A DNA stretch of 64,000 nucleotides, from NCBI RefSeq assembly GCF_014205015.1, contig NZ_JACHMO010000001.1, positions 2,852,001 through 2,916,000 of the forward strand. The letters run 5' to 3'. Source of the stretch: Saccharothrix ecbatanensis (GTDB lineage: Bacteria; Actinomycetota; Actinomycetes; Mycobacteriales; Pseudonocardiaceae). A model generated the notes under the pieces. It was not told where the DNA came from. It saw only the letters and a list, made by a program, of their open reading frames with translations, and did not search any database. The translations under genes were made by a program, and so were the position numbers. Shown piece by piece: positions 1-64,000 of the stretch (positions are counted from its first letter, which is position 1; every line of letters begins with the position of its first letter).

Positions 1-369
1 CAGCTCGGACAGCATCGACTTGGCCGTGCCCGGTTCGCCGACCAGCAGCAGGCCACGCTCGCCAGCGAGCGTCACCACCGCCCGTTCGACCAGCGCGCGC
101 TCGCCCACGAACTTCGGGCTGATCAGCAGCCGGGACGGCACGCCGTCCACCGAGACGCCCTTGGGCAGCGCCAGAACGTCGCCACTGCCCATCACGAACG
201 TCACCACGGCACGCGGTGTGAGCCGCCATCCGGGAGGCCGGGGGCCGCTGTCGAAAGCCGCCAGGAACGCCAACTCCTCGCGGAAGGCGTCCTCGGCCGG
301 TTCGACCTGCCTGGGGCCGGCCGCTGTCGGTTCGACCCCAGTGGGTTCGACCTCAGCTGATGCGGTCAC
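1..369 (-). CDS. MoxR-family AAA+ ATPase, N-terminal part (cut by window edge)
   Basis: Only the first 123 codons are inside the window. Translation from a GTG at 369 gives a charged, Glu/Pro-rich N-terminus followed by the start of an AAA+ module with a clear Walker A (GEPGTAKS, about residues 112-119) and a preceding LISPKFVGERALVERAV-type segment. MoxR ATPases usually act with von Willebrand A proteins as chaperone-like remodelling machines. The GTG overlaps the TGA of the upstream 1618-aa gene in a GTGA arrangement, so the two are probably translationally coupled. The strand and the DUF4132 protein further upstream match the E. coli yehI-yehL type cluster, which predicts vWA and SWIM-domain genes just outside the left edge (inference). 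The Walker B, sensor and arginine finger regions cannot be seen. Confidence 0.85.
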   Translation of the reverse strand, partial: MTASAEVEPTGVEPTAAGPRQVEPAEDAFREELAFLAAFDSGPRPPGWRLTPRAVVTFVMGSGDVLALPKGVSVDGVPSRLLISPKFVGERALVERAVVTLAGERGLLLVGEPGTAKSMLSEL

Positions 370-3300
370 CTGCGTCCTCCGGTCTTCAACTCTTCGTAGG
401 CGGGGGTGTCGCCGTCGAGAACCCGCTGCCACGCGCGCGCGAACAGGTCCGCGACGGGTTCCAGCGGCACGATCGCGCCCGGCCGGTCCTTGGTGTACTC
501 GAACATCGGCGCCTTCCACATCTCCAGCGGCAGGTGCGGCGTCGACAACGCCAGCCACCCGCCGGGCAGGAACAGCGACCGCCCGGCCCGCGCGCGTTTC
601 GCGGTGAGCACCAGATCGGTCCCGGCGAGCGCGGCACGGGCTTGCTTCAGCCGGGCGGGCTTCCACCCGGTCCACCTGGCCACGTTCGCGTCCGTCGGGT
701 CGGGCAGCGCCAGGAGTTGCAGGTACAGCGCCGCCGCGTCCTCGGGCAGCCCGAACCGCTCGGCGGCCTCCGCCACCAACGCGGGCACGGACACCGTCGG
801 GTCCTGGTGGTACGCGGCCGGGTCGACACCCTCGGGCGCCGGCACCGCACATGCGGCGGTGAGGCGGTCGTCCGCCAGCAGGTCCAGCATCCGCAGCGTG
901 TCGTGCCCGCTCGAGATCGTGGCGACGGCGACCAGCACCTCGTGGTCGCCGGGCCCGATCAGGCCGGGACGCGCCACCACGCGGCAGTACTCGTCGCCGA
1001 CACGGGCCATCTCCAGCCAGCCGTGGAACCCGTAGACCTCGGTCGTGGTGGGCTCGTCGACGTCGAGCAGCGCGCAGACCTTGTCCAGACTGACCCAGCG
1101 GCCGAGTTCCACGGCGAAACCGGGGTCCGCGACCCGTTGCCGGGCCAGTGCCAACGCCTCCGGCAGCCGGGCACGCAGCGGCGAGCCGGACGGCAGCCGG
1201 TGCGCCAGCCACAGCAACACCTGCGGCACCGCCCACAGCGCCATCCGCTCGAACCCGTCGGGGTGACGGGCCTCCAGTCCGGTGCCGTTGAACGTCAGCT
1301 CGGCGTCCTTGGTGAGCCACGACGTGAGCTCGGGGTTGAGCACGCCCGTCACGTACTCGCCGACGCGCTGCACCTGCACGAACTTCACCGCGTCCGCCAG
1401 CACGTCGTCCGGCACCGGCGTCCGCTGCCCGTGCGCGGCGGTCCACACCTCGGCGACCGCGTCCACGTCGGGGCCGCGGGTCCACAGGTCGGCCGGGTCC
1501 GCGGGCACCGCGGCGGCCAGCAGCCGGCGGAGGTACCAGCGCGACAGCCCTTGCAGCCGTTCCTTGGCCGCCTTCGCCCCGGCCGCGGACAGGTCGAGCA
1601 ACTGCCGTTCGGCGGCGTCGAGGAACTTCGCGCCCCACTGGAGCACGCCGGGCATCCCGGCCAGCAGGACGGTCGCCTCGGCGTTGCTCAGACCCGTGCG
1701 CTCCACCAGCGCGGGCACCGCCTCGGGGAACCACGGCGCCGGGCCGCGTTCCGCGAGCACGTCGAGGAACCGGGTGATCCGCTCGCGCGGGAACGGCGTC
1801 CGCACCTCGTCGGCGTTCTCGACCCGCCAGTCCTTCGGCAGGTGGAACACGCCGGGCGTGCGGCTGAACTGCACGCCGTTGAACCGGCTGCCGGGCTCGT
1901 TGCGCCACTGGGACTCGAACAGGGCGATGAACCCGTCGCGCACCGGCACGACCCGCCCCTTCGGGGTGGTCTGGCCCCCGGTCACGACCACGCCGACAGT
2001 GCGCCAGTGCCCGGCGGCGTCGGTCATGCCGCTGTCCGCGACGGCCCGCAGCACGAAAACCAACGCGGCCCGCTGGTCCTCGGGAGTGAGCGGTGACGCG
2101 GCACGGTGTGCCAGCGCGGCCAAATCCGGCAGCGCGGAGAACCAGTCCGGCACCCCCGACTCGGGCAGCTCCCGGTCCACCGGCTCGGCCTGCGCGGCCG
2201 TCTCGGCGAGTGCGGCGATCAACTCGGGCAACCTGGTCGGCGACTCACCCTGCGTGTAGCGGGAGGAGTGGTTGCCGAACCAGCCGAGCGCGGCGGCGAC
2301 CTCGTTGTCGGTGATCGAGGGTCCGGTGGGTGCGAGGACGGGCTCGACCAGCCGGGCGGCCTCGGCGATCAAGGCGTAGTCGCGGTAGCCGCGCAGCAGG
2401 GCGGCGGCGCGGCGCACCATGTCGGCCACGCCGGCGATCAAGGCGGGGTGGGTGAGGCCGGGCAGGGCGGCGGTGACGGCAGTGGTCACAGCGTCGCGTT
2501 CCCCGCGCACCAGCGCGTCCAGCCGGGCGCGCATCGACGGCGGCTTCTCCTCCTGAGCCGCCAAGGCGGCGGCGAGCATGGCGTCCACGGCCTCCCTGGT
2601 CACGCCGCGCAGAGCGGCGGACCCGGCCTCGTCGCGCGGACGCAGGAGGTGCCACCAGTCCAACCCCGGCACGAGCGGCGTGCCGGCCGCGTACGCCGGG
2701 TTCTTCGCGGTGGCCGACAGGGACGCCAACTCGACGCCGTCCGGGTCGAACAGCACCATCGACTCGCGGGCGCCGGTCACGGTCAGCTCCGCCCCACCGG
2801 GCAGGCGCAGCACGCCGATCGGGCTCCGACGACTGCCGGACAGCCTGACCCGGCGGCCGTCGATGCCCTCACCGGTCCACGAGCCGTCGGCTTCGCGCCG
2901 CACCCGCCAGCCGTGCAGGCCGTCCGCAGCGCCGAGCGGGCTGCCCTCGGTCCCCGGCACGGCGGGCCGCAGGTCGCAGTCGCCGAGCGAGAGGGAAGCG
3001 CCGTCGGCGGCGAAGTCCTCCACGAACCGGGGCAGGCTGGCCCGGCCGCGCTCGCCGGTGGCCGGGTCGATTTCGAACCAGCGCCACCCCTGGTGGTTGT
3101 ACGCCCCGATCCAGACCGTCGTGCCGTCACCGTGCGCTTCCTGCACCGGCGGCACGACCGTGTCACCGGGGTGCACGGCCCGCCCGCCTCTGAAGCGCCC
3201 TCCGCCGGGCAACGCGATCGACGGCGTGGCCGATTCGCGCCGGGAGTAGTAGCGGCTGCCCTCGCCGACGGTGAACACGCGGTCCGGCGCGTCGCTCCAG

Positions 3301-5222
3301 TACGCCAGCTCGCCGTCCGGCCCCTGCCAGCGCACCAGCAGCACACCGTCGAACCACGACGCGCGCGGCTCGGGCCGGTTGCCGCGGGCGTCGGCGGGGA
3401 TGCGGGACACGTGTTCGGCGAGCACCCCGTCCGGGCCGACGACCACGAACGTCTCGCCTCGGCACAGCACGAGCGCGGGCCAGCCCTCGCCGCACACCTC
3501 GACGCCGGCGTTCTTGGGCACGGCGGCGGACCGCAGCCGCTCGACCGCCTCCTCCAGCGCCGGCCACCCCAGCTCGTCCAGCAGGCCGGCGCGCAGCGTC
3601 GTGCGCAGGGCCGCGCCGACGTCGGTGGCGGCGATCGACTCGGCCGCCTCCGGCACGTCCACGAACGCCTCCGGCAGGCGCACCACGGCCAGCCTGCCCA
3701 GGTGGGCTTCCAGGCTCGGCAGGCCGGTGGCGGCGACCTCGGCGGCGGTCGTGGTGATCCACCCGCGCAGCGCGGCGCGCAGACCCGGCACGGCCATCGC
3801 GGCGACCAGCACGTCGACTTCCGCGCTCTGCTTGCGCGACCTGGAGTTGAGGTACGTGACGAACCCCTTGCCCAAGGCGGCGCCGAACCGCTCGGAGGCG
3901 GCCAGCGCGGTCAGGTCGCGATGGCCGGGCTTGTCGTCGGACAGCCAGTTGGTGACGGGGAGTTCCGGTTTCTCGCGGTCTTCGGACGCGATCGGCACCC
4001 CGCGCGCCACCAACAGGTCGAGCACGTCGAGGTCGCCCTGCGCCCGGTAGAGCCGCGCCACGACCGGCACGCCGTCGGCGACGAGCCGGTCGGCCATCGC
4101 CTCCACCAGCTCCAGCAGCCGCACCGAACGCCCTGGGCTCGGCCAGGCGACGCAGCGGACGTTGAGCACCGCCGACAGCCACTGGGCGGGTTCGGCCCGC
4201 ACCTCGTCCGGCCCGATCAGGGCACGGGTCGCGCCGCACTTCGTGAGGATGTCCAGCCACAGGTCGAGCGCGCCGTCCGCGTCGGGCACGAACGTCAGCA
4301 GCCGGCCGCGCACCTCCACGTCGTCCGTCGCCAACGCCACCAGCGAGTCCCGGTACGCCTTCCAGAACCCGGCGCTCGCCCGGCTGATCGCCGAGCTGTC
4401 GAGGACACCGCGCAGCAGCCTCAGGTCCTCGGCGCGGAGGTCCCGCTTGGCCGCCTTCGCCAACCGCCGCAGGTCCTCCGGCATCCCGGTGTACGGGGGC
4501 AGGCCGCCGCGGGTGCGTTCGACGCACAGGGTGAAGAACAGCTCGTAGGCCGCGTCCGCGTCGTGCTTGCGGGCCAGGCCCTTGGCGTGCGCGGACAGGG
4601 CCTTGGCGGTGAGCGCGCCGGCGAACGCGAACTCCAGGAACACCTCGCGGGTGCGTTCCGGGTCGACCGCCAGGTCGTGCACCTCCTCCGCCTCACGGGC
4701 CTTGCCGAACATGCTCGCCGCGTAGGAGGTGTTGCCGTGCTGGAGGAAGATCCGCCCGGCCTGCTCGTAGAACGTGGGCAGGAAGTGCGGCGCGGACCGG
4801 CCGAGCATGGCGCCGAGCGCGGTGAAGCCGTCCTTCGCCGAACCGGCCTTCGACTTGGCCCGGCGAGCCAGGCGCTCGATGTCCTTGACGAGGTTGAGCG
4901 CGTGGTGTGCGTTGGCCGGGTCGTGCACCAGCGCCCACGCTGGGAAGCCCAGCGCGCTGCGCCGGCCGGTGCCGACGTCCTCGACTCGCGCGGGCGCGTC
5001 GAAGCCGAGATATTCGCACGCCAGGTCTTCGGCGCGGCCGAGGACGGCGGGCACCAGCCGCACCACGACGCGGTCGGCGAGCGCCGGGTGGTGGTAGTGG
5101 CGGGCGGTGACGGTGTCGCGGTCCTCGCCGACGTCGGAGGTGCCGGGCAGCACGGCGCCCGCCGAGAGGAGGGCGTTCGACTCCCGCGCGTTCGACTTCT
5201 GCACGTCCGGGTTACGGGCCAT
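366..5222 (-). CDS. Giant (1618 aa) uncharacterised protein of the MoxR/DUF4132 cluster
   Basis: I do not recognise a named domain. The ATG at 5222 overlaps the TGA of the upstream DUF4132 gene (TGATG), and this start is preferred over the longer reading to 5369, whose extra residues are Arg/Gly-rich out-of-frame-looking sequence. The protein is soluble, with no signal peptide or membrane segment. The N-terminal third is helical and Ala/Leu/Arg-rich (repeat-like, for example the LARRAKSKAGSAKDGF region near residue 100). A central part around residues 620-900 is rich in Trp and Gly and looks beta-rich, possibly a propeller-like fold. The C-terminal third is again helical. The stop overlaps the MoxR gene by 4 bp. 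Large proteins of this kind sit between DUF4132 and MoxR genes in other actinomycetes, where they are guessed to be scaffolds or sensors in a conflict or stress system (inference). Confidence 0.85.
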   Translation of the reverse strand: MARNPDVQKSNARESNALLSAGAVLPGTSDVGEDRDTVTARHYHHPALADRVVVRLVPAVLGRAEDLACEYLGFDAPARVEDVGTGRRSALGFPAWALVHDPANAHHALNLVKDIERLARRAKSKAGSAKDGFTALGAMLGRSAPHFLPTFYEQAGRIFLQHGNTSYAASMFGKAREAEEVHDLAVDPERTREVFLEFAFAGALTAKALSAHAKGLARKHDADAAYELFFTLCVERTRGGLPPYTGMPEDLRRLAKAAKRDLRAEDLRLLRGVLDSSAISRASAGFWKAYRDSLVALATDDVEVRGRLLTFVPDADGALDLWLDILTKCGATRALIGPDEVRAEPAQWLSAVLNVRCVAWPSPGRSVRLLELVEAMADRLVADGVPVVARLYRAQGDLDVLDLLVARGVPIASEDREKPELPVTNWLSDDKPGHRDLTALAASERFGAALGKGFVTYLNSRSRKQSAEVDVLVAAMAVPGLRAALRGWITTTAAEVAATGLPSLEAHLGRLAVVRLPEAFVDVPEAAESIAATDVGAALRTTLRAGLLDELGWPALEEAVERLRSAAVPKNAGVEVCGEGWPALVLCRGETFVVVGPDGVLAEHVSRIPADARGNRPEPRASWFDGVLLVRWQGPDGELAYWSDAPDRVFTVGEGSRYYSRRESATPSIALPGGGRFRGGRAVHPGDTVVPPVQEAHGDGTTVWIGAYNHQGWRWFEIDPATGERGRASLPRFVEDFAADGASLSLGDCDLRPAVPGTEGSPLGAADGLHGWRVRREADGSWTGEGIDGRRVRLSGSRRSPIGVLRLPGGAELTVTGARESMVLFDPDGVELASLSATAKNPAYAAGTPLVPGLDWWHLLRPRDEAGSAALRGVTREAVDAMLAAALAAQEEKPPSMRARLDALVRGERDAVTTAVTAALPGLTHPALIAGVADMVRRAAALLRGYRDYALIAEAARLVEPVLAPTGPSITDNEVAAALGWFGNHSSRYTQGESPTRLPELIAALAETAAQAEPVDRELPESGVPDWFSALPDLAALAHRAASPLTPEDQRAALVFVLRAVADSGMTDAAGHWRTVGVVVTGGQTTPKGRVVPVRDGFIALFESQWRNEPGSRFNGVQFSRTPGVFHLPKDWRVENADEVRTPFPRERITRFLDVLAERGPAPWFPEAVPALVERTGLSNAEATVLLAGMPGVLQWGAKFLDAAERQLLDLSAAGAKAAKERLQGLSRWYLRRLLAAAVPADPADLWTRGPDVDAVAEVWTAAHGQRTPVPDDVLADAVKFVQVQRVGEYVTGVLNPELTSWLTKDAELTFNGTGLEARHPDGFERMALWAVPQVLLWLAHRLPSGSPLRARLPEALALARQRVADPGFAVELGRWVSLDKVCALLDVDEPTTTEVYGFHGWLEMARVGDEYCRVVARPGLIGPGDHEVLVAVATISSGHDTLRMLDLLADDRLTAACAVPAPEGVDPAAYHQDPTVSVPALVAEAAERFGLPEDAAALYLQLLALPDPTDANVARWTGWKPARLKQARAALAGTDLVLTAKRARAGRSLFLPGGWLALSTPHLPLEMWKAPMFEYTKDRPGAIVPLEPVADLFARAWQRVLDGDTPAYEELKTGGRR

Positions 5223-6082
5223 CACGCCGCCACCTCCGCTTCCTCGACCACTCGGCCGGCGTGGATCGCCGACGCCATGCGCATGCCCTCGGACCAGGCG
5301 ACCGGTCCGACGTCGGCGAGCGGCACCGCGGTTCCGTCCTCCAGCGCCCAGGTCAACCCGCCGGTCCACGACTCGTTCTCGGGGTAGTCCGAGCCGATCC
5401 AGTAGCGGGCCTCCAGCACCCGGCCGTCCTCGAACGCGGAGTAGACCGCGTCACCGCCGCGGACCGGGTAGCCGAGCGTGCGGCAGCGGGCGAGCGCGTG
5501 GTTGAGCTGCTCGAACTTGCCGCCCGAGTAGTCGTCCACGGACCTCTTGCCGGCCACGTCGGCGGGCCGGGTGAACGTCTGCCGGAACAGCTGCTGCACC
5601 TTCTGCTCGACGCCCAGCTCCGCGCCGAACTCGCGCAGCTCCTCCAGGTCCTCCAGCAGCACGGGGTGCGGGATGCCCACCACCTCGGGCCGCAGCCGAC
5701 GGGTGTCTCCGTCGAGCGTGACGACGCCGAGCCCGCGCTCCGGGTCTGCGTCACGCAGGAAGCCGGTCTCCGGGCCGCTGCCGTCGTCCGCCGTCACTAC
5801 GAGGTCCCGCAGCACGGCGGCCCACGCGGTGTCCGCCCAGACCTCCGCGATCAGTGCCGCGGGCACCGGCAGCGAGCGCACCATCCAGCCGTCGACGGCG
5901 GCGAGGCACTCGGCCTCGTGCCGGGACAGCCATTCGGCGAGCTGCCTCAACTGGACGACCTGGGGATCGTCCTTGAGCGACGCGGGCACCGAGGAGAGCA
6001 GCTTTCCCTTGCCGTTGCGGCACTGGACGCGCCCGTTCTCCCCGAGCCGCACCTGGTACCCGGCGGCGTCCAGCCAACCCAC
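5222..6082 (-). CDS. DUF4132 (MolR/YehI-type) domain protein
   Basis: This 286-aa protein starts at a GTG at 6082, four bases after a strong AGGAGG. The reading frame extends to a TTG at 6145, but the extension has no ribosome site. The N-terminus (MGWLDAAGYQVRL, then VQCRNGKGKLLSSVPASLKDD) matches the usual beginning of stand-alone actinobacterial members. The segment with GLGVVTLDGDTRRLRPEVV, IPHPVLLEDLEELREFGAELGVEQ and KVQQLFRQTF (about residues 140-210) is the DUF4132 signature known from E. coli YehI/MolR, there fused to a WGR domain. No WGR domain is present here, so this is the short form. The gene is first in a tightly overlapping set with the giant protein and the MoxR ATPase. The molecular role of DUF4132 is not established. 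Confidence 0.88.
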   Translation of the reverse strand: MGWLDAAGYQVRLGENGRVQCRNGKGKLLSSVPASLKDDPQVVQLRQLAEWLSRHEAECLAAVDGWMVRSLPVPAALIAEVWADTAWAAVLRDLVVTADDGSGPETGFLRDADPERGLGVVTLDGDTRRLRPEVVGIPHPVLLEDLEELREFGAELGVEQKVQQLFRQTFTRPADVAGKRSVDDYSGGKFEQLNHALARCRTLGYPVRGGDAVYSAFEDGRVLEARYWIGSDYPENESWTGGLTWALEDGTAVPLADVGPVAWSEGMRMASAIHAGRVVEEAEVAA

Positions 6083-6261
6083 GGTTCCTCCTGCGAATCG
6101 TTCTTGACGGTGTTGGGGCAGGAGGCTAGCGACGGGGTCCGACAAAACGATCAGTTCGGTGGGTTCGTCGCCTCGCCGTGACCACCCGGAGTGGGTTCCC
6201 GTACCTCAAGCCTTGCCCAATTCAGGTGTGCTGTGACCCGCGTCTCCCTAACCTTTCCCTC

Positions 6262-6423
6262 ATGAGACTGCTGCTGTGGATCGCACTCACGTGCGCGCTG
6301 GCGGTCGAGGGGGCCATGGTCCTTCCGCTGCTGGCGGGCGTGGTGATCGTCGGCTGCGCCGAGGTGCGACCGAGGTCGCCTCGGCCGCACGCCCGACGCC
6401 GTCACGACCTCGTCGTGGGCTGA
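6262..6423 (+). CDS. Possible small membrane peptide (53 aa)
   Basis: An ATG at 6262 opens a 53-residue frame beginning MRLLLWIALTCALAVEG and continuing with a second hydrophobic stretch (MVLPLLAGVVIVGC), then a basic tail. It could be a one- or two-segment membrane peptide. There is no convincing ribosome binding site before it, the preceding sequence being pyrimidine-rich (ctaacctttccctc), although a leaderless or weakly translated gene is possible. I recognise no family. Treat it as a candidate only. Confidence 0.3.
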   Translation: MRLLLWIALTCALAVEGAMVLPLLAGVVIVGCAEVRPRSPRPHARRRHDLVVG

Positions 6424-6648
6424 CCGGAATAGAACCGATAGAGACGGGTATTTCGTGCGTGAGGGGCGCACGAGTGCTTGACCCGTGCGCCGATGGAAGG
6501 TTTTACTGCCGATACGCACGAGCTACCGAACAGTAGGTGATCCGGGCACTTCGAGCACGAGGGCGGGCGCCCTTTACCCACGATCCCGTTGACATTGTCG
6601 GCGCGACGGGACGGTATCGGACACGGCCCTGCCATGATTGGGGTCGGC

Positions 6649-7941
6649 ATGTCCCTGCTCAATCGACATGAACACGACTGGAATGAACGCGGCCGACTTG
6701 CGCGCCGCGGTCTGAGCCGCATAATGCTGTCCACTGCGGTCGCCGCGACCGTGTCGGCGGTCCTGGTCGCCCCGTCGGAGTCCGCGGTGCCCGGTGGCGA
6801 TCCGACACTGGCCGGAGGTGGGCGCGTGCAGTCGTTCTGGCTGCACCTGAACAGCACACCGGTGTCCGAGATCGACCTGTTCACCGAGGCGCGCAGGCGC
6901 AGTCACATCGTGCTGAACGCCTGGGAGGGCTCGCTGGTGCCCAGGCTCAAGGCGATGAACCCGGCCGTCCAGGTGTTCGTCTACAAGGACCTGTCGTCCA
7001 CCCGTTCGTACGCCTGCCGCAACGGGATCGACGACGCGCAGTTGCCGACCGGAGTGGGCTATTGCGAGGCGGAAAAGAACCACCCTGAGTGGTTCCTGCT
7101 CGATCCGCGAGGTCGCCGGTTCGAGTACAGCGGCTATTCGGGGCATTGGCAGATGGACGTGGGCAACACGGCGTATCAGAACGCTTGGGCCACCCGGGTG
7201 ATCGAGGACAGCACCGCTTCCCGATTCGACGGCGTCTTCATGGACAACGCATTGTTCCCGTGCGACGCTTATCATCCGGGCGTCTGTCCCGCGAAGTACC
7301 CGACCGACGCCGCGTTCCAGCAGGCGTACAAGTCGATGCTGGCGAACACCCGGGACGAATTCGTCGCGGCGGGGTTGAAGACGGTCGCGAACCTGTCCAA
7401 CGCCCGCCTCCACACCGGCGCTTGGGACGCCTACACCGAGCACCTGGACGGCGGCTTCGACGAGTGGTGGCTCACGTTCGACGACGACAACCTGCTGCCC
7501 GAGTACGCCGAGGGGTGGAGCAGGCAGGTCGCCGAGATCGCGTCGAACGAGGCCCGCGGCAAGCTCACGTGGGTGCAGCCGCACTTCACCGCGGGCAACG
7601 ACCGGGCGTTCCGCTACGCGCTCGCCGGCTACCTGATGGTCAACGGCGGCCACGCCGCGATAGCGGAGATCGAGGAGACCGACCGCTACGACGACGCGTC
7701 ACCGTGGCACCCCGAGTACAACTGGGACCTCGGCACGCCGTCCGGGCCCTACCGGTCCGTGGCGCGCAACGTGTTCCGGCGCGACTTCTCGTGCGGCATG
7801 GTCCTGGTCAACGCGAACCCGACCGGCAGCCGGTCCGTCACGGTGAAGCTGGGCAGCCCGCACGTCGACGAGCGCGGCATGGTCGTGAAGTCCGTGTCGC
7901 TGTCGGGCACCTCCGGCTCAATCCTCCGCAGGTTCTGCTGA
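6649..7941 (+). CDS. Secreted glycoside-hydrolase-like protein (GHL15-type)
   Basis: From the ATG at 6649 the product is 430 aa with a long twin-Arg-like secretion signal (RRGLSRIMLSTAVAATVSAVL, cleavage probably near SESA). The mature part resembles the hypothetical glycosyl hydrolase 15 family, a TIM-barrel group: FWLHLNSTP at the start, VFVYKDLSST, HPEWFLLDPRGRRF, WQMDVGNTAYQNAWA, then the DGVFMDNALF strand with acidic residues (D/DN) typical of a barrel active site, and ANLSN, FDEWWLTFDDD. The frame is open further upstream to 6589 but those residues look unlike a signal peptide. Substrate is unknown. It lies just before the lanthipeptide regulator in the same direction, separated by a 194-bp gap with a hairpin, so it is probably a separate transcription unit. 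Confidence 0.75.
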   Translation: MSLLNRHEHDWNERGRLARRGLSRIMLSTAVAATVSAVLVAPSESAVPGGDPTLAGGGRVQSFWLHLNSTPVSEIDLFTEARRRSHIVLNAWEGSLVPRLKAMNPAVQVFVYKDLSSTRSYACRNGIDDAQLPTGVGYCEAEKNHPEWFLLDPRGRRFEYSGYSGHWQMDVGNTAYQNAWATRVIEDSTASRFDGVFMDNALFPCDAYHPGVCPAKYPTDAAFQQAYKSMLANTRDEFVAAGLKTVANLSNARLHTGAWDAYTEHLDGGFDEWWLTFDDDNLLPEYAEGWSRQVAEIASNEARGKLTWVQPHFTAGNDRAFRYALAGYLMVNGGHAAIAEIEETDRYDDASPWHPEYNWDLGTPSGPYRSVARNVFRRDFSCGMVLVNANPTGSRSVTVKLGSPHVDERGMVVKSVSLSGTSGSILRRFC

Positions 7942-7957
7942 CGGCTCCGGCGTCAGC
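7937..7957 (+). terminator. Hairpin at end of GHL15 gene
   Basis: A 7-bp perfect stem GCTGACG / CGTCAGC with a 7-base loop encloses the stop codon of the GHL15-type gene. There is no T run, as is common for actinobacterial terminators, so the call rests only on stem position. Confidence 0.4.
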
Positions 7958-8135
7958 GGCAGGTGGGCCTGGAACCGGGTGTCGCCCGGCTCTGACTGGA
8001 CCAGCGGGACCCTTCCAGCGCCCCAATCCGCCGCCTTCGCCGGTCCGCAGTGACGTGCGAACGTGCGGAGACGTCGGTGTCCGCCGCCCCCAGCCCCTGG
8101 TATATCGGGAGATTCTGCCCGTGAAGGGGTGTCGG

Positions 8136-8903
8136 ATGGCGGTCTTGGTGCTGGGACGGCCCGTGGTGCGGTCCGGTGGGGTGCTGCGCCACCCGGCGCG
8201 GCGGATGGCGCGGATCCTGCTCGGTGTGCTGGCGTTGCGCGCCAACCGGGCGCTGCCGTTGGAGTGGATCATCGAGGCGCTGTGGCCGGGCCAGCCGCCG
8301 GCGTCGGCTGCGTCGAACGTGCGCACGCACCTGGCCGAGTTGCGCAGGCTGCTGAGTGCGGCCGACCAGCCGGGCATCGTGAGTTCGCGCGACGGGTACG
8401 TGCTGGTCGCGTCGCCGGACGGGGTGGACGTGACGTCGTTCCAGCGGCTCCTGGCCGAGGGCCGGGAGTTACGCGGCCACGGCGCGCACGACGCGGCGGC
8501 ACGGTCGTTGGCGCGCGCCGTGGGTTTGTGGCGGGGGCCGGTGATGGCCGGTGTGCCGGTGCCCGAGGCGGTCCGGCCGGATGTGACGATGCTGGACGAG
8601 CAGCGGATCAGTGCCGTCGAAGACCTCGTCGGCGTCCGGCTGGCGCTCGGTTTCCACGACGAGTTGGTGCCCGTGCTGGCCGGGCTGGTGGTCGAGTACC
8701 CGCTGCGGGAACGGTTCTGGCGGCACCTGGTCGCCGCGTTGGCCGCTGCGGGACGCCGCACCGAAGCCGTCGCGGTCTACCAACGGCTGGTGCGGGTGCT
8801 CGCCGCGGAGCTGGGCGTGGCGCCGAGCCGGGAGACGACGGAGCTGTTCGAGGCCGTTCGGCGCAACGACGCCGCCGCGCCGGAACCGGGTGGGTGCAAC
8901 TGA
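8136..8903 (+). CDS. SARP-like (BTAD) pathway regulator
   Basis: The 255-aa protein starts at the ATG at 8136, with AAGGGG seven bases upstream. An in-frame GTG lies 15 bases before it. Residues 1-90 form a winged-helix OmpR-type DNA-binding domain (LHPARRMARILLGVLALRAN..., ALWPGQPPASAASNVRTHLAELRRLL, SRDGYVL). Residues 95-250 are the bacterial transcriptional activator domain (DVTSFQRLLAEGREL, LWRGPVMAG, LDEQRISAVEDLVGVRLALG, ERFWRHLVAALAAAGRRTEAVAVYQRLVRVLAAELGVAPSRET). It has no NB-ARC or TPR extension, so it is a small SARP. The lanthipeptide precursor begins 82 bp downstream on the same strand, which makes this the probable activator of the locus. Short GTGTGC direct repeats lie ahead of that gene. 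Confidence 0.88.
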   Translation: MAVLVLGRPVVRSGGVLRHPARRMARILLGVLALRANRALPLEWIIEALWPGQPPASAASNVRTHLAELRRLLSAADQPGIVSSRDGYVLVASPDGVDVTSFQRLLAEGRELRGHGAHDAAARSLARAVGLWRGPVMAGVPVPEAVRPDVTMLDEQRISAVEDLVGVRLALGFHDELVPVLAGLVVEYPLRERFWRHLVAALAAAGRRTEAVAVYQRLVRVLAAELGVAPSRETTELFEAVRRNDAAAPEPGGCN

Positions 8904-8923
8904 ACGGCGCAGCGCGACTTTTT

Positions 8924-8957
8924 GTGTGCGCGACCGTGTGCACAGGATTTTTACACT
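8924..8957 (+). promoter_or_regulatory. Candidate SARP-type promoter before the lanthipeptide precursor
   Basis: Two GTGTGC(G/A) direct repeats (8924-8930 and 8936-8942, period 12) are followed nine bases later by TACACT (8952-8957), a plausible -10 element. Known SARP sites are heptamer direct repeats about 8 bp ahead of the -10, usually with an 11-bp period, so the match is suggestive only. AAGGGAG, the ribosome site of the precursor, follows. Confidence 0.35.
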
Positions 8958-8985
8958 CCGGCTCCCATCGAGGAAGGGAGCACGG

Positions 8986-9177
8986 ATGACTTCCGCAATG
9001 CTGCTCGACGCCGAGGAACTGGTGGCACGCTGGCGTGCCGGTCTCGACGAGTGGGACAACCCGGCCGGTCCGCTGTTCGCCAACGGCGAGTTCGCCGAGG
9101 GTGACATCGTGGCCTGCAACCCGCCGGGCAGCCGCTGCTCGTCGTGCACCGCGTCCGCGCCGGTGTACTGCTGCTGA
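8986..9177 (+). CDS. lanA: Class II lanthipeptide precursor (LanA)
   Basis: This 63-aa peptide starts at ATG 8986 after GGAAGGGAG. The N-terminal 43 residues form an acidic, helical leader (LDAEELVARWRAGLDEWDNPAG) with an NPAG-PL segment like the leaders of lichenicidin/mersacidin-type peptides. The C-terminal 20 residues CNPPGSRCSSCTASAPVYCC hold five Cys (44, 51, 54, 62, 63) and five Ser/Thr (49, 52, 53, 55, 57), so up to five thioether rings can be drawn. No GG or GA cleavage motif precedes Cys44. The likely junction is DIVA/C, which would give a core starting and ending with Cys, as in mersacidin. lanM starts two bases after the stop, so the pair is surely cotranscribed. Identity rests on position and composition. 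The ring pattern is unknown. Confidence 0.88.
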   Translation: MTSAMLLDAEELVARWRAGLDEWDNPAGPLFANGEFAEGDIVACNPPGSRCSSCTASAPVYCC

Positions 9178-9179
9178 CG

Positions 9180-12002
9180 ATGCCACTTGACGAGGTCGGC
9201 GAGCTCGACCGGACCCTGGATTGGCTCATCGGTCCCGCTTTGGACCGGTTGGCCCGTTGTGTGGCCGAGGTCGCCGACCTCGCCGCCGCCGAGGCGGACG
9301 CCGTGCTCGACGCCGCCCGCGACGCGTTGCTGGACACCGTGCGGCGCAAGGTCGTCCGCGTCATCGTGCTGGAGCTGAACGCGGCCCGGGTGACCGGCAA
9401 GCTCGTCGCCACCGACCCGGCCGGGCGCTGGGCGGAATTCCTGGCGCGGGCGGCGGAACCCGACTTCTGGCACGACCTCACCCGCCACTACCCGCACGTC
9501 GTGACCCGATTGCGCGCGGTCGTGACGAACCGGGTCGACGCCGTGCACACGATGGCGTCACGGTTCGCGGCCGACCGGTCCCGGCTGGCCGACCTGCTCG
9601 GCGCGGACGCCGGTGAGCTGCGCAAGGTCGAGTTCGGCGCGGGTGACAGCCACCGCGGTGGCCACACCGTCACGCTCCTGCACTGCACCGGTGGCACGGT
9701 CGTCTACAAGCCCCGTCCGATGGAGGTGGACCGGCGGCTGGCCGAGTTCCTGGCCGTGCTGACGGTCGGTGACGCCGAGGGCATCCGGGTGCCGCGCGCG
9801 ATCGTGGCCGACGGCTACGGCTGGGCCGAGCACGTAGCCCACCGGTACTGCGAGACGGACGCGGAGCTGGACGTGTTCTACCGCAACCTGGGCCACTGGC
9901 TGGCCGTGATGCGGCTGGTGTCCGGGACGGACCTGCACGCGGAGAACATCATCGCCTGCGGGCCGGTGCCGGTGGTGGTGGACTGCGAAAGCGTGTTCAC
10001 GCCCCGGCCGCCGCACCCGCCGACCGGCGCCGGCGAGGCGACCGACCTGATCGCCGAACAGCTGAACGGGACGGTGCTGCGGACCGGTCTGCTGCCCGGA
10101 CGTGGCGCGGGACTGGGCTGGCGTGGCGTGGACGGGTCCGCGATGGGCGGACTGCCGGGCGAGCAGCCCGACGTCGGGATGCCGGACCTGGTGGGAGCCG
10201 GCACGGACCAGGCGCGGGTGGTCATCGTGCCGCAGCAGCTGCCGCCGACCCGGAACCTGCCCAGCCCGCACCCCCGGCTGGCCCGCCACTGGCCGCGCGT
10301 CGTGGCGGGGTTCGACGAGATGGCGGCGCGGATCACGCGGCTGGACCAGGCCGGTGACCTGGCGCCGCTGCTGGCGACGTTCGCCGACTGCGTGGTGCGG
10401 GTGATCGTGCGCGACACCGAGTCGTACACCGAGCTGGCCCGGATGCTGTGGCACCCGGCGGGCCTGCACGACCAGGACACGGCGGAACGCAAGGCCAGGG
10501 CGTTGCTCGCGCGGCACTCGATGAACACCCGTGGGCCGGGCGACCCGGACGTCCACGCGGCCGAGGTCGCCGAGCTGCTGAACGGCGACATCCCCGTGTT
10601 CACCACCACGCCCGCCGAAGGTTGGCTGCACACGCCCGGCGACACGGTCTGCGGGCCGCGGGTCGACCAGGTGGAGTTGGCGTTGCACAACTGGCGCACC
10701 GCGGACCTCGCGCTGGAACGCCGCGTCACGCACGCCGCGTTGGTCAGCGCCTACCTGAACCAGGGCGGAGAACCCGACCTGCACCGCATGACCACCCCGC
10801 CACCAGCTCAGTCCTCTTTGGACACACGCCGACGCGCGCTGGCAGCGGAGCTGATGCGTGAACTGGCGGGCGAAGCGATCCGTGGCGGCGACGGCACGGC
10901 AACGTGGTTCGCGCCGATCCTGGACCGGTCCGGGTGGCAGACCACTCCCCTCACACCGGACCTGTACGGCGGCACGTTGGGTGTCGCCGTGCTGCTCGCG
11001 GCCTACCGCCGGGAGGTGGCCGCGGGCCGTGCCGACGCGGTGGACCACGTGTCGGACCTGCTCGACGCGACCGTGCGGACCGCCGCGTTGACCCAGCGGT
11101 GGTGGGCCGCCCAGTCGGAACACACCCGCCGCAGGCCCGATCCCGTGGGCGCGTACATCGGGCTGGGCTCGCAGATCTGGTGCTGGCTCACGCTGCACCG
11201 GCTGGGGCTCGACTGCCTGGAAGACGCCGAGTTCCTGGCCGCGCAGATGCCCGCCGCGATCGCCGCGAGCGAAGGCCCGGACGTGGTCGTGGGCACGGCG
11301 GGCGCGATCGTGCCGCTGCTGATGCTGGCCGAGCGGACCGGTCACGCGCGGTGGGTGGACGTGGCGGCAGACGCGGGCCGGAGGCTGGTGTCCGAGGCCC
11401 GCACCGACGGCGGCCTGGTCCGGTGGGGCGCACCGAACTGGCCGGACGGCATCGGCGGGTTCGCGCACGGAGCCACCGGCATCGGGTGGGCGTTGGGCAA
11501 GCTGGCGGCGGTCACCGGTGAACGCCGGTTCTCGACGTTGACCGAGGGCGCGGCGGCGTTCGAGGAGACCTGGTACAGCCGGGAGCGCGGAGCGTGGATG
11601 GACCCCCGTGAGCCGAACACGATCGCCGCCGCCTGGTGTCACGGCGCGGTCGGCGTCGGCCTGGCCACCTCGGACCCGGACGTGCTGCGTCGAGCGGCGG
11701 CTTCGGGTTTGCGGGACGGCATCGGGTGGACCCACACGCTGTGCCACGGCGACACGGGCACGTGGGAGCTCCTGACGACCGCGCTCGACGCCGGTGTCGC
11801 GCCCGACGGGCTGGACCGGGCGAGCCTGGACGCGATGGTGATCGGCAGCCTGGAGGCGAACGGGCCGACCACCGGTCTGGCGCGTGAGGTGTACTCGCCG
11901 AGCGTCATGTCGGGCTCGGGCGGCATCGCGTACCAGCTGCTGCGGATGCACCCGGATTGCGACCTGCCGTCCGTGCTGCTGCTCGGCGACGGCCCGACGT
12001 GA
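9180..12002 (+). CDS. lanM: Class II lanthipeptide synthetase LanM
   Basis: The 940-aa enzyme starts at ATG 9180. Residues about 60-450 are the dehydratase (DUF4135, lipid-kinase-like) with the expected motifs: GDSHRGGHTV (155-164), YKPRP (Lys177), GTDLHAENI (Asp251, His253, Asn256) and VVDCE (Asp268). It would phosphorylate and eliminate Ser/Thr of the precursor. Residues about 570-930 are the LanC-like cyclase with GGFAHGATGIGWAL and all zinc ligands: Cys820 in WCHG and Cys855-His856 in LCHGDTG. Length is near the family norm. All catalytic residues I can check are intact, so an active synthetase is expected. Its stop overlaps the GTG of the transporter gene (GTGA), and the precursor lies two bases upstream. 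Confidence 0.95.
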   Translation: MPLDEVGELDRTLDWLIGPALDRLARCVAEVADLAAAEADAVLDAARDALLDTVRRKVVRVIVLELNAARVTGKLVATDPAGRWAEFLARAAEPDFWHDLTRHYPHVVTRLRAVVTNRVDAVHTMASRFAADRSRLADLLGADAGELRKVEFGAGDSHRGGHTVTLLHCTGGTVVYKPRPMEVDRRLAEFLAVLTVGDAEGIRVPRAIVADGYGWAEHVAHRYCETDAELDVFYRNLGHWLAVMRLVSGTDLHAENIIACGPVPVVVDCESVFTPRPPHPPTGAGEATDLIAEQLNGTVLRTGLLPGRGAGLGWRGVDGSAMGGLPGEQPDVGMPDLVGAGTDQARVVIVPQQLPPTRNLPSPHPRLARHWPRVVAGFDEMAARITRLDQAGDLAPLLATFADCVVRVIVRDTESYTELARMLWHPAGLHDQDTAERKARALLARHSMNTRGPGDPDVHAAEVAELLNGDIPVFTTTPAEGWLHTPGDTVCGPRVDQVELALHNWRTADLALERRVTHAALVSAYLNQGGEPDLHRMTTPPPAQSSLDTRRRALAAELMRELAGEAIRGGDGTATWFAPILDRSGWQTTPLTPDLYGGTLGVAVLLAAYRREVAAGRADAVDHVSDLLDATVRTAALTQRWWAAQSEHTRRRPDPVGAYIGLGSQIWCWLTLHRLGLDCLEDAEFLAAQMPAAIAASEGPDVVVGTAGAIVPLLMLAERTGHARWVDVAADAGRRLVSEARTDGGLVRWGAPNWPDGIGGFAHGATGIGWALGKLAAVTGERRFSTLTEGAAAFEETWYSRERGAWMDPREPNTIAAAWCHGAVGVGLATSDPDVLRRAAASGLRDGIGWTHTLCHGDTGTWELLTTALDAGVAPDGLDRASLDAMVIGSLEANGPTTGLAREVYSPSVMSGSGGIAYQLLRMHPDCDLPSVLLLGDGPT

Positions 12003-13903
12003 CCGGCGCGACCGGCGTGACCGGCGCGAAGTCCGAGGAGGGAGACCCGCGCGACGGTGCCTTGGTCACCCCGCACTGGCAACTGGACGACACCGCCGCC
12101 ACCGCACCCCGCCGGGTCTTGCGGGGTCTGCCGTCGGCCACCTGGCCCGTGCTCGCCATGATCCGCCAGGCCGCGCCGGTGCCCGCACTGGCCGTCGCGG
12201 TGATGCAGGTGGTGTCGGGGCTCGCGGCGGCGTTCGGGCTGTTCGCCACGACGGGTGTGCTGACCGAGTTGCTGGCGAGCGGACCGACCACCGAACGGGT
12301 GTTGGCCGCCCTGCCGAACCTGCTGCTCGTCGGCGCGGCGTTCGGGCTGCGCGGCGCGATGGACGTCGGGGTGTCCCTCGCCCACGCACGCATCACGCCC
12401 GCCGTGCGGCGGTTGGCCGAGGAACGGCTGTACGCGGCCAGTCTCACCGCCGACCTGGCCGCGTTCGACGACTCCCGGTTCCACGACCGGATGCACCGCG
12501 CCCGCGACCGAGGGCTGTTCTACCTCGAACGCGCGGCCGACAACCTGGTCGAACTGCTCGGCGCCGTGCTGGGCATCGTCGCGGCCACCGGCAGCCTGGC
12601 CGTGCTGCACCCGATCCTGGTGCCGGTGCTGCTGCTGGCCGTGATCCCGGACGGGTGGGCGGTGCAGCGGGCCGCGAAGCTCGCCTACGCCAGCGTCGGC
12701 CGGACCGTGGCGCTGGACCGGCGGGTGCAGATGGTGGCCGGTCTCGCCACCGAACGTCAGCCTGCCGCCGAGATCCGCGCCTACCAGGCGGAACCGTTCG
12801 TGCTGCACGAGTACCGGGTGGCGGCGGACCCGTTGCGGGACGAGGACGTCCGGCTCGCCACCGCGCAGGCCCGGGTGCGCGGAGCCGGCCGTGCGCTCGC
12901 CGGGCTCGGTCTCGCGGTGACCTACGTCGTGCTGGGCGGGCTGGTGCGGTACGGCTGGGTGCCGCTGGCCGTGGCGGGCACGGCGGCGATCTCGATCCGG
13001 GTGGCCACGAGCGCGTTGAACCGGCTGGTGCTGGCCGCCAACCAGCTCGTGGAGCAGGGCATGTACGTCGCGGACTACCAGGAGTTCCTGGCCTCCGCCG
13101 CACGGTCCGCGCAGCGCGACGGCGTCGACGCCCCGATCGATCCGAGCCGGGTGACGCTGGACCGCGTCAAGTTCCACTACCCCGGCAGCGCCCGACCGGC
13201 GGTCCGGGACGTGTCGTTGACCATCGAGCCCGGCGAGACGATCGCCCTCGTCGGCGAGAACGGGTCGGGCAAGACCACGCTGGCCAAGCTGATCGCCGGG
13301 CTCTACACGCCGACGTCCGGCGCGGTCCGCTGGGGCGGGCACGACATCGCGCTGGTCGACCGGAGCCAGGTCGCCGACCGGGTGATGATGGTGCTCCAGG
13401 ACCCGGTCCGGTGGCCGCACACGGCCCGGGTGAACGTCCGCGTCGGCAGGCACGACCGGCCCGACCCGGACGGACTGGCGGTGCTGGACGCGGCGACGCA
13501 GGCCGGCGCGGACGAAGTGGTCGACCAGCTTCCCGACGGCTGGCACACGTTGCTGTCCAAGCAGTTCCGGGGCGGCGTGGAGCTGTCCGGCGGCCAGTGG
13601 CAGCGGCTCGCCGTCGCCCGCGGGCTCTACCGGGACGCCCCGCTGCTGATCTGGGACGAGCCCACCGCGCCGTTGGACGCCAAGGCCGAGTTCGCGGTGT
13701 ACGAGTCGCTGCGCGCGTTGGCCGAGGACCGGACCGTCGTGCTCATCACGCACCGGCTGGCCAGCGTGCGGCACGCGGACCGGATCCTCCTGCTGCACGA
13801 AGGGGAGTTGGTCGAGGAGGGCACGCACACCGAACTGCTGGCGTTGGGTGGACGGTACGCGGAGCTGTCCGAGTTGCAGAGCCGGATGTACGCCGGTGCT
13901 TGA
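11999..13903 (+). CDS. ABC exporter (permease-ATPase), LanT-like without C39 peptidase
   Basis: The GTG at 11999 overlaps the lanM stop and gives 634 aa. Residues about 55-340 form a six-segment type I exporter membrane domain. Residues about 380-625 form the ATPase with Walker A (ENGSGKTTLAK), Q loop (VLQDPV), signature (VELSGGQWQRLAVARGL), Walker B (LLIWDEPT) and H loop (VLITHRL). There is no N-terminal C39 double-glycine peptidase, unlike typical class II LanT. Export or self-resistance for the lanthipeptide is the natural role. Leader removal must be done by another protein. The N-terminus has a small VTGATGVTGA repeat, and an alternative start slightly downstream is possible. Confidence 0.9.
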   Translation: MTGATGVTGAKSEEGDPRDGALVTPHWQLDDTAATAPRRVLRGLPSATWPVLAMIRQAAPVPALAVAVMQVVSGLAAAFGLFATTGVLTELLASGPTTERVLAALPNLLLVGAAFGLRGAMDVGVSLAHARITPAVRRLAEERLYAASLTADLAAFDDSRFHDRMHRARDRGLFYLERAADNLVELLGAVLGIVAATGSLAVLHPILVPVLLLAVIPDGWAVQRAAKLAYASVGRTVALDRRVQMVAGLATERQPAAEIRAYQAEPFVLHEYRVAADPLRDEDVRLATAQARVRGAGRALAGLGLAVTYVVLGGLVRYGWVPLAVAGTAAISIRVATSALNRLVLAANQLVEQGMYVADYQEFLASAARSAQRDGVDAPIDPSRVTLDRVKFHYPGSARPAVRDVSLTIEPGETIALVGENGSGKTTLAKLIAGLYTPTSGAVRWGGHDIALVDRSQVADRVMMVLQDPVRWPHTARVNVRVGRHDRPDPDGLAVLDAATQAGADEVVDQLPDGWHTLLSKQFRGGVELSGGQWQRLAVARGLYRDAPLLIWDEPTAPLDAKAEFAVYESLRALAEDRTVVLITHRLASVRHADRILLLHEGELVEEGTHTELLALGGRYAELSELQSRMYAGA

Positions 13904-15287
13904 GCTGGTGGGGCCGGACGATCCGCGGTACGCGTGGTCGCGCAGCCAGTTCATCGGACGACCGCACGAGGTGCTGCCGCACTCGGTCGCCCGCTGCGCC
14001 TCCGCCGCCGACGTGGTCGCCGCTCTCGCGTTGGCCCGGACGCGCGGGTGGCCGTTCGCCGTTCGGGGTGGCGGGCACAGCAACGCCGGCTACTCCAGCA
14101 CGACCGGTCTGCTGCTGGACCTGACGCCGACGGACTCGCTGTCCGTCTCGGGTGACCTGGTGACGGTCGGCGGCGGCGTCCGGATCGGACGGTTGGCCGA
14201 GGCGTTGGCCCCTTCGGGTCGGCTGGTGCCGGTCGGGTCGTGCCCGTCGGTCGGGGTGGTCGGCGCGGCGCTCGGTGGCGGGTTCGGCAGTCACGGGCGG
14301 TTGCACGGGCTCACCTGTGACGCGCTGGTGTCAGCGGAGGTCGTGCTGGCGTCGGGGGACGTCGTGGAGGCGTCCGAGGAACGGGAGGCCGACCTGTTCT
14401 GGGCGCTGCGCGGCGCGGGCGGTGGCAACTTCGGCGTGGTGACCCGTGCGACGTTCCGGACCATGCCCGCCCGGCCCCGCACCCATCTGAGGATGTCCTG
14501 GGACTTCCACCATGCCGCCGCGTTGATCGACTGGTGGCAGCGGTGGGCGCCCGATGCGCCGGACGGGGTGTCGGTGGAACTGGTCGTGCTCGGTCCGGAG
14601 TCCCCGGACGAGGAGCCGGTGGTGATGCTGGTCGGGGCGGTGCCCGACCGTGACGCGCTCGGGTTTCCGGACGCGCTCGGGTTTCCGGCCGACGCCCAGC
14701 CGGTGTTCACCGAGGTGGTCGACGTGTCCGCCGCCGACGCCGTGTTGCTGCACGCGACACCGCACTCGGCCGTCGCCCGTGATCCGGTGAGCATCCCGCT
14801 CGTGCACGAGCGGCCCGGGATGTCGACCGCCAAGACCGAGTTCTTCGACCGGGCGTTGCCCGAGGAAGCGGTGGCGGCGCTGCTTGAGCACTTCGCGGCG
14901 GGTCGCCGGCACGGTGAGCTGCGGGAGATCGCGTTCACGCCGTGGCGTGGCGCGTACGGGCGGGTGGCGTCGGACGCCACCGCGTTCGCCCACCGTGACC
15001 AGGCGTTCCTCGTCAAGCACACGGTCCTGGTCGGCCCGAACGGCGCGGCGCGGCGTGGGCAGGAGGTGCTGGACCGCCTGGCGGCGGCGTGGGCGATCCT
15101 CCACCCCTGGGGCACGGGTCGGGTGTACCCGAACTTCCCCGACCCGGCCCAGGCCGACTGGCAGACCGCGTACTACGGGGCCAACGCGGACCGCCTACGT
15201 GCCGTCAAGTCGCACTACGACCCCGACGACAGGTTCCACTTCGCCCAGTCCATCCCCGGGACGGCTCAGGTCGGGAAGATCCAGTAG
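13896..15287 (+). CDS. BBE-type FAD-linked oxidase (bicovalent flavin predicted)
   Basis: The GTG at 13896 overlaps the exporter stop by 8 bp, giving 463 aa. The N-terminal FAD-binding (PCMH/VAO) domain carries GGGHSNAGYSS, whose His is the usual 8-alpha-histidyl attachment site, and GSCPSVGVVGAALGGGFG, whose Cys matches the 6-S-cysteinyl site of berberine-bridge-enzyme-like oxidases. The C-terminal BBE motif region is present (VYPNFPDP, WQTAYYGANADRLRAVKSHYDPDDRFHFAQSI). There is no signal peptide, so it acts in the cytoplasm. Coupling to the lanthipeptide genes makes oxidative tailoring of the peptide the simplest idea (inference). An 18-bp perfect tandem duplication (14652-14687) inserts a second DALGFP. 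It converges with the small secreted gene and overlaps its 3' end by 22 bp. Confidence 0.9.
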   Translation: MLELVGPDDPRYAWSRSQFIGRPHEVLPHSVARCASAADVVAALALARTRGWPFAVRGGGHSNAGYSSTTGLLLDLTPTDSLSVSGDLVTVGGGVRIGRLAEALAPSGRLVPVGSCPSVGVVGAALGGGFGSHGRLHGLTCDALVSAEVVLASGDVVEASEEREADLFWALRGAGGGNFGVVTRATFRTMPARPRTHLRMSWDFHHAAALIDWWQRWAPDAPDGVSVELVVLGPESPDEEPVVMLVGAVPDRDALGFPDALGFPADAQPVFTEVVDVSAADAVLLHATPHSAVARDPVSIPLVHERPGMSTAKTEFFDRALPEEAVAALLEHFAAGRRHGELREIAFTPWRGAYGRVASDATAFAHRDQAFLVKHTVLVGPNGAARRGQEVLDRLAAAWAILHPWGTGRVYPNFPDPAQADWQTAYYGANADRLRAVKSHYDPDDRFHFAQSIPGTAQVGKIQ

Positions 15288-15490
15288 AGGTCCCAGCCGT
15301 TGTACTTCCAGCAGACGTGCTCGTCCACGTCCCAGGGCTTCTTCTGGCCCGCCTCTTCGCATTCCTGCTTGGTTTCGTAGGTGGCGACGTACTGCCAGTA
15401 GTCCATGGCCACCGCTTGACCTGGTGCGGCTGACGCCGGGGCGGTTGCGGCGCCCAAGGCGAGCAGGGCCGCGACGACCAGTGCGCGCAT
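15266..15490 (-). CDS. Small secreted protein (74 aa)
   Basis: ATG 15490 follows an AAGGGGG ribosome site. The peptide has a Sec signal (MRALVVAALLALGAATAPASA) and a mature part of about 53 residues with two Cys (KQECEEAG and EHVCWKYNG), probably one disulfide, and many aromatic residues. Such small secreted Cys-pair proteins are common in actinomycetes. I recognise no function. Its 3' end overlaps the oxidase gene tail to tail, and five 16-bp direct repeats lie about 100-180 bp upstream of the start. Confidence 0.75.
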   Translation of the reverse strand: MRALVVAALLALGAATAPASAAPGQAVAMDYWQYVATYETKQECEEAGQKKPWDVDEHVCWKYNGWDLYWIFPT

Positions 15491-15592
15491 CGGTTCCCCC
15501 TTCACGGAAAACGCTTTCCACGCGGCGGTACACCGATCCCAGCACAGTGGCCGGCAACCTGGCAATGCGTCGGCCGACGACCCGCACGGGGT

Positions 15593-15672
15593 ACCGAAGT
15601 CACTCGCTACCCAAGTCACGCGGTCCCGAAGTCACGCGGTCCGGAAGTCACGCGGTCCCGAAGTCACGCGCC
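15593..15672. repeat. Five tandem 16-bp repeats (AAGTCACGCGGT core)
   Basis: Five head-to-tail 16-bp units (15593, 15609, 15625, 15641, 15657) share the core GAAGTCACGCGGTCC. The middle three are nearly identical and the outer ones are degenerate. They occupy the upstream region of the small secreted gene and the downstream end of the 15687-16100 gene. The regular phase could suit cooperative protein binding, or it may be a simple minisatellite. Confidence 0.8.
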
Positions 15673-15686
15673 AGGCCGCGGCCTGG
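15671..15686 (-). terminator. Palindrome next to stop of 137-aa gene
   Basis: CCAGGCCGCGGCCTGG is a perfect 16-bp palindrome immediately after the stop codon of the minus-strand gene ending at 15687. It is likely a factor-independent terminator stem of the actinobacterial type without a T run. Confidence 0.45.
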
Positions 15687-16100
15687 TCACTCGTCGTCGA
15701 GCTCGACGTCCGTGAGTTCGTCCACCCCGACCACGTCGGCGCCGTTGAACACCACCACGACCCCCAGCTCGCCGAGGCCGGCCACGCTGCACTCGGCGAA
15801 CCGGACCAGCCAGTCCCGGCCCGGGTGGAAGGTGAACTCCGGCTCGGCGACGGCGTCCGGGCCGTAGCCGGGACGATCGCGCAGGTGCTCGTCCACCGCC
15901 TCGTGGGCGGTCTTGAGCAGCCGCTCGCGCTCGTCCAGGACCGAGCCGATGAACGCGAGGTCGAGGTCGTCGGTGGTGGCCGGCTCCTCCACCAGCACGC
16001 TGACCGACGTCCCGGCGGCAGTCGCGTTCCAGCACGCCACACCCTCGGGCGTGTGGTCCACCGGCGTCAGCTCGCCGAAGCCGGGAATGGTGATCGTCAC
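15687..16100 (-). CDS. Hypothetical acidic protein (137 aa)
   Basis: The protein begins MTITIPGFGELTPVD and is acidic throughout, ending ELTDVELDDE. A short central helix (SVLDERERLLKTAHEAVDEHL) is followed by beta-rich sequence (EFTFHPGRDWLVRFAE, LGVVVVFNG). It has no signal or membrane segment. Small actinobacterial proteins of this shape, resembling DUF2262-like or immunity-type folds, are common, but I cannot assign a family. It lies 9 bp after the response regulator and may be the last gene of that operon. Confidence 0.65.
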   Translation of the reverse strand: MTITIPGFGELTPVDHTPEGVACWNATAAGTSVSVLVEEPATTDDLDLAFIGSVLDERERLLKTAHEAVDEHLRDRPGYGPDAVAEPEFTFHPGRDWLVRFAECSVAGLGELGVVVVFNGADVVGVDELTDVELDDE

Positions 16101-16109
16101 CCCCGGATC

Positions 16110-16817
16110 CTAGCCGCCCGGGGTGCGACCGGCGGGCGGCGGCGGACAGCTGCCCGGCGCGACCAGGCCGCTGTGGAACGCGGCGGCGATCGCCTGGGCA
16201 CGGTCGCGCAGCCCGAGCTTCATCAGGATCCGGCCCAGGTGGGTCTTGACCGTCGCCTCGCCCACCACCAGGTGCGAGGCGATCTCGGGGTTCGACAGCC
16301 CGTGCGCGACGAGCACCAGCACCTCGCGTTCCCGCACCGTCAGCTCGCCCAGCTCCGCCGACGTCGGCAGCTGGTGGCGGGGCCGGGCGGCGAACTCGCG
16401 GATGAGCCCCTTCGCCACGGTCGGGTCCAGCCACGCCTCACCGGACGCCACCGTGCGCACGGCGTCGACCAGCTCGCGCGGCACGGCGTCCTTCAGCAGG
16501 AACCCGGACGCACCCGCCCGCAACGCCGCGTACACGGCCTCGTCCACGTGGTACGTCGTCAGGATGATGATCTTCGTGGCGTGGTCCTCGCCCTCCGGGT
16601 CGGCGTCGATGATCCGCCGGGTGGCCTCCACCCCGTCCACGCCCGGCATCCGCACGTCCATCAGCACCACGTCGGGGTGCAGCTCGCTCGCCCGAGCCAC
16701 CGCGCTCTCGCCCTCGTCCGCCTCGGCCACCACCTCGATGTCAGGTTCGGCGTCCAGCAGCATGGCGAGACCTGCCCGCACCAACGGCTGGTCGTCCACC
16801 AACATCACCCGGATCAC
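16110..16817 (-). CDS. NarL/LuxR-type response regulator
   Basis: The 235-aa protein starts at GTG 16817. The receiver domain (1-120) has the acidic pair DD (8-9), phospho-acceptor Asp54 in VVLMDVRMPG, Thr in ILTTYH and Lys in FLLKDAV. The C-terminal LuxR helix-turn-helix is LTVREREVLVLVAHGLSNPEIASHL-VGEATVKTHLGRIL. It is the partner of the histidine kinase upstream. Unusually, kinase and regulator are separated by a 45-codon reading frame derived from duplication of their junction. The start codon overlaps the stop of that frame (GTGA), so coupling is kept. Confidence 0.95.
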   Translation of the reverse strand: MIRVMLVDDQPLVRAGLAMLLDAEPDIEVVAEADEGESAVARASELHPDVVLMDVRMPGVDGVEATRRIIDADPEGEDHATKIIILTTYHVDEAVYAALRAGASGFLLKDAVPRELVDAVRTVASGEAWLDPTVAKGLIREFAARPRHQLPTSAELGELTVREREVLVLVAHGLSNPEIASHLVVGEATVKTHLGRILMKLGLRDRAQAIAAAFHSGLVAPGSCPPPPAGRTPGG

Positions 16818-16951
16818 CGACGCTCACCCACAGCCCCACTCACCACCGGAAGCACCACCGCCACCACCCCGACACCCGGCTCCGCGTCCACCAGCACGGC
16901 CAGACCAGCCCGAACCAACCGCCGGCCATCCACCAACACCACCCGAATCAC
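16814..16951 (-). pseudogene. Chimeric 45-codon duplicate of kinase end and regulator start
   Basis: Reading from GTG 16951, the first ~30 codons (VIRVVLVDGRRLVRAGLAVL, then VDAEP) copy the regulator N-terminus (MIRVMLVDDQPLVRAGLAML), and the last ~15 (VAVVLPVVSGAVGERR) copy the kinase C-terminus (VAVFPVSGPVASEAVGERR). Its GTG overlaps the kinase stop and its stop overlaps the regulator GTG, both as GTGA. A tandem duplication of about 135 bp across the kinase/regulator junction explains it. The acceptor-side acidic residues have drifted (DDQP to DGRR), so it is either a relic or a translated spacer peptide. Confidence 0.75.
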
Positions 16952-18168
16952 CGACGCTCACCCACAGCCTCGCTGGCCACCGGACCGGACACCGGGAACA
17001 CCGCCACGACCCGGAAGCCGCCCGCCGGCAGTGGGTTCGCCTCCAGCCGCCCGCCCACGATCGCCAGCCGCTCGCGCAGCCCGGCCAGGCCGTGGTCGGT
17101 GGAGAACGTCCGCTCCGGCCGCCGCCCACGCCCGTCGTCGGTGACCTCGACGGTCAGCTCGCCATCCGCCCACCCCAACCGGACGTCCACCGCCGCGCCC
17201 GGACCGACGTGCTTGGTCACGTTCGTCAGCGCCTCCTGCACCACCCGGTACGCGGCCAGGTCCACACTCGCCGCCAGCCGCCGAGGCTCCCCCTCCACCC
17301 GCGTGTGGACCCGCACGCCGGCGGCCGAGATGGCGCCGACCAGCTGGTCCAGGTCGGCCAGGCCGGGCTGCGGGAGGCCGTTCACCCCGCCCGACTCGAG
17401 GTCCTCGTCGTCGTGGCTCAGCCGTAACGCGGTCAGCATCCGGCGCAGCTCCCCCATCGCCTGCTCGCCGGCCTCCTCGATGTGGCGCAGCGCCTGCCCG
17501 ACCCGCACCGGATCGCTGTCGAGCACCCGCCGCGCGCCGGCGGCCTGCAACACCATCACCGTGACCGAGTGCGCCACGATGTCGTGCAGCTCGCGCGCGA
17601 TGCGGGTGCGCTCGACGGCCACCGCCTCCTGCGCCGCCACCCGCCGGCGGAACTCCAGGTCTTCGGCGTGCTGCCGGCTCAACCGCGCCCACCGCCCACC
17701 GGCCCACACGCACCCGTACAGCAGCAGGTTGAACGCCATCGTGGCGTACAGGGCCACCGTGGCCTCGTCCTGCGTCCTCGACCGGGCTTCCAGCAGCGAG
17801 GACGTCAGCGCCGGGACCGCGCACGCGAGCAGGGCCACCACCGCGACCCGGCTCGACGCGTGCAGCGCGACGGTGAACAGCGCGACGCACGTCGTCGCGG
17901 TCGGGGTGAAGTCCATCCCGCCCAGCGGAGCGGCGAGCACGGCACAGGCCCAGACCACGGCGAACACCGCCACCGGGTACCTCCGCCGCACCAGCAGCGC
18001 GGCAAAGGCGACCGCGCCGATCGCGATCACGCGCCAGGCGTCGGCGTTGCCCGACCAGTCGGTGCTGACCGTGGAGAACAGCAGCAGGTCGAGGACCGTG
18101 GTCGACGCCGCCAACGCGACATCGACGGCGGTCTGCCGGGATACCCAGGCCGGCCGCTTTCCGGTCAT
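16948..18168 (-). CDS. NarL-family sensor histidine kinase (HisKA_3)
   Basis: ATG 18168 overlaps the stop of the upstream 186-aa gene (ATGA) and gives 406 aa. The N-terminal half has five or six membrane segments (about residues 12-170: LAASTTVLDLLLFSTV, VIAIGAVAFAALLV, VAVFAVVWACAVLAAP, CVALFTVALHASS). The dimerisation/phosphoacceptor helix is RTRIARELHDIVAHSVTVMVLQ with the conserved His after EL. The ATPase domain has the N box (RVVQEALTNVTKHV) and G box (VTDDGRG, HGLAGLRERLAIVGGRL). It should phosphorylate the regulator encoded downstream. The signal is unknown. Confidence 0.93.
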   Translation of the reverse strand: MTGKRPAWVSRQTAVDVALAASTTVLDLLLFSTVSTDWSGNADAWRVIAIGAVAFAALLVRRRYPVAVFAVVWACAVLAAPLGGMDFTPTATTCVALFTVALHASSRVAVVALLACAVPALTSSLLEARSRTQDEATVALYATMAFNLLLYGCVWAGGRWARLSRQHAEDLEFRRRVAAQEAVAVERTRIARELHDIVAHSVTVMVLQAAGARRVLDSDPVRVGQALRHIEEAGEQAMGELRRMLTALRLSHDDEDLESGGVNGLPQPGLADLDQLVGAISAAGVRVHTRVEGEPRRLAASVDLAAYRVVQEALTNVTKHVGPGAAVDVRLGWADGELTVEVTDDGRGRRPERTFSTDHGLAGLRERLAIVGGRLEANPLPAGGFRVVAVFPVSGPVASEAVGERR

Positions 18169-18725
18169 GACCTGGGTGGGGCGCACACCTTGATGACCGG
18201 GCACAACGGTGCCGGGCCCGACGCCAGCGACCGGTGCTCGAACTCGGGTGCGCGTTGGGCGTCCTCGATCACGGCCGCCTCGCGCAGGAGGTCCGGCGTC
18301 ACGGCGTCGCGCACTCCCGGCGTGATGGCGCCGATGGTCTCCAGCGCCGCCCACAGGTCGCCTTCGTGCGCGCGCACGGCCTCGTCCAGATCGGTGCCGC
18401 TGAACCGGCTCACCTGCGGCTCGTGCCGGGAGGCGTTGCCGAACCGGAGCACGGCGAACCGGTCGCCCCCGTCCTCGGGCAGCGTGGACGACATCAGCAC
18501 CTGCTCGACGACCAGGCGTTCGATCCGGCCGCCACCGTCGAGCGGCAGCGGCAGCACGAGCAGGTCGAGACCGCCGGTCGCCTCGCCCAGCTCCACCGGC
18601 GCGGACGGCACCAGCACCTCGTCCGGCACCACCAACAACCCCGTGGCCAGGTGGCCTTCCCAAGGTTTGTCCGGGAAACCACGGGCTTGGACGGACACTG
18701 CGAGACGCACGTTGGAACTGGACAC
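18165..18725 (-). CDS. Hypothetical protein upstream of the two-component system (186 aa)
   Basis: The GTG at 18725 follows GGAGGAAAA. The product begins MSSSNVRLAVSVQARGFPDKPWEGHLATG, with beta-rich Val/Leu segments (LLVVPDEVLVPSAPVEL, LDLLVLPLPLDGG) reminiscent of a trypsin-like or barrel fold without visible catalytic residues. The C-terminal part is helical and acidic. No signal peptide is present. Its stop overlaps the kinase start by 4 bp, so it is the first gene of the kinase operon and may modulate the sensor (inference). I recognise no family. Confidence 0.75.
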   Translation of the reverse strand: MSSSNVRLAVSVQARGFPDKPWEGHLATGLLVVPDEVLVPSAPVELGEATGGLDLLVLPLPLDGGGRIERLVVEQVLMSSTLPEDGGDRFAVLRFGNASRHEPQVSRFSGTDLDEAVRAHEGDLWAALETIGAITPGVRDAVTPDLLREAAVIEDAQRAPEFEHRSLASGPAPLCPVIKVCAPPRS

Positions 18726-18989
18726 TTTTCCTCCCCGTTGTCGCGTGATCCACGCGTTCGGCGCTCCCTTTTTCGCGCCGCGAACAATGGGACCACGCGC
18801 TCTTGGGGATATCGTCCGCCCGGGGTCCGATCTTGACGATCCCCCTCAGGTCTTACCTCGATCGGGCGACGCAGCACGGGAAAGCGGACCCGGCGAATCC
18901 ACCCGGGGACAGACGAAATGGCCCCCGTCATTCGACAGCATTGCGGTCAGAACCAGGAACCGCAGGAAACCGGATCGACGGAGGCCGAT

Positions 18990-20162
18990 GTGTCCACCGA
19001 ACCCGTTCCGCGCAGTCACACGAGGGCGTTGTCCGAATGGGGGACGGCGCACTGGAAATCGCTGCCCGCCGCCCAGCAGCCGCCGTGGTCGGATCGCCGG
19101 GCACGGGCGTTCCGGGCCCGGCTCGCGCGGCTGGACGGCCTGGTGACGCCCACCGAGGTGGCGGCGCTCCGGGCCGATCTGGCCGAGGTCGCGGCCGGCC
19201 GGCGGCTCGTGTTGCAGGCAGGTGACCGCGTCGAGCCGTTCGCCGAGTGCGGCCCGCGCGAGGTGGTCCCCAAGGTCGCGCTGCTCGACCGGCTGGCCAC
19301 GGCGCTGGGCGAGGGTGACCGGCCGGTGGTGCGGGTCGGCCGGCTGGCCGGGCAGTTCGCCCAGTCGCGGTCCCGCCCGACGGAGGTGGTCGACGGGGTG
19401 GAGCTGCCGGTGTACCGGGGCGACCTGGTCAACGCGCCGCAGCCGCACGTCCTGGCCAGGCAGGCGGACCCGGCACGGCTGATCGCGGGCTACCACGCGG
19501 CGCGGTCGGTGACGGAGTTCCTGCGGCGTCACCTGCCACTCGTGCGGACCAGCCACGAGGCGCTGGTGCTGGACTACGAGCTGCCGATGGTGCGCCGGGA
19601 CGAACGGGGCGTCCCGCTGCTGACCTCGACGCACTGGCCGTGGGTCGGCGACCGCACCCGTGACGTCCACGGCGCGCACATCCGGCTGCTTGCGTCGGTG
19701 GCGAACCCGGTGGCGTGCGAGATCGGCCCCGGCATGCGCCCGGACGAGCTGCTCGCGCTGTGCGAACGGCTCGACCCGGAACGCGAGCCGGGTCGGCTGA
19801 CGCTGATCACCCGCCTCGGCGCGGACCGGGTGTCCGCGCAGCTGCCGCCGCTGGTGGACGCGGTCCGCTCGGCGGGCCACCCGGTGATCTGGCTGTGCGA
19901 CCCGTTGCACGGCAACACGGTCACCGACGCCGACGGCCGCCAGACGCGACTGGTCGAGACGGTCGTCCGCGAGGTGGCGGACTTCCGGGCGACCGTGCAC
20001 GTCGCCGGTGGCGTGGCGGGCGGTCTGCACCTGGAGACCACGCCGGACGAGGCCGCATGGGACGACTTCTCCACCGGCTCGCACCGGAGCCTCTGCGGCC
20101 CGCCGCTCACTCCCGGACAGGCGCTCGCCGTGATCGCGGCCTGGCGTGACGTCCGACTCTGA
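18990..20162 (+). CDS. Divergent class II DAHP-synthase-like protein
   Basis: The GTG at 18990 follows GGAGG by five bases and gives 390 aa. The family is clear from SHEALVLDYE (189-198), WVGDRTRDVHGAH (218-230), LITRLGADRV (272-281) and VIWLCDPLHGNT (299-310). Compared with M. tuberculosis AroG as I remember it, two metal ligands are kept (His307, Glu349) but two are replaced: Cys87 by Arg80 (AGDRVEPF) and Asp441 by Gly370 (LCGPPLT). Two substrate-binding Lys are also changed: AKPRS to AQSRS (Gln125) and NPVGVKLGP to NPVACEIGP (Glu244). It is shorter than AroG (462 aa). The chorismatase gene follows 40 bp downstream, a pairing also seen with DAHPS and chorismatase genes in brasilicardin-type clusters. 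Canonical DAHP synthesis is doubtful. A special substrate or a non-catalytic role is possible. Confidence 0.85.
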   Translation: MSTEPVPRSHTRALSEWGTAHWKSLPAAQQPPWSDRRARAFRARLARLDGLVTPTEVAALRADLAEVAAGRRLVLQAGDRVEPFAECGPREVVPKVALLDRLATALGEGDRPVVRVGRLAGQFAQSRSRPTEVVDGVELPVYRGDLVNAPQPHVLARQADPARLIAGYHAARSVTEFLRRHLPLVRTSHEALVLDYELPMVRRDERGVPLLTSTHWPWVGDRTRDVHGAHIRLLASVANPVACEIGPGMRPDELLALCERLDPEREPGRLTLITRLGADRVSAQLPPLVDAVRSAGHPVIWLCDPLHGNTVTDADGRQTRLVETVVREVADFRATVHVAGGVAGGLHLETTPDEAAWDDFSTGSHRSLCGPPLTPGQALAVIAAWRDVRL

Positions 20163-20202
20163 CGTCCGACTCTGACGTGTGACTCCGAGGGGGAGAAAAA
20201 CC

Positions 20203-21171
20203 ATGCGCAGCAACGTGATCACGTCATCCCAGTGCTCATTCCGGACCGCGCGGGAGTTCGCCGAGCTGGCCGGTGACACCGTGCTGGGCGCCGTCCGCCA
20301 CTCGACTACCGCCGGTCCGCCGCGGTGGGAGCACGGCCTCCCGGTCCTCCCGCTGCACATGGCACGGCCGGGTGAGCCCGAGGTGGTGGAGGTCTGGCAC
20401 ACGGACGGCCAGATGGTGCGGACCGGCGAGCACAAGGGGCTGCTCTACGCGCACGACGGCGAGGTGCTGTTCGGCGCGGGGTGGATCGGCCCGTCCGCGG
20501 ACTGCGGCGAGGCGGCGCACCGGGCGTACCTGGCGGCGTTCGAGGTGGTGGAGCGCCTGGGCTACCCGAACGTGTTCCGGATGTGGAACATGATCGAAGG
20601 CATCACCGAGGTGTACACGGACTTCTGCGTGGGCCGTGGCCGGGCGTTCGACGGCCGGGCGTTCGACGAACGTGGCCACGCCATGCCCGCGTCCACCGAC
20701 ATCGGCGCGCTCGGCGGCGGCGTCGCGTTCTACTTCCTGGCGCACCGGACGCGCAAGGCGGTGCACCTGGAGAACCCGTTGCAGACCCCTGCGCACACCA
20801 GCCGGTGCCCGAGCGTCGCGCGGGCCACCTACCTGACGTCGGAGAAGGGCTCGCTGTACGTCTCCGGCACCGCGAGCATCCTCGGCCAGACCACGGTCGC
20901 GCGGGGTGACGTGGCCCGCCAGTGCCAGGTGACGCTGGCCAACATCGCCGCCTTGATCGGCCAGGACAACCTCGCCCGGCACGGCATCGACGGCGGCTAC
21001 CGGCTGGACGACCTCCGCACGATCAAGGTCTACGTCAAGCGCCCCGAGGACGTGCGGACGGTGACGCGGCTGTGCCGGGACGAATTCCCCCGACGCGCGG
21101 ACATCGCTGTGTTCACGGTCGACGCCTGCCGCCCCGACCTGCTGGTCGAGATCGAAGGGAGCACACCGTGA
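20203..21171 (+). CDS. Chorismatase (FkbO/Hyg5/XanB2 family)
   Basis: The ATG at 20203 follows GAGGGGGAG; the product is 322 aa. Family features are FRMWNMIEGIT-VYTDFCVGRGRAFD (about 127-152), the Gly-rich TDIGALGGGVAFYFLA, HLENPLQTPAHTSRCP and the C-terminal DLLVEIEG, where the catalytic Glu of Hyg5 and FkbO lies. These enzymes hydrolyse chorismate to 3-hydroxybenzoate or to a dihydroxycyclohexadienoate plus pyruvate. I cannot decide the subtype by eye. It forms a two-gene unit with the DAHPS-like gene. No PKS, NRPS or ligase that would use the product is inside the window. Confidence 0.88.
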   Translation: MRSNVITSSQCSFRTAREFAELAGDTVLGAVRHSTTAGPPRWEHGLPVLPLHMARPGEPEVVEVWHTDGQMVRTGEHKGLLYAHDGEVLFGAGWIGPSADCGEAAHRAYLAAFEVVERLGYPNVFRMWNMIEGITEVYTDFCVGRGRAFDGRAFDERGHAMPASTDIGALGGGVAFYFLAHRTRKAVHLENPLQTPAHTSRCPSVARATYLTSEKGSLYVSGTASILGQTTVARGDVARQCQVTLANIAALIGQDNLARHGIDGGYRLDDLRTIKVYVKRPEDVRTVTRLCRDEFPRRADIAVFTVDACRPDLLVEIEGSTP

Positions 21172-21180
21172 ACCGAGGGG

Positions 21181-21200
21181 CCGCGGTGGTGCGACCGCGG
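21181..21200 (+). terminator. Hairpin after the chorismatase gene
   Basis: CCGCGGT and ACCGCGG form a perfect 7-bp stem with a 6-base loop ten bases after the chorismatase stop. A tiny 13-codon frame (GTG at 21169, overlapping the stop) runs through it and ends at a TAG, which looks like chance or a relic. Confidence 0.45.
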
Positions 21201-21357
21201 GCGGCCTAGTCACGGAGAACTTGGTGCTCGCGCTCACGCGGCACCACCGCCGACGGCGTCGGACCGCCGTTCGGCACGCGGCCGGTCGGTCAGCTCTGAG
21301 GGGTGCTGACCGGCCGGCGCGTGACTCTGCCGTCCTGTTCGGACGGTCGTGTGCGGG

Positions 21358-21660
21358 TCAGGCCCTGGTGTAGGTCAGGCAGTTGGCCGCGTGGTCGCCC
21401 TCGCCGGGCCCGACGCGCACACCGGACGCGGTGCACTCCAACTCCTTGTTGTGGATGCAGTCCGTGCGCGAGCACGCCCCGACCTGCGCGATGACCTTCG
21501 GCAGACCGCCCTTCCGGGCGAGGGGGATGAACGTTCCGCAGTCGGCGGCGCCGTCGTGACCGCTGACTGTGATCGCGAAAGCGTGACAACCAACATCGTG
21601 GTTGTACGAACAACCCGTGACGGTGCACTCGCTGACGGCCGGCATTTCCGTGGTGGTCAT
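21358..21660 (-). CDS. DUF1540 tandem Cys-rich protein
   Basis: ATG 21660 follows AGAGGAG; the product is 100 aa. Two DUF1540 modules are visible: VSECTVTGCSYNHDVGCHAFAI...ADCGTF (about 8-45) and VGACSRTDCIHNKELECTASGV...ANCLTY (about 60-97). Each has the C-x3-C-xYN-x4-C pattern plus a distal Cys, eight Cys in all, which suggests bound metal, probably zinc (inference). DUF1540 function is unknown. The gene stands alone between a chorismatase and the vWA gene. Confidence 0.88.
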   Translation of the reverse strand: MTTTEMPAVSECTVTGCSYNHDVGCHAFAITVSGHDGAADCGTFIPLARKGGLPKVIAQVGACSRTDCIHNKELECTASGVRVGPGEGDHAANCLTYTRA

Positions 21661-21792
21661 AACCGCTCCTCTGACATCAGCTCCGGGACTGCGACGTTGC
21701 CACCGACCACCCGGCACCGCAACACGAAACCATTAAGGGAAGCCTAACCAAAGGCCCGGAAATGGGATTCGATCAATGCGCGGAAATGCGAT

Positions 21793-23334
21793 TCACGGTT
21801 TGCACAGCGGTGGTTGGCAGAGCATCCCGCTCAACGCGCTGTGGAAGATCCCGTCGATCGCCGCAGGGTCGGCTGTGGTGAACGCCCGGCCGCCGGTGGC
21901 GGTGGCGATCCCGGTCAGCTCGCCCAGGTCGGCGTCGGGTCCGATGCCCAGACCGACCAACGGCAGTGGGCGGCGCGGGTCCTGGAGGGCGCGGAGTTCC
22001 GCCAGCAGGGTGTCCGCCGTGATGCCGACGGCGTCCTCGTTGCGACCGTCGGTCATCACCACGACCACGTTCAGCCTGCCCGGCTCCCAGTTCTGCCGCG
22101 CGGCCCGGTAGGTGGCGAGCACGCTGTCGTACAGGCCGGTCGCCCCGCCCTCGATGGCCCGCACCGCGCGCAACTTGGTCAGCGAGTCGCCGGCCAGGTG
22201 TTCGGCGACGGTTCGGGCGGGGAGCAGCTCGCGGTGGTCGCGGTCGCCGTCCAAGTTGGTGGAGAACAGCGAAATGCCCACTTTCGTGGTGGGTTTGACC
22301 AAGTCGAAGCCCGCTTCGGTGGCCTTGAGCGTGACCGTCATCCGGTCGAGGCGGGTACCCGGGACGGGTTGGCCCATCGACCCCGACACGTCCAGCAGGA
22401 TCTGGAGGCGACCGCTGAGGTTGATCGCCGCCCACTGGTTCAGCATCTCGTCGGCCACGTCGGTGTCGGGCACGGCGACCGGCGGGACGGTGTCGGCGGT
22501 GGTGCGTTCGGACGCCGGACCTGCGGTGCCGTTCGGCTGCCGGAGGCCCTGTTCGGTCAGGTCCGGTGCGGTTCGCGCGTCGAGGAGTTCGGCGAGCAGG
22601 CGGCGGGCGGCGTCCCGTTCCCCGGATCGGGGCATCACGGTGAACGGGTAGTCGAGCGGCGGGACGGGCGGGTCGGCGTAGGCGGCCACCAGGCCGGGGC
22701 GTTGCAGCAGTGCCTGTTCGGACACGGGGAACGCGGCGAGTGGGTCGGGTCCGTCGAGCCTGGCCCACAGGTCGGCCGCCCGTTCCTCGGTGTCGGTGGA
22801 CAGCCGCCGGAGGGTCGCGGTCGCGGTGGGGAGTTGCCGGACGCCGAGCACGGCGGACAACCCGATCGGGTCACGTGCCGGGTCGGGGAGGCCGACGCGC
22901 AGGTCGAGCACCTTCGGCCAGGTCAGGGGTTCACCCGGCCAGCCGAGCGCGCGGGCCGACTCCTCGGCGACGCCCAGCACGACCGGTGACGAGGCGATGG
23001 ACGTGCCGCCCACGGGCAGTTCCCACGCGCGCCTGGCCTGGGTGCGCTGCAACCACACGGTGGACTCGGGAATCCACACGTCAGGGTGATCGGCGGCCGG
23101 GTCGGCGAGCGCGTCACCGACTCGGGCGGACTGCGCGCCGGTCACGACGACGCGCAGGCAGGGGTCGGCGAGCCGCTGGGCCGCCTCCTCGACCACGGGC
23201 GCGATCTCGGGCGCGGCGGTGACGTCGAGGATCCGGGTGCAGTCGGCGGAGGAGAAGCGGAGGTGCGGGTAGCCGACCCAGGCCGTGACGGCGAGGAGCA
23301 GCAGCACACCGAACACGACCGCCGGCCTGCGCAC
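21793..23334 (-). CDS. Membrane-anchored solute-binding/vWA protein
   Basis: GTG 23334 follows GGGAGG with seven bases between and gives 513 aa. The N-terminus is a signal anchor (AVVFGVLLLLAVTAWVGY). Residues about 30-300 resemble a type-2 periplasmic binding fold (CLRVVVTGAQSARVGDAL, HPDVWIPESTVWLQR, SPVVLGVAEESARALGW). Residues about 320-500 are a vWA domain with an intact MIDAS: DVSGSM, GATGLYD and MTDGRNED. The combination is common in actinobacteria and is often annotated as substrate-binding and vWA domain protein. It probably acts on the outside of the membrane. Ligand and partner are unknown. It is divergent from the methyltransferase gene. Confidence 0.88.
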   Translation of the reverse strand: MRRPAVVFGVLLLLAVTAWVGYPHLRFSSADCTRILDVTAAPEIAPVVEEAAQRLADPCLRVVVTGAQSARVGDALADPAADHPDVWIPESTVWLQRTQARRAWELPVGGTSIASSPVVLGVAEESARALGWPGEPLTWPKVLDLRVGLPDPARDPIGLSAVLGVRQLPTATATLRRLSTDTEERAADLWARLDGPDPLAAFPVSEQALLQRPGLVAAYADPPVPPLDYPFTVMPRSGERDAARRLLAELLDARTAPDLTEQGLRQPNGTAGPASERTTADTVPPVAVPDTDVADEMLNQWAAINLSGRLQILLDVSGSMGQPVPGTRLDRMTVTLKATEAGFDLVKPTTKVGISLFSTNLDGDRDHRELLPARTVAEHLAGDSLTKLRAVRAIEGGATGLYDSVLATYRAARQNWEPGRLNVVVVMTDGRNEDAVGITADTLLAELRALQDPRRPLPLVGLGIGPDADLGELTGIATATGGRAFTTADPAAIDGIFHSALSGMLCQPPLCKP

Positions 23335-23474
23335 CGCGTTGCCTCCCGAGGGCGTGAAGGGCCGATCGCACGGTAGCCGCAGACCGGTTGTCCGTGCGCA
23401 CAAAACCTTCTGTGACCAGTGCCAACGCGGTCGCCGTTACGTTGCGGGGCAGGGCTGTCATGGGAGAGGTGCGA

Positions 23475-24242
23475 GTGGACTTCGACCAGGTTCGCCGGGA
23501 CTGGACCACCCTCGGCGCGCGGGATCCGCTGTGGGCGGTGAGCGTCGCGCCGGACAAGCGGGGTGGGCGGTGGGACGTCGACGAGTTCCTGGCACAGGGC
23601 CAACACGACGTCGCCCGCACCCGTTCGTGGTTGGCCGCGTTGGGGTTGCCGACCGAGTGGGAGCGGGTGCTGGACTTCGGGTGCGGCGCGGGCCGGTTGT
23701 CGCAGGCGTTGGCGGAGTTCGCGGACGAGGTCGTCGGAGTGGATGTGTCGGTCCCCATGCTGGAGACCGCACGTGCCCTGGACCTGGGTAGACGTCGGCC
23801 GGCGGATGGTGGTGGGACGTGCCGGTTCGTGCTGAACGAGGCGCCGGACCTGCACGTGTTCCCGAGTGGAAGCTTCGACCTGGTGTATTCGGAACTGGTG
23901 CTGCAACACCTGCCGTGGCGGGTGATCGCGGGTTATCTGGCGGAGTTCGTGCGGGTGCTGCGGCCGGGGGCGGTCGCGCTGGTCCAGTGCACGACACGTC
24001 CGATGTGGACGGTGAAGGGGACGGTGTGGCGGATAGCCCCGGCGCCGGCTGTACGTCTGGCACAACGGGTCCTGCTCGGCTATCCCGCGCCGATGTTGAT
24101 GACGGCGGTGCCGGCGGCACGGTTGCGCGCGGTGGTGCGGGCGCATGGCGGTGAGGTGGTCGACACCGCGACTACGCGGGAGCCGGCGACGCATTGGGTG
24201 TCTTCGCGGTACGTGATCCGCAAACTCGCCGGGGAGCGTTGA
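23475..24242 (+). CDS. Class I SAM-dependent methyltransferase
   Basis: I prefer GTG 23475 because GGGAGAGG lies five bases upstream; ATG 23460 is an in-frame alternative. The 255-aa protein has a SAM motif I (VLDFGCGAGRLSQAL), acidic loop (VVGVDVS), motif II (FDLVYSELVLQHLP) and motif III (VLRPGAVALVQC). The N-terminal helix region (DPLWAVSVAPDKRGGRWDVDEF) is the usual cap of this group. The substrate is unknown. It lies next to the aftD block and may methylate a cell-wall glycan precursor (inference). Confidence 0.85.
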   Translation: MDFDQVRRDWTTLGARDPLWAVSVAPDKRGGRWDVDEFLAQGQHDVARTRSWLAALGLPTEWERVLDFGCGAGRLSQALAEFADEVVGVDVSVPMLETARALDLGRRRPADGGGTCRFVLNEAPDLHVFPSGSFDLVYSELVLQHLPWRVIAGYLAEFVRVLRPGAVALVQCTTRPMWTVKGTVWRIAPAPAVRLAQRVLLGYPAPMLMTAVPAARLRAVVRAHGGEVVDTATTREPATHWVSSRYVIRKLAGER

Positions 24243-24289
24243 CATCAGCATCGTCGACCCGCCGACGGCCCCGGGGAGCGAGAACACCC

Positions 24290-24870
24290 GGCGAAGGGCT
24301 TCGCAGGCGTCCCCGCCCAACGCCGATCCCCTCACCCCCCACGCCGCCCCCGCATGCACCCCTTCGCCACCCAGCTCCCCCGCCGCGCCGCCCAGCGCAC
24401 CACCGCCAACCGCTCCTCACGAGCCTCCGCCCAACGAACCATCGGCCATCGCTCCCCAAGCCTCGCCTCCCAACGCGCCTCGGCGATCGGCTCCGCAAGC
24501 TCCCGACGCAACCGGGCGAGCGGCATCCCCAGCGCCCCTTCCCGACAGAAACCGGCGAACCGCTGCACAAGCGACCTCGGCCGGCGGAACCCGCCCTAGG
24601 GCTTCACAACCGTCCCCGGCCGACGGGACCCGACACACAGCGGCAAATGCACCTCCGCCAAGCGAAACCGTGCCAAGAGCTTTGCAAACATCCCCGGCCA
24701 ACGAAGCCGGACAGGCGACCCCACAAGCACCCCCGCCAGGCCAAACCCACCAAACGGCTTCGCAGGCGTCCCCGGCCAACGAAACCAGGCAAGCGACCCC
24801 ACAAGCACCCCCGGCAGGTCGAACCCGGCGAAGAGCTTCGCAGGCGTCCCCGCCCAGGGGACCCCTGAAT
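24290..24870. repeat. 78-bp tandem repeat array before aftD
   Basis: The 709-bp stretch between the methyltransferase and aftD contains a degenerate tandem array. The motif GGCTTCGCAGGCGTCCCCGG or a variant recurs near 24600, 24678, 24756 and 24834, exactly 78 bp apart, and an isolated copy lies at 24297. Each unit splits into two half-units of about 36 and 42 bp. Because 78 is a multiple of three, long frames stay open on both strands. The plus frame joined to aftD would read as a Ser/Pro/Gln/Ala-rich tail (TASQASPANETRQATPQAPP). I take the array as non-coding or as an optional disordered N-terminus of AftD. Confidence 0.75.
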
Positions 24871-24951
24871 TTGATCCTGCCGGCAGGGACCGACAAGAAC
24901 GGGCGTTCGGGGCGGGTCTGTGGACAACTGCGATCTGTCCCCAGGTCGCCG

Positions 24952-27900
24952 GTGACGTGGATCGTCGCCGCGCTGACCGCCCTCTCCTTCCTCCAACTGC
25001 CGGGCCGCACCACGTTCGACACGAAGCTAGACCTGGTCGTCGACCCGCTGTCCTTCCTCGCCCGCGCATTGCGCCTCTGGAACCCGGCGGCCAGCGGCGG
25101 GGAGTTGCAGAACCAGGCATACGGCTACCTCTTCCCCATGGGGCCGTTCTTCGTGCTCGGCGACCTCACCGGCCTACCGCCCTGGGTGACGCAGCGGCTC
25201 TGGTGTGCGCTGCTCTTGTGCCTGGCCTACGGCGGCGCGCTGCTGGTGGCGCGGGCGCTGCACATCGGCACGGAACCAGCGAGGCACGTGGGTGCGTTGG
25301 CCTACGCGCTGGCACCCCGGATGTTGACCGAGATCGGCCCCTTGACCGCCGAGACGCTGGCCGCGGTGATGTTGCCGTGGGTGTTGCTGCCGCTCATCAC
25401 CGTCCAACGGCTCGGGCCGCGCAAGGCTGCCTGCCTGTCCGCGGTCGCCGTGCTGGGCATGGGCGGCGTGAACGGGGCCGTCGTGGTGATGGCCCTCGTG
25501 CTCCCAGCACTGTGGTTGCTGACCCGCCGCTGGACGTGGGCGCACGCACGGCTCGTCGCCTGGTGGTGCGCGGCGGTGACAACAGCGGTGTTGTGGTGGC
25601 TGCTGCCTTTGCTGTTGCTCGGCCAGTACAGCCTGCCGTTCGTGGACTACGTCGAGTCCGCCACCAACACCACCGCGCCGACCTCGCTGTTCCAGGTGCT
25701 GCGCGGCACGAACCAGTGGGTCGCGTACGTCGTGCAGGGCACGCCGTGGTGGCCGGCCGGGTTCCTGCTGGTCGACAACCCGGTGCTGATGGCCGCCACC
25801 GGTCTCCTCGCAGCGATCGCGCTGGCGGGGTTGGCCCGCGCCGGACTGCCGGAGCGACTGTTCCTGACGTTGGGCGTGATCACCGGCGCCGTCCTGCTGA
25901 CCATCGGGTACGTCGGCGCGTTGGACAGCCCGCTGTCGGAAGTGGTGCGCGGTCTGCTCGACGGACCACTGGCGCCGCTGCGCAACGTGCACAAGTTCGA
26001 GCCGGGGCTGCGCCTACCGCTGACGCTGGCACTGTGCCACGCCATCACCGCACGAGCACCACAGAGGCACGCACGGACGAGGTGGGCGGTCGGGGCGTTG
26101 GTGGTGTTGGTGGCCGCCGCACCCGCGTGGCTGCTCACGTTGCGGCCCGGACCGGGGTGGGACGAGATCCCGGCGTACTGGCGTGAGGCCACCACCTGGC
26201 TGGCCCACGCGGACGGGAACGGTCGGACGCTGCTGGTGCCGGGCACCGGGTTCGCCGAGTACACCTGGGGCCGGCCGATCGACGAGCCGGTGCAGTCGCT
26301 GGCACGGTCACCCTGGGCGCTGCGCAGCCAGGTCCCGCTCGGTTCGGAGGGCAACACCCGACTGATGGACGCCGTGGAGGACGCGCTGGCGGACGGCCGC
26401 GGCGCGCCGGGTCTCGCCGACTTCCTGGCACGTTCCGGGCACCGGTTCCTCCTGCTGCGCAACGACGTCGAACGCGCCGACGTGCCGCCCGTGGCCGTGC
26501 TGCGCGAGGCGTTGGCCCGCTCCCCCGGCTTGACGAAAGTCGCCACGTTCGGCCCGGACACCCAGTCGACGGCGGACGTGGACGCAGGGCTGGGCAAAGT
26601 GCCCGCGCTGGAGGTCTACCGGGTGGACCGGGACGTGCCGCGGGCCACTGCGGTCGTGCTGGAGGACGTGGCCACGGTGAGCGGCGGGCCCGAGTCGTTG
26701 TTGCCGCTGCTGGACTCCGGTCTGCTCGATCGGCGCCGGCCCACCGTGCTGGCCGGTGACGGCGGCGCGTCGGAGGGAACGGACTGGCTGGTCACCGACG
26801 GTCTGCGCAACCGGGAGCGCAACGTGGGCCGGATGCGGGACAACCTCGGCCAGACGTTGACCGCCGACGAACAGCCCCGGCAAGTGCGGCCCGCGTTGGA
26901 CGTCCTCCCGTTCGACGGCGTGGAGCACCGGACGGTCGCCGTGCACCGGGGCATCCGCGGGGTCACCGCGTCGTCGTCGGCCGCGTTCGCCGACTCGGTC
27001 CGGGGCTCGGACCTGGCATCGATGCCGTTCGCCGCACTGGACGGCGACCCGTACACCGCGTGGCAGTCATCCACGGTGGAAGGCCCGGTCGGTCAGTGGC
27101 TGGAGGTCGCACTCGACACCCCGCGCGTGGTGACCGAGGTCGGGCTGCGGGTGGTGGACGACCGCCGGGTGGGGTGGCCGGTGAGCCGGGTGCGGATCAC
27201 CACCGACGCGGGCGAGGTCGAGCACGAGGTGGCCAGGGGATCAGGTGAGCAGCGGTTCCCGGTGGCGGCAGGGCTGACCGGGCGGATCCGGGTGACGGTC
27301 CTCGCCGTGGCGGCCGGGAGGGTGACCGGCAACGTGGGTATCGCGGAGCTGAGCGTGCCTGGTGTCGCGCCGCAGCGCGCGCTCCGCGTTCCGCAAGACG
27401 TGGACCCCGCGCCCGGCCAACGGACCGCGTTCGCCTTCACCAGAGGCTCGCAGCCCCGGTACGCCTGCCTCCGGGCGGGCGAGGTCGTGCGGTGCGACGC
27501 GTCGCTGGCCCGGTTCGGTGAGGAGCCGCAGGGCCTGCACCGGCTGTTCCGCACGACGACGCCCGCGACCTACGGCGTGACGGGCACGGTGCTGCCGGCC
27601 GGTGGCGCGTCTCCCCCGCTGGAGTTGCCGGGACTGACCGTGGCGGCGTCCACCCAGTTGGCCGGTGACCCCGGTGCGGCGGCGCTCGGCGCGGTGGACG
27701 GCGACCCGGCCACCACGTGGATCGCCGACCACACCGACCAGCGGCCGGTCCTGCGATTGGCGTGGGACCGGGCGCGGGACATCACCGGAATCCGGCTCAC
27801 CACCACGGCGGGCTCGGGCGCGAGCACACCGTCCGAAGTAGACATAACGACTGCGGCGGGCACGGTGCGGCGAGCGGTGGGGCCGGACGGCACGGTCACG

Positions 27901-28932
27901 TTCGCGGGAACGACAGATCGCCTCGACATCGCGGTGACGCGGGTGGCAGCAGGCTCGCAGGGAGCGCCTGGCATCACCGAACTGACGCTCGACGGCGTCC
28001 AACTCCCGGCCATCCGGCAGGACACGCCGGTGACTGTGCCGTGCGGACGCGGTCCGGAGCTGCGGGTGGACGGGATCTCCTACGAGACGTCGGTCTCCGG
28101 CACGGTCCACGACGTGGTCGAACACCGCCCGCTACCCCTGACCACATGTCCGGACCTGGCCGAAGGCCTGGAGCTGAACGCGGGTGAGCACGAGCTGCGG
28201 ACCGGTCGGACGGCCGACTTCCTGGTGCAGGACGTCTGGTTGCGCCAGGTCGGCACGCCGGCCGCCGAACCTCGGCAGCGGGCGGTCGAGGTGGTGGAGT
28301 GGACGTCGGCGCACCGGCAAGTGCGGGTGGCGGACGGACCGGCGGCGGTGCTCGCCGTGCCGGAGAACGCCAACGACGGTTGGGTGGCGACCGTGGGTGG
28401 GCGGCCGTTGCCGAAGACTCGGGTCGACGGGTGGCAGCAGGCCTGGCGGGTGCCGGCGGGCGCGGTGACGGTGGTGCTGGAGTTCCACCCGGACCGGTCG
28501 TACCGGACGAGGCTGCTGATCGGCGGTCTGGCCGTGGTGCTGTTGCTGGGCGCGGCTCTACTGCCGACACGGCGGCGGCGTGCGCAGGTCGCTGCGAACA
28601 CGTCACCGCAGGTCGAGTTCGGCACCAGGCCAACCGATGGTCGGTGGGTGCCGTGGGTGGTGACCGCGCTGCTCGTCGTGCTGGGCGGGATGGCCGGGTT
28701 GGTGGCGTTGTTGGCGTGCCTGTTCCTGCGCAGTCTGGTGCCGAAGCGTCGGCGGGCGGTGTCGATGGCGCTCGCGTTCGGTGGCATGGCGGTGGCGACC
28801 GGTGTCAGCGTGACCGGTCGGGTGTTGGGCCATGGCCAGGAGTGGGCTTATGGCACGGCGGCTCAGGCGGCGGTGCTGGTGGCGCTGGCCGCGGTGGTGT
28901 CGGCCAGGATCAGGTGGTTCGACGATGCCTGA
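24952..28932 (+). CDS. aftD: AftD, alpha-(1->3)-arabinofuranosyltransferase (DUF3367)
   Basis: The GT-C type membrane enzyme adds arabinofuranose from decaprenyl-phospho-arabinose to arabinan of the cell wall in mycobacteria. I choose GTG 24952 (VTWIVAALTALSFLQ), where homologues begin, giving 1326 aa; the frame is open through the repeat array to 24670. About a dozen membrane segments cover residues 1-400, with the GT-C acidic motif TTFDTKLDLVVDP in the first outer loop and the conserved LRNVHKFEPGLRLPL. The large outer part has two discoidin/CBM-like domains (ASSSAAF...ALDGDPYTAWQS and ASTQLAG...AVDGDPATTWIA). Four C-terminal membrane segments follow. The gene order downstream matches the mycobacterial neighbourhood. 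It overlaps the flippase-like gene tail to tail by 23 bp. Confidence 0.92.
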   Translation: MTWIVAALTALSFLQLPGRTTFDTKLDLVVDPLSFLARALRLWNPAASGGELQNQAYGYLFPMGPFFVLGDLTGLPPWVTQRLWCALLLCLAYGGALLVARALHIGTEPARHVGALAYALAPRMLTEIGPLTAETLAAVMLPWVLLPLITVQRLGPRKAACLSAVAVLGMGGVNGAVVVMALVLPALWLLTRRWTWAHARLVAWWCAAVTTAVLWWLLPLLLLGQYSLPFVDYVESATNTTAPTSLFQVLRGTNQWVAYVVQGTPWWPAGFLLVDNPVLMAATGLLAAIALAGLARAGLPERLFLTLGVITGAVLLTIGYVGALDSPLSEVVRGLLDGPLAPLRNVHKFEPGLRLPLTLALCHAITARAPQRHARTRWAVGALVVLVAAAPAWLLTLRPGPGWDEIPAYWREATTWLAHADGNGRTLLVPGTGFAEYTWGRPIDEPVQSLARSPWALRSQVPLGSEGNTRLMDAVEDALADGRGAPGLADFLARSGHRFLLLRNDVERADVPPVAVLREALARSPGLTKVATFGPDTQSTADVDAGLGKVPALEVYRVDRDVPRATAVVLEDVATVSGGPESLLPLLDSGLLDRRRPTVLAGDGGASEGTDWLVTDGLRNRERNVGRMRDNLGQTLTADEQPRQVRPALDVLPFDGVEHRTVAVHRGIRGVTASSSAAFADSVRGSDLASMPFAALDGDPYTAWQSSTVEGPVGQWLEVALDTPRVVTEVGLRVVDDRRVGWPVSRVRITTDAGEVEHEVARGSGEQRFPVAAGLTGRIRVTVLAVAAGRVTGNVGIAELSVPGVAPQRALRVPQDVDPAPGQRTAFAFTRGSQPRYACLRAGEVVRCDASLARFGEEPQGLHRLFRTTTPATYGVTGTVLPAGGASPPLELPGLTVAASTQLAGDPGAAALGAVDGDPATTWIADHTDQRPVLRLAWDRARDITGIRLTTTAGSGASTPSEVDITTAAGTVRRAVGPDGTVTFAGTTDRLDIAVTRVAAGSQGAPGITELTLDGVQLPAIRQDTPVTVPCGRGPELRVDGISYETSVSGTVHDVVEHRPLPLTTCPDLAEGLELNAGEHELRTGRTADFLVQDVWLRQVGTPAAEPRQRAVEVVEWTSAHRQVRVADGPAAVLAVPENANDGWVATVGGRPLPKTRVDGWQQAWRVPAGAVTVVLEFHPDRSYRTRLLIGGLAVVLLLGAALLPTRRRRAQVAANTSPQVEFGTRPTDGRWVPWVVTALLVVLGGMAGLVALLACLFLRSLVPKRRRAVSMALAFGGMAVATGVSVTGRVLGHGQEWAYGTAAQAAVLVALAAVVSARIRWFDDA

Positions 28933-30124
28933 TCTGGACCTCGACCGCCGCGCCGGCCAGCACCAACAGGCCGGTTGCCACGACCGCCGCGCTCACCACT
29001 TCGAGTGGCGAGTCGTTCAGCCACAACAGAACCAGGCCGGTCTCCACCGCCACGGCGAGCCACGTCAGCAGGGTCGCCCGACGGTCGTGCCCCGCGATCC
29101 GGGCGAACAGCAGGATCTGCGCCAGCGACAGCAACGACCCCACCACTGCGAACGGCCACAGCGCCAGCACACTGTATACATAAGACTGTCCACCGATCAG
29201 CCGCATCGCCTGCGACCCGAACAGAACCGAACCGACCACAACCACACCGTCCAGCGCCGCACACACCGCCAACGCCCCCACAACCGCCCTTCCACGGCCG
29301 GTATGGTGACCGGCACGCGCACCGGCGCTCGCCAAGCGGGGCAGGATCATTATGGCGATCGCATTCGGAAGCCAGTATGCAATCTTCGTCAGCACGGCAC
29401 CGACCGCGTACTCGCCCGACGAGACCGGCAGGACGTGCCGGGCCAGCACAAGGTCCAGGTTCACCAGCACCACCATGGCCAACAACGCCTGCACGGCATG
29501 CCCGGCCTCCCGCAACCGGACGAGTGGAAAGCGGGCGGGCCGCGGCCGTCCACACACGACCCAGCCCACGACCGCCGAAACCGCCGTACCCACCGCAACC
29601 CCGGCCAGCGCACCCGTAGTGGACCGCGAGATCACCAGTCCCACCAACGCACCGCCGACCCTCAACCCCGCCTCCGCCGCGACAAACGCACCGAACACCG
29701 CGAACCGCTGACGTCCTTGCAGCAACCCGTGCCACAGACCATTGACTGTCAACGGCCCCACAGCACAAGCCAGCCACACCACCGCGAGCACGTCCCCCAC
29801 CCGCAGCACCCCGACGATCACCGGCACCGCAACCCCGGCAAGCACCGCGACAACCGACGCGACCGCCAGCCCAAGACCGATCAGCGGCGCACGGCACTCA
29901 CCGGGATGACCGGCGACGCGCAACGCCACCACCGTCTGCACTCCCATGGCCGGCACCGCACCCACCAACAGCACCGCCAGCAACGCACCCAGTTCACCGA
30001 AGGCCGCCGGCGCCAGCGCACGAGCCGCCACAACGGTCAGCAGGTACCCCGAAGCGTTCGACGCCATCACCCCGGCCGTGACCGCGAGCGCCTGTCCCCT
30101 GGCCCGACGCGTGCTGACGGCCAC
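28910..30124 (-). CDS. MOP-superfamily polysaccharide/lipid flippase-like protein
   Basis: GTG 30124 follows GAGGGGGAG. The 404-aa product is almost entirely hydrophobic with about twelve membrane segments, beginning RGQALAVTAGVMASNASGYLLTVVAARALAPAAFGELGALLAV, the usual start of Wzx/MurJ-like polysaccharide flippases. Basic loops separate segments. Its position beside aftD suggests transport of a lipid-linked arabinan or other wall glycan intermediate, which is inference. The gene is divergent from the 546-aa membrane protein and shares that 68-bp promoter gap. Confidence 0.88.
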   Translation of the reverse strand: MAVSTRRARGQALAVTAGVMASNASGYLLTVVAARALAPAAFGELGALLAVLLVGAVPAMGVQTVVALRVAGHPGECRAPLIGLGLAVASVVAVLAGVAVPVIVGVLRVGDVLAVVWLACAVGPLTVNGLWHGLLQGRQRFAVFGAFVAAEAGLRVGGALVGLVISRSTTGALAGVAVGTAVSAVVGWVVCGRPRPARFPLVRLREAGHAVQALLAMVVLVNLDLVLARHVLPVSSGEYAVGAVLTKIAYWLPNAIAIMILPRLASAGARAGHHTGRGRAVVGALAVCAALDGVVVVGSVLFGSQAMRLIGGQSYVYSVLALWPFAVVGSLLSLAQILLFARIAGHDRRATLLTWLAVAVETGLVLLWLNDSPLEVVSAAVVATGLLVLAGAAVEVQIRHRRTT

Positions 30125-30192
30125 GGCACTCCCCCTCGGTTACCGGACGGTAAGGTCTGCACTGTAACCGCGCCGCCTGGCAGTGGAAACCC

Positions 30193-31833
30193 TTGACCAC
30201 CAAGGAATTCCTCGATCGGGCCGCCCTACCGGCGGTCTCCGTAGCGATGGCCTTGATAGTGCTGGCACCGACCCTCAAGCCCGGTTTCGTGCTGACCTAC
30301 GACATGGTTTTCGCCCCACAGCACAGCCTTCTTCCCGACAGCCTCGGCCTCGGCACAACCCCCGCGCGTTCAGTGCCCGCCGACGCCCTCATCGCCGCCG
30401 CGACCGCGATCATCCCCGGCGACGTGGTCCAAAAACTCTTGCTGGCAGCGGCATTTGTGCTCGGCCCGCTGGGCGCGGGACGGCTGACCCCCACGACGTC
30501 GACCGGCACCCGATTGGTAGCGGCCACCGCGTACGGGTGGACGCCGTTCGTCGCGGAACGGCTGTTCATGGGCCACTGGCCGTACCTACTCGCGTACGCG
30601 TGCCTGCCGTGGGTCGCACAGGCCGGGCTAGCACATCGCCGTGGCGAGCCGAAATCCTTGGCACGGCTGGTGCTGTGGTCGGTGCCCGCCGCACTCACCC
30701 CGACCGGTGGACTGCTCGCCGCCGGCACCGCACTGGCCACGTCCGGACGGCTGCGCGCCGTGCCCGCACTGGTGCTGCTCAACGCGCCGTGGTGGGTGCC
30801 GTCGCTGCTGCGTCCGCCGACTTCCGCCCCGAACGCGGTCGGGTGGTTCGACGCGCGGGCCGAGAACTGGGGTGGCGTCGTGCTGTCCGTGCTGGGAACA
30901 GGCGGTTTCTGGAACGCCGACGTGACGCCGACCAGCCGCGAACTGCCGATCATTCCCGTGATCACGCTCGCCACCGTCGCGGTTGCGGCGGCTGGTTGGC
31001 CGATCCTGGTCCGCCGGATTCCCCAAGCCCAAGGCCTGCTCGCACTCGGTGGCGTCGGTCTGGTGTTCGCCTTGGCAGCTCACCTGCCGTTCGGTGCGAC
31101 GGCGTTGCAGTGGCTGGTCAGCACGGTCCCCGGCACCGCACTGCTGCGTGACGCCCAGAAGTGGGTGGCGTGGTGGGCGCTGCCGCTCGCCCTCGGTTTC
31201 GCCTTGGCCGTGGAACGCGCACGGCCCGCACTGGCCGTCGGGATCCTGTTGCCGGTGCTCGCGATGCCCGACCTGGCGTGGGGCGGCTGGGGCAGGCTGA
31301 CCACGGTCGACTACCCGGCCGACTGGTCGACGGTCCGCGAGATCCTCACCCACGACGATCACCCCGGCGACGTGCTCGCCTTGCCGCTTGGCGCTTTCCG
31401 GCAGTTCGGGTGGAACGAGAACCGCACGCAGCTGGACCCCGCACCGAGGTTCCTGCCGCGCACGACCGTCATCGACGACACCGTGCACGTCGACGGAAAC
31501 CCCATCACCGGCGAGGACACCCGGCTCCCCGCGATCCGCGAGGCCCTGCGCCACAACGGCGACCTGGGCGCGTTGGGCATCGGTTGGGTCCTGGTCGAAC
31601 ACGGCACTCCCGGACGCATCGACGCCAGGACAACGGAATCGCTCACGGAGGTCCATCGCGGCGCCTGGTTGAGCCTCTACCGCGTGCCCGGTCCAGTCGC
31701 CGAGAGTCACGTCCGACTTCACGCACCGGTGGTCGCCGCCGACATCACAGTACTGCTGTTCGTAGCCGGATGCCTGTTGTGGCAAGCGTTACCGGCCGGT
31801 AGATTGATCGGACACCGACGGCGCGAGGAGTGA
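30193..31833 (+). CDS. Multi-pass membrane protein, Rv0226c-like
   Basis: The longest supported start is a TTG at 30193; no strong ribosome site is visible and an internal ATG at 30247 is an alternative. The 546-aa product has about ten membrane segments (SVAMALIVLAPTLKPGFVLTYDMVFAP at the start, where the Asp lies in a GT-C-like first loop), then an outer domain near residues 370-500 (YPADWSTVREIL, LPLGAFRQFGW) and a last segment. It corresponds by position and shape to mycobacterial Rv0226c, an unassigned membrane protein near aftD. A GT-C glycosyltransferase role is plausible but unproved. The DUF2613 gene follows after 3 bp. Confidence 0.8.
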   Translation: MTTKEFLDRAALPAVSVAMALIVLAPTLKPGFVLTYDMVFAPQHSLLPDSLGLGTTPARSVPADALIAAATAIIPGDVVQKLLLAAAFVLGPLGAGRLTPTTSTGTRLVAATAYGWTPFVAERLFMGHWPYLLAYACLPWVAQAGLAHRRGEPKSLARLVLWSVPAALTPTGGLLAAGTALATSGRLRAVPALVLLNAPWWVPSLLRPPTSAPNAVGWFDARAENWGGVVLSVLGTGGFWNADVTPTSRELPIIPVITLATVAVAAAGWPILVRRIPQAQGLLALGGVGLVFALAAHLPFGATALQWLVSTVPGTALLRDAQKWVAWWALPLALGFALAVERARPALAVGILLPVLAMPDLAWGGWGRLTTVDYPADWSTVREILTHDDHPGDVLALPLGAFRQFGWNENRTQLDPAPRFLPRTTVIDDTVHVDGNPITGEDTRLPAIREALRHNGDLGALGIGWVLVEHGTPGRIDARTTESLTEVHRGAWLSLYRVPGPVAESHVRLHAPVVAADITVLLFVAGCLLWQALPAGRLIGHRRREE

Positions 31834-31836
31834 CAC

Positions 31837-32010
31837 GTGGGCAAGATCGTGGCAGCAGTGGTCGCGGTTCTGGCGGGCCTGGCGCTCGCCGCCGGTGGCG
31901 TCGTCACCCTCGTCGGCGTGGCCGGACCGGACAGTTCGGTCGACTTCGAGCACGCCCCGGCCGCCAACGGGTCCGGCGGCGCGGTCGACTACGGCACGTC
32001 CGGCAACTAG
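31837..32010 (+). CDS. DUF2613-type small membrane protein (57 aa)
   Basis: A GTG at 31837, seven bases after GAGGAG, opens a 57-aa frame: one membrane segment (KIVAAVVAVLAGLALAAGGV, then VTLVGVAG) followed by a short acidic, Gly-rich outer tail ending AVDYGTSGN. This is the shape of the DUF2613 proteins such as Rv0236A next to aftD in mycobacteria, which often end in a Gly-Tyr-Gly type tail. It lies 3 bp after the Rv0226c-like gene and 8 bp before the methyltransferase, so all three are one operon. Gene finders may miss it because of its size and GTG start. Confidence 0.8.
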   Translation: MGKIVAAVVAVLAGLALAAGGVVTLVGVAGPDSSVDFEHAPAANGSGGAVDYGTSGN

Positions 32011-32018
32011 CGTCCACT

Positions 32019-32804
32019 GTGGACAAGGCAACGCTGTCCCGGTCCGTGCGGCTGTTCCGCGCGTTCCGCTACGAGCAGACCGACCGTGACACGTTCTACC
32101 GCGTGCTGGCGCAGGACTCTGCGGACCAGGTGGAATCGTTCACGCCGCTCGACGGACGGGTGCTGCTCGACGTCGGCGGCGGTCCCGGCTACTTCGCGGA
32201 GGCGTTCCGCGCCAAGGGCGCCCGGTACGTCGGCCTCGACCCGGACGTCGGCGAGTTGTCGGCGCGCGGCACGCCGGGGCAGGACATGGTGCGTGCCAGC
32301 GGAACGAACCTGCCGGTGCGCACGGGTTCCGTCGACGTCTGCTACTCCTCGAACGTGTTGGAGCACGTGTCGACGCCGCACGCGATGCTGGCCGAGATGG
32401 TGCGGGTGACGAAGCCGGGCGGCACGGTGTTCCTGTCGTTCACGCCGTGGTGGTCGCCGTGGGGTGGGCACGAAACGTCACCGTGGCACTACTTCGGCGG
32501 GCACTACGCGGCACGCCGGTTCGCCGGGCGGCACGGCCACGAGCCGAAGAACCGGTTCGGCACCAGCCTGTTCGCGTTCTCCGTCGGCGCTGCGTTGCGC
32601 TGGGCCAAGCGGTGCGAGGACGCCACGTTGGTGCGGGCCCTGCCGCGTTACCACCCGTCGTGGGCGACGTGGGTCGTGCACGTGCCGGGCCTGCGCGAAG
32701 TGGCGAGTTGGAACGCGGTGCTGGTGCTGCGCAAGAACGGGGACAGCCGCAAGAACGGGGACGCCGGCAACAACGCGGACGCCCGCAAGGACGGGGACGT
32801 CTGA
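32019..32804 (+). CDS. SAM-dependent methyltransferase, Rv0224c-like
   Basis: GTG 32019 gives 261 aa. Motif I is VLLDVGGGPGYFAEAF, the acidic loop is YVGLDPD, and CYSSNVLEHV and KPGGTVFLSFTPWWSPWGGHETSPWHYFGG follow, the latter typical of the Rv0224c group. The catalytic domain ends near residue 240. The last 23 residues are a low-complexity tail with three to four N/D-G-D-x-RK repeats (RKNGDSRKNGD..., ARKDGDV), and the stop codon lies inside the terminator hairpin. The substrate is unknown; conservation beside aftD and DUF3068 genes suggests a cell-envelope lipid or glycan. Confidence 0.9.
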   Translation: MDKATLSRSVRLFRAFRYEQTDRDTFYRVLAQDSADQVESFTPLDGRVLLDVGGGPGYFAEAFRAKGARYVGLDPDVGELSARGTPGQDMVRASGTNLPVRTGSVDVCYSSNVLEHVSTPHAMLAEMVRVTKPGGTVFLSFTPWWSPWGGHETSPWHYFGGHYAARRFAGRHGHEPKNRFGTSLFAFSVGAALRWAKRCEDATLVRALPRYHPSWATWVVHVPGLREVASWNAVLVLRKNGDSRKNGDAGNNADARKDGDV

Positions 32805-32821
32805 GCGGGCGTCCCCGTCCT
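32788..32821. terminator. Bidirectional terminator between convergent genes
   Basis: A 12-bp perfect stem AGGACGGGGACG / CGTCCCCGTCCT with a 10-base loop spans the methyltransferase stop. The convergent DUF3068 gene ends 8 bp beyond it, so one hairpin can serve both strands. Confidence 0.8.
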
Positions 32822-32828
32822 CCGGTTC

Positions 32829-33854
32829 TCACACCGGCGCGGCGACCTTCGTCGGCGGTCCCGGCCGGCTGTGCCGTCCACGTCCGGCCGCGAAGAACAT
32901 CAGCAGCGACACCGCGAGCAGCACACCGCCCGCCGCCCACAGGATCGGTGGCAGTCCGGTGATGAGCGACAACCGGGAGACGTTCTTCTCGCTCTCCGCG
33001 ACGTTCGCCGCCACCGTCTTGTCGTCCAGGGTGAGCTCGCCGTCGAACACGACGGTGCCCTGTCCGACGCCCTGTCCCTCGGTGCGCAGCTCCTGCCGCA
33101 CGTCCTCACCGCCGGCGATCACCTTGCCCGTCACGGGTTCCACGAACAGGGTGCGCGTCACCTCGTAGTACAGCTCCGCGCGCACGGTCGGCACTCCGGG
33201 TTCGCCCACCAACGCGCCCGGCACGTCCCGCTCGTCGATCCGGGTCGGCGGGATCTGCTGCACGAACCGGTACGTCGTCAGGCCGCGCACGTCTTCCTCG
33301 CCGAGGTAGCGGATGTCGAGGGCCTGCTTGACGTTGCCGTCGTACCAGAGGTAGTCGCGGCGTTGGGTGTCGAACGGGAACTTGAAGCTCAGTCCGGGCT
33401 GCTGCCGCTCGCCCCGGTCGGCGACGACGCGCTGTCCGGAGACGTCCTCGTAGTACTGGTTCTCGCACGGGGTGACGCCTTCGCCGGAGTGCCGGTCCAG
33501 GCACAGCGAGCGCAGGCCGGCGGTGACGACCAGGCCGTCGTCGTCGGACGTGACCTTGGAGGCTTCGACCCACACCGTCACGTCGCCGTCCTTGGTGACC
33601 TCCTCGGCGCGGAGGTTGCCGGTGACCTTGGTGCTGGAGGTCAGGGTGAGACCTTCACGGATCTCGGGCCTGGCCCGGTCCCCTTCCGGCACGTAGACCA
33701 GCGCGGTGATGCCGGTGCCCCGGGCCACCGACAGGGTGTCGATGTCGTGCGGGACCTTGGCGAGTCTCGGGTAGGCGTACAGGCGCAACAACAGGCCGGC
33801 GGCCACCGCGAACACCCCCAGGCCCAGCAGGACGAAGGTGGCGTAGCGACGCAA
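32829..33854 (-). CDS. DUF3068 membrane protein (PorA-family-like, Rv0227c-like)
   Basis: Two starts compete: GTG 33875 overlaps the stop of the GT4 gene (GTGA), while TTG 33854 has GGAGGAGG four bases ahead and gives the N-terminus LRRYATFVLLGLGVFAVAAGLLL found in relatives. I use 33854 (341 aa). One N-terminal membrane segment is followed by a beta-rich outer domain (about 30-290; LTLTSSTKVTG, TVWVEASKV, FKFPFDTQRRDYLWYDG, TYRFVQQIPPT) and a C-terminal membrane segment (LPPILWAAGGVLLAVSLLMFF). Rv0227c of M. tuberculosis has the same layout. The biochemical role is not known to me. Confidence 0.88.
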   Translation of the reverse strand: MRRYATFVLLGLGVFAVAAGLLLRLYAYPRLAKVPHDIDTLSVARGTGITALVYVPEGDRARPEIREGLTLTSSTKVTGNLRAEEVTKDGDVTVWVEASKVTSDDDGLVVTAGLRSLCLDRHSGEGVTPCENQYYEDVSGQRVVADRGERQQPGLSFKFPFDTQRRDYLWYDGNVKQALDIRYLGEEDVRGLTTYRFVQQIPPTRIDERDVPGALVGEPGVPTVRAELYYEVTRTLFVEPVTGKVIAGGEDVRQELRTEGQGVGQGTVVFDGELTLDDKTVAANVAESEKNVSRLSLITGLPPILWAAGGVLLAVSLLMFFAAGRGRHSRPGPPTKVAAPV

Positions 33855-33871
33855 GGGTCCTCCTCCAACGG

Positions 33872-35254
33872 TCACGACCGCGGTTGCGATCGGTGGTCTT
33901 CACCCAGCGAGGGCACCTGGCCAAACGGCACCGGGCCGAACGACTGGTCGCCCACTCGGCCGAGGAGCCGTTCGGTGGCGCTCGCCGCGCGCACGGTCAC
34001 GTCCTCGGCCCCGGCGGCACGCAGGGAAACCAGCAGGTCACCGGGGCGGCACTGCTCGACCAGCACCCAGCCCGGTCCCACCCGAGCCCCGGGCCGACGC
34101 GGCACGTCGCGCGGCGTGAACTCGGCGACGGACGCCTCCGGCATGCCGGGCAGCCAGCCCCCGGCGGTCGCACCTTCGACCAGCGAGGCGAACCGCGCGC
34201 CGGAGTCGTCCCAGTCGAACCTCGCCGCCCAGTCACGGCACCGCGCGGCTACCCGTGACGCGGTGGCCGGGTCCGCCAACTCGGTGAGCGCCCACAGCAA
34301 CACATCGGCAACGACGGCACCGCGCGGCATGAGCCAACCCGTTTCGCCGTGCCGGACGGAGTCCCGCAGCCCGTCCACATCCCGGCACACGGTGGGCACG
34401 CCGTGCGCCGCCGCCTCGATCACGGCCAGACCCCAGCCCTCGCCGTCGGACAACGTGACGTTGAGCCAGGACCGGGCCAGCAGGTCGGACTTCACGGCCT
34501 CCGGCACATGTCCGTGCACGACCACCGCCCCGCCGCAGCGCGCCGCCCATTCCCGCAGCGCCGCTTCCTCCCGCCCGCCGCCCACGACGTGCAGCCGCAG
34601 CCCCGGCAGCCGGTGCCGCAGCACGTCCACCGCGTCGATGAGCCGGTCGACCCGCTTCTGCGGCACCAGCCGACCCAGGCACACCACCGTCGGCTCGGAC
34701 GCGCGCGGCGGCAGGTCGGCGGGCGCCGGGTCCGCACCGTTCGGCACCACGTGGACCGGCCCGCGCCAGCCGAGCCGCGACCGCATCGCGTCCACTGTGG
34801 ACGGCGACACGGCGACGGTGACCGCGTTCCGGTACACCCGGCGGGCCACCGGCCCCTCAAGCCACCGCCCGACGGCCGCGAGCCAGGCCGGGAAGTGCAC
34901 CCGGAACTGGTCGTGGTGCACGTGGTGCACGACCTGGACGACCCTGGCACGGCCCACCGCGAGCGGGCTGAAGAACGGGATGCCGTTCTGGCAGTCCACG
35001 ACCACGTCGATCGCCCGCCGGTGCCGGAACAGCCACAGCAGCGCCCACGGGTACACCGTCCACCTGCCGCCCCGGCGCACCGCGGCGACCTGCCCGATGC
35101 GGTCGGCGGCGCTCTGCCCGACGTCCCGCGCCGTCAGGAACGTGACCTCGGCGCCGGTCCCAGCCACCGACGACGCGATCCGGGTGGCGTACAGCTCCGC
35201 CCCGCCCGCGAACCGGTGCCCGGAATCGCGCCAGTTCACCACCACGATCCGCAT
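33872..35254 (-). CDS. GT4-family glycosyltransferase, Rv0225-like
   Basis: ATG 35254 directly follows the stop of the GT2 gene. The 460-aa product has a GT-B fold: an N-terminal Rossmann domain (MRIVVVNWRDSGHRFAGGAELYATRIA, VVDCQNGIPFF), the domain link VVPNGADP, and the C-terminal nucleotide-sugar domain with LGRLVPQKRVDRLIDAV, HVVGGGREE and the E-x7-E-type motif in SDGEGWGLAVIEAAAHGVPTV. No membrane segment is visible apart from short hydrophobic patches. A tail of about 90 residues after the GT domain is extra. It probably adds a sugar to a lipid-linked envelope glycan; donor and acceptor are unknown. Confidence 0.92.
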   Translation of the reverse strand: MRIVVVNWRDSGHRFAGGAELYATRIASSVAGTGAEVTFLTARDVGQSAADRIGQVAAVRRGGRWTVYPWALLWLFRHRRAIDVVVDCQNGIPFFSPLAVGRARVVQVVHHVHHDQFRVHFPAWLAAVGRWLEGPVARRVYRNAVTVAVSPSTVDAMRSRLGWRGPVHVVPNGADPAPADLPPRASEPTVVCLGRLVPQKRVDRLIDAVDVLRHRLPGLRLHVVGGGREEAALREWAARCGGAVVVHGHVPEAVKSDLLARSWLNVTLSDGEGWGLAVIEAAAHGVPTVCRDVDGLRDSVRHGETGWLMPRGAVVADVLLWALTELADPATASRVAARCRDWAARFDWDDSGARFASLVEGATAGGWLPGMPEASVAEFTPRDVPRRPGARVGPGWVLVEQCRPGDLLVSLRAAGAEDVTVRAASATERLLGRVGDQSFGPVPFGQVPSLGEDHRSQPRS

Positions 35255-36001
35255 CTACGCGGCCTCCGCGACGAGCACCGGCCGCGTGACCGGCCGTTCC
35301 TCGGCGTCGAGCAGCGCCCGGATCCGGTGCAGGGCGGCGAAGCTGCGGTAGCCGTCGCGCAGGGTGTCGAACGTCGACCCGGCCACGTCGATCCACCGCA
35401 CCGGCACCTCCTCGATCACCGCGCCGAGCCGCTGCGCCCGTGCCAGCACCTCGACGTCGAAGGTGAACCCGGTGGTGCGCAACGGCTCGAACGCGGCCCG
35501 TGCGACGTCGGCAGCGAAGAACTTGAACCCGCACTGCGTGTCGCCGATGCCGGGCACGATCGGCTGGACGGCCCGCCTGAACGCCCACGCGCCGACGTGC
35601 CGCAGCGGGCTGTTCCTGGCCCGCACGTCCGACCGCGGGTGTGCCCGTGAGCCGACCACCACGTCCACGCCGCGGCGCAGCCGGTCCAGCACGGACGGCA
35701 CCGCGTCCACGCTCGCGGCCAGGTCGGCGTCGCAGAAGCCGATGAACCGGCCGCGTGAGGCGAGGACACCGGCCCGGACGGCCGCGCCCTTGCCCCGTTC
35801 CGCGCAGTGCAGCAGCCGCACCGGCCCGTCGTGCGCGCGGACCACGTCCACGGTGCCGTCGGTGCTGGCGTTGTCGACCACGACGACCTCGGCCGCGATG
35901 CCGCGCAACGCCATGTGCAGCCCCACCAGGCTCGCGGGCAGCCGTCGTTCCTCGTTGTAGACCGGCACCACGACGGACAGCTCGACACCCGCAAGGCGCA
36001 T
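35255..36001 (-). CDS. GT2-family glycosyltransferase (dolichyl-phosphate glucose synthase-like)
   Basis: I choose ATG 36001 because TGAGGAG lies seven bases upstream; a GTG at 36034 is the longer option. The 248-aa protein shows a full GT-A core: LSVVVPVYNEERRLPASL, VVVVDNASTDGTVDVV, ERGKGAAVRAGVLASRGRFIGFCDADLAAS (DxD-like), and the conserved DTQCGFKFF and TGFTFDVEVLA of Alg5/polyprenol-phosphate sugar synthases. It has no C-terminal membrane segments. It would charge a polyprenyl phosphate with a hexose for later use by membrane GT-C enzymes (inference). It is the first gene of the GT2-GT4-DUF3068 operon. Confidence 0.92.
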   Translation of the reverse strand: MRLAGVELSVVVPVYNEERRLPASLVGLHMALRGIAAEVVVVDNASTDGTVDVVRAHDGPVRLLHCAERGKGAAVRAGVLASRGRFIGFCDADLAASVDAVPSVLDRLRRGVDVVVGSRAHPRSDVRARNSPLRHVGAWAFRRAVQPIVPGIGDTQCGFKFFAADVARAAFEPLRTTGFTFDVEVLARAQRLGAVIEEVPVRWIDVAGSTFDTLRDGYRSFAALHRIRALLDAEERPVTRPVLVAEAA

Positions 36002-36205
36002 CGACAGGCTCCTCAACATTGAGACGCAGGTCACACGGGCCGAAAGTTACTCAACAGTAGATCCGGTGGATCGAGACTCAAGAGGTGATCGGAGCCGCAG
36101 CACCCGCCCTACCGCCGTGAGGCGCAACGGGAACACCCATCCGGTCCAGTCGCCGTACGCGCGAAGGACCGAGCGAGACAAGGAACATTGTCCCCACGCA
36201 CAAAA

Positions 36206-37387
36206 TCAACCGTCGAGGCGGACGCTCTCCACGGCCAGGTACAGCTCGGAGATCCCACGCGGGTCGGTCAGGTCCCGGCCGGTCAGGTCCTGCACCCGGC
36301 GGATCCGGTAGCGAACCGTGTTGGGGTGCACGAACAGCCGCTCCGCGGCGTCCTTGGCCGAACCGTGCTCGGCGAACCACGCGTGCAGGGTGTTCAGCAG
36401 CACCTCCCGTTCAGCGGACGGCAGTGCGAGCAGGTCGGCCAGCACGTGGTTGGCCAACTCCCGGGCCAGCTTCTGCGCCCCGGCCACCAACGTGGTCAGC
36501 GGCCGGTCGCCGAACCCGACCACGCCGGTCTCCCCCGGCGCGAGGCACGCGTGGGCGATCCGGGCCCGCCGCAACGCCGCCGGCAACAACGCCAGACCCG
36601 ACACCGCCGGACTCAGCCCGACCGCGAACGACGTCGCCTCCATCGCCTGCCGCAACGCACGCACGTCGGCCGTGCGTTCGACGGCCACCACGCCCACCTC
36701 GCTGTCGGACAACCGCCGCCACACCGCCCGTAACCTGCTGTGCTGGACCAAGTCGGACAGGCAGCGGTCGCCGGTCGGCTCGCCGTAGACCAGCACGAAC
36801 GGCCCGGCGGGCGGCAGCCGCAGCACGCGCGCGGCGTCCTCCAACTCCTCCGGCTTGGTGTACCGGCCGTCGAGCAGGCCACCGATGACGGCGAGCCGCG
36901 CCTTCTCGTCGTAGCGGGCGGAGTCCGTGGCGACCTCGGTGTAGGCGTCCGCGATCACGTCGGAGAACGAGTCGATGATCTGCCAGACGGTGGCGCTGGC
37001 GGGTATCAGCTGCTCGGGGGTGAGGGTGCGCGACGACGCGGCCCGCCCGATCAGGCCCTCGTAGGCGAACGTGCCCGCGATCCGGAACGCGCGCAGCACC
37101 GCCGACAGCGGGATGCCCAGCCTCGCCTGCGCCCGACCGGTCTTGCGCGCGGCGTCGAGATCGACCTCGCGCGCCTCGATGAACGCGTTGAAGGCGTGCC
37201 CGAGGTTGACCTCGCACACCTTCCGCACCTCGGCCGGCGCGCTGATCTCCAGCCGCCGGTAGAACTCCTCCTTCTGGCCGAGCAACCGGGCGAGTTCGTC
37301 CGCGAGCTCGGGCAGCCTCCGCAACTGGCCGCGGACGACCTCGATCAGCTCGGCCGGCAACGGCGCCATCATCGTCGGGGCGACCAT
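36206..37387 (-). CDS. PucR/CdaR-type transcriptional regulator
   Basis: The 393-aa protein has an N-terminal helical sensing region (AELIEVVRGQLRRLPELADELARLL, RSsbR/RsbT-like N-terminal domain with SAVLRAFRIAGTFAYEGL), a central GGDEF-like degenerate domain (FVLVYGEP, VGVVAVERT, VGLSPAVSGLALLPAALRRARIA) and a C-terminal PucR helix-turn-helix: LLNTLHAWFAEHGSAKDAAERLFVHPNTVRYRIRRVQDLTGRDL. The start at ATG 37387 is the longest; ATGs 15 and 18 bases in are possible. No obvious target gene is adjacent; the SRPBCC gene lies 105 bp upstream in the same direction. Confidence 0.92.
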   Translation of the reverse strand: MVAPTMMAPLPAELIEVVRGQLRRLPELADELARLLGQKEEFYRRLEISAPAEVRKVCEVNLGHAFNAFIEAREVDLDAARKTGRAQARLGIPLSAVLRAFRIAGTFAYEGLIGRAASSRTLTPEQLIPASATVWQIIDSFSDVIADAYTEVATDSARYDEKARLAVIGGLLDGRYTKPEELEDAARVLRLPPAGPFVLVYGEPTGDRCLSDLVQHSRLRAVWRRLSDSEVGVVAVERTADVRALRQAMEATSFAVGLSPAVSGLALLPAALRRARIAHACLAPGETGVVGFGDRPLTTLVAGAQKLARELANHVLADLLALPSAEREVLLNTLHAWFAEHGSAKDAAERLFVHPNTVRYRIRRVQDLTGRDLTDPRGISELYLAVESVRLDG

Positions 37388-37492
37388 GAGGTCAACGTAG
37401 CCCCGACATCACCATTGGCGGAAACCCTTGGTATTCAACAGATATCACTGCACCGATGAAGACGGCGATCCCGCTCGGGCACGCCGAAAGGA

Positions 37493-37966
37493 TCAGTCCA
37501 CATGCCGCAACCCCTCGGCCGCGACCTTCAGCCGGGCCAGTGTGCTCTCGATGTTGCGCTGGTTCTCCGCACTCCGGTCACGCACGCCGGTCGCCAGCAC
37601 GGAGAGCGGCCGCATCCACGCCGGTCGGCGGTCCCAGGTGCTCTCGGTGACGCGGCAGCCGGTGTCGGTCGGCTCGATGTCGTACTGCCAGCGCGCCACC
37701 GACAGCCCGAGCGCGCGGACGTCGAAGGCGAACCGGGTCGGCTCCGCGTCGGTCACGGTCGAGACCGTGCGCCACACGCGGAAGCCGCGCCGGTTCGACC
37801 CGACGAAGCGGGCGCCCACCGCAGGCCCCGTCGCCGGTGCGAGCCACCGCCCACCCGAGTACTCCTCCGCCATCTCCGACATCCCCGGCAGATCGCTCAC
37901 CAGGGCATACACCTCGTCCGCGGTGGCACCGACTTCGACGTGCGCGCGTGCGTTCGGTTCGGTCAC
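37493..37966 (-). CDS. SRPBCC-family protein (polyketide cyclase/START-like)
   Basis: GTG 37966 gives 157 aa. The sequence ARAHVEVGATADEVYALVSDLPGMSEMAEEYSGGRW is the typical opening of the Polyketide_cyc2 branch, followed by beta strands ending TRFAFDVRAL, ARWQYDIEPTDTGCRVTESTWDRRP, and a long C-terminal helix (SAENQRNIESTLARLKVAAEGL). These proteins bind hydrophobic ligands in a helix-grip fold; the ligand is not known. The gene stands alone, with the PucR regulator downstream. Confidence 0.9.
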   Translation of the reverse strand: MTEPNARAHVEVGATADEVYALVSDLPGMSEMAEEYSGGRWLAPATGPAVGARFVGSNRRGFRVWRTVSTVTDAEPTRFAFDVRALGLSVARWQYDIEPTDTGCRVTESTWDRRPAWMRPLSVLATGVRDRSAENQRNIESTLARLKVAAEGLRHVD

Positions 37967-38013
37967 GCCCGGAACCTAGCCGATCAAGCTACCGGCCGGT
38001 AGCACGGGTTGGC

Positions 38014-39672
38014 TCACGGCGTCACGGGGATGTTGGTCAGGCCGTTCACCGCCCGCGTCACCGTGTTCGACGCGTGCACGACGTTCGGCACGCCCGCACA
38101 CTTCGACGTGGACGTGATCCGGATGGCGTACTGGCCGACACCGCCCAGATCGGAGCGGTTGTCCCGCCACACGGTGCCGCAGCCGTTGGTGAACGACGGC
38201 GTGGTGGCAGGGTTGTGCGTCTCGTAGCCGTTGGCGAACGTCCCCGGTGCGGCGAAAGTGCCGGTGTTGCCCTCGATCAGGTAACCGATGCCCTTCACGT
38301 CGACCCACGAGTCCGCCGAGTTCTGACCCGAGATCCCACTGCCGTCGAACGTGTTGCCCCTGATCACCCCGTCGAACGTGCCTTCCTTGACGTCGATGTG
38401 CTCGGCCGTCACACCCGGCCCGATGCGGTTGCCCAGCACCCGCACCCGGTCGCTGCGGTCGACGCCGCCGGAGTTGCCGTGGCACGCCCAGTTCGAGTTC
38501 GCCGACCCGATGTAGACCGCCTCGCCGTACCCCTGCTGCACCAGGCCCGTGTGGCTGATCGCGGAGTCGCGCAGCACGCTGTCCGCCGACGAACGCCGGA
38601 AGTGCACGGCCTCCTCGTCCACGTGGTGAACGTGCACGCGGTCGATCACGGTGTGGTGCGAGTTGTCCGCGACGATGCCCTTCTTCGACTCCCGCACGGT
38701 GAACCCGGTCAGGTTCCAGTGCGGCGCGTCGTGCAGCCACAGCCCGTAGCCGGGGTCCCAGCCCTGCGTCGGGGTCGGACAGCTCGGCGCGGAGCCGGAC
38801 GGACCGTCGTTGACCAGCACCGCGTCCGCCGGCCCGGTGAGCGTGACGGGCGCGGCGGCGGTGCCGGGTCGGGTGATCGTGAACGCGCCCCGGTACACGC
38901 CGGCGGCCATCCGGATGGTCTGACCCGGCGCGGCGGCGGCCAACGCGGCCTGGAGCTGCGCGGGCGTGGAAACGTCCACAGTGGACCCTCCGGAGCCACC
39001 GTCGGTCGTGGCGGTGACCTCTGCGCTCGAGCCGGACGCGTTGCCCGCCGCGTCACGCGCCCGCACGGTGAACGCGTACGCGGTGCTCGGGAGCAGACCG
39101 CCGACGGTCACGGCGGTGGACGTCGTCGACGCGACCACCGTCGTGCCGCGCAGGACCTGGTAGTCGGTCACGCCGACGTTGTCGGTCGACGCGGTCCACG
39201 ACAACGACACCTCGCTCGCCGTCACCCCCGTCACCCGCGGGCTCCCGGGAACGGTGGGCGCGGACGTGTCGGGCACCGGGCCACCGCCGTCACACGGCAC
39301 GCCATCGACCTTGCAGCCGGTCGGCAACCCGAGACCGGACACGTTGAAGCCGAAGCTCACCGTGCCACCGGGGCGGATCCGGCCGTTGAAGCCCGCGTTC
39401 ACGAACCGGTAGTGCTGTCCGTCGCGGGTGAGCACCGAACTCCACGCGTTGGCCACCGCCGACCCCGGCGGGAGGTCGAACTCGACCACCCAGCCCGTGC
39501 TCTCGGTGTCACCGGTGTTGGTCAGCAGGTACTGCCCGCCGTACCCCGTGCTCCACACGGACGACTGGCTGAACGCGGCGGACAACGCCGCCGTGTCGGC
39601 CTGGGCCGAGCCGACGAGCGCTGCGACGAGGCAGGCGAGCGCGACGCCCACCGCCGTAAGACGCTTCCCCAT
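38014..39672 (-). CDS. Secreted CBM2-FN3-beta-helix protein (pectate-lyase-like)
   Basis: I start at ATG 39672, where a clear signal peptide begins (MGKRLTAVGVALACLVAALVG, cleavage near AQA), giving 552 aa. Residues about 28-130 are a family 2 cellulose-binding module (AAFSQSSVWSTGYGGQYLLTNTG, WVVEFDLP, FGFNVSG). A fibronectin III domain follows (about 145-235; SLSWTASTDNVGVTDYQVLRG). The C-terminal 310 residues form a right-handed parallel beta-helix (STPAQLQAALAAAAPGQTIRMAAGVYRG, GFTVRESKKGIVADNSHHTVIDRVHVHHV). It is probably an extracellular polysaccharide lyase or hydrolase acting on plant wall pectin or similar; catalytic residues cannot be set by eye. Confidence 0.9.
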   Translation of the reverse strand: MGKRLTAVGVALACLVAALVGSAQADTAALSAAFSQSSVWSTGYGGQYLLTNTGDTESTGWVVEFDLPPGSAVANAWSSVLTRDGQHYRFVNAGFNGRIRPGGTVSFGFNVSGLGLPTGCKVDGVPCDGGGPVPDTSAPTVPGSPRVTGVTASEVSLSWTASTDNVGVTDYQVLRGTTVVASTTSTAVTVGGLLPSTAYAFTVRARDAAGNASGSSAEVTATTDGGSGGSTVDVSTPAQLQAALAAAAPGQTIRMAAGVYRGAFTITRPGTAAAPVTLTGPADAVLVNDGPSGSAPSCPTPTQGWDPGYGLWLHDAPHWNLTGFTVRESKKGIVADNSHHTVIDRVHVHHVDEEAVHFRRSSADSVLRDSAISHTGLVQQGYGEAVYIGSANSNWACHGNSGGVDRSDRVRVLGNRIGPGVTAEHIDVKEGTFDGVIRGNTFDGSGISGQNSADSWVDVKGIGYLIEGNTGTFAAPGTFANGYETHNPATTPSFTNGCGTVWRDNRSDLGGVGQYAIRITSTSKCAGVPNVVHASNTVTRAVNGLTNIPVTP

Positions 39673-39814
39673 GCGATGTGATCCCCTCGGGTCTCCGGCG
39701 GCGACCGTGACTCGATCCCTGGCTACCACGTCGGCGGCGGGTAGTCGAGGTGATCGCCCGTCACCTTTCGGTCTTCCGCCTCGTCTACCGGGTGGACAAA
39801 GCGGGAGGGGACCG

Positions 39815-40681
39815 ATGCGTAACGGGCCGGCGGACCGATTCGAGGCGCATCGCGCGCACCTGCGCGCGGTGGCCTACCGGATGCTGGGCTCGCTGCCCGA
39901 AGCCGAGGACGCGGTCCAGGAGACCTGGCTCCGGCTGTCGCGGATCGACGCCGACGAGGTCGACAACCTCGCCGCCTGGCTGCGCACCGTCGTCTCCCGC
40001 GTGTGCCTGGACGTGCTCCGGCATCGCCGTGTCCGCCGCGAGGACACCGTCGAGCACCTGCCCGACACGCCCGCCGACGACGACCCCGCGATGGAGGCGG
40101 TCCTGGCCGACTCGGTCGGGCGCGCGCTGCTCGTCGTCCTCGACACCCTCACGCCCGCCGAACGCGTGGCGTTCGTCCTGCACGACACGTTCGCCGTGCC
40201 GTTCGACCGGATCGCGCCGATCGTCGGCCGCAGCACCGCCACCACCAAGAAACTGGCCAGCCGCGCCCGTCTGAAGGTCCGCGGCACCAGTGCGCCCCCC
40301 GAAGCCGAACTCGGCCGTCACAGGCACGTCGTGGACGCGTTCCTCGCCGCCGCACGGCTCGGCGACTTCGACGCGCTGATCGCCGTGCTCGACCCCGACG
40401 TCGTCCGCCGCGCCGACCCCGCCGCCCTGCCACCAGGCGCGGCCACCGAAGTCCGCGGTGCGTCCGCCGTCGCCCGCGAGACCGTCGTCCTCACCGCGAA
40501 CGCCCGGCACGCCGCAACGGCTTTGGTGGACGGACGGGTCGGCATCGTCGTCGCCCCGCGCGGACGGCTTCGGTTCGTCCTCACGGTCACCGTCCGGCAC
40601 GACCGGATCGCCGCGTACGAGGTCATAGCGGACCCCGCGCGACTTCGTCGGCTCGACATCGCTGTGCTCGGGGACCTGTAG
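39815..40681 (+). CDS. ECF sigma factor with SnoaL-like tail (SigJ/ECF41-type)
   Basis: ATG 39815 follows GGGAGGGG and gives 288 aa. Region 2 is FEAHRAHLRAVAYRMLGSLPEAEDAVQETWLRLSR; region 4 is LTPAERVAFVLHDTFAVPFDRIAPIVGRSTATTKKLASRARLKV. Residues about 175-288 form a SnoaL/NTF2-like domain (VVDAFLAAARLGDFDALIAVLDPDVVRRAD), characteristic of SigJ and ECF41 factors where the tail regulates activity in place of an anti-sigma factor. ECF41 genes usually sit beside a carboxymuconolactone decarboxylase, oxidoreductase or epimerase gene; none is here. The chitinase gene lies 111 bp downstream. Confidence 0.92.
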   Translation: MRNGPADRFEAHRAHLRAVAYRMLGSLPEAEDAVQETWLRLSRIDADEVDNLAAWLRTVVSRVCLDVLRHRRVRREDTVEHLPDTPADDDPAMEAVLADSVGRALLVVLDTLTPAERVAFVLHDTFAVPFDRIAPIVGRSTATTKKLASRARLKVRGTSAPPEAELGRHRHVVDAFLAAARLGDFDALIAVLDPDVVRRADPAALPPGAATEVRGASAVARETVVLTANARHAATALVDGRVGIVVAPRGRLRFVLTVTVRHDRIAAYEVIADPARLRRLDIAVLGDL

Positions 40682-40792
40682 GCGGGACGAGACGGGACGA
40701 GACGGGGCGGACTTTTATCGTGGCTTGATTCAAGGGTGTCCAGTAAGGTCGGGCCCGGCTGCCGCCCCTGATCGCGTCGAAAGGACACGACC

Positions 40793-42172
40793 ATGCAGTC
40801 CCCTGCACGCACATCGACCCGATGGGGCGCCGCGGGCCTCGCCCTCGCCACGGTGGCGGCCGGCCTCACGGTCGCCATCGCCACCGCGCCGGCGGCACAC
40901 GCCACCGTCCTGCCCAACGGCTTCAAGAGCGTCGGCTACCTGCCGTCGTGGGCCGGCAGCGTCAACGCCGTCCAGTACACGAAGCTCACCCACATCAACT
41001 ACGCGTTCGCCCTGCCGAACGCCAACGGCACCCTCCAGGCCATCCCCGACCCCGGCAAGCTCTCCTCGCTGGTCACCCTGGCCCACAACAACGGCGTCCG
41101 CGTCTCGCTCGCCATCGGCGGCTGGAACGACGGCAACGACTCGGCGTTCGAGGCGCTGGCCGGCAACGCCACCAGCCGCACCACGTTCGTCAACAGCGTC
41201 GTCAACGCGGTCAACCAGTACAACCTCGACGGCGTCGACATGGACTGGGAGTACCCCGACCCCGGCACGTCGGCGAACAACTTCACCGCCCTCATGGGGC
41301 AGTTGAGCACCGCCATGCACAGCCGCGGCAAGCTGCTCACCGCCGCCGTCGTCTCGGGCGGCACCACCGCCGAAGGCGTCCAGCCCGCCGTGTTCGGCCA
41401 CGTCGACTGGCTCAACATCATGGCCTACGACGGCGGCAGCCCACACGCCAACTACGACTGGTCCATCGGCGCCGTCAACTACTGGAAGTCCCGCGGCCTG
41501 CCCACCGCGAAAGCCGTGCTCGGCGTGCCGTTCTACAGCCGGCCGAACTACTACACGTACGCGCAACTGGTCGCCATGGACCCCGCCAACGCCAACCGCG
41601 ACTGCGTCACCGTCAGCGGCGCCCAGCAGTGCTACAACGGCGTCCCCACGATCAAGCGCAAGACCCAGTGGGCCATGGCCAACGCGGGCGGCGTCATGAA
41701 CTGGGAGCTGTCGCAGGACACCAGTGGCAGCACGTCCCTGGTCAGCGCCATCTACGACACGGTCATGGGCGGCACCAACCCGCCCGGACGCACCGGCCCC
41801 ATCGCCGGCATCGCGGGCAAGTGCGTGGACGTGGCCGGCGCGAACACCGCCAACGGCACCGCGGTTCAGCTGTGGACGTGCAACAACACCGCCGCGCAGT
41901 CCTGGACCGTCGGCGGTGACGGCACCCTCCGTGCCCTCGGCAAGTGCATGGACGTGAGCGGCGGCGGCACCGCCAACGGCACCGTCGTCCAGTTGTGGGA
42001 CTGCAACGGGACCGGCGCGCAGACGTGGCAGGCCCAGTCCAACGGCACCCTCCGCAACCCGGTGTCCGGCCGGTGCCTGGACGCGACCGGCCCCAGTTCG
42101 GCCGACGGCACCCGGCTCCAGATCTGGGACTGCTTCGCCAGCTCCAACCAGATCTGGCGACTCCCCGCCTGA
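40793..42172 (+). CDS. Secreted GH18 chitinase with ricin-B lectin domain
   Basis: ATG 40793 follows GAAAGGAC. The 459-aa product has a signal peptide (cleavage near APAAHA, residue 37), a family 18 catalytic domain (about 44-325) with DGVDMDWEYP containing Asp149, Asp151 and catalytic Glu153, the SLAIGGWN strand (105-112), the MAYD motif and C-terminal NWELSQD. Residues about 330-459 form a ricin-type trefoil with three QxW-like units (QSWTV, QTWQA, QIWRL) that would bind glycans. It hydrolyses chitin outside the cell. Upstream lies a GGGACGAGAC tandem repeat but no recognised chitinase operator. Confidence 0.94.
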   Translation: MQSPARTSTRWGAAGLALATVAAGLTVAIATAPAAHATVLPNGFKSVGYLPSWAGSVNAVQYTKLTHINYAFALPNANGTLQAIPDPGKLSSLVTLAHNNGVRVSLAIGGWNDGNDSAFEALAGNATSRTTFVNSVVNAVNQYNLDGVDMDWEYPDPGTSANNFTALMGQLSTAMHSRGKLLTAAVVSGGTTAEGVQPAVFGHVDWLNIMAYDGGSPHANYDWSIGAVNYWKSRGLPTAKAVLGVPFYSRPNYYTYAQLVAMDPANANRDCVTVSGAQQCYNGVPTIKRKTQWAMANAGGVMNWELSQDTSGSTSLVSAIYDTVMGGTNPPGRTGPIAGIAGKCVDVAGANTANGTAVQLWTCNNTAAQSWTVGGDGTLRALGKCMDVSGGGTANGTVVQLWDCNGTGAQTWQAQSNGTLRNPVSGRCLDATGPSSADGTRLQIWDCFASSNQIWRLPA

Positions 42173-42192
42173 GCGCTCGGCCCTTCGGGACC

Positions 42193-42219
42193 CGGCCCGT
42201 TCCCTCGCGGAACGGGCCG
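42193..42219 (+). terminator. Terminator after chitinase
   Basis: An 11-bp perfect stem CGGCCCGTTCC / GGAACGGGCCG with a 5-base loop lies 20 bp after the chitinase stop. Confidence 0.75.
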
Positions 42220-42262
42220 TGTCCGGCTTGCCGAGGGCGCGTCGAACGGCAAGGGTGGTGCG

Positions 42263-44748
<2,486 letters not shown>

Positions 44749-44786
44749 TCTCCGGCAGGTTCTGACCCCAGGCAGGTTCTGAACTC

Positions 44787-44802
44787 AGGCCAGTACTGGC
44801 CT
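44787..44802. promoter_or_regulatory. 16-bp palindrome between convergent genes
   Basis: AGGCCAGTACTGGCCT is a perfect palindrome following three short GCAGGTTCTGA-like repeats (44748-44783). It lies between the ends of the aminopeptidase and esterase genes, so it is more likely a cruciform terminator than an operator. Confidence 0.35.
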
Positions 44803-44897
44803 CAGGTCCACGCCCGGCTCGCGGTGGCGAAGCTTCCTGCGGCTCCGCCACCGCGCGCCGCGTTGTCACTGGACCATGGCGTCACGGGATCATGGCG

Positions 44898-46445
44898 TCA
44901 CGGGATCGATCTCCAGAGGTCGTACCGGTGCCTGGCGGCGAAGTCGACCGGCCCGACGCTGCCGGGCGCCAACTGGTGGGCCGGCTCGCCCTTCCGCCAC
45001 CGAGGTGCGCCGTGGCCGTTCGGGTCACCGGTCTTGGCGAACCTCGTCCAGTAGCCGATCATCTCGTCACCCAGGACCCGCTGCCCGTCCGTCAACGGCT
45101 CGTCGAAGTTCGCCGTCCGGAACAGGTACTGCAACTCCGACGTGTGGTAGGCGCCCGTCGGAAAGGCGGGCTTGCCGAGGTTGCTCATCCACGGCGCCGC
45201 CGGGTCGGCGAACTCGTACGCGTACGTGTCCACCCGGCGTTCGAGCTGGCGGTGGAAGTCGACCATCGGTCTCGCGAAGACCGCGTCCGTGACGACCGCC
45301 GACCACGCCTCACTCGGACTCGCAGTGACCGGATACCCGGAGAGCACCTCGGCTTCGTGGTCCGGTCCGACGAAGTTCGCCACTCTCGCCCCGTACTGCT
45401 CCGCGGTGAGCGGTGGGAGGCCGAAGGCCTCGTTGAGGCCGTCGGCGATCCGGTACTCGTCGCGGGTGATGCCGTGCAGCACCGGGACTCTGGCCACCTT
45501 GCCCGCCAACGCCGGATCGATCGGGAGCAGCGAGGTGCCGTAGGTCGGGGCGAACCACTCGGTGGTGGTGAGCAGTTCCGCCGGTGTCTTGGTGCGCAGG
45601 CACGCCACGTCGGCGCACCCGAGCGCCTTCGCCACGGCCTCGCCCTGCCGTTCGGCGACCTGCCGCGACCGGGGGAAGCCGGGCGGCTCCGCCTCGGGCG
45701 TGCCGTCCGCCGCCGGCCAGTCGGTCATCGTGCACGGCTCGCTTTGCAGGATCGCCCGGTGGAACAGGCCTTGTGACGCGGGCGCGACCAGGTGGCCGCA
45801 CACGCTGCGGGAGCCCGAGGACTCCCCCGCGATCGTCACGTTGCCCGGGTCGCCGCCGAACGCCGCCGCGTTGCGCCGCACCCACCGCAGCGCCGCCTGC
45901 TGGTCGGCCAGGCCGTAGTTGCCGGAGCCGGCCAGTTGCGGGTGTGCCAGGAACCCGAACACACCCAGCCGGTAGTTCACCGTCACCACGACCACGTCGC
46001 CCAGCGCGGCCATCCGCTCCGCGCCGTACTCGGCGCCCGAGCCGAACTGGAACCCGCCGCCGTGCAGCCACACCAGCACGGGCAACGCCCGACCCAAGCG
46101 CGGGGTGGTGACGTTCACATACAGGCAGTCCTCGTGCTCGCTGCCCGGACTGAACGCCTGCGGCTGGGCGCACGCGTTACCCGGTCTCGTCGCGTCACGC
46201 GGCTCGCGCCAGGGAACGGCGGGCCGGGGAGCGGCCCACCGCGTCGGCGGCGCCGCGTACGGAACGCCCTGGAACACACGGTGGTCGCCCCCGACGACCC
46301 CGCGCACCGGCCCGCTGTCGGTGAAGACCACCTCGGCGGACGAGGGCGCCGCGGCCACGGGACTCGTGGCCGAGGCGACGCCCAGGCAAGCGGCGGCGAG
46401 CGCGATCAGCCCGCCGCCGCGGCCGAACCCCCCGGATCGACTCAT
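44898..46445 (-). CDS. Secreted type-B carboxylesterase
   Basis: ATG 46445 overlaps the stop of the VOC gene (ATGA), giving 515 aa. An N-terminal signal (LIALAAACLGVASATSPVAAA) leads to an alpha/beta-hydrolase of the carboxylesterase type B family: VFQGVPYAAPP, SEDCLYVNV-type (EHEDCLYVNVTTP), oxyanion HGGGF, nucleophile elbow GESSGS (GESAG in most relatives), acid in ITRDEYR and His in YHTSEL. Three Cys pairs of the family are partly kept. It hydrolyses esters outside the cell; the natural substrate is unknown. It forms an operon with the VOC gene. Confidence 0.92.
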   Translation of the reverse strand: MSRSGGFGRGGGLIALAAACLGVASATSPVAAAPSSAEVVFTDSGPVRGVVGGDHRVFQGVPYAAPPTRWAAPRPAVPWREPRDATRPGNACAQPQAFSPGSEHEDCLYVNVTTPRLGRALPVLVWLHGGGFQFGSGAEYGAERMAALGDVVVVTVNYRLGVFGFLAHPQLAGSGNYGLADQQAALRWVRRNAAAFGGDPGNVTIAGESSGSRSVCGHLVAPASQGLFHRAILQSEPCTMTDWPAADGTPEAEPPGFPRSRQVAERQGEAVAKALGCADVACLRTKTPAELLTTTEWFAPTYGTSLLPIDPALAGKVARVPVLHGITRDEYRIADGLNEAFGLPPLTAEQYGARVANFVGPDHEAEVLSGYPVTASPSEAWSAVVTDAVFARPMVDFHRQLERRVDTYAYEFADPAAPWMSNLGKPAFPTGAYHTSELQYLFRTANFDEPLTDGQRVLGDEMIGYWTRFAKTGDPNGHGAPRWRKGEPAHQLAPGSVGPVDFAARHRYDLWRSIP

Positions 46446-46849
46446 CCCTGCGCCGCCGCCTCGTCCATCCAGAACAGCTCCCAGAGGTGGCCGTCGAGGT
46501 CGTAGAAGCTGCGGCCGTACATGAAGCCGTGGTCCTGCGGCTCCTTCACGAACTGGCCGCCGGCGGCGAGGGCCTTGTCGGCCAACTCGTCCACGCGCTC
46601 ACGGTTCTCCAGGGAGAGCGCCAGGATCATCTCGGCGGACTTGCCGGTGTCGGCGATCTCCTTGTCGGTGAGCGAGGACTGGAAGAACGGCTCGGTGAGC
46701 AGCATGGCGTAGACGCTGTCGCCGAACACGACGCAGCTGGCGTTGTCGTCGGTGAACGCCGGGTTGTGCTTGAAGCCGAGCGCGGCGAAGAACTCGATCG
46801 ACTTCGCCAGGTCGCGGACCGGCATGTTCACGAAGATCTTGACGGACAT
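46442..46849 (-). CDS. VOC (glyoxalase/bleomycin-resistance fold) protein
   Basis: The 135-aa protein starts at ATG 46849. It begins KIFVNMPVRDLAKSIEFFAALGFKHN, has a two-module beta-alpha-beta pattern and ends RSFYDLDGHLWELFWMD, where the Glu is the usual metal ligand. It belongs to the group annotated as glyoxalase superfamily or lactoylglutathione-lyase-like proteins; the real substrate is unknown. The downstream esterase overlaps it by 4 bp. It is divergent from the TetR gene across a 129-bp region containing a perfect 17-bp palindrome. Confidence 0.9.
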   Translation of the reverse strand: MSVKIFVNMPVRDLAKSIEFFAALGFKHNPAFTDDNASCVVFGDSVYAMLLTEPFFQSSLTDKEIADTGKSAEMILALSLENRERVDELADKALAAGGQFVKEPQDHGFMYGRSFYDLDGHLWELFWMDEAAAQG

Positions 46850-46900
46850 GGGCTAACCCCCACTGCGATGGATGGACACTTGGTGTCTGCCGGAGACTTG

Positions 46901-46917
46901 AGTGTCCGGCGGACACT
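46901..46917. promoter_or_regulatory. Palindromic operator between VOC and tetR genes
   Basis: AGTGTCCGGCGGACACT is a perfect 17-bp palindrome (8+1+8). It overlaps a possible tetR promoter (TTGAGT at 46898, TACGAT at 46923). A half-site GGACACT recurs at 46874 and a related GTGT...ACAC lies at 46920-46934. This is the expected form of a TetR operator controlling both directions. Confidence 0.7.
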
Positions 46918-46978
46918 GGGTGTACGATAGACACAGATCGACAACGCGGGCAAGCCCTGATTCGGAAGTGGTGAGTGG

Positions 46979-47689
46979 ATGGCGATCGAGGACCAGGGCA
47001 CGGACCTGTTGTGGGGTCCGCGGGACAAACCGGCACGGGCGCCGAGGGTCCCGCTCACCGTCGACCGCATCGCCGGCGCCGCGATCGAGGTGGCCGACGC
47101 GGAGGGCATGACGTCGGTGTCGATGCAGCAGGTGGCGGCCAGGTTGGACGTCACGAAGATGGCGCTGTACCGGCACGTGTCGAGCAAGGCCGAGCTGGTC
47201 GCGGTGATGATCGAGTCGGCCGTCGGCGAGCCGCCGAACCTGCGGAAGGTGTCCGGCGGGTGGCGGCCGAGGCTGATCACGTGGGCGGACCTGATGCGCC
47301 AGACCTGGCGGCGCCACCCGTGGCTGCCCGCCGCGACCACCGGCGAACGCATGACCGGACCGCGCGAGGTCGGCTGGACGGAGTCCGCGGTGGCCGCGCT
47401 CAGCGACACCGGGCTCAACGGTGGTGAGCGGATGGACGCGGTGTTCCTGCTCAGTGGGCACATCCGGAACACGCAATCGGCGGCGACGGCGGGCACTCAG
47501 CCGTGGACGGCGGAGAAGCAGCTGCGGGACATCCTGATCGAGCACGCCGAACGGTTCCCGGCGCTGCACGAGGCCGCGCTGTCAACCGATGGGGTGGTTC
47601 GGGACAACGGGTGGGAGTTCGGCCTGAACCGGATCCTGGACGGGCTCGAAGTGCTGATCAAGGGCCGGCGGCCGGAGAGAACCAGCTGA
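46979..47689 (+). CDS. TetR/AcrR-family regulator (TetR_C_1 type)
   Basis: ATG 46979 gives 236 aa. The helix-turn-helix is LTVDRIAGAAIEVADAEGMTSVSMQQVAARLDVTKMALYRHVSSKAELVAVM, with an unusually long N-terminal arm of about 25 residues. The C-terminal ligand domain is of the tetracycline-repressor C-terminal type (WRPRLITWADLMRQTWRRHPWLPA). A palindromic operator lies in the divergent promoter region, so it probably represses itself and the VOC-esterase operon. The inducer is unknown. Confidence 0.92.
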   Translation: MAIEDQGTDLLWGPRDKPARAPRVPLTVDRIAGAAIEVADAEGMTSVSMQQVAARLDVTKMALYRHVSSKAELVAVMIESAVGEPPNLRKVSGGWRPRLITWADLMRQTWRRHPWLPAATTGERMTGPREVGWTESAVAALSDTGLNGGERMDAVFLLSGHIRNTQSAATAGTQPWTAEKQLRDILIEHAERFPALHEAALSTDGVVRDNGWEFGLNRILDGLEVLIKGRRPERTS

Positions 47690-48357
47690 CGAGCGGGCCG
47701 CTGTGAACCGGCCGACCGGGTTGACCGGACCGAACGGGCTGAACCGGCTGGCCGGGTTGAACGGGTTGAACGGGCCTGATGGATGGGAGGGGTTGGCGGG
47801 CACGGCAGGCACAGGCCGGGCTGAGTGGTGCGGGTTCGGACAACACGTCCTCGGGCAGCGCGGCACGGCCCGATCAGCGGCGCGAGTTCAGGCGGGCTGG
47901 GCAAGACAGGCAAGGCGGACGGGCAGGGCTGCCAGCACCGGCCAGCGAGCGGAAGCGCAGGGCCGCTGGTGTCGACCGGCGGGGCGAACGGGCGGGCTGC
48001 TAGCTGCTGGCGGCAGCGCGGGCGAGCGGGCGGCGCGGGCGGCAGCGCGGGCGAGCGGGCGGCGCGGGCGGCAGCGCGGGCGAGCGGGCGGCGCGGGCGG
48101 CAGCGCGGGCGAACGGGCGGGCTGCTAGCTGCTGGCGGCAGCGCGGGCGAGCGGGCGGCGCGGGCGAGCGGGCGAGCGGGCGGCGTGGGTAACTGCTTCC
48201 GGCGGTGCAGGCAGCGGTCCGGGCGGGCTGGAAGTTGCAGCCGGCAGTGCGAGCAGCGGTGCGGGCGGGCGGTTCGAAGCACGCGATCTGTGGCCAGGCC
48301 CGCTGCGCCGACCCGGTGGTCGGCGTGCCGGGGTTTACCGTGCGCCGAACCAGTTCG
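47690..48357. other. Gene-poor region rich in short repeats
   Basis: After the TetR stop the sequence is built of short repeats: GGGTTGAACGGGTTGAAC-type units near 47754-47780, purine-rich GGGC/GCGG runs, and the 29-bp minisatellite at 47983-48165. Every reading frame here is low-complexity (Gly/Arg/Ala-rich) on both strands. I find no gene I can support. The region separates the tetR gene from the end of the rph gene. Confidence 0.6.
47983..48165. repeat. 29-bp minisatellite flanked by 58-bp direct repeats
   Basis: Three perfect 29-bp units (48009-48037, 48038-48066, 48067-48095; start GGCGGCAGCGCGGGCGAGCG) and a partial fourth are followed by a second copy of the flanking 58-bp segment (47983-48040 repeated at 48108-48165), which includes GGGCTGCTAGCTGCTGG. 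Slippage or unequal exchange would make it length-variable between strains. Confidence 0.85.
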
Positions 48358-50964
48358 TCACGTCGTCGCGGGAAGGATGTCGACGTACCCGTCGGTCCCG
48401 TTCACCCGGATCCGCTGCCCGTCCTCGATCGAGTGCGTCGCCCGTTCCACCCCGACGACGGCCGGCAGCCCGTACTCCCGCGCGATCACCGCACCATGCG
48501 TCATCAGGCCCCCGACCTCCGTCACCAACCCCGCGATCGCGACGAACAGGGGCGACCAACTGGGGTCCGTGTGAGCCGTGACCAGGATGTCCCCGGGTTC
48601 GAGATCGGCCTCCGCCACGTCCAGGATGACCCGGGCCCGCCCTTCGACGGTCCCGGCGGACACCGGCAGCCCGACCAGCGCACCGTTCGGCAGGTCGTCG
48701 CGTCGGTACGTCCCGACGACGGCCTCGCCATCCGACGTGAGCACCCGAGGTGGCGTGAGCGCTTCGTACGACCTGAACGCCTCCTTGCGCCGGCGAATGA
48801 GCTCGTCGTCAACCTGGTTGGCGCGCACGACTTCCTGAAGCTCCTGGAACCTCAAGAAGTAGATGTCTTCCTTCTCCCGCAACACATCGGCCCGCACCAG
48901 GCGCTCGGCCTCCTCCAGCAGGGCCTGCTTGTACACGAAGTAGCGGCTGACCATGCCGTACTTCGGGTACTCGCGATACCCGGTGAAGGTCCGGACGCGT
49001 TCGATCATCCGCTTGGTCTCGTCGGCCTTCCGCTCCCCCTCCGGCAGGGCCCGCAAGCGCTCCAGCAGGTCCCGTTCCTTCTCCGACGCCTCCTGCCGCC
49101 CCTGCTCGAAACGTCGTTCGCCGGCACCCGGCTCGAAGTTCCTGATGTTGGACAGGAGCATGGGGAGGAGCGCGGTGGGCCGTTCGCTCCAACGCGGCCT
49201 CGTGATGTCGATCTCGCCGACGCAGCGCATCCCGTACTTGTCGAGGTACGCCACGATGGTGTCGCGCACTTCCTGCCCGCCCGCGAGCCCGTCCATCCGG
49301 TCGAGGAAGCCCTCGTCCTCGACCTCGCGCAGGAAGGCGACGACCTCCGGATGCCAGCGGATCACATCCGCCACGTCGAGGAGCGCCAGCCCCATCTCCG
49401 ACGTGACGTTGTGCGGCACGGACTGCGACAGCGTGTCGGCCGCGTTCTTCTCCCCCAGCCACTCGTGCAGTCGCTCGTTGAGCCACCACGTCGTCTGCAT
49501 CGCCGCAATGATCACCTCATAGCTTCGCGGATCGAACAGGATCCGCTTCAGCTCCTTGATGTCCGCCAGGATGAAGTCGAGCAGCTCCGACCCGGATTTC
49601 GTCCGGATGTCCCGCTTCAACACGGCTACGGACGCCTCGCTGTGCCCGATCAGCTCGGTGACGACGTCCGGATCGGTCTCGATCGTGGCCGGCGCGACGC
49701 CGGGGATCGGCACGCCAGGCCCGTCGTCCTGGGACGGCGCGATGAAACCCTCCCGTTCGAGGATGGTCCGCAGCGCGTCCCCGATCAGCGGATCGGACTT
49801 CCCCACGACGTCCAGGAAGCCGGCGCGGCTCTCGGGCGAGGCCAGCATCCCGGTGACGTCGGCGAACAGTCGCCCGCCCGCCTCGGCCATGGGCGGCCTG
49901 GGGGTCGTCAGCTGCCACACGGACAGCCCCAAGGGCTTCATGGCGTCGGTCATCATCTGCTGGTGACCGACTGACACATAGACGTGGTTCTCCCGGTCGC
50001 CGGTCGCCGGAATGGGGAACAGCGTGGTGATCGGCCGGCTCTGGACGACCTGGAAGCCGTCGTCGACCAGGCACCACTCGATGTCCTGGGGATGACCGAA
50101 GTGCGCTTCGATCCGTCGTCCGAGCCGCACGAGACGCACGACCTGCGCATCCGTCAGCGCCGGCTCCTCCTGGCGCGTCGGCTCGATCACCTGTTCCCGT
50201 GTCCCGCCGCCCTGCGCGGCGTGCACGGCGAGTTCCTTGGTGGCGATCGCCTTGGCGACGACCTCGTCGTCCCGCACCGTGTAGGCGTCCGCGTTCACCA
50301 GACCGGACACCAGGGCCTCACCGAGGCCGAAAACCGCCTCCACGGAGGCGACCTTGCGGTTGGACGTCACGGGGTCTGCCGTGAACAGGACGCCGGACGC
50401 GTGCGGGAAAACCATCAGCTGCACCACCACCGCCATGTGGACCTTGCGGTGGTCGAAGCCGTTCCTCAGCCGGTAGGTCACGGCCCGCTCGGTGAACAGC
50501 GAGGCCCAGCACAGGCTGACGTGCCGGAGGATCGCCTCCGGCCCCACGACGTTGAGGTACGTGTCCTGCTGGCCCGCGAAGGACGCCCCCGGCAAGTCCT
50601 CCGCCGTCGAGCTCGATCGGACGGCACAGGCGGTGCCGTCACCGAGCCCGGCGACCGCGCGGGTGACGGCCGTCACCACGTCGCACGGGACAGCGACCCC
50701 GTCGACGGTGCGTCGGATCTCTGCGCTGAGCGTGCGGATCTCCTCCCGGTCGTCCAGGCGCAAACGCGACAAACGATCCAGCCGATCGTCGATCGACCGA
50801 GCGTCCGCCATGACTCGTTGGAAGGCGTCCGTCGTCACGCAGAAGCCGGCCGGCACGTGGACGCCTTCGACCCGCGCGAGCTCCCCCAGGTGCGCGCCCT
50901 TGCCGCCGACGACCGCAGCCCGCGTCTGGTCGATCTCCTGGAAATCGAGCACGTAGCTACCCAT
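48358..50964 (-). CDS. rph: Rifampin phosphotransferase (RPH)
   Basis: The 868-aa enzyme transfers the beta phosphate of ATP to the C21 hydroxyl of rifamycins via a swivelling His domain. All three parts are seen: an N-terminal ATP-grasp domain (SYVLDFQEIDQTRAAVVGGKGAHLGEL; AVRSSSTAEDLPGASFAGQQDTYLNV; IEWCLVDDGFQVVQSRPIT), a central rifamycin-binding region (about 330-755) and a C-terminal PEP-utilising domain with catalytic His823 in GGLMTHGAVIAREYGLPAVVGV. Length and N-terminus match known RPH proteins rather than PEP synthase. The gene is divergent from padR across a 98-bp region with a palindrome. I see no rifamycin-associated element of the kind described upstream of other rph genes. Confidence 0.93.
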   Translation of the reverse strand: MGSYVLDFQEIDQTRAAVVGGKGAHLGELARVEGVHVPAGFCVTTDAFQRVMADARSIDDRLDRLSRLRLDDREEIRTLSAEIRRTVDGVAVPCDVVTAVTRAVAGLGDGTACAVRSSSTAEDLPGASFAGQQDTYLNVVGPEAILRHVSLCWASLFTERAVTYRLRNGFDHRKVHMAVVVQLMVFPHASGVLFTADPVTSNRKVASVEAVFGLGEALVSGLVNADAYTVRDDEVVAKAIATKELAVHAAQGGGTREQVIEPTRQEEPALTDAQVVRLVRLGRRIEAHFGHPQDIEWCLVDDGFQVVQSRPITTLFPIPATGDRENHVYVSVGHQQMMTDAMKPLGLSVWQLTTPRPPMAEAGGRLFADVTGMLASPESRAGFLDVVGKSDPLIGDALRTILEREGFIAPSQDDGPGVPIPGVAPATIETDPDVVTELIGHSEASVAVLKRDIRTKSGSELLDFILADIKELKRILFDPRSYEVIIAAMQTTWWLNERLHEWLGEKNAADTLSQSVPHNVTSEMGLALLDVADVIRWHPEVVAFLREVEDEGFLDRMDGLAGGQEVRDTIVAYLDKYGMRCVGEIDITRPRWSERPTALLPMLLSNIRNFEPGAGERRFEQGRQEASEKERDLLERLRALPEGERKADETKRMIERVRTFTGYREYPKYGMVSRYFVYKQALLEEAERLVRADVLREKEDIYFLRFQELQEVVRANQVDDELIRRRKEAFRSYEALTPPRVLTSDGEAVVGTYRRDDLPNGALVGLPVSAGTVEGRARVILDVAEADLEPGDILVTAHTDPSWSPLFVAIAGLVTEVGGLMTHGAVIAREYGLPAVVGVERATHSIEDGQRIRVNGTDGYVDILPATT

Positions 50965-51015
50965 TCGTCCACCTTCCCCCAGCCGGACCAGTCGCGCTTC
51001 TCATCACCACCCGAT

Positions 51016-51031
51016 ATGCAACTAGTTGCAC
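51016..51031. promoter_or_regulatory. Palindromic operator between rph and padR
   Basis: TGCAACTAGTTGCA (51017-51030) is a perfect 14-bp palindrome, and a further TTGCA half-site follows at 51041-51045. It lies in the middle of the divergent rph/padR promoter region and 32 bp ahead of padR, the natural position for PadR autoregulation and control of rph. Confidence 0.65.
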
Positions 51032-51062
51032 TGCACCCCGTTGCACAGCTACCGTCACCGCC

Positions 51063-53611
<2,549 letters not shown>

Positions 53612-53672
53612 CCGGAGGAACGGCCGTCATGTCATCGCGTGTTCCGACATCCGTCCACCTAGGCTGAACACC

Positions 53673-54272
53673 GTGGACTTCTTCACCCCGCCTGATTCCA
53701 AGGCCGCCGCCACGGCGCTCGACGTGTGCCACGAGTACGCCGAGCCGTGGCTGCTGAACCACTCGTTGCGCGCCTACGCGTGGGCCGTCGTGCACGCGGC
53801 CTCCGCCGACATCCCCCACGACGGCGAGCTGCTCTACGTCGCCGCGCTCCTGCACGACCTCGCGCTCACCCCGCCGTTCGACAGCCACACCATGCCGTTC
53901 GAGGAGGCGGGCGGCCACCTGGCGTGGGTGTTCGCGGCCGGCGCCGGCTGGGGACGGGTGCGGCGGGACCGGTTGGCCGAGGTCATCGTGCTGCACATGC
54001 GCGACGACGTGTCGGCGGACGAGGACCCGGAGAGCCACCTGTTGCAGGTCGCGGTCACCGCCGACGTGTCCGGCGGCGGGTTGGACCGCTTCACCGAGCA
54101 GATCAAGGACGACGTGGTGACCCGCTTCCCCCGGCTCGGGTTCGCCGAGGCGTTCCTGAAGCGGGCCGACGACCAGGCCGCCCGGAAACCGGGCTGCGCG
54201 GTGGCCGGCCTGATGGGCACCGGGTGGGCGGATCGGGTGCTGGCCAACCCGCTGGACGCCCGCGGCAGGTGA
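53673..54272 (+). CDS. HD-domain protein (metal-dependent phosphohydrolase-like)
   Basis: GTG 53673 gives 199 aa; TAGGCT lies 13 bases upstream, so the transcript may be leaderless. HD motifs: WLLNHSLRAYAWAVVHA (His), YVAALLHDLALTPPF (HD) and the later VIVLHMRDDVSADEDPESHLLQVAVTADV. The group resembles cyanamide hydratase/YedJ-like small HD proteins. The substrate is not known. No signal peptide is present. Confidence 0.88.
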   Translation: MDFFTPPDSKAAATALDVCHEYAEPWLLNHSLRAYAWAVVHAASADIPHDGELLYVAALLHDLALTPPFDSHTMPFEEAGGHLAWVFAAGAGWGRVRRDRLAEVIVLHMRDDVSADEDPESHLLQVAVTADVSGGGLDRFTEQIKDDVVTRFPRLGFAEAFLKRADDQAARKPGCAVAGLMGTGWADRVLANPLDARGR

Positions 54273-54301
54273 CCGGACGCCGTCCCGTCAGCGGCCGGCA
54301 A

Positions 54302-55186
54302 TCACCCGATCGGGCCGGGCAGCGGCGTCCGACGGAATGGGCGCACCACTTCGCGGAAGTAGTCCACCGCGCCCCAGTCGTCGGCTCGGTGCGCCACGGT
54401 GCTGAGCACTTCCCGCAGGTTGAGGATGCTCATCCGGTCCTGCCAGCCGGGTTCCGGCGGCCGGAGCTCGTGGTAGGCGGCGAAGAACCGGGGCGGCGAG
54501 TTGTCGCCCAGGTACATCATGCTCAGGTCGACCTCCGGCCACATCCACGACACCGCCGGGTCGATGAACGCAGGTTCGCCGGCCGCGGTGGCGACCACGT
54601 TGTTGTGCCACAAGTCGCCGTGGGTCAACGTGGGCGGTGCGGCGGGCACGATGTCCGGCAATCGCGCGCAGAGCCGTTCCAACGCGTCCCGGTCGTCGGC
54701 GGTCAGCACGGCGTCGACCTCGGGGTCGTCCAGGTACCGCAGCAGTCGTTGTTCGGCGAAGAACACGTGCCCGTCGTCGTGCCACGTGTTGCGCTGGGGC
54801 AGCACGCCGAGCCACCCGTCGTGGTCCCAGCCGAACCTCGGGCCGCGCACCTCGTGCAACGCGGCGATCGCCCGCCCGGCGGACTCCCAGAACGCGTCGG
54901 ACGCAGGCGGTTGTGGTGTCAGCGCCTCCAGCAGCAGCCAGTCGGCCCCGACCTCGTGCACCCGCGGTGTGGTCAGACCGTGGCGGCGGAGCACCGCCAA
55001 TCCTTCCGCCTCGATCTCGAACAGGGTGGGCGGCGCGTCCTCGTTCATCTTGAGCACTAGTTCGGCGTCTTGGGCCAGCCACACGGTGTTGACCACGCCG
55101 CCGGTCAGCGGGACGACGTCGTCCCCCAACCGGGCCAGAACATCCTGTGCACGAACCTCTTGGGCACGAACCTCTTCGGCAGTCAA
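54302..55186 (-). CDS. Fructosamine kinase-like phosphotransferase
   Basis: The start is a TTG at 55186 with GGGGGG just ahead; 294 aa. Near the N-terminus the 15-bp unit encoding EVRAQ is repeated (EEVRAQEVRAQDV). Kinase features are LTGGVVNTVWLAQ and VLKMNED (ATP lysine), LLLEALTP, HLWHNN-type loop HGDLWHNNVV (catalytic Asp) and AFIDPAVSWMWPEVDLSMMYL. This is the fructosamine/ketosamine-3-kinase branch of the aminoglycoside phosphotransferase fold, which removes sugars from glycated proteins. It converges with the HD gene. Confidence 0.9.
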   Translation of the reverse strand: MTAEEVRAQEVRAQDVLARLGDDVVPLTGGVVNTVWLAQDAELVLKMNEDAPPTLFEIEAEGLAVLRRHGLTTPRVHEVGADWLLLEALTPQPPASDAFWESAGRAIAALHEVRGPRFGWDHDGWLGVLPQRNTWHDDGHVFFAEQRLLRYLDDPEVDAVLTADDRDALERLCARLPDIVPAAPPTLTHGDLWHNNVVATAAGEPAFIDPAVSWMWPEVDLSMMYLGDNSPPRFFAAYHELRPPEPGWQDRMSILNLREVLSTVAHRADDWGAVDYFREVVRPFRRTPLPGPIG

Positions 55187-55281
55187 CGATCCCCCCGATT
55201 CCGCTGTCCGGCCGTCGCCGGTGCCACCCGACCGAGACTACCGTCGAATCGATTCAGCGGACATCTCGCAATGGAGCGACC

Positions 55282-56415
55282 ATGCCCAAGTTACGCACGC
55301 CCATAGCCGTTCTCACCCTCGCGTTGGCCTTGCCTCTGGTGGCGACACCCGCCGCGCAGGCGGCCATCACGATCGAGCTTCCCGGCCTGCCCGGCTACCC
55401 CACCCACCGCACCATCGCGGTCAACGACCTCGGCCAGGTCGTCGGCGCCGCCTACGGCAACGGCGCGCCGCACGGCGTGCAGTGGGAGCGCAGCAACGCG
55501 GGCACCGACCTCGGCGCCGGCACCCCCACCGGGATGAACGGGATCGGCCAGGTGCTCGGCCTTGTCACGGTCAGCGGCGCCGGACCGTACGTCCAGCGGC
55601 CCTTCATCTGGCACGAGGGCAAGGTCACCGACATCACGCCGTCCGGCTCGGGCTGGGTCTCCGCGTCGGCGATCAACAACAACGGCGCGGTGCCGATGAC
55701 GTACTCCACCTCACCGTACGGCTACCACCAGGAACGCGCGGCGGTGTGGCAGGACGGCAAGCACACGGCGTTGCCGTTGTCCGGCTCGCACCTCTCGCTG
55801 AACGCCATCAACGACGCCGGGGTCGTCGCGGGCTCCAAGGCGCCCATGTTCGGCACCGACGCACACGCGTTCCGCTGCGTCGACACCACGAAGTGCGAGC
55901 GGCTGGCCGCCGCGCCCGGCTCCGGCACCTATTCGGTGAAGGCGATCAACGAGGCCGGGGTGGTCGTCGGCAACCGGGGCACGCAGGCGCTGCGCTGGGA
56001 AGGCGCCGGCGTGACCGTGCTGTCCCCGAACGGGCAGGTGGCGAACGGTCCGCAGGCCATCAACGAGCGCGGTGACGTCGTCGGCTGGTCCACGGGGTTC
56101 AACGCGGTCAAGCGGGCGACGTTGTGGCCGGCGGGCGGCAAGCCGGTCGACTTGGGCGTGCCCGGACCGTCCGAGGCGGTCGCGGTCAACGAACGCGGTG
56201 ACGTGATCGGCTGGACGTCGGCGGACAACCCGGACGCGCCCCGCGCGTTCCTGTGGCGTGACGGCAGGATCCACTACCTGGGTTCGCTCGGCGGCGCGCA
56301 CAGCCTGCCGGTGGCGTTGAACGACAGCGGCCTGATCGTCGGCGAGAGCACCACCGCCGACGGCACGCTCAAGGCCGTGAAGTGGGCCCTGATCAGCACG
56401 ACCCCGCGCGGCTGA
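55282..56415 (+). CDS. Secreted HAF-repeat protein
   Basis: ATG 55282 follows GGAGCG and gives 377 aa. A signal peptide (LTLALALPLVATPAAQA) leads to about seven repeats of 45-50 residues with the core AINExGxVVGxxxxxxxxxAxxWxxG, for example INDAGVVAGSKAP, INEAGVVVGNRGTQALRWEG, INERGDVVGWSTG, VNERGDVIGWTSADNPDAPRAFLWRDG. These are the HAF or extracellular repeats thought to form a beta-propeller. Function is unknown. It converges with kdpD. Confidence 0.9.
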   Translation: MPKLRTPIAVLTLALALPLVATPAAQAAITIELPGLPGYPTHRTIAVNDLGQVVGAAYGNGAPHGVQWERSNAGTDLGAGTPTGMNGIGQVLGLVTVSGAGPYVQRPFIWHEGKVTDITPSGSGWVSASAINNNGAVPMTYSTSPYGYHQERAAVWQDGKHTALPLSGSHLSLNAINDAGVVAGSKAPMFGTDAHAFRCVDTTKCERLAAAPGSGTYSVKAINEAGVVVGNRGTQALRWEGAGVTVLSPNGQVANGPQAINERGDVVGWSTGFNAVKRATLWPAGGKPVDLGVPGPSEAVAVNERGDVIGWTSADNPDAPRAFLWRDGRIHYLGSLGGAHSLPVALNDSGLIVGESTTADGTLKAVKWALISTTPRG

Positions 56416-56424
56416 CGCGGCGGA

Positions 56425-56456
56425 CCCCGGTGGCGGCGGTCAGGCCGTCACCGGGG
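56425..56456. terminator. Hairpin between HAF gene and kdpD
   Basis: CCCCGGTG and CACCGGGG form an 8-bp stem with a 16-base loop located 10 bp after the HAF gene stop and spanning the kdpD stop. It could serve both converging genes. Confidence 0.45.
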
Positions 56457-58971
56457 CGATCGGCAGCGAGATCACCATGGTCAGGCCGCCGCCGGGGGTG
56501 TCCTCCGCGGTGATCGCGCCGCCCATCGCGTCCACGAATCCCTTGGCCACGCTCAACCCGAGGCCGACGCCAGGCGTGGCGGCTCGGTCGCCCAGCCGTT
56601 GGAACGGCGCGAACACCGCGCTCGCCGTGTTCTTCGGCAGCCCTTGGCCGTGGTCCACGACGCGCAGCTCGACCCGGTCACCGTAGGCGCTGGCACGCAC
56701 CGCGATCTCCGGCTCGTCCACCTTGATCCGGCCGTCTCCGTCCACGTCCACCATCCGGCGCGGGGTGAGCCTGCCGTGCCGCAGCGCGTTGTCGATCACG
56801 TTAGCCACCACGCGTTCCAGCAGGCCGACGTCCGCGAGCACCGGCGGCAGGTGTTCGGCCACGTCCACGGACAGCGTGGCTCGTTCGTCGATACCGGCCA
56901 GAGCGCGCGCCACCACCTCGTCGTACGTGACGGCACGCAGTTGGGGCGCGACCGCGCCGGTGGCCAGCCGGGACGAGTCGAGCAGGTTGTCGATCAGCCC
57001 GGTCAGCCGGTCTGCGGACACCTCCACGGTCTCCAGCAGCTCGGAGGTGTCCTCTTCGGACAGTCGCAGACCGGTGTCGCGCAGGCTGCCGATGGCGGCC
57101 TTGATCGAGGTCAACGGCGTGCGCAGGTCGTGGCCGACGGCGGACAGCAACGCGGTGCGCAGCTCGGTCGTCTCGGCCCGCCGCTGCGCCTCGGCGGTCT
57201 CGGCGGCCATCCGCTGCTGCCGCAACGCCATCAACGCCTGCCCGGCCGCCGCCTCCAGCGCGCGCTGGTCCCCGGCCGGCAGCGTCCGGCCGCGCAACGC
57301 AAGGTGCACGTCCGCCGTCACCGGCACGTCCACGTCGGCTTCGTCCGGCTCGGCGCACGGATGCGGTCCGACGCACGCCACCCGTTCCCACTCCCCGTCG
57401 CGCCGCTCCAGCAACGCCACCGACTCCAGCCCGAAGTTCTCCCGCACCTTCTCCAGCAGCCGGACCACCGGGAACGGGCTGGTCAGCACGGTCCGCGCGT
57501 AGGAGGCGAGCAGCGCCGCCTCGGTCCTGGCCCGCGCGCCCCGCTCGGCCAGCCGGGCCGCCCGGTCCACCACCAGCGCGACCACCACCGCGACCGCCAG
57601 CATGGCGACCAACGTGACCAGAGCACCCGGAGTGCCGACGACCAGGCTGTAGCGCGGCGGCGTGAAGAAGTAGCTCAGCAGCCCGGCTCCGAGGAACGCG
57701 GCGGCAAGCGCCGGGCCGAGCCCGCCGACCAGCGCGACCACCACCGTGGCCAGCAAGAACCCGACCACGTCGGTGGAGAACGTCAGGTTGTCGCGCCACA
57801 GCAGCCCGGCTCCCGTCACGGCGGCGGGCAGCAGCACCGCCAACGCCCAGCCGAGCAGGCTCCGCAACCGGGCCGTGGCGCCGCCGAGACGCCACCGGGG
57901 GACGCGACGCGCCTCGTCGTGCGTGACCATGTGCACGTCGATCGGCCCGGAGGCCTGGATGACGGACGCCCCGATGCCCTCGTCGAACACCCGCCCCAGA
58001 CGTGAGCGCCGGGACGTCCCCAGCACCAGCTGGGTCGCGTTCACGCCCCGCGCGAAGTCCAGCAACGCGGTCGGCACGTCGTCACCGACCACGGTGTGGA
58101 ACGTCGCGCCCACGTCCTCGGTGACCCGCCGCAACCCGGCCACCAGCTGCGGTGACGCCCCGCTCAGCCCTCCGCCGCGCATGATGTGCACGACCATCAG
58201 CTCCGCGCCCGCGCGCACCGCGACGCGACGGGCCCGGCGGATCAGCATCTCGCTCTCCGGGCCGCCGCTGATCGCCACCACGACCCGTTCCCTGGTCTCC
58301 CAGGTGTCGGTGATGCGCTGCTCCGAGCGGTACCGCTGCAACGCGACGTCGACCTGGTCGGCCACCCACAGCAGGGCGAGTTCGCGGAACGCGGTGAGGT
58401 TGCCGATCCGGAAGTAGTTGCCCAGCGCCGCGTCGATCCGGTGCGCGGCGTAGACGTTGCCGTGCGCGAGGCGGCGGCGCAGCGCCTCCGGCGTGATGTC
58501 GACCAGTTCGACCTGCTCGGCGTGCCGCACCACCTCGTCCGGCACGGTCTCGCGCTGCGCCACGCCGGTGATCCGCTCGACCACGTCGTTGAGCGATTCG
58601 AGGTGCTGGACGTTGACCGTGGAGAGCACGTCGATACCCGCGTCCAGCAGCTCCTCCACGTCCTGCCAGCGCTTCGGGTTGCGGGAGCCGGACGCGTTGA
58701 TGTGCGCCAACTCGTCCACCACCGCGACCTCCGGCGCGCGGGCCAGCAGGGCGTCGAGGTCCAGCTCCAGGTGGTCGGGCGGCAACCGCTCCAGGCCTTC
58801 GAGCAACGCCTCGATCCGCTCCCGGCCGTGCGTCTCGACCAGGCCCACGACCACGTCGGTGCCGCGGGCCCGGCGTCGGTGCGCCTCGCTCAGCATGGCG
58901 AACGTCTTGCCGACACCGGGCGCCGCGCCGAGGTAGATCCTCAACTCGCCGCGCTTGCGCTTGCCGTCCAC
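56440..58971 (-). CDS. kdpD: KdpD-type sensor histidine kinase
   Basis: GTG 58971 gives 843 aa; the longer frame covers pseudogene sequence. The N-terminal KdpD domain has Walker A GAAPGVGKT and VVDELAHINASGSRNPKRWQDVEELLDAGIDVLSTVNVQHLESLND. A universal-stress-like domain follows (VVVAISGGPESEMLIRRA, LVLGTSRRSRLGRV), then four membrane segments (about 425-520; LLGWALAVLLPAAVTGAGLL, AFLGAGLLSYFFTPP), a GAF-like part, the H box AVGHDLRTPLTSIKAA and the ATPase (NVIDNALRHG, VVDHGQGLPKN, GVGLGLSVAKGFVDAMGG). It senses potassium/ionic stress in bacteria with kdpFABC. No kdpE or kdp pump gene is adjacent here. Confidence 0.95.
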   Translation of the reverse strand: MDGKRKRGELRIYLGAAPGVGKTFAMLSEAHRRRARGTDVVVGLVETHGRERIEALLEGLERLPPDHLELDLDALLARAPEVAVVDELAHINASGSRNPKRWQDVEELLDAGIDVLSTVNVQHLESLNDVVERITGVAQRETVPDEVVRHAEQVELVDITPEALRRRLAHGNVYAAHRIDAALGNYFRIGNLTAFRELALLWVADQVDVALQRYRSEQRITDTWETRERVVVAISGGPESEMLIRRARRVAVRAGAELMVVHIMRGGGLSGASPQLVAGLRRVTEDVGATFHTVVGDDVPTALLDFARGVNATQLVLGTSRRSRLGRVFDEGIGASVIQASGPIDVHMVTHDEARRVPRWRLGGATARLRSLLGWALAVLLPAAVTGAGLLWRDNLTFSTDVVGFLLATVVVALVGGLGPALAAAFLGAGLLSYFFTPPRYSLVVGTPGALVTLVAMLAVAVVVALVVDRAARLAERGARARTEAALLASYARTVLTSPFPVVRLLEKVRENFGLESVALLERRDGEWERVACVGPHPCAEPDEADVDVPVTADVHLALRGRTLPAGDQRALEAAAGQALMALRQQRMAAETAEAQRRAETTELRTALLSAVGHDLRTPLTSIKAAIGSLRDTGLRLSEEDTSELLETVEVSADRLTGLIDNLLDSSRLATGAVAPQLRAVTYDEVVARALAGIDERATLSVDVAEHLPPVLADVGLLERVVANVIDNALRHGRLTPRRMVDVDGDGRIKVDEPEIAVRASAYGDRVELRVVDHGQGLPKNTASAVFAPFQRLGDRAATPGVGLGLSVAKGFVDAMGGAITAEDTPGGGLTMVISLPIAPVTA

Positions 58972-59015
58972 AGCGCCAGTGTGCTCGCGCCTGATCCGGC
59001 CCGCGTTCGAGGGGG

Positions 59016-59804
59016 CTACTGCCGCACGGGCACGGCTTCCTCCTCCACCGCTGCCGCGACCCGTGGCAGCGACATCGCGATGAGCGCACCCACCACCGCC
59101 ACCACACCGCCGATGGAGAAGGCGAGGCGACCGCCAGGACGTCACCGGACAGCCCGCGCGTGCCCGCGTTTCGCGATGGCCACGAAGACGGCGAGGCCGA
59201 TGGCGTAGCCGATCTGCTGGGTCGTCGACGCCATGCCCGATGCGATGCTCTGCTCTTCCTGCGCGACACCGGACGCCGCCGCGATCCACATGGCGGTCCA
59301 CGCGATGCCCTGCCCGACGCCCATCACGACCAGGCCGGGCACCAGACCCCAGTACATGCCGTCGGCGACCACCCCGAACGCGAGCCCGACCGTGCCGACG
59401 CCACCCATGACGAAGCCAGTGATCAGGCTGGTCCGGGTGCCGTGGCGGCTGGTCATCCGCTCGCCGACCTGGGTGCCCACCGCGATCGCCACCGCCCGCG
59501 GCCGGTCGGCCGGGATGAGCACGAACGCGGCCAGCCCGATCGCGAGTGCCAGCGGCACGTTCACGAAGAACACCGACGCCCAGCCGAACGCGCCGGTCAG
59601 CACGCCGCCCAGCAGTGAACCCAGGGTCAGGCCACCCGCGCCCGCACCGCCCCAGACGGCCAGCGCGCGGTTACGTGGTCGGCCCTCCGCGAACAACGTG
59701 TTGACCGGCGACAGCGTGGCCGGAAACAGCAACGCGCCGCCAAGACCCTGCACCGCGCGCACGGCGATGATCGTCATGCTCGCGGGCGGCAGGACCAGGT
59801 CCAT
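59016..59804 (-). pseudogene. Decayed DHA2-type MFS drug transporter
   Basis: The fragment starts inside the transporter (IIAVRAVQGLGGALLFPATLSPVNTLFAEG) with the first three membrane segments missing. The next part is intact (AVWGGAGAGGLTLGSLLGGVLTGAFGWASVFFVNVPLALAIGL), then about 150 residues are missing before the last segments (SIASGMASTTQQIGYAIGLAVFVAIA). The frame breaks at 59142, and the expected ending continues in two other frames (GTRGLSGDVLAV, then LAFSIGGVVAVVGALIAMSLPR to a TAG at 59016). It lies just downstream of a tetR gene that presumably once controlled it. Confidence 0.85.
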
Positions 59805-59895
59805 GAGCGCACGGCCGACCGGGACTCAGGCCGACGCGGGCTCCGAGTCGACGGATAGCACCCGCAGGTGTCAGCGATTCGCATTCATTGGGACA

Positions 59896-60477
59896 TCAAT
59901 CGGCGAAACCCGCGTCCAGCCGAGCGATCATCACGCCGATCAGGTCGGACAACTCGGGCCGGTCGGCGGCGTCCAGCCACCAGCCGACCACGACGCGCAG
60001 CGTGGCCATCACGGTAGCCGCGAACATCATCGGGTAGACGTCGACGGCCGGGTCGACGCCGACCCGCGCGGCCACAACGGCGGCCAGTTCGCGCTCCTGC
60101 ACGGTGAAGGCCGCCACCTGGTGCGGCAGCAACGCGGGCGTCCGCCTCAGCACCCGCAGCTGCGCCACCCGTTCCGGGTCGATCCGATCGGGCACGATCT
60201 CGATCAGAGCCGCGTGCAACGCCCGCAACACCGGTTCCTCGGCAGGACGCCCCGCGAAGGCTTCCACGAACGCGGCGGCCGTGGCGACGTCACCGGCGAC
60301 GACGGCCTCTTCCTTGGACGAGAAGTAGTTGAAGAACGTGCGGACGGAGACGCCGGCCTCGTTCGCCACCTGTTCGACTGTCACCCCGTCGAGGCCGTGC
60401 TCGACGCACAGTCGCAGTGCGGCATCAGCCAACGCCGTGCGAGTGGCCAGCTTCTTGCGTTCACGCAGTCCTGACAC
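59896..60477 (-). CDS. TetR-family regulator
   Basis: GTG 60477 gives 193 aa. The helix-turn-helix is KKLATRTALADAALRLCVEHGLDGVTVEQVANEAGVSVRTFFNYFSSKEEAVV, of the RTFFNYF subgroup that usually controls MFS or ABC drug exporters. The C-terminal domain is helical with PMMFAATVMATLRVVVGWWL. Its probable target, the MFS gene downstream, is a pseudogene, so it may be an orphan regulator. It closely resembles in layout the second TetR at 62076-62684. Confidence 0.92.
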   Translation of the reverse strand: MSGLRERKKLATRTALADAALRLCVEHGLDGVTVEQVANEAGVSVRTFFNYFSSKEEAVVAGDVATAAAFVEAFAGRPAEEPVLRALHAALIEIVPDRIDPERVAQLRVLRRTPALLPHQVAAFTVQERELAAVVAARVGVDPAVDVYPMMFAATVMATLRVVVGWWLDAADRPELSDLIGVMIARLDAGFAD

Positions 60478-60527
60478 GCGCGAAAGTGTCGCACCTGCCC
60501 GGTGCCGGACAGGTGCGACACCCGTGT

Positions 60528-62063
60528 CTAGTGGCTGTCCGCCATCTCCGCGGCCAGCCGCTCGTCACCACTGAGCGTCTTGAGCGGCTTCTCCTTGATG
60601 AACAGCACCGCCACCAGCGCGAGCACCGCGATCGGCGCGCCGATCAGGAACAGCTCGGCCGTGGCCGTCGCGTAGATCTCCCGCATGATCACCCGCACCG
60701 GCTCGGGCAGCAGCGACAGGTCGGGAACGGTGGCCTCCGCGCCGTCCGGCGCCGGGCCGAACTTCTCCTCGCTCAGGCCCGTCACCCGGTTGGCGAGCAC
60801 CGCGCCCAACGCGCTCACGCCGATCGCGCCGCCGAGGCTGCGGAAGAACGTGAGGGTGGACGTGGTCGTGCCGAGGTCGCGGGCCGGCACGTCGTTCTGC
60901 GCGGCCAGCACCAGGTTCTGCATGAGCAGACCGACGCCGACGCCCAGCACGGCCATGTGCACGCTGACCATGAACACGCTCGTGTTCGCGTCGATCGTGG
61001 CCAGCAGCAGCATCCCGCCGACCATGATCACGCCGCCGGCGACCAGGAAGCCCTTCCACTTGCCCCACTTGGTGATCAACTGGCCCGCCACGGTGGACGA
61101 CACCAGGAGGCCGAAGATCAGCGGCAGGCTCATCAGGCCGGCCTGCGTCGGCGTCTTGCCCAGTCCGATCTGGAAGTACTGGGACAGGAACACCGTGCCG
61201 CCGAACATCGCCACACCGACCAGGGCGCTGGCCAGCGTCGTCATCGCGACCGTGCGGTTGGCGAAGATGCTCAGCGGCACGATCGGGTCCACCGCCCGCG
61301 ACTCCACCCACACCGCCAGCGCCAGCAGCACCACGCCGAGCGCGACCAGCAGCGCGGTCCACGCCGAGGCCCACTCGAACTGGTGACCGGCCAACGTCGA
61401 CCAGATCAGCAACGTCGACACGCCACCCACGATCAGCGCCGCGCCCAGGTAGTCGATCTTGACTTCCTTGCGCACCACCGGGAGGTTCAGCGTGCGCTGG
61501 AGCAGCATGATCGAAGCAAGGGTGAACGGCACGCCGATGAAGAAGCACCAGCGCCAGCCCAGCCACGAGGTGTCCACCAGGATGCCGCCGATGAGCGGCC
61601 CGGCGACCGTGCCGACGCCGAACACCGCGCCGAAGATGCCCGCGTAACGGCCCATCTCGCGCGGCGGGATCATCGCCGCCATCACGATCGTCGCCAACGC
61701 CGTCATACCGCCCGCGCCGAGACCCTGCAGGATCCGGCTGGCGATCAGCACTTCGACGTTCGGGGAGAACCCGGCGATGAGCGAGCCCACCGCGAACAGG
61801 CCGAGCGAGAGTTGGATCAGCAGTTTGCGGCTGTAGAGGTCGGCGAGCTTGCCCCACAGCGGCACGGTCGCCGTCATGGCCAGCAGTTCGGTGGTGACGA
61901 CCCAGGTGTAGACGGACTGCGAGCCGTGCAGGTCGGCGATGATGCGCGGAAGCGCGTTCGAGACGATGGTCGAGGCCAGGATGGACACGAACATGCCCAG
62001 CATCAGGCCGGACATGGCTTGCATGACGTCCCGGCGCGAGGTCGTGCCGGTTTCGGTGGACAT
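60528..62063 (-). CDS. MFS multidrug transporter (DHA2/EmrB type, 14 segments)
   Basis: ATG 62063 follows TGGGGGA and gives 511 aa. It begins MSGLMLGMFVSILASTIVSNALPRIIADLHGSQSVYTWVVTTELL, the typical opening of the proton-driven DHA2 family, with motif A GKLADLYSRK and motif C GAVFGVGTVAGPLIGGILVD. About fourteen membrane segments are visible, with an outer loop near residues 420-450 (GLSEEKFGPAPDGAEATVPDLS). It should export a lipophilic drug. It lies 12 bp after its tetR gene. Confidence 0.95.
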   Translation of the reverse strand: MSTETGTTSRRDVMQAMSGLMLGMFVSILASTIVSNALPRIIADLHGSQSVYTWVVTTELLAMTATVPLWGKLADLYSRKLLIQLSLGLFAVGSLIAGFSPNVEVLIASRILQGLGAGGMTALATIVMAAMIPPREMGRYAGIFGAVFGVGTVAGPLIGGILVDTSWLGWRWCFFIGVPFTLASIMLLQRTLNLPVVRKEVKIDYLGAALIVGGVSTLLIWSTLAGHQFEWASAWTALLVALGVVLLALAVWVESRAVDPIVPLSIFANRTVAMTTLASALVGVAMFGGTVFLSQYFQIGLGKTPTQAGLMSLPLIFGLLVSSTVAGQLITKWGKWKGFLVAGGVIMVGGMLLLATIDANTSVFMVSVHMAVLGVGVGLLMQNLVLAAQNDVPARDLGTTTSTLTFFRSLGGAIGVSALGAVLANRVTGLSEEKFGPAPDGAEATVPDLSLLPEPVRVIMREIYATATAELFLIGAPIAVLALVAVLFIKEKPLKTLSGDERLAAEMADSH

Positions 62064-62075
62064 CGGATCCCCCAG

Positions 62076-62684
62076 TTAGTCGCGGTGTGGTTCGGCGAGC
62101 CCGTGAGCGAGCATGTCGACGGCTTCGGCGAGCAGGACGTGCAGCGGCGTGGCGGTGCCGGCCCAGCGGGCGACAGCCACCCGGAACGCCGCGCCCGCCG
62201 CAGCGCCGAGCAGCAGCGGGTAGGTGTCGTCGGCGGGCAGCCCGACCCGTTCGGCGATTCCCGCGACCAGCTCGCGCTCGACCACTTCGCCGCCGGAGAA
62301 CACCTTCGCCAGCAGCACTGGGTGCTGCTGCACCACACGCATCCGCTGCAACCAGAGGTCGCGGTCGTCCGCCAGTTCCGCGGCGACTTCCGCCAACAAC
62401 GCCTCACGCACAGCCGCCGCGGCGGACAACTCCGCCGGTGCGGCGAGCACGTGGGCACGCATGCGAGGCCCCGCGTCCGGGTCGGGCCCGAGAACAGCGT
62501 CTTCCTTGCACGCGAAGTAGTTGAAGAACGTCCGAGTCGAAACCCCCGCCGCAGCGCTGATGTCCTCGACGGTCACCTGATCGAGACCATGCTCGGCGAC
62601 CAAACGCACCGCGGCGTGCCCCAAAGCCGTCCGCGTCTGCCGCTTCTTGCGGCCACGAAGCCCCTCGGCCGCCGGCGTGCTCAC
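62076..62684 (-). CDS. TetR-family repressor of the adjacent MFS pump
   Basis: I use GTG 62684 (STPAAEGLRGRKKRQTRTAL) because the longer TTG reading to 62720 runs through an operator-like repeat. 202 aa. The helix-turn-helix is HAAVRLVAEHGLDQVTVEDISAAAGVSTRTFFNYFACKEDAVL; the ligand domain follows. Two TTGCA-N5-TGCAA sites lie immediately upstream, so it probably represses its own tetR-MFS operon. Confidence 0.92.
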   Translation of the reverse strand: MSTPAAEGLRGRKKRQTRTALGHAAVRLVAEHGLDQVTVEDISAAAGVSTRTFFNYFACKEDAVLGPDPDAGPRMRAHVLAAPAELSAAAAVREALLAEVAAELADDRDLWLQRMRVVQQHPVLLAKVFSGGEVVERELVAGIAERVGLPADDTYPLLLGAAAGAAFRVAVARWAGTATPLHVLLAEAVDMLAHGLAEPHRD

Positions 62685-62705
62685 CCGATCAGCGTAAGGA
62701 GAAAC

Positions 62706-62737
62706 CTGCACGTACTGCAACTTTGCAGACCGTGCAA
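62706..62737 (-). promoter_or_regulatory. Two TTGCA-N5-TGCAA operator-like repeats
   Basis: CTGCACGTACTGCAA (62706-62720) and TTGCAGACCGTGCAA (62723-62737) are 15-bp inverted repeats of the same design placed 17 bp centre to centre, on nearly opposite turns of one and a half helix. They directly precede the tetR-MFS operon and are the obvious binding sites for its TetR protein. Confidence 0.75.
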
Positions 62738-62753
62738 CCTTGTGATCCCTCTC

Positions 62754-63548
62754 TCAGCTGTCGTGCCTGGTAGGCGCATCAGCGGCGACAAGAACGGCAA
62801 CGGTCCCCGGGTAGTCACCGTCCGACGCACGACTGTTCCGCTCACCCCACAGCGCACAGTCGAGCGGCGTGGGCCCGTCCTCGTCGAACGCCTTATCCGC
62901 AAGATCAGCACCACGCTCCACCAACAGCCGGACCACCTCGACCCGACCGTTCATCGCAGCCTGGTCCAACGGCGTGAAGTTGCTCCACCCCCGAGTGTCG
63001 ACATCCATCCCCGCGTCGAGCAGAGCGGCCACCACATCAGCCCGATCCAAAGCGGCGAACTGCCCCAGGATCCACCCGTAGTCGTCACCGCCAGGCGTGC
63101 CGAGGACCGGCGCGACAGCACGGGGCAGCGACACGGACTCACCACGCGCCACCGCCAACACCGCCTGATCCACAGCGTCCAACTCGGCTTCGGCACCATG
63201 CGACCGCAACAACGAATACGCGTCCAAGTGCCCACACCGAGCCGCCAACGCCAACGGACGCCGGCCGACGTCCCACCGCCCCCACGGCAGGTTCACGTCA
63301 GCACCAGCGGCGATCAACAGCCGCAGAACCTCGACGCTCCGACCCCGCCCGATCGCATGGTGCAGGCAGAACTCGGCGTTGACATCGACACCCCGGTCGA
63401 GGAACCACCGCAGCCCGACCACGTCCTCGCAGTCCAGCTTGTGGTTGACCATACGTTCGAAGCCCGGCCGGTACAGATCGTCCAGCAGCGTGGTGTCCGA
63501 CTGCTCGCAGGCGTGGTAGAAGGCGTCTTCGTCCGAAATCGGAGGCAC
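62754..63548 (-). CDS. Ankyrin-repeat protein
   Basis: GTG 63548 gives 264 aa. At least five ankyrin-like helical repeats are visible (LRWFLDRGVDVNAEFCLHHAIGRG, VLRLLIAAGADVNLPWGRWDVG-RPLALAARCGH, VVAALLDAGMDVDTRGWSNFTPLDQAAMNG, VVRLLVERGADLADKAFDEDGPTPLDCALWG). No signal peptide is present, so it mediates an intracellular protein contact of unknown kind. It ends 16 bp past the operator region of the tetR gene and stands divergent from the CBM48 gene. Confidence 0.9.
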   Translation of the reverse strand: MPPISDEDAFYHACEQSDTTLLDDLYRPGFERMVNHKLDCEDVVGLRWFLDRGVDVNAEFCLHHAIGRGRSVEVLRLLIAAGADVNLPWGRWDVGRRPLALAARCGHLDAYSLLRSHGAEAELDAVDQAVLAVARGESVSLPRAVAPVLGTPGGDDYGWILGQFAALDRADVVAALLDAGMDVDTRGWSNFTPLDQAAMNGRVEVVRLLVERGADLADKAFDEDGPTPLDCALWGERNSRASDGDYPGTVAVLVAADAPTRHDS

Positions 63549-63655
63549 ACCGAGGACACTACGTCACCCCGACGCGTGACCGTCTACTTCGAACAGTCCC
63601 AGCGCGCCGGCCGCTAAGGTGCCCGGAAGGCAAGATCGACCCTTGAGGGAGAACG

Positions 63656-63943
63656 ATGCTCCGCAGCACTCGCCTCTTCGGCCCGAAGCGCCGCGTCACC
63701 TTCTCGCTACCGCTCGACCACCCGCGCGGCCCGGTGAGCGTCGTCGGCACGTTCAACAGCTGGACCCCCGGCGTGCACGAGCTGGTACCCCGCCGCGACG
63801 GCACCCGCACCGTCACCGTGATCCTCCCCCCAGGCACGCACCGCTTCCGCTACCTGGGCGCCGGCGGCCACTGGTTCGACGACACCGACGTCCCCCACGT
63901 CGACCACGAAGGCTGCGTGATCACGATCGGAACCGACTCATAA
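63656..63943 (+). CDS. Isoamylase early-set/CBM48-like domain protein
   Basis: ATG 63656 follows GAGGGAG and gives 95 aa. The sequence KRRVTFSLPLDHPRGPVSVVGTFNSWTPGVHELVPRRDGTRTVTVILPPGTHRFRYLGAGGHWFDD is a single N-terminal early-set (AMPK/CBM48) module, which binds glycogen-like glucans in branching enzymes. Stand-alone copies are common in actinobacteria. Function is unknown. The 57 bp after it to the window end show no feature. Confidence 0.9.
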   Translation: MLRSTRLFGPKRRVTFSLPLDHPRGPVSVVGTFNSWTPGVHELVPRRDGTRTVTVILPPGTHRFRYLGAGGHWFDDTDVPHVDHEGCVITIGTDS

Positions 63944-64000
63944 CCACGATTGACACCGATCGTCCACAGAGGACGCCCTGGACGCAGCCGCCGCACAACG

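Follow-up and report, generated by a model that had tools for sequence, protein, structure and literature searches.

The closest described systems are the rhodanocins (LanII) of Dyella sp. 333MFSha, which are DUF6229 class II lanthipeptides. According to the accessible part of their description, the product carries four dehydrations and three rings; it was cut with AspN and was not cleaved by LahT150 (PMC9576775). In Lysobacter, 21 of 27 unique class II precursors were assigned to DUF6229 in the available portion of the source; these gammaproteobacterial precursors are known from bioinformatics only, and no oxidase is mentioned there (PMC11451712). Flavin enzymes reported from lanthipeptide pathways comprise LanD decarboxylases, luciferase-like monooxygenases and halogenases, and the main text of that paper, as far as accessible, contains zero matches to PF01565 or PF08031 (PMC7268733).

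Here we analysed a 64,000-nucleotide stretch of the Saccharothrix ecbatanensis genome (the window), in which a DUF6229 precursor gene and a class II synthetase gene (LanM) lie in one cassette with a gene for a BBE-like flavin oxidase. LanDs, luciferase-like monooxygenases and halogenases are protein families other than the BBE-like enzymes. An earlier note on this DNA had called the pairing of a lanthipeptide with a BBE-like oxidase unfamiliar. The searches turned up no characterised homologue that shares both this core and the oxidase. In the parts of the literature searched, most subscription journals lying outside that scope, no paper was found that places a BBE-like enzyme in the biosynthesis of a lanthipeptide or any other RiPP; where lanthipeptides and berberine bridge enzymes did appear in one paper, the two were unrelated. 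Judged by the accessible description, the rhodanocins resemble the window in combining a DUF6229 precursor with a class II synthetase and differ from it in that no oxidase is described (PMC9576775). The window oxidase would share flavin-dependent tailoring of lanthipeptides with the enzymes covered in the available part of PMC7268733.

The five-gene cassette and its control region

Profile matches and comparison with relatives indicate that the five genes of the locus almost certainly form a class II lanthipeptide cluster with a precursor of the DUF6229 family. The five genes were found where the earlier note had placed them, all on the + strand and each with the expected domains by profile match. 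The features are as follows.

8136 to 8903, + strand: SARP-type regulator with a BTAD domain, 255 aa (PF03704, 144 bits; present in 16 of 16 loci with the same core, window included)
8923 to 8941, + strand: tandem heptamer YGTRTRC-N5-YGTRTRC with a 12-bp period, likely SARP operator (16 of 16 loci)
8952 to 8957, + strand: TACACT, a -10-like hexamer 10 bp past the second heptamer (same or similar hexamer in aligned relatives)
8970 to 8980, + strand: GA-rich putative ribosome binding site of the precursor gene, proposed from the sequence
8986 to 9177, + strand: DUF6229 precursor peptide, 63 aa (PF19740, 79.8 bits against a curated cut-off of 25; 11 homologues)
9115 to 9174, + strand: conserved C-terminal 20 residues of the precursor, CNPPGSRCSSCTASAPVYCC, likely core (alignment of 12 precursors; 16 loci)
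9180 to 12002, + strand: LanM, 940 aa, a class II lanthipeptide synthetase (TIGR03897, score 536 bits, cut-off 304; alignment to LicM2)
11999 to 13903, + strand: ABC exporter, N-terminus uncertain (PF00005, 112 bits; no C39 peptidase domain listed)
13896 to 15287, + strand: BBE-like FAD oxidase, 463 aa (FAD_binding_4 and BBE domains; His61 and Cys116 as the expected FAD anchors)

The genes had been described as separated by 2-bp gaps or overlaps throughout. This is correct for three junctions (a 2-bp gap between precursor and LanM, overlaps of 4 bp between LanM and exporter and of 8 bp between exporter and oxidase) but not for the SARP/precursor junction, which spans 82 bp. The oxidase start given previously, 13848, was replaced by the GTG at 13896, the most likely start because relatives carry an ATG there: this was the aligned codon in 14 of 15 close relatives, and in the fifteenth (L009) an ATG in the same CTPM context was aligned elsewhere. 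The precursor bounds were also corrected, to 8986-9177. All five genes recur in all 15 other loci with a CNPPGSRC core, and dN/dS stayed below 0.5 for every gene in each of nine pairwise comparisons (0.25-0.38 for the oxidase, 0.15-0.32 for LanM), indicating purifying selection. The arrangement is therefore not a product of chance. Spacing deviates in L011, with ~1.1 kb between SARP and precursor, and in L004, with ~0.66 kb between LanM and exporter; in genome G110 the cassette is present with two LanM matches, and this cluster had probably been noticed before without being described. Outside the cassette, a GHL15 (hypothetical glycosyl hydrolase family 15) protein is encoded upstream at 6589-7941 (+), as it is in L002, L003 and L004. 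A convergent 117-aa ORF with a signal-like stretch (15266-15619, - strand) overlaps the oxidase 3' end by 22 bp; it is kept in L002 and partly in L003 and has no Pfam match.

The precursor, which lies next to the class II synthetase gene, consists of a leader and a Ser/Thr/Cys-rich core, as in class II systems, and its DUF6229 profile match and homologue alignment uphold the reported Cys-rich precursor beside LanM. A protein search with the precursor returned 11 homologues, ten of which keep CNPPGSRC; homologue P0015 has only its C-terminal part in common with the window core. The core of all 16 CNPPGSRC loci contains five Cys against four invariant Ser/Thr; the cores of L049 and L186 also have five Cys. 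The core had been thought to match no known lanthipeptide. This was not sustained, given that the precursor belongs to DUF6229, that it has 11 database homologues and that another DUF6229 peptide was produced and solved as a lanthipeptide in the accessible part of PMC9576775. The core is thus uncharacterised but no orphan, because DUF6229 already includes class II lanthipeptide precursors.

LanM is a fused dehydratase and cyclase, with DUF4135 (PF13575, 325 bits) and LANC_like (PF05147, 107 bits) both above cut-off. Its residues 47-935 align to LicM2 with YKPR, DxHxEN, VDxE and both CHG motifs in place; we take these motifs to be the dehydratase and zinc sites, and the alignment thereby confirms the earlier reading of intact dehydratase and zinc residues. 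A second LanM is encoded in the same genome (G000:C1:5144780-5147371), falls outside the DUF6229 group and has close relatives elsewhere in the genus. No C39 peptidase was found among the Pfam matches of the exporter, an absence of a profile match only, and no Gly-Gly was seen by eye directly before the conserved core. A leader protease inside the cassette was considered and rejected, as Pfam detected none among the five proteins and no further neighbour family was widely common.

Upstream of the precursor, the tandem heptamer, the -10-like element and the precursor start follow in this order in all 16 same-core loci. SARP sites are usually described with 11-bp spacing, compared with 12 bp here. 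An initial version of the operator pattern, in which each heptamer began with T, had zero matches in the window or genome; the pattern was widened after viewing the relatives, which in part builds in its agreement with them. The widened pattern matched once in the window against 0.03 expected, and genome-wide (9.7 Mb) it gave four matches, the same number as the reversed control. Three of these four overlap in one other short tandem repeat far from the cluster (G000:C1:5253409-5253458), which may be a target of a regulator or a simple repeat.

Linkage of the oxidase to DUF6229 loci

To define the distribution, 40 DUF6229-LanM loci were compiled, comprising the window, 15 loci with the same core, eight divergent loci (L043-L050), three plasmid loci (L165-L167) and 13 from a second family (L186-L198). 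The oxidase adjoins 25 of the 40: all 16 same-core loci, two divergent loci, no plasmid locus and seven of the second family. It is absent from 13 (six divergent, three plasmid, four second-family), and the other two lie near contig ends: in L195 the LanM is cut, and in L198 no oxidase occurs in 8.9 kb downstream, less than 1 kb upstream being covered. L194 was scored as oxidase-absent on the basis of only a weak upstream match (31% over ~165 residues). For comparison, 56 further LanM loci were picked by hand among the matches listed for the window's family (60 picked, four dropped); none has a BBE match within ~9.9 kb, or less at contig ends. The association noted previously is thus a conserved link and no chance neighbourhood. 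In most close relatives the oxidase gene abuts or overlaps the exporter gene.

Ten of the same-core loci are named in database records and were confirmed by the genome scan: nine carry the titles Saccharothrix, Kibdelosporangium, Lentzea or Umezawaea, and the tenth is labelled Rhodococcus rhodnii. Five further ones came from genomes of the window's genus. The Rhodococcus record (L006, JOAA01000032.1, strain NRRL B-16535) looks misnamed, its genome (G093) grouping with three Kibdelosporangium genomes. The database precursor/oxidase pairs P0014/P0026, P0007/P0052 and P0013/P0048 probably lie on one contig each. Across 297 family genomes, all 16 full-length oxidase matches of at least 61% identity, the window's own included, were inside the cassette. 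Four matches had 45-47% identity; G140 is linked, and two of the other three (all but G259, which stands outside the neighbourhood reading) have no nearby LanM match.

DUF6229 itself was found in at least 22 of the 297 family genomes, at least six of 397 genomes of the order sample (five over cut-off) and at least three of 396 of the phylum sample (over cut-off only in the window's own), these samples and those of the further families overlapping. In a second family of the order it was found in at least 11 of 200 genomes (ten over cut-off), and in a third family in at least one of 24. The best three of 176 plasmid records with LanM matches (Nonomuraea and two Embleya) encode DUF6229-like precursors and LanM without the oxidase.

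The oxidase is absent from 13 of 40 loci, among them L047 and L196, the cores of which closely resemble that of oxidase-linked L046; it is therefore dispensable for the basic peptide. A substitute oxidase at oxidase-negative loci was considered and rejected: in a Pfam scan of 20 neighbour ORFs, the 15 from oxidase-negative loci (L043-L045, L047, L048 and L050, with L165-L167 and L192-L197 outside the scan) share no oxidoreductase. Among close relatives without the oxidase, an AMP-binding protein follows the exporter in L045 (4641-5117) and L047 (14696-18577), with a PP-binding domain in L047, and a P450 is encoded nearby in L047. The LanM frames of L045 and L048, both oxidase-negative, come in pieces, by frameshift or sequencing error.

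The oxidase protein has the FAD_binding_4 and BBE domains, and fold comparison agrees with the BBE-like family. His61 and Cys116 occupy positions that we take to be the FAD attachment sites. Among the linked oxidases, the anchoring His is present in 25 of 25 and the anchoring Cys in 24 of 25, L193 having Asn in its place; in database row P0126, of the same subfamily, Asn replaces the anchoring His. The earlier description as bicovalent holds as to the presence of both anchor residues, and bicovalent attachment itself is predicted from these conserved residues only. It is no hallmark of the subfamily, because in most outside homologues the anchor column or a neighbouring one also holds a Cys. 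No signal peptide was seen by eye in the oxidase N-terminus.

Trees of the oxidase and LanM

All trees were unrooted, and both LanM trees and the first oxidase tree were quick searches. In a 67-row oxidase tree, the 25 linked oxidases and eight database sequences were located on one side of a branch with 100/99 support, and 34 homologues on the other; the first, quick tree (138 rows) gave the same split for the 18 linked loci known at that stage. All 24 DUF6229-type LanMs likewise grouped together, apart from 56 others, on a branch with support 100 in a quick tree. A LanM tree was a check proposed in the earlier note, and it places the window LanM within this group. A further quick LanM tree of 38 rows has subgroups that largely match those of the oxidase tree. 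L188-L191 fall together next to the CNPPGSRC clade, with support of 85 in the LanM tree and only 51/23 in the oxidase tree. L046, L049, L186, L187 and L193 are separate from this combined clade and lie among oxidase-negative loci in the LanM tree.

On the LanM tree, the oxidase has to be gained or lost five times, and starred branches force three of these changes. From this pattern we infer one recruitment of the oxidase followed by several losses, a direction that is itself inferred from unrooted trees. A decayed cassette occupies the window's chromosomal site in G088 (L158, 9216-10081): it consists of the exporter-gene end and an internally deleted oxidase, the shortened oxidase matching at 85%, and is flanked by the same GHL15 and response-regulator neighbours. 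Related bacteria seem to have inherited the oxidase and the lanthipeptide genes as a unit, suggesting a chemical modification not yet described.

Proposed pathway and the role of the oxidase

In the proposed pathway, the SARP regulator would bind the tandem heptamer site and switch on the operon. LanM would bind the DUF6229 leader, dehydrate Ser/Thr and couple them to Cys; with four invariant Ser/Thr in the core, as many as four thioether rings could form. The calculated monoisotopic mass of the unmodified precursor, counted without disulfides, is 6633.96 Da, which would fall to 6561.91 Da after four dehydrations and to 6543.90 Da after five. The BBE-like oxidase, with covalently held FAD and O2, would then oxidise the LanM product by two electrons in the cytosol, after which the ABC protein may export the peptide and a protease encoded elsewhere may remove the leader. 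We hold with good confidence that the product is a DUF6229 class II lanthipeptide in which the LanM product is oxidised by a dedicated BBE-like flavoprotein. That the oxidase acts in the lanthipeptide pathway appears very likely, and it probably acts on the peptide itself.

The substrate of the oxidase must suit all linked precursors. The segment C-x(2-3)-C-[S/T]-x-S occurs in every oxidase-linked locus and would be the most likely oxidation site, although placing the oxidation inside it remains tentative. With groups drawn by hand, the 16 same-core loci counted as one and the two contig-end loci, both motif-free, left out, all 10 linked groups carry the motif, as do 6 of the 9 unlinked ones (Fisher p = 0.087), a weak association that is no more than suggestive. 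L187 (G1025, 9064-10938) carries a prochlorosin-like array of five tandem DUF6229 precursors before one LanM, oxidase and exporter. Four of these precursors have variable, Cys-bearing cores and the motif, and the fifth has no Cys. If the oxidase acts on the peptide, this array of variable precursors implies that it would tolerate varied cores.

The alternative that fares best, though we judge it unlikely, is that the oxidase belongs to the pathway without acting on the peptide: it would protect the producer, or handle a small partner molecule by detoxifying, supplying or recycling it. Most substrates of characterised BBE-like oxidases are small molecules. Consistent with this, the closest solved structures of named activity among the fold matches listed are small-molecule or sugar enzymes. 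EncM, PpBBE1, glucooligosaccharide oxidase, TamL and GilR share 24-31% identity with the window oxidase in fold alignments, and no RiPP enzyme is named in the entry titles of the fold matches listed. By sequence, the best solved-structure matches are 9p1o and 9p1p, neither of which is among the fold-comparison matches listed. The accessible text of a 2024 review of the BBE family, moreover, has no word starting with RiPP, ribosomal, lanthi or lanti. However, the oxidase tracks DUF6229-LanM across genera and two families, and no further family that might provide such a partner was present in more than 6 of 24 loci by a rough ORF clustering that missed real genes in some loci.

A role on a leftover thiol, by disulfide formation or sulfur oxidation, is quite doubtful. 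The five Cys against four invariant Ser/Thr in the core, with five Cys in all 16 same-core loci, L049 and L186, would leave such a thiol, and a role for the fifth Cys agreed with 17 of the 18 linked loci known at first. It was dropped in view of the oxidase-linked cores of L046, L188, L189, L190, L191 and L193, which carry four Cys, and by unlinked L197, which carries five; nor is there a thiol oxidase among the 50 fold matches listed.

LanDs belong to a different flavoprotein family from the BBE-like oxidases. Formation of a C-terminal aminovinyl-cysteine or similar group by LanD-like oxidative decarboxylation is highly improbable: linked precursors end in Cys-Cys in nine of ten groups, and LanD flavoproteins perform such a reaction in other lanthipeptides (PMC7268733, accessible part), but the four Cys-bearing precursors of L187, beside an oxidase of the same subfamily, have Ala, Arg, Tyr and Tyr as their last residues, which makes decarboxylation unlikely for the subfamily. 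The same L187 precursors, lacking a terminal Cys, led us to reject C-terminal Cys-Cys as the common oxidation site. Least credible is a passenger gene, a stable neighbour outside peptide biosynthesis; its absence from 13 of the 40 loci would suit this, but the oxidase gene abuts or overlaps the exporter gene in most close relatives, belongs to one subfamily with largely matching trees, is found at none of the 56 other LanM loci, and was eroded together with the exporter gene in G088.

We therefore return to oxidation of the LanM product by the BBE-like enzyme. If this is true, the lanthipeptide would gain an additional crosslink or a double bond in its backbone or a side chain. The fullest form of the proposal, on which we regard the evidence as evenly balanced, is that one oxidase subfamily was recruited once into DUF6229 clusters, was kept in Pseudonocardiaceae and a second family of that order, and installs an oxidative modification new to RiPPs on a ring-bearing peptide. 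DUF6229 lanthipeptides themselves were already known; the genetic association of the oxidase with DUF6229-LanM is well supported by the comparative sequence data. It is defined by 25 loci, largely matching trees and natural oxidase-negative controls with closely similar cores. BBE-like enzymes form rings, new bonds and double bonds elsewhere, and a member acting on peptides might prove useful as a catalyst. With a BBE-like oxidase that carries covalent flavin and is tied to a LanM lineage, RiPP biosynthesis would gain a new class of enzymes.
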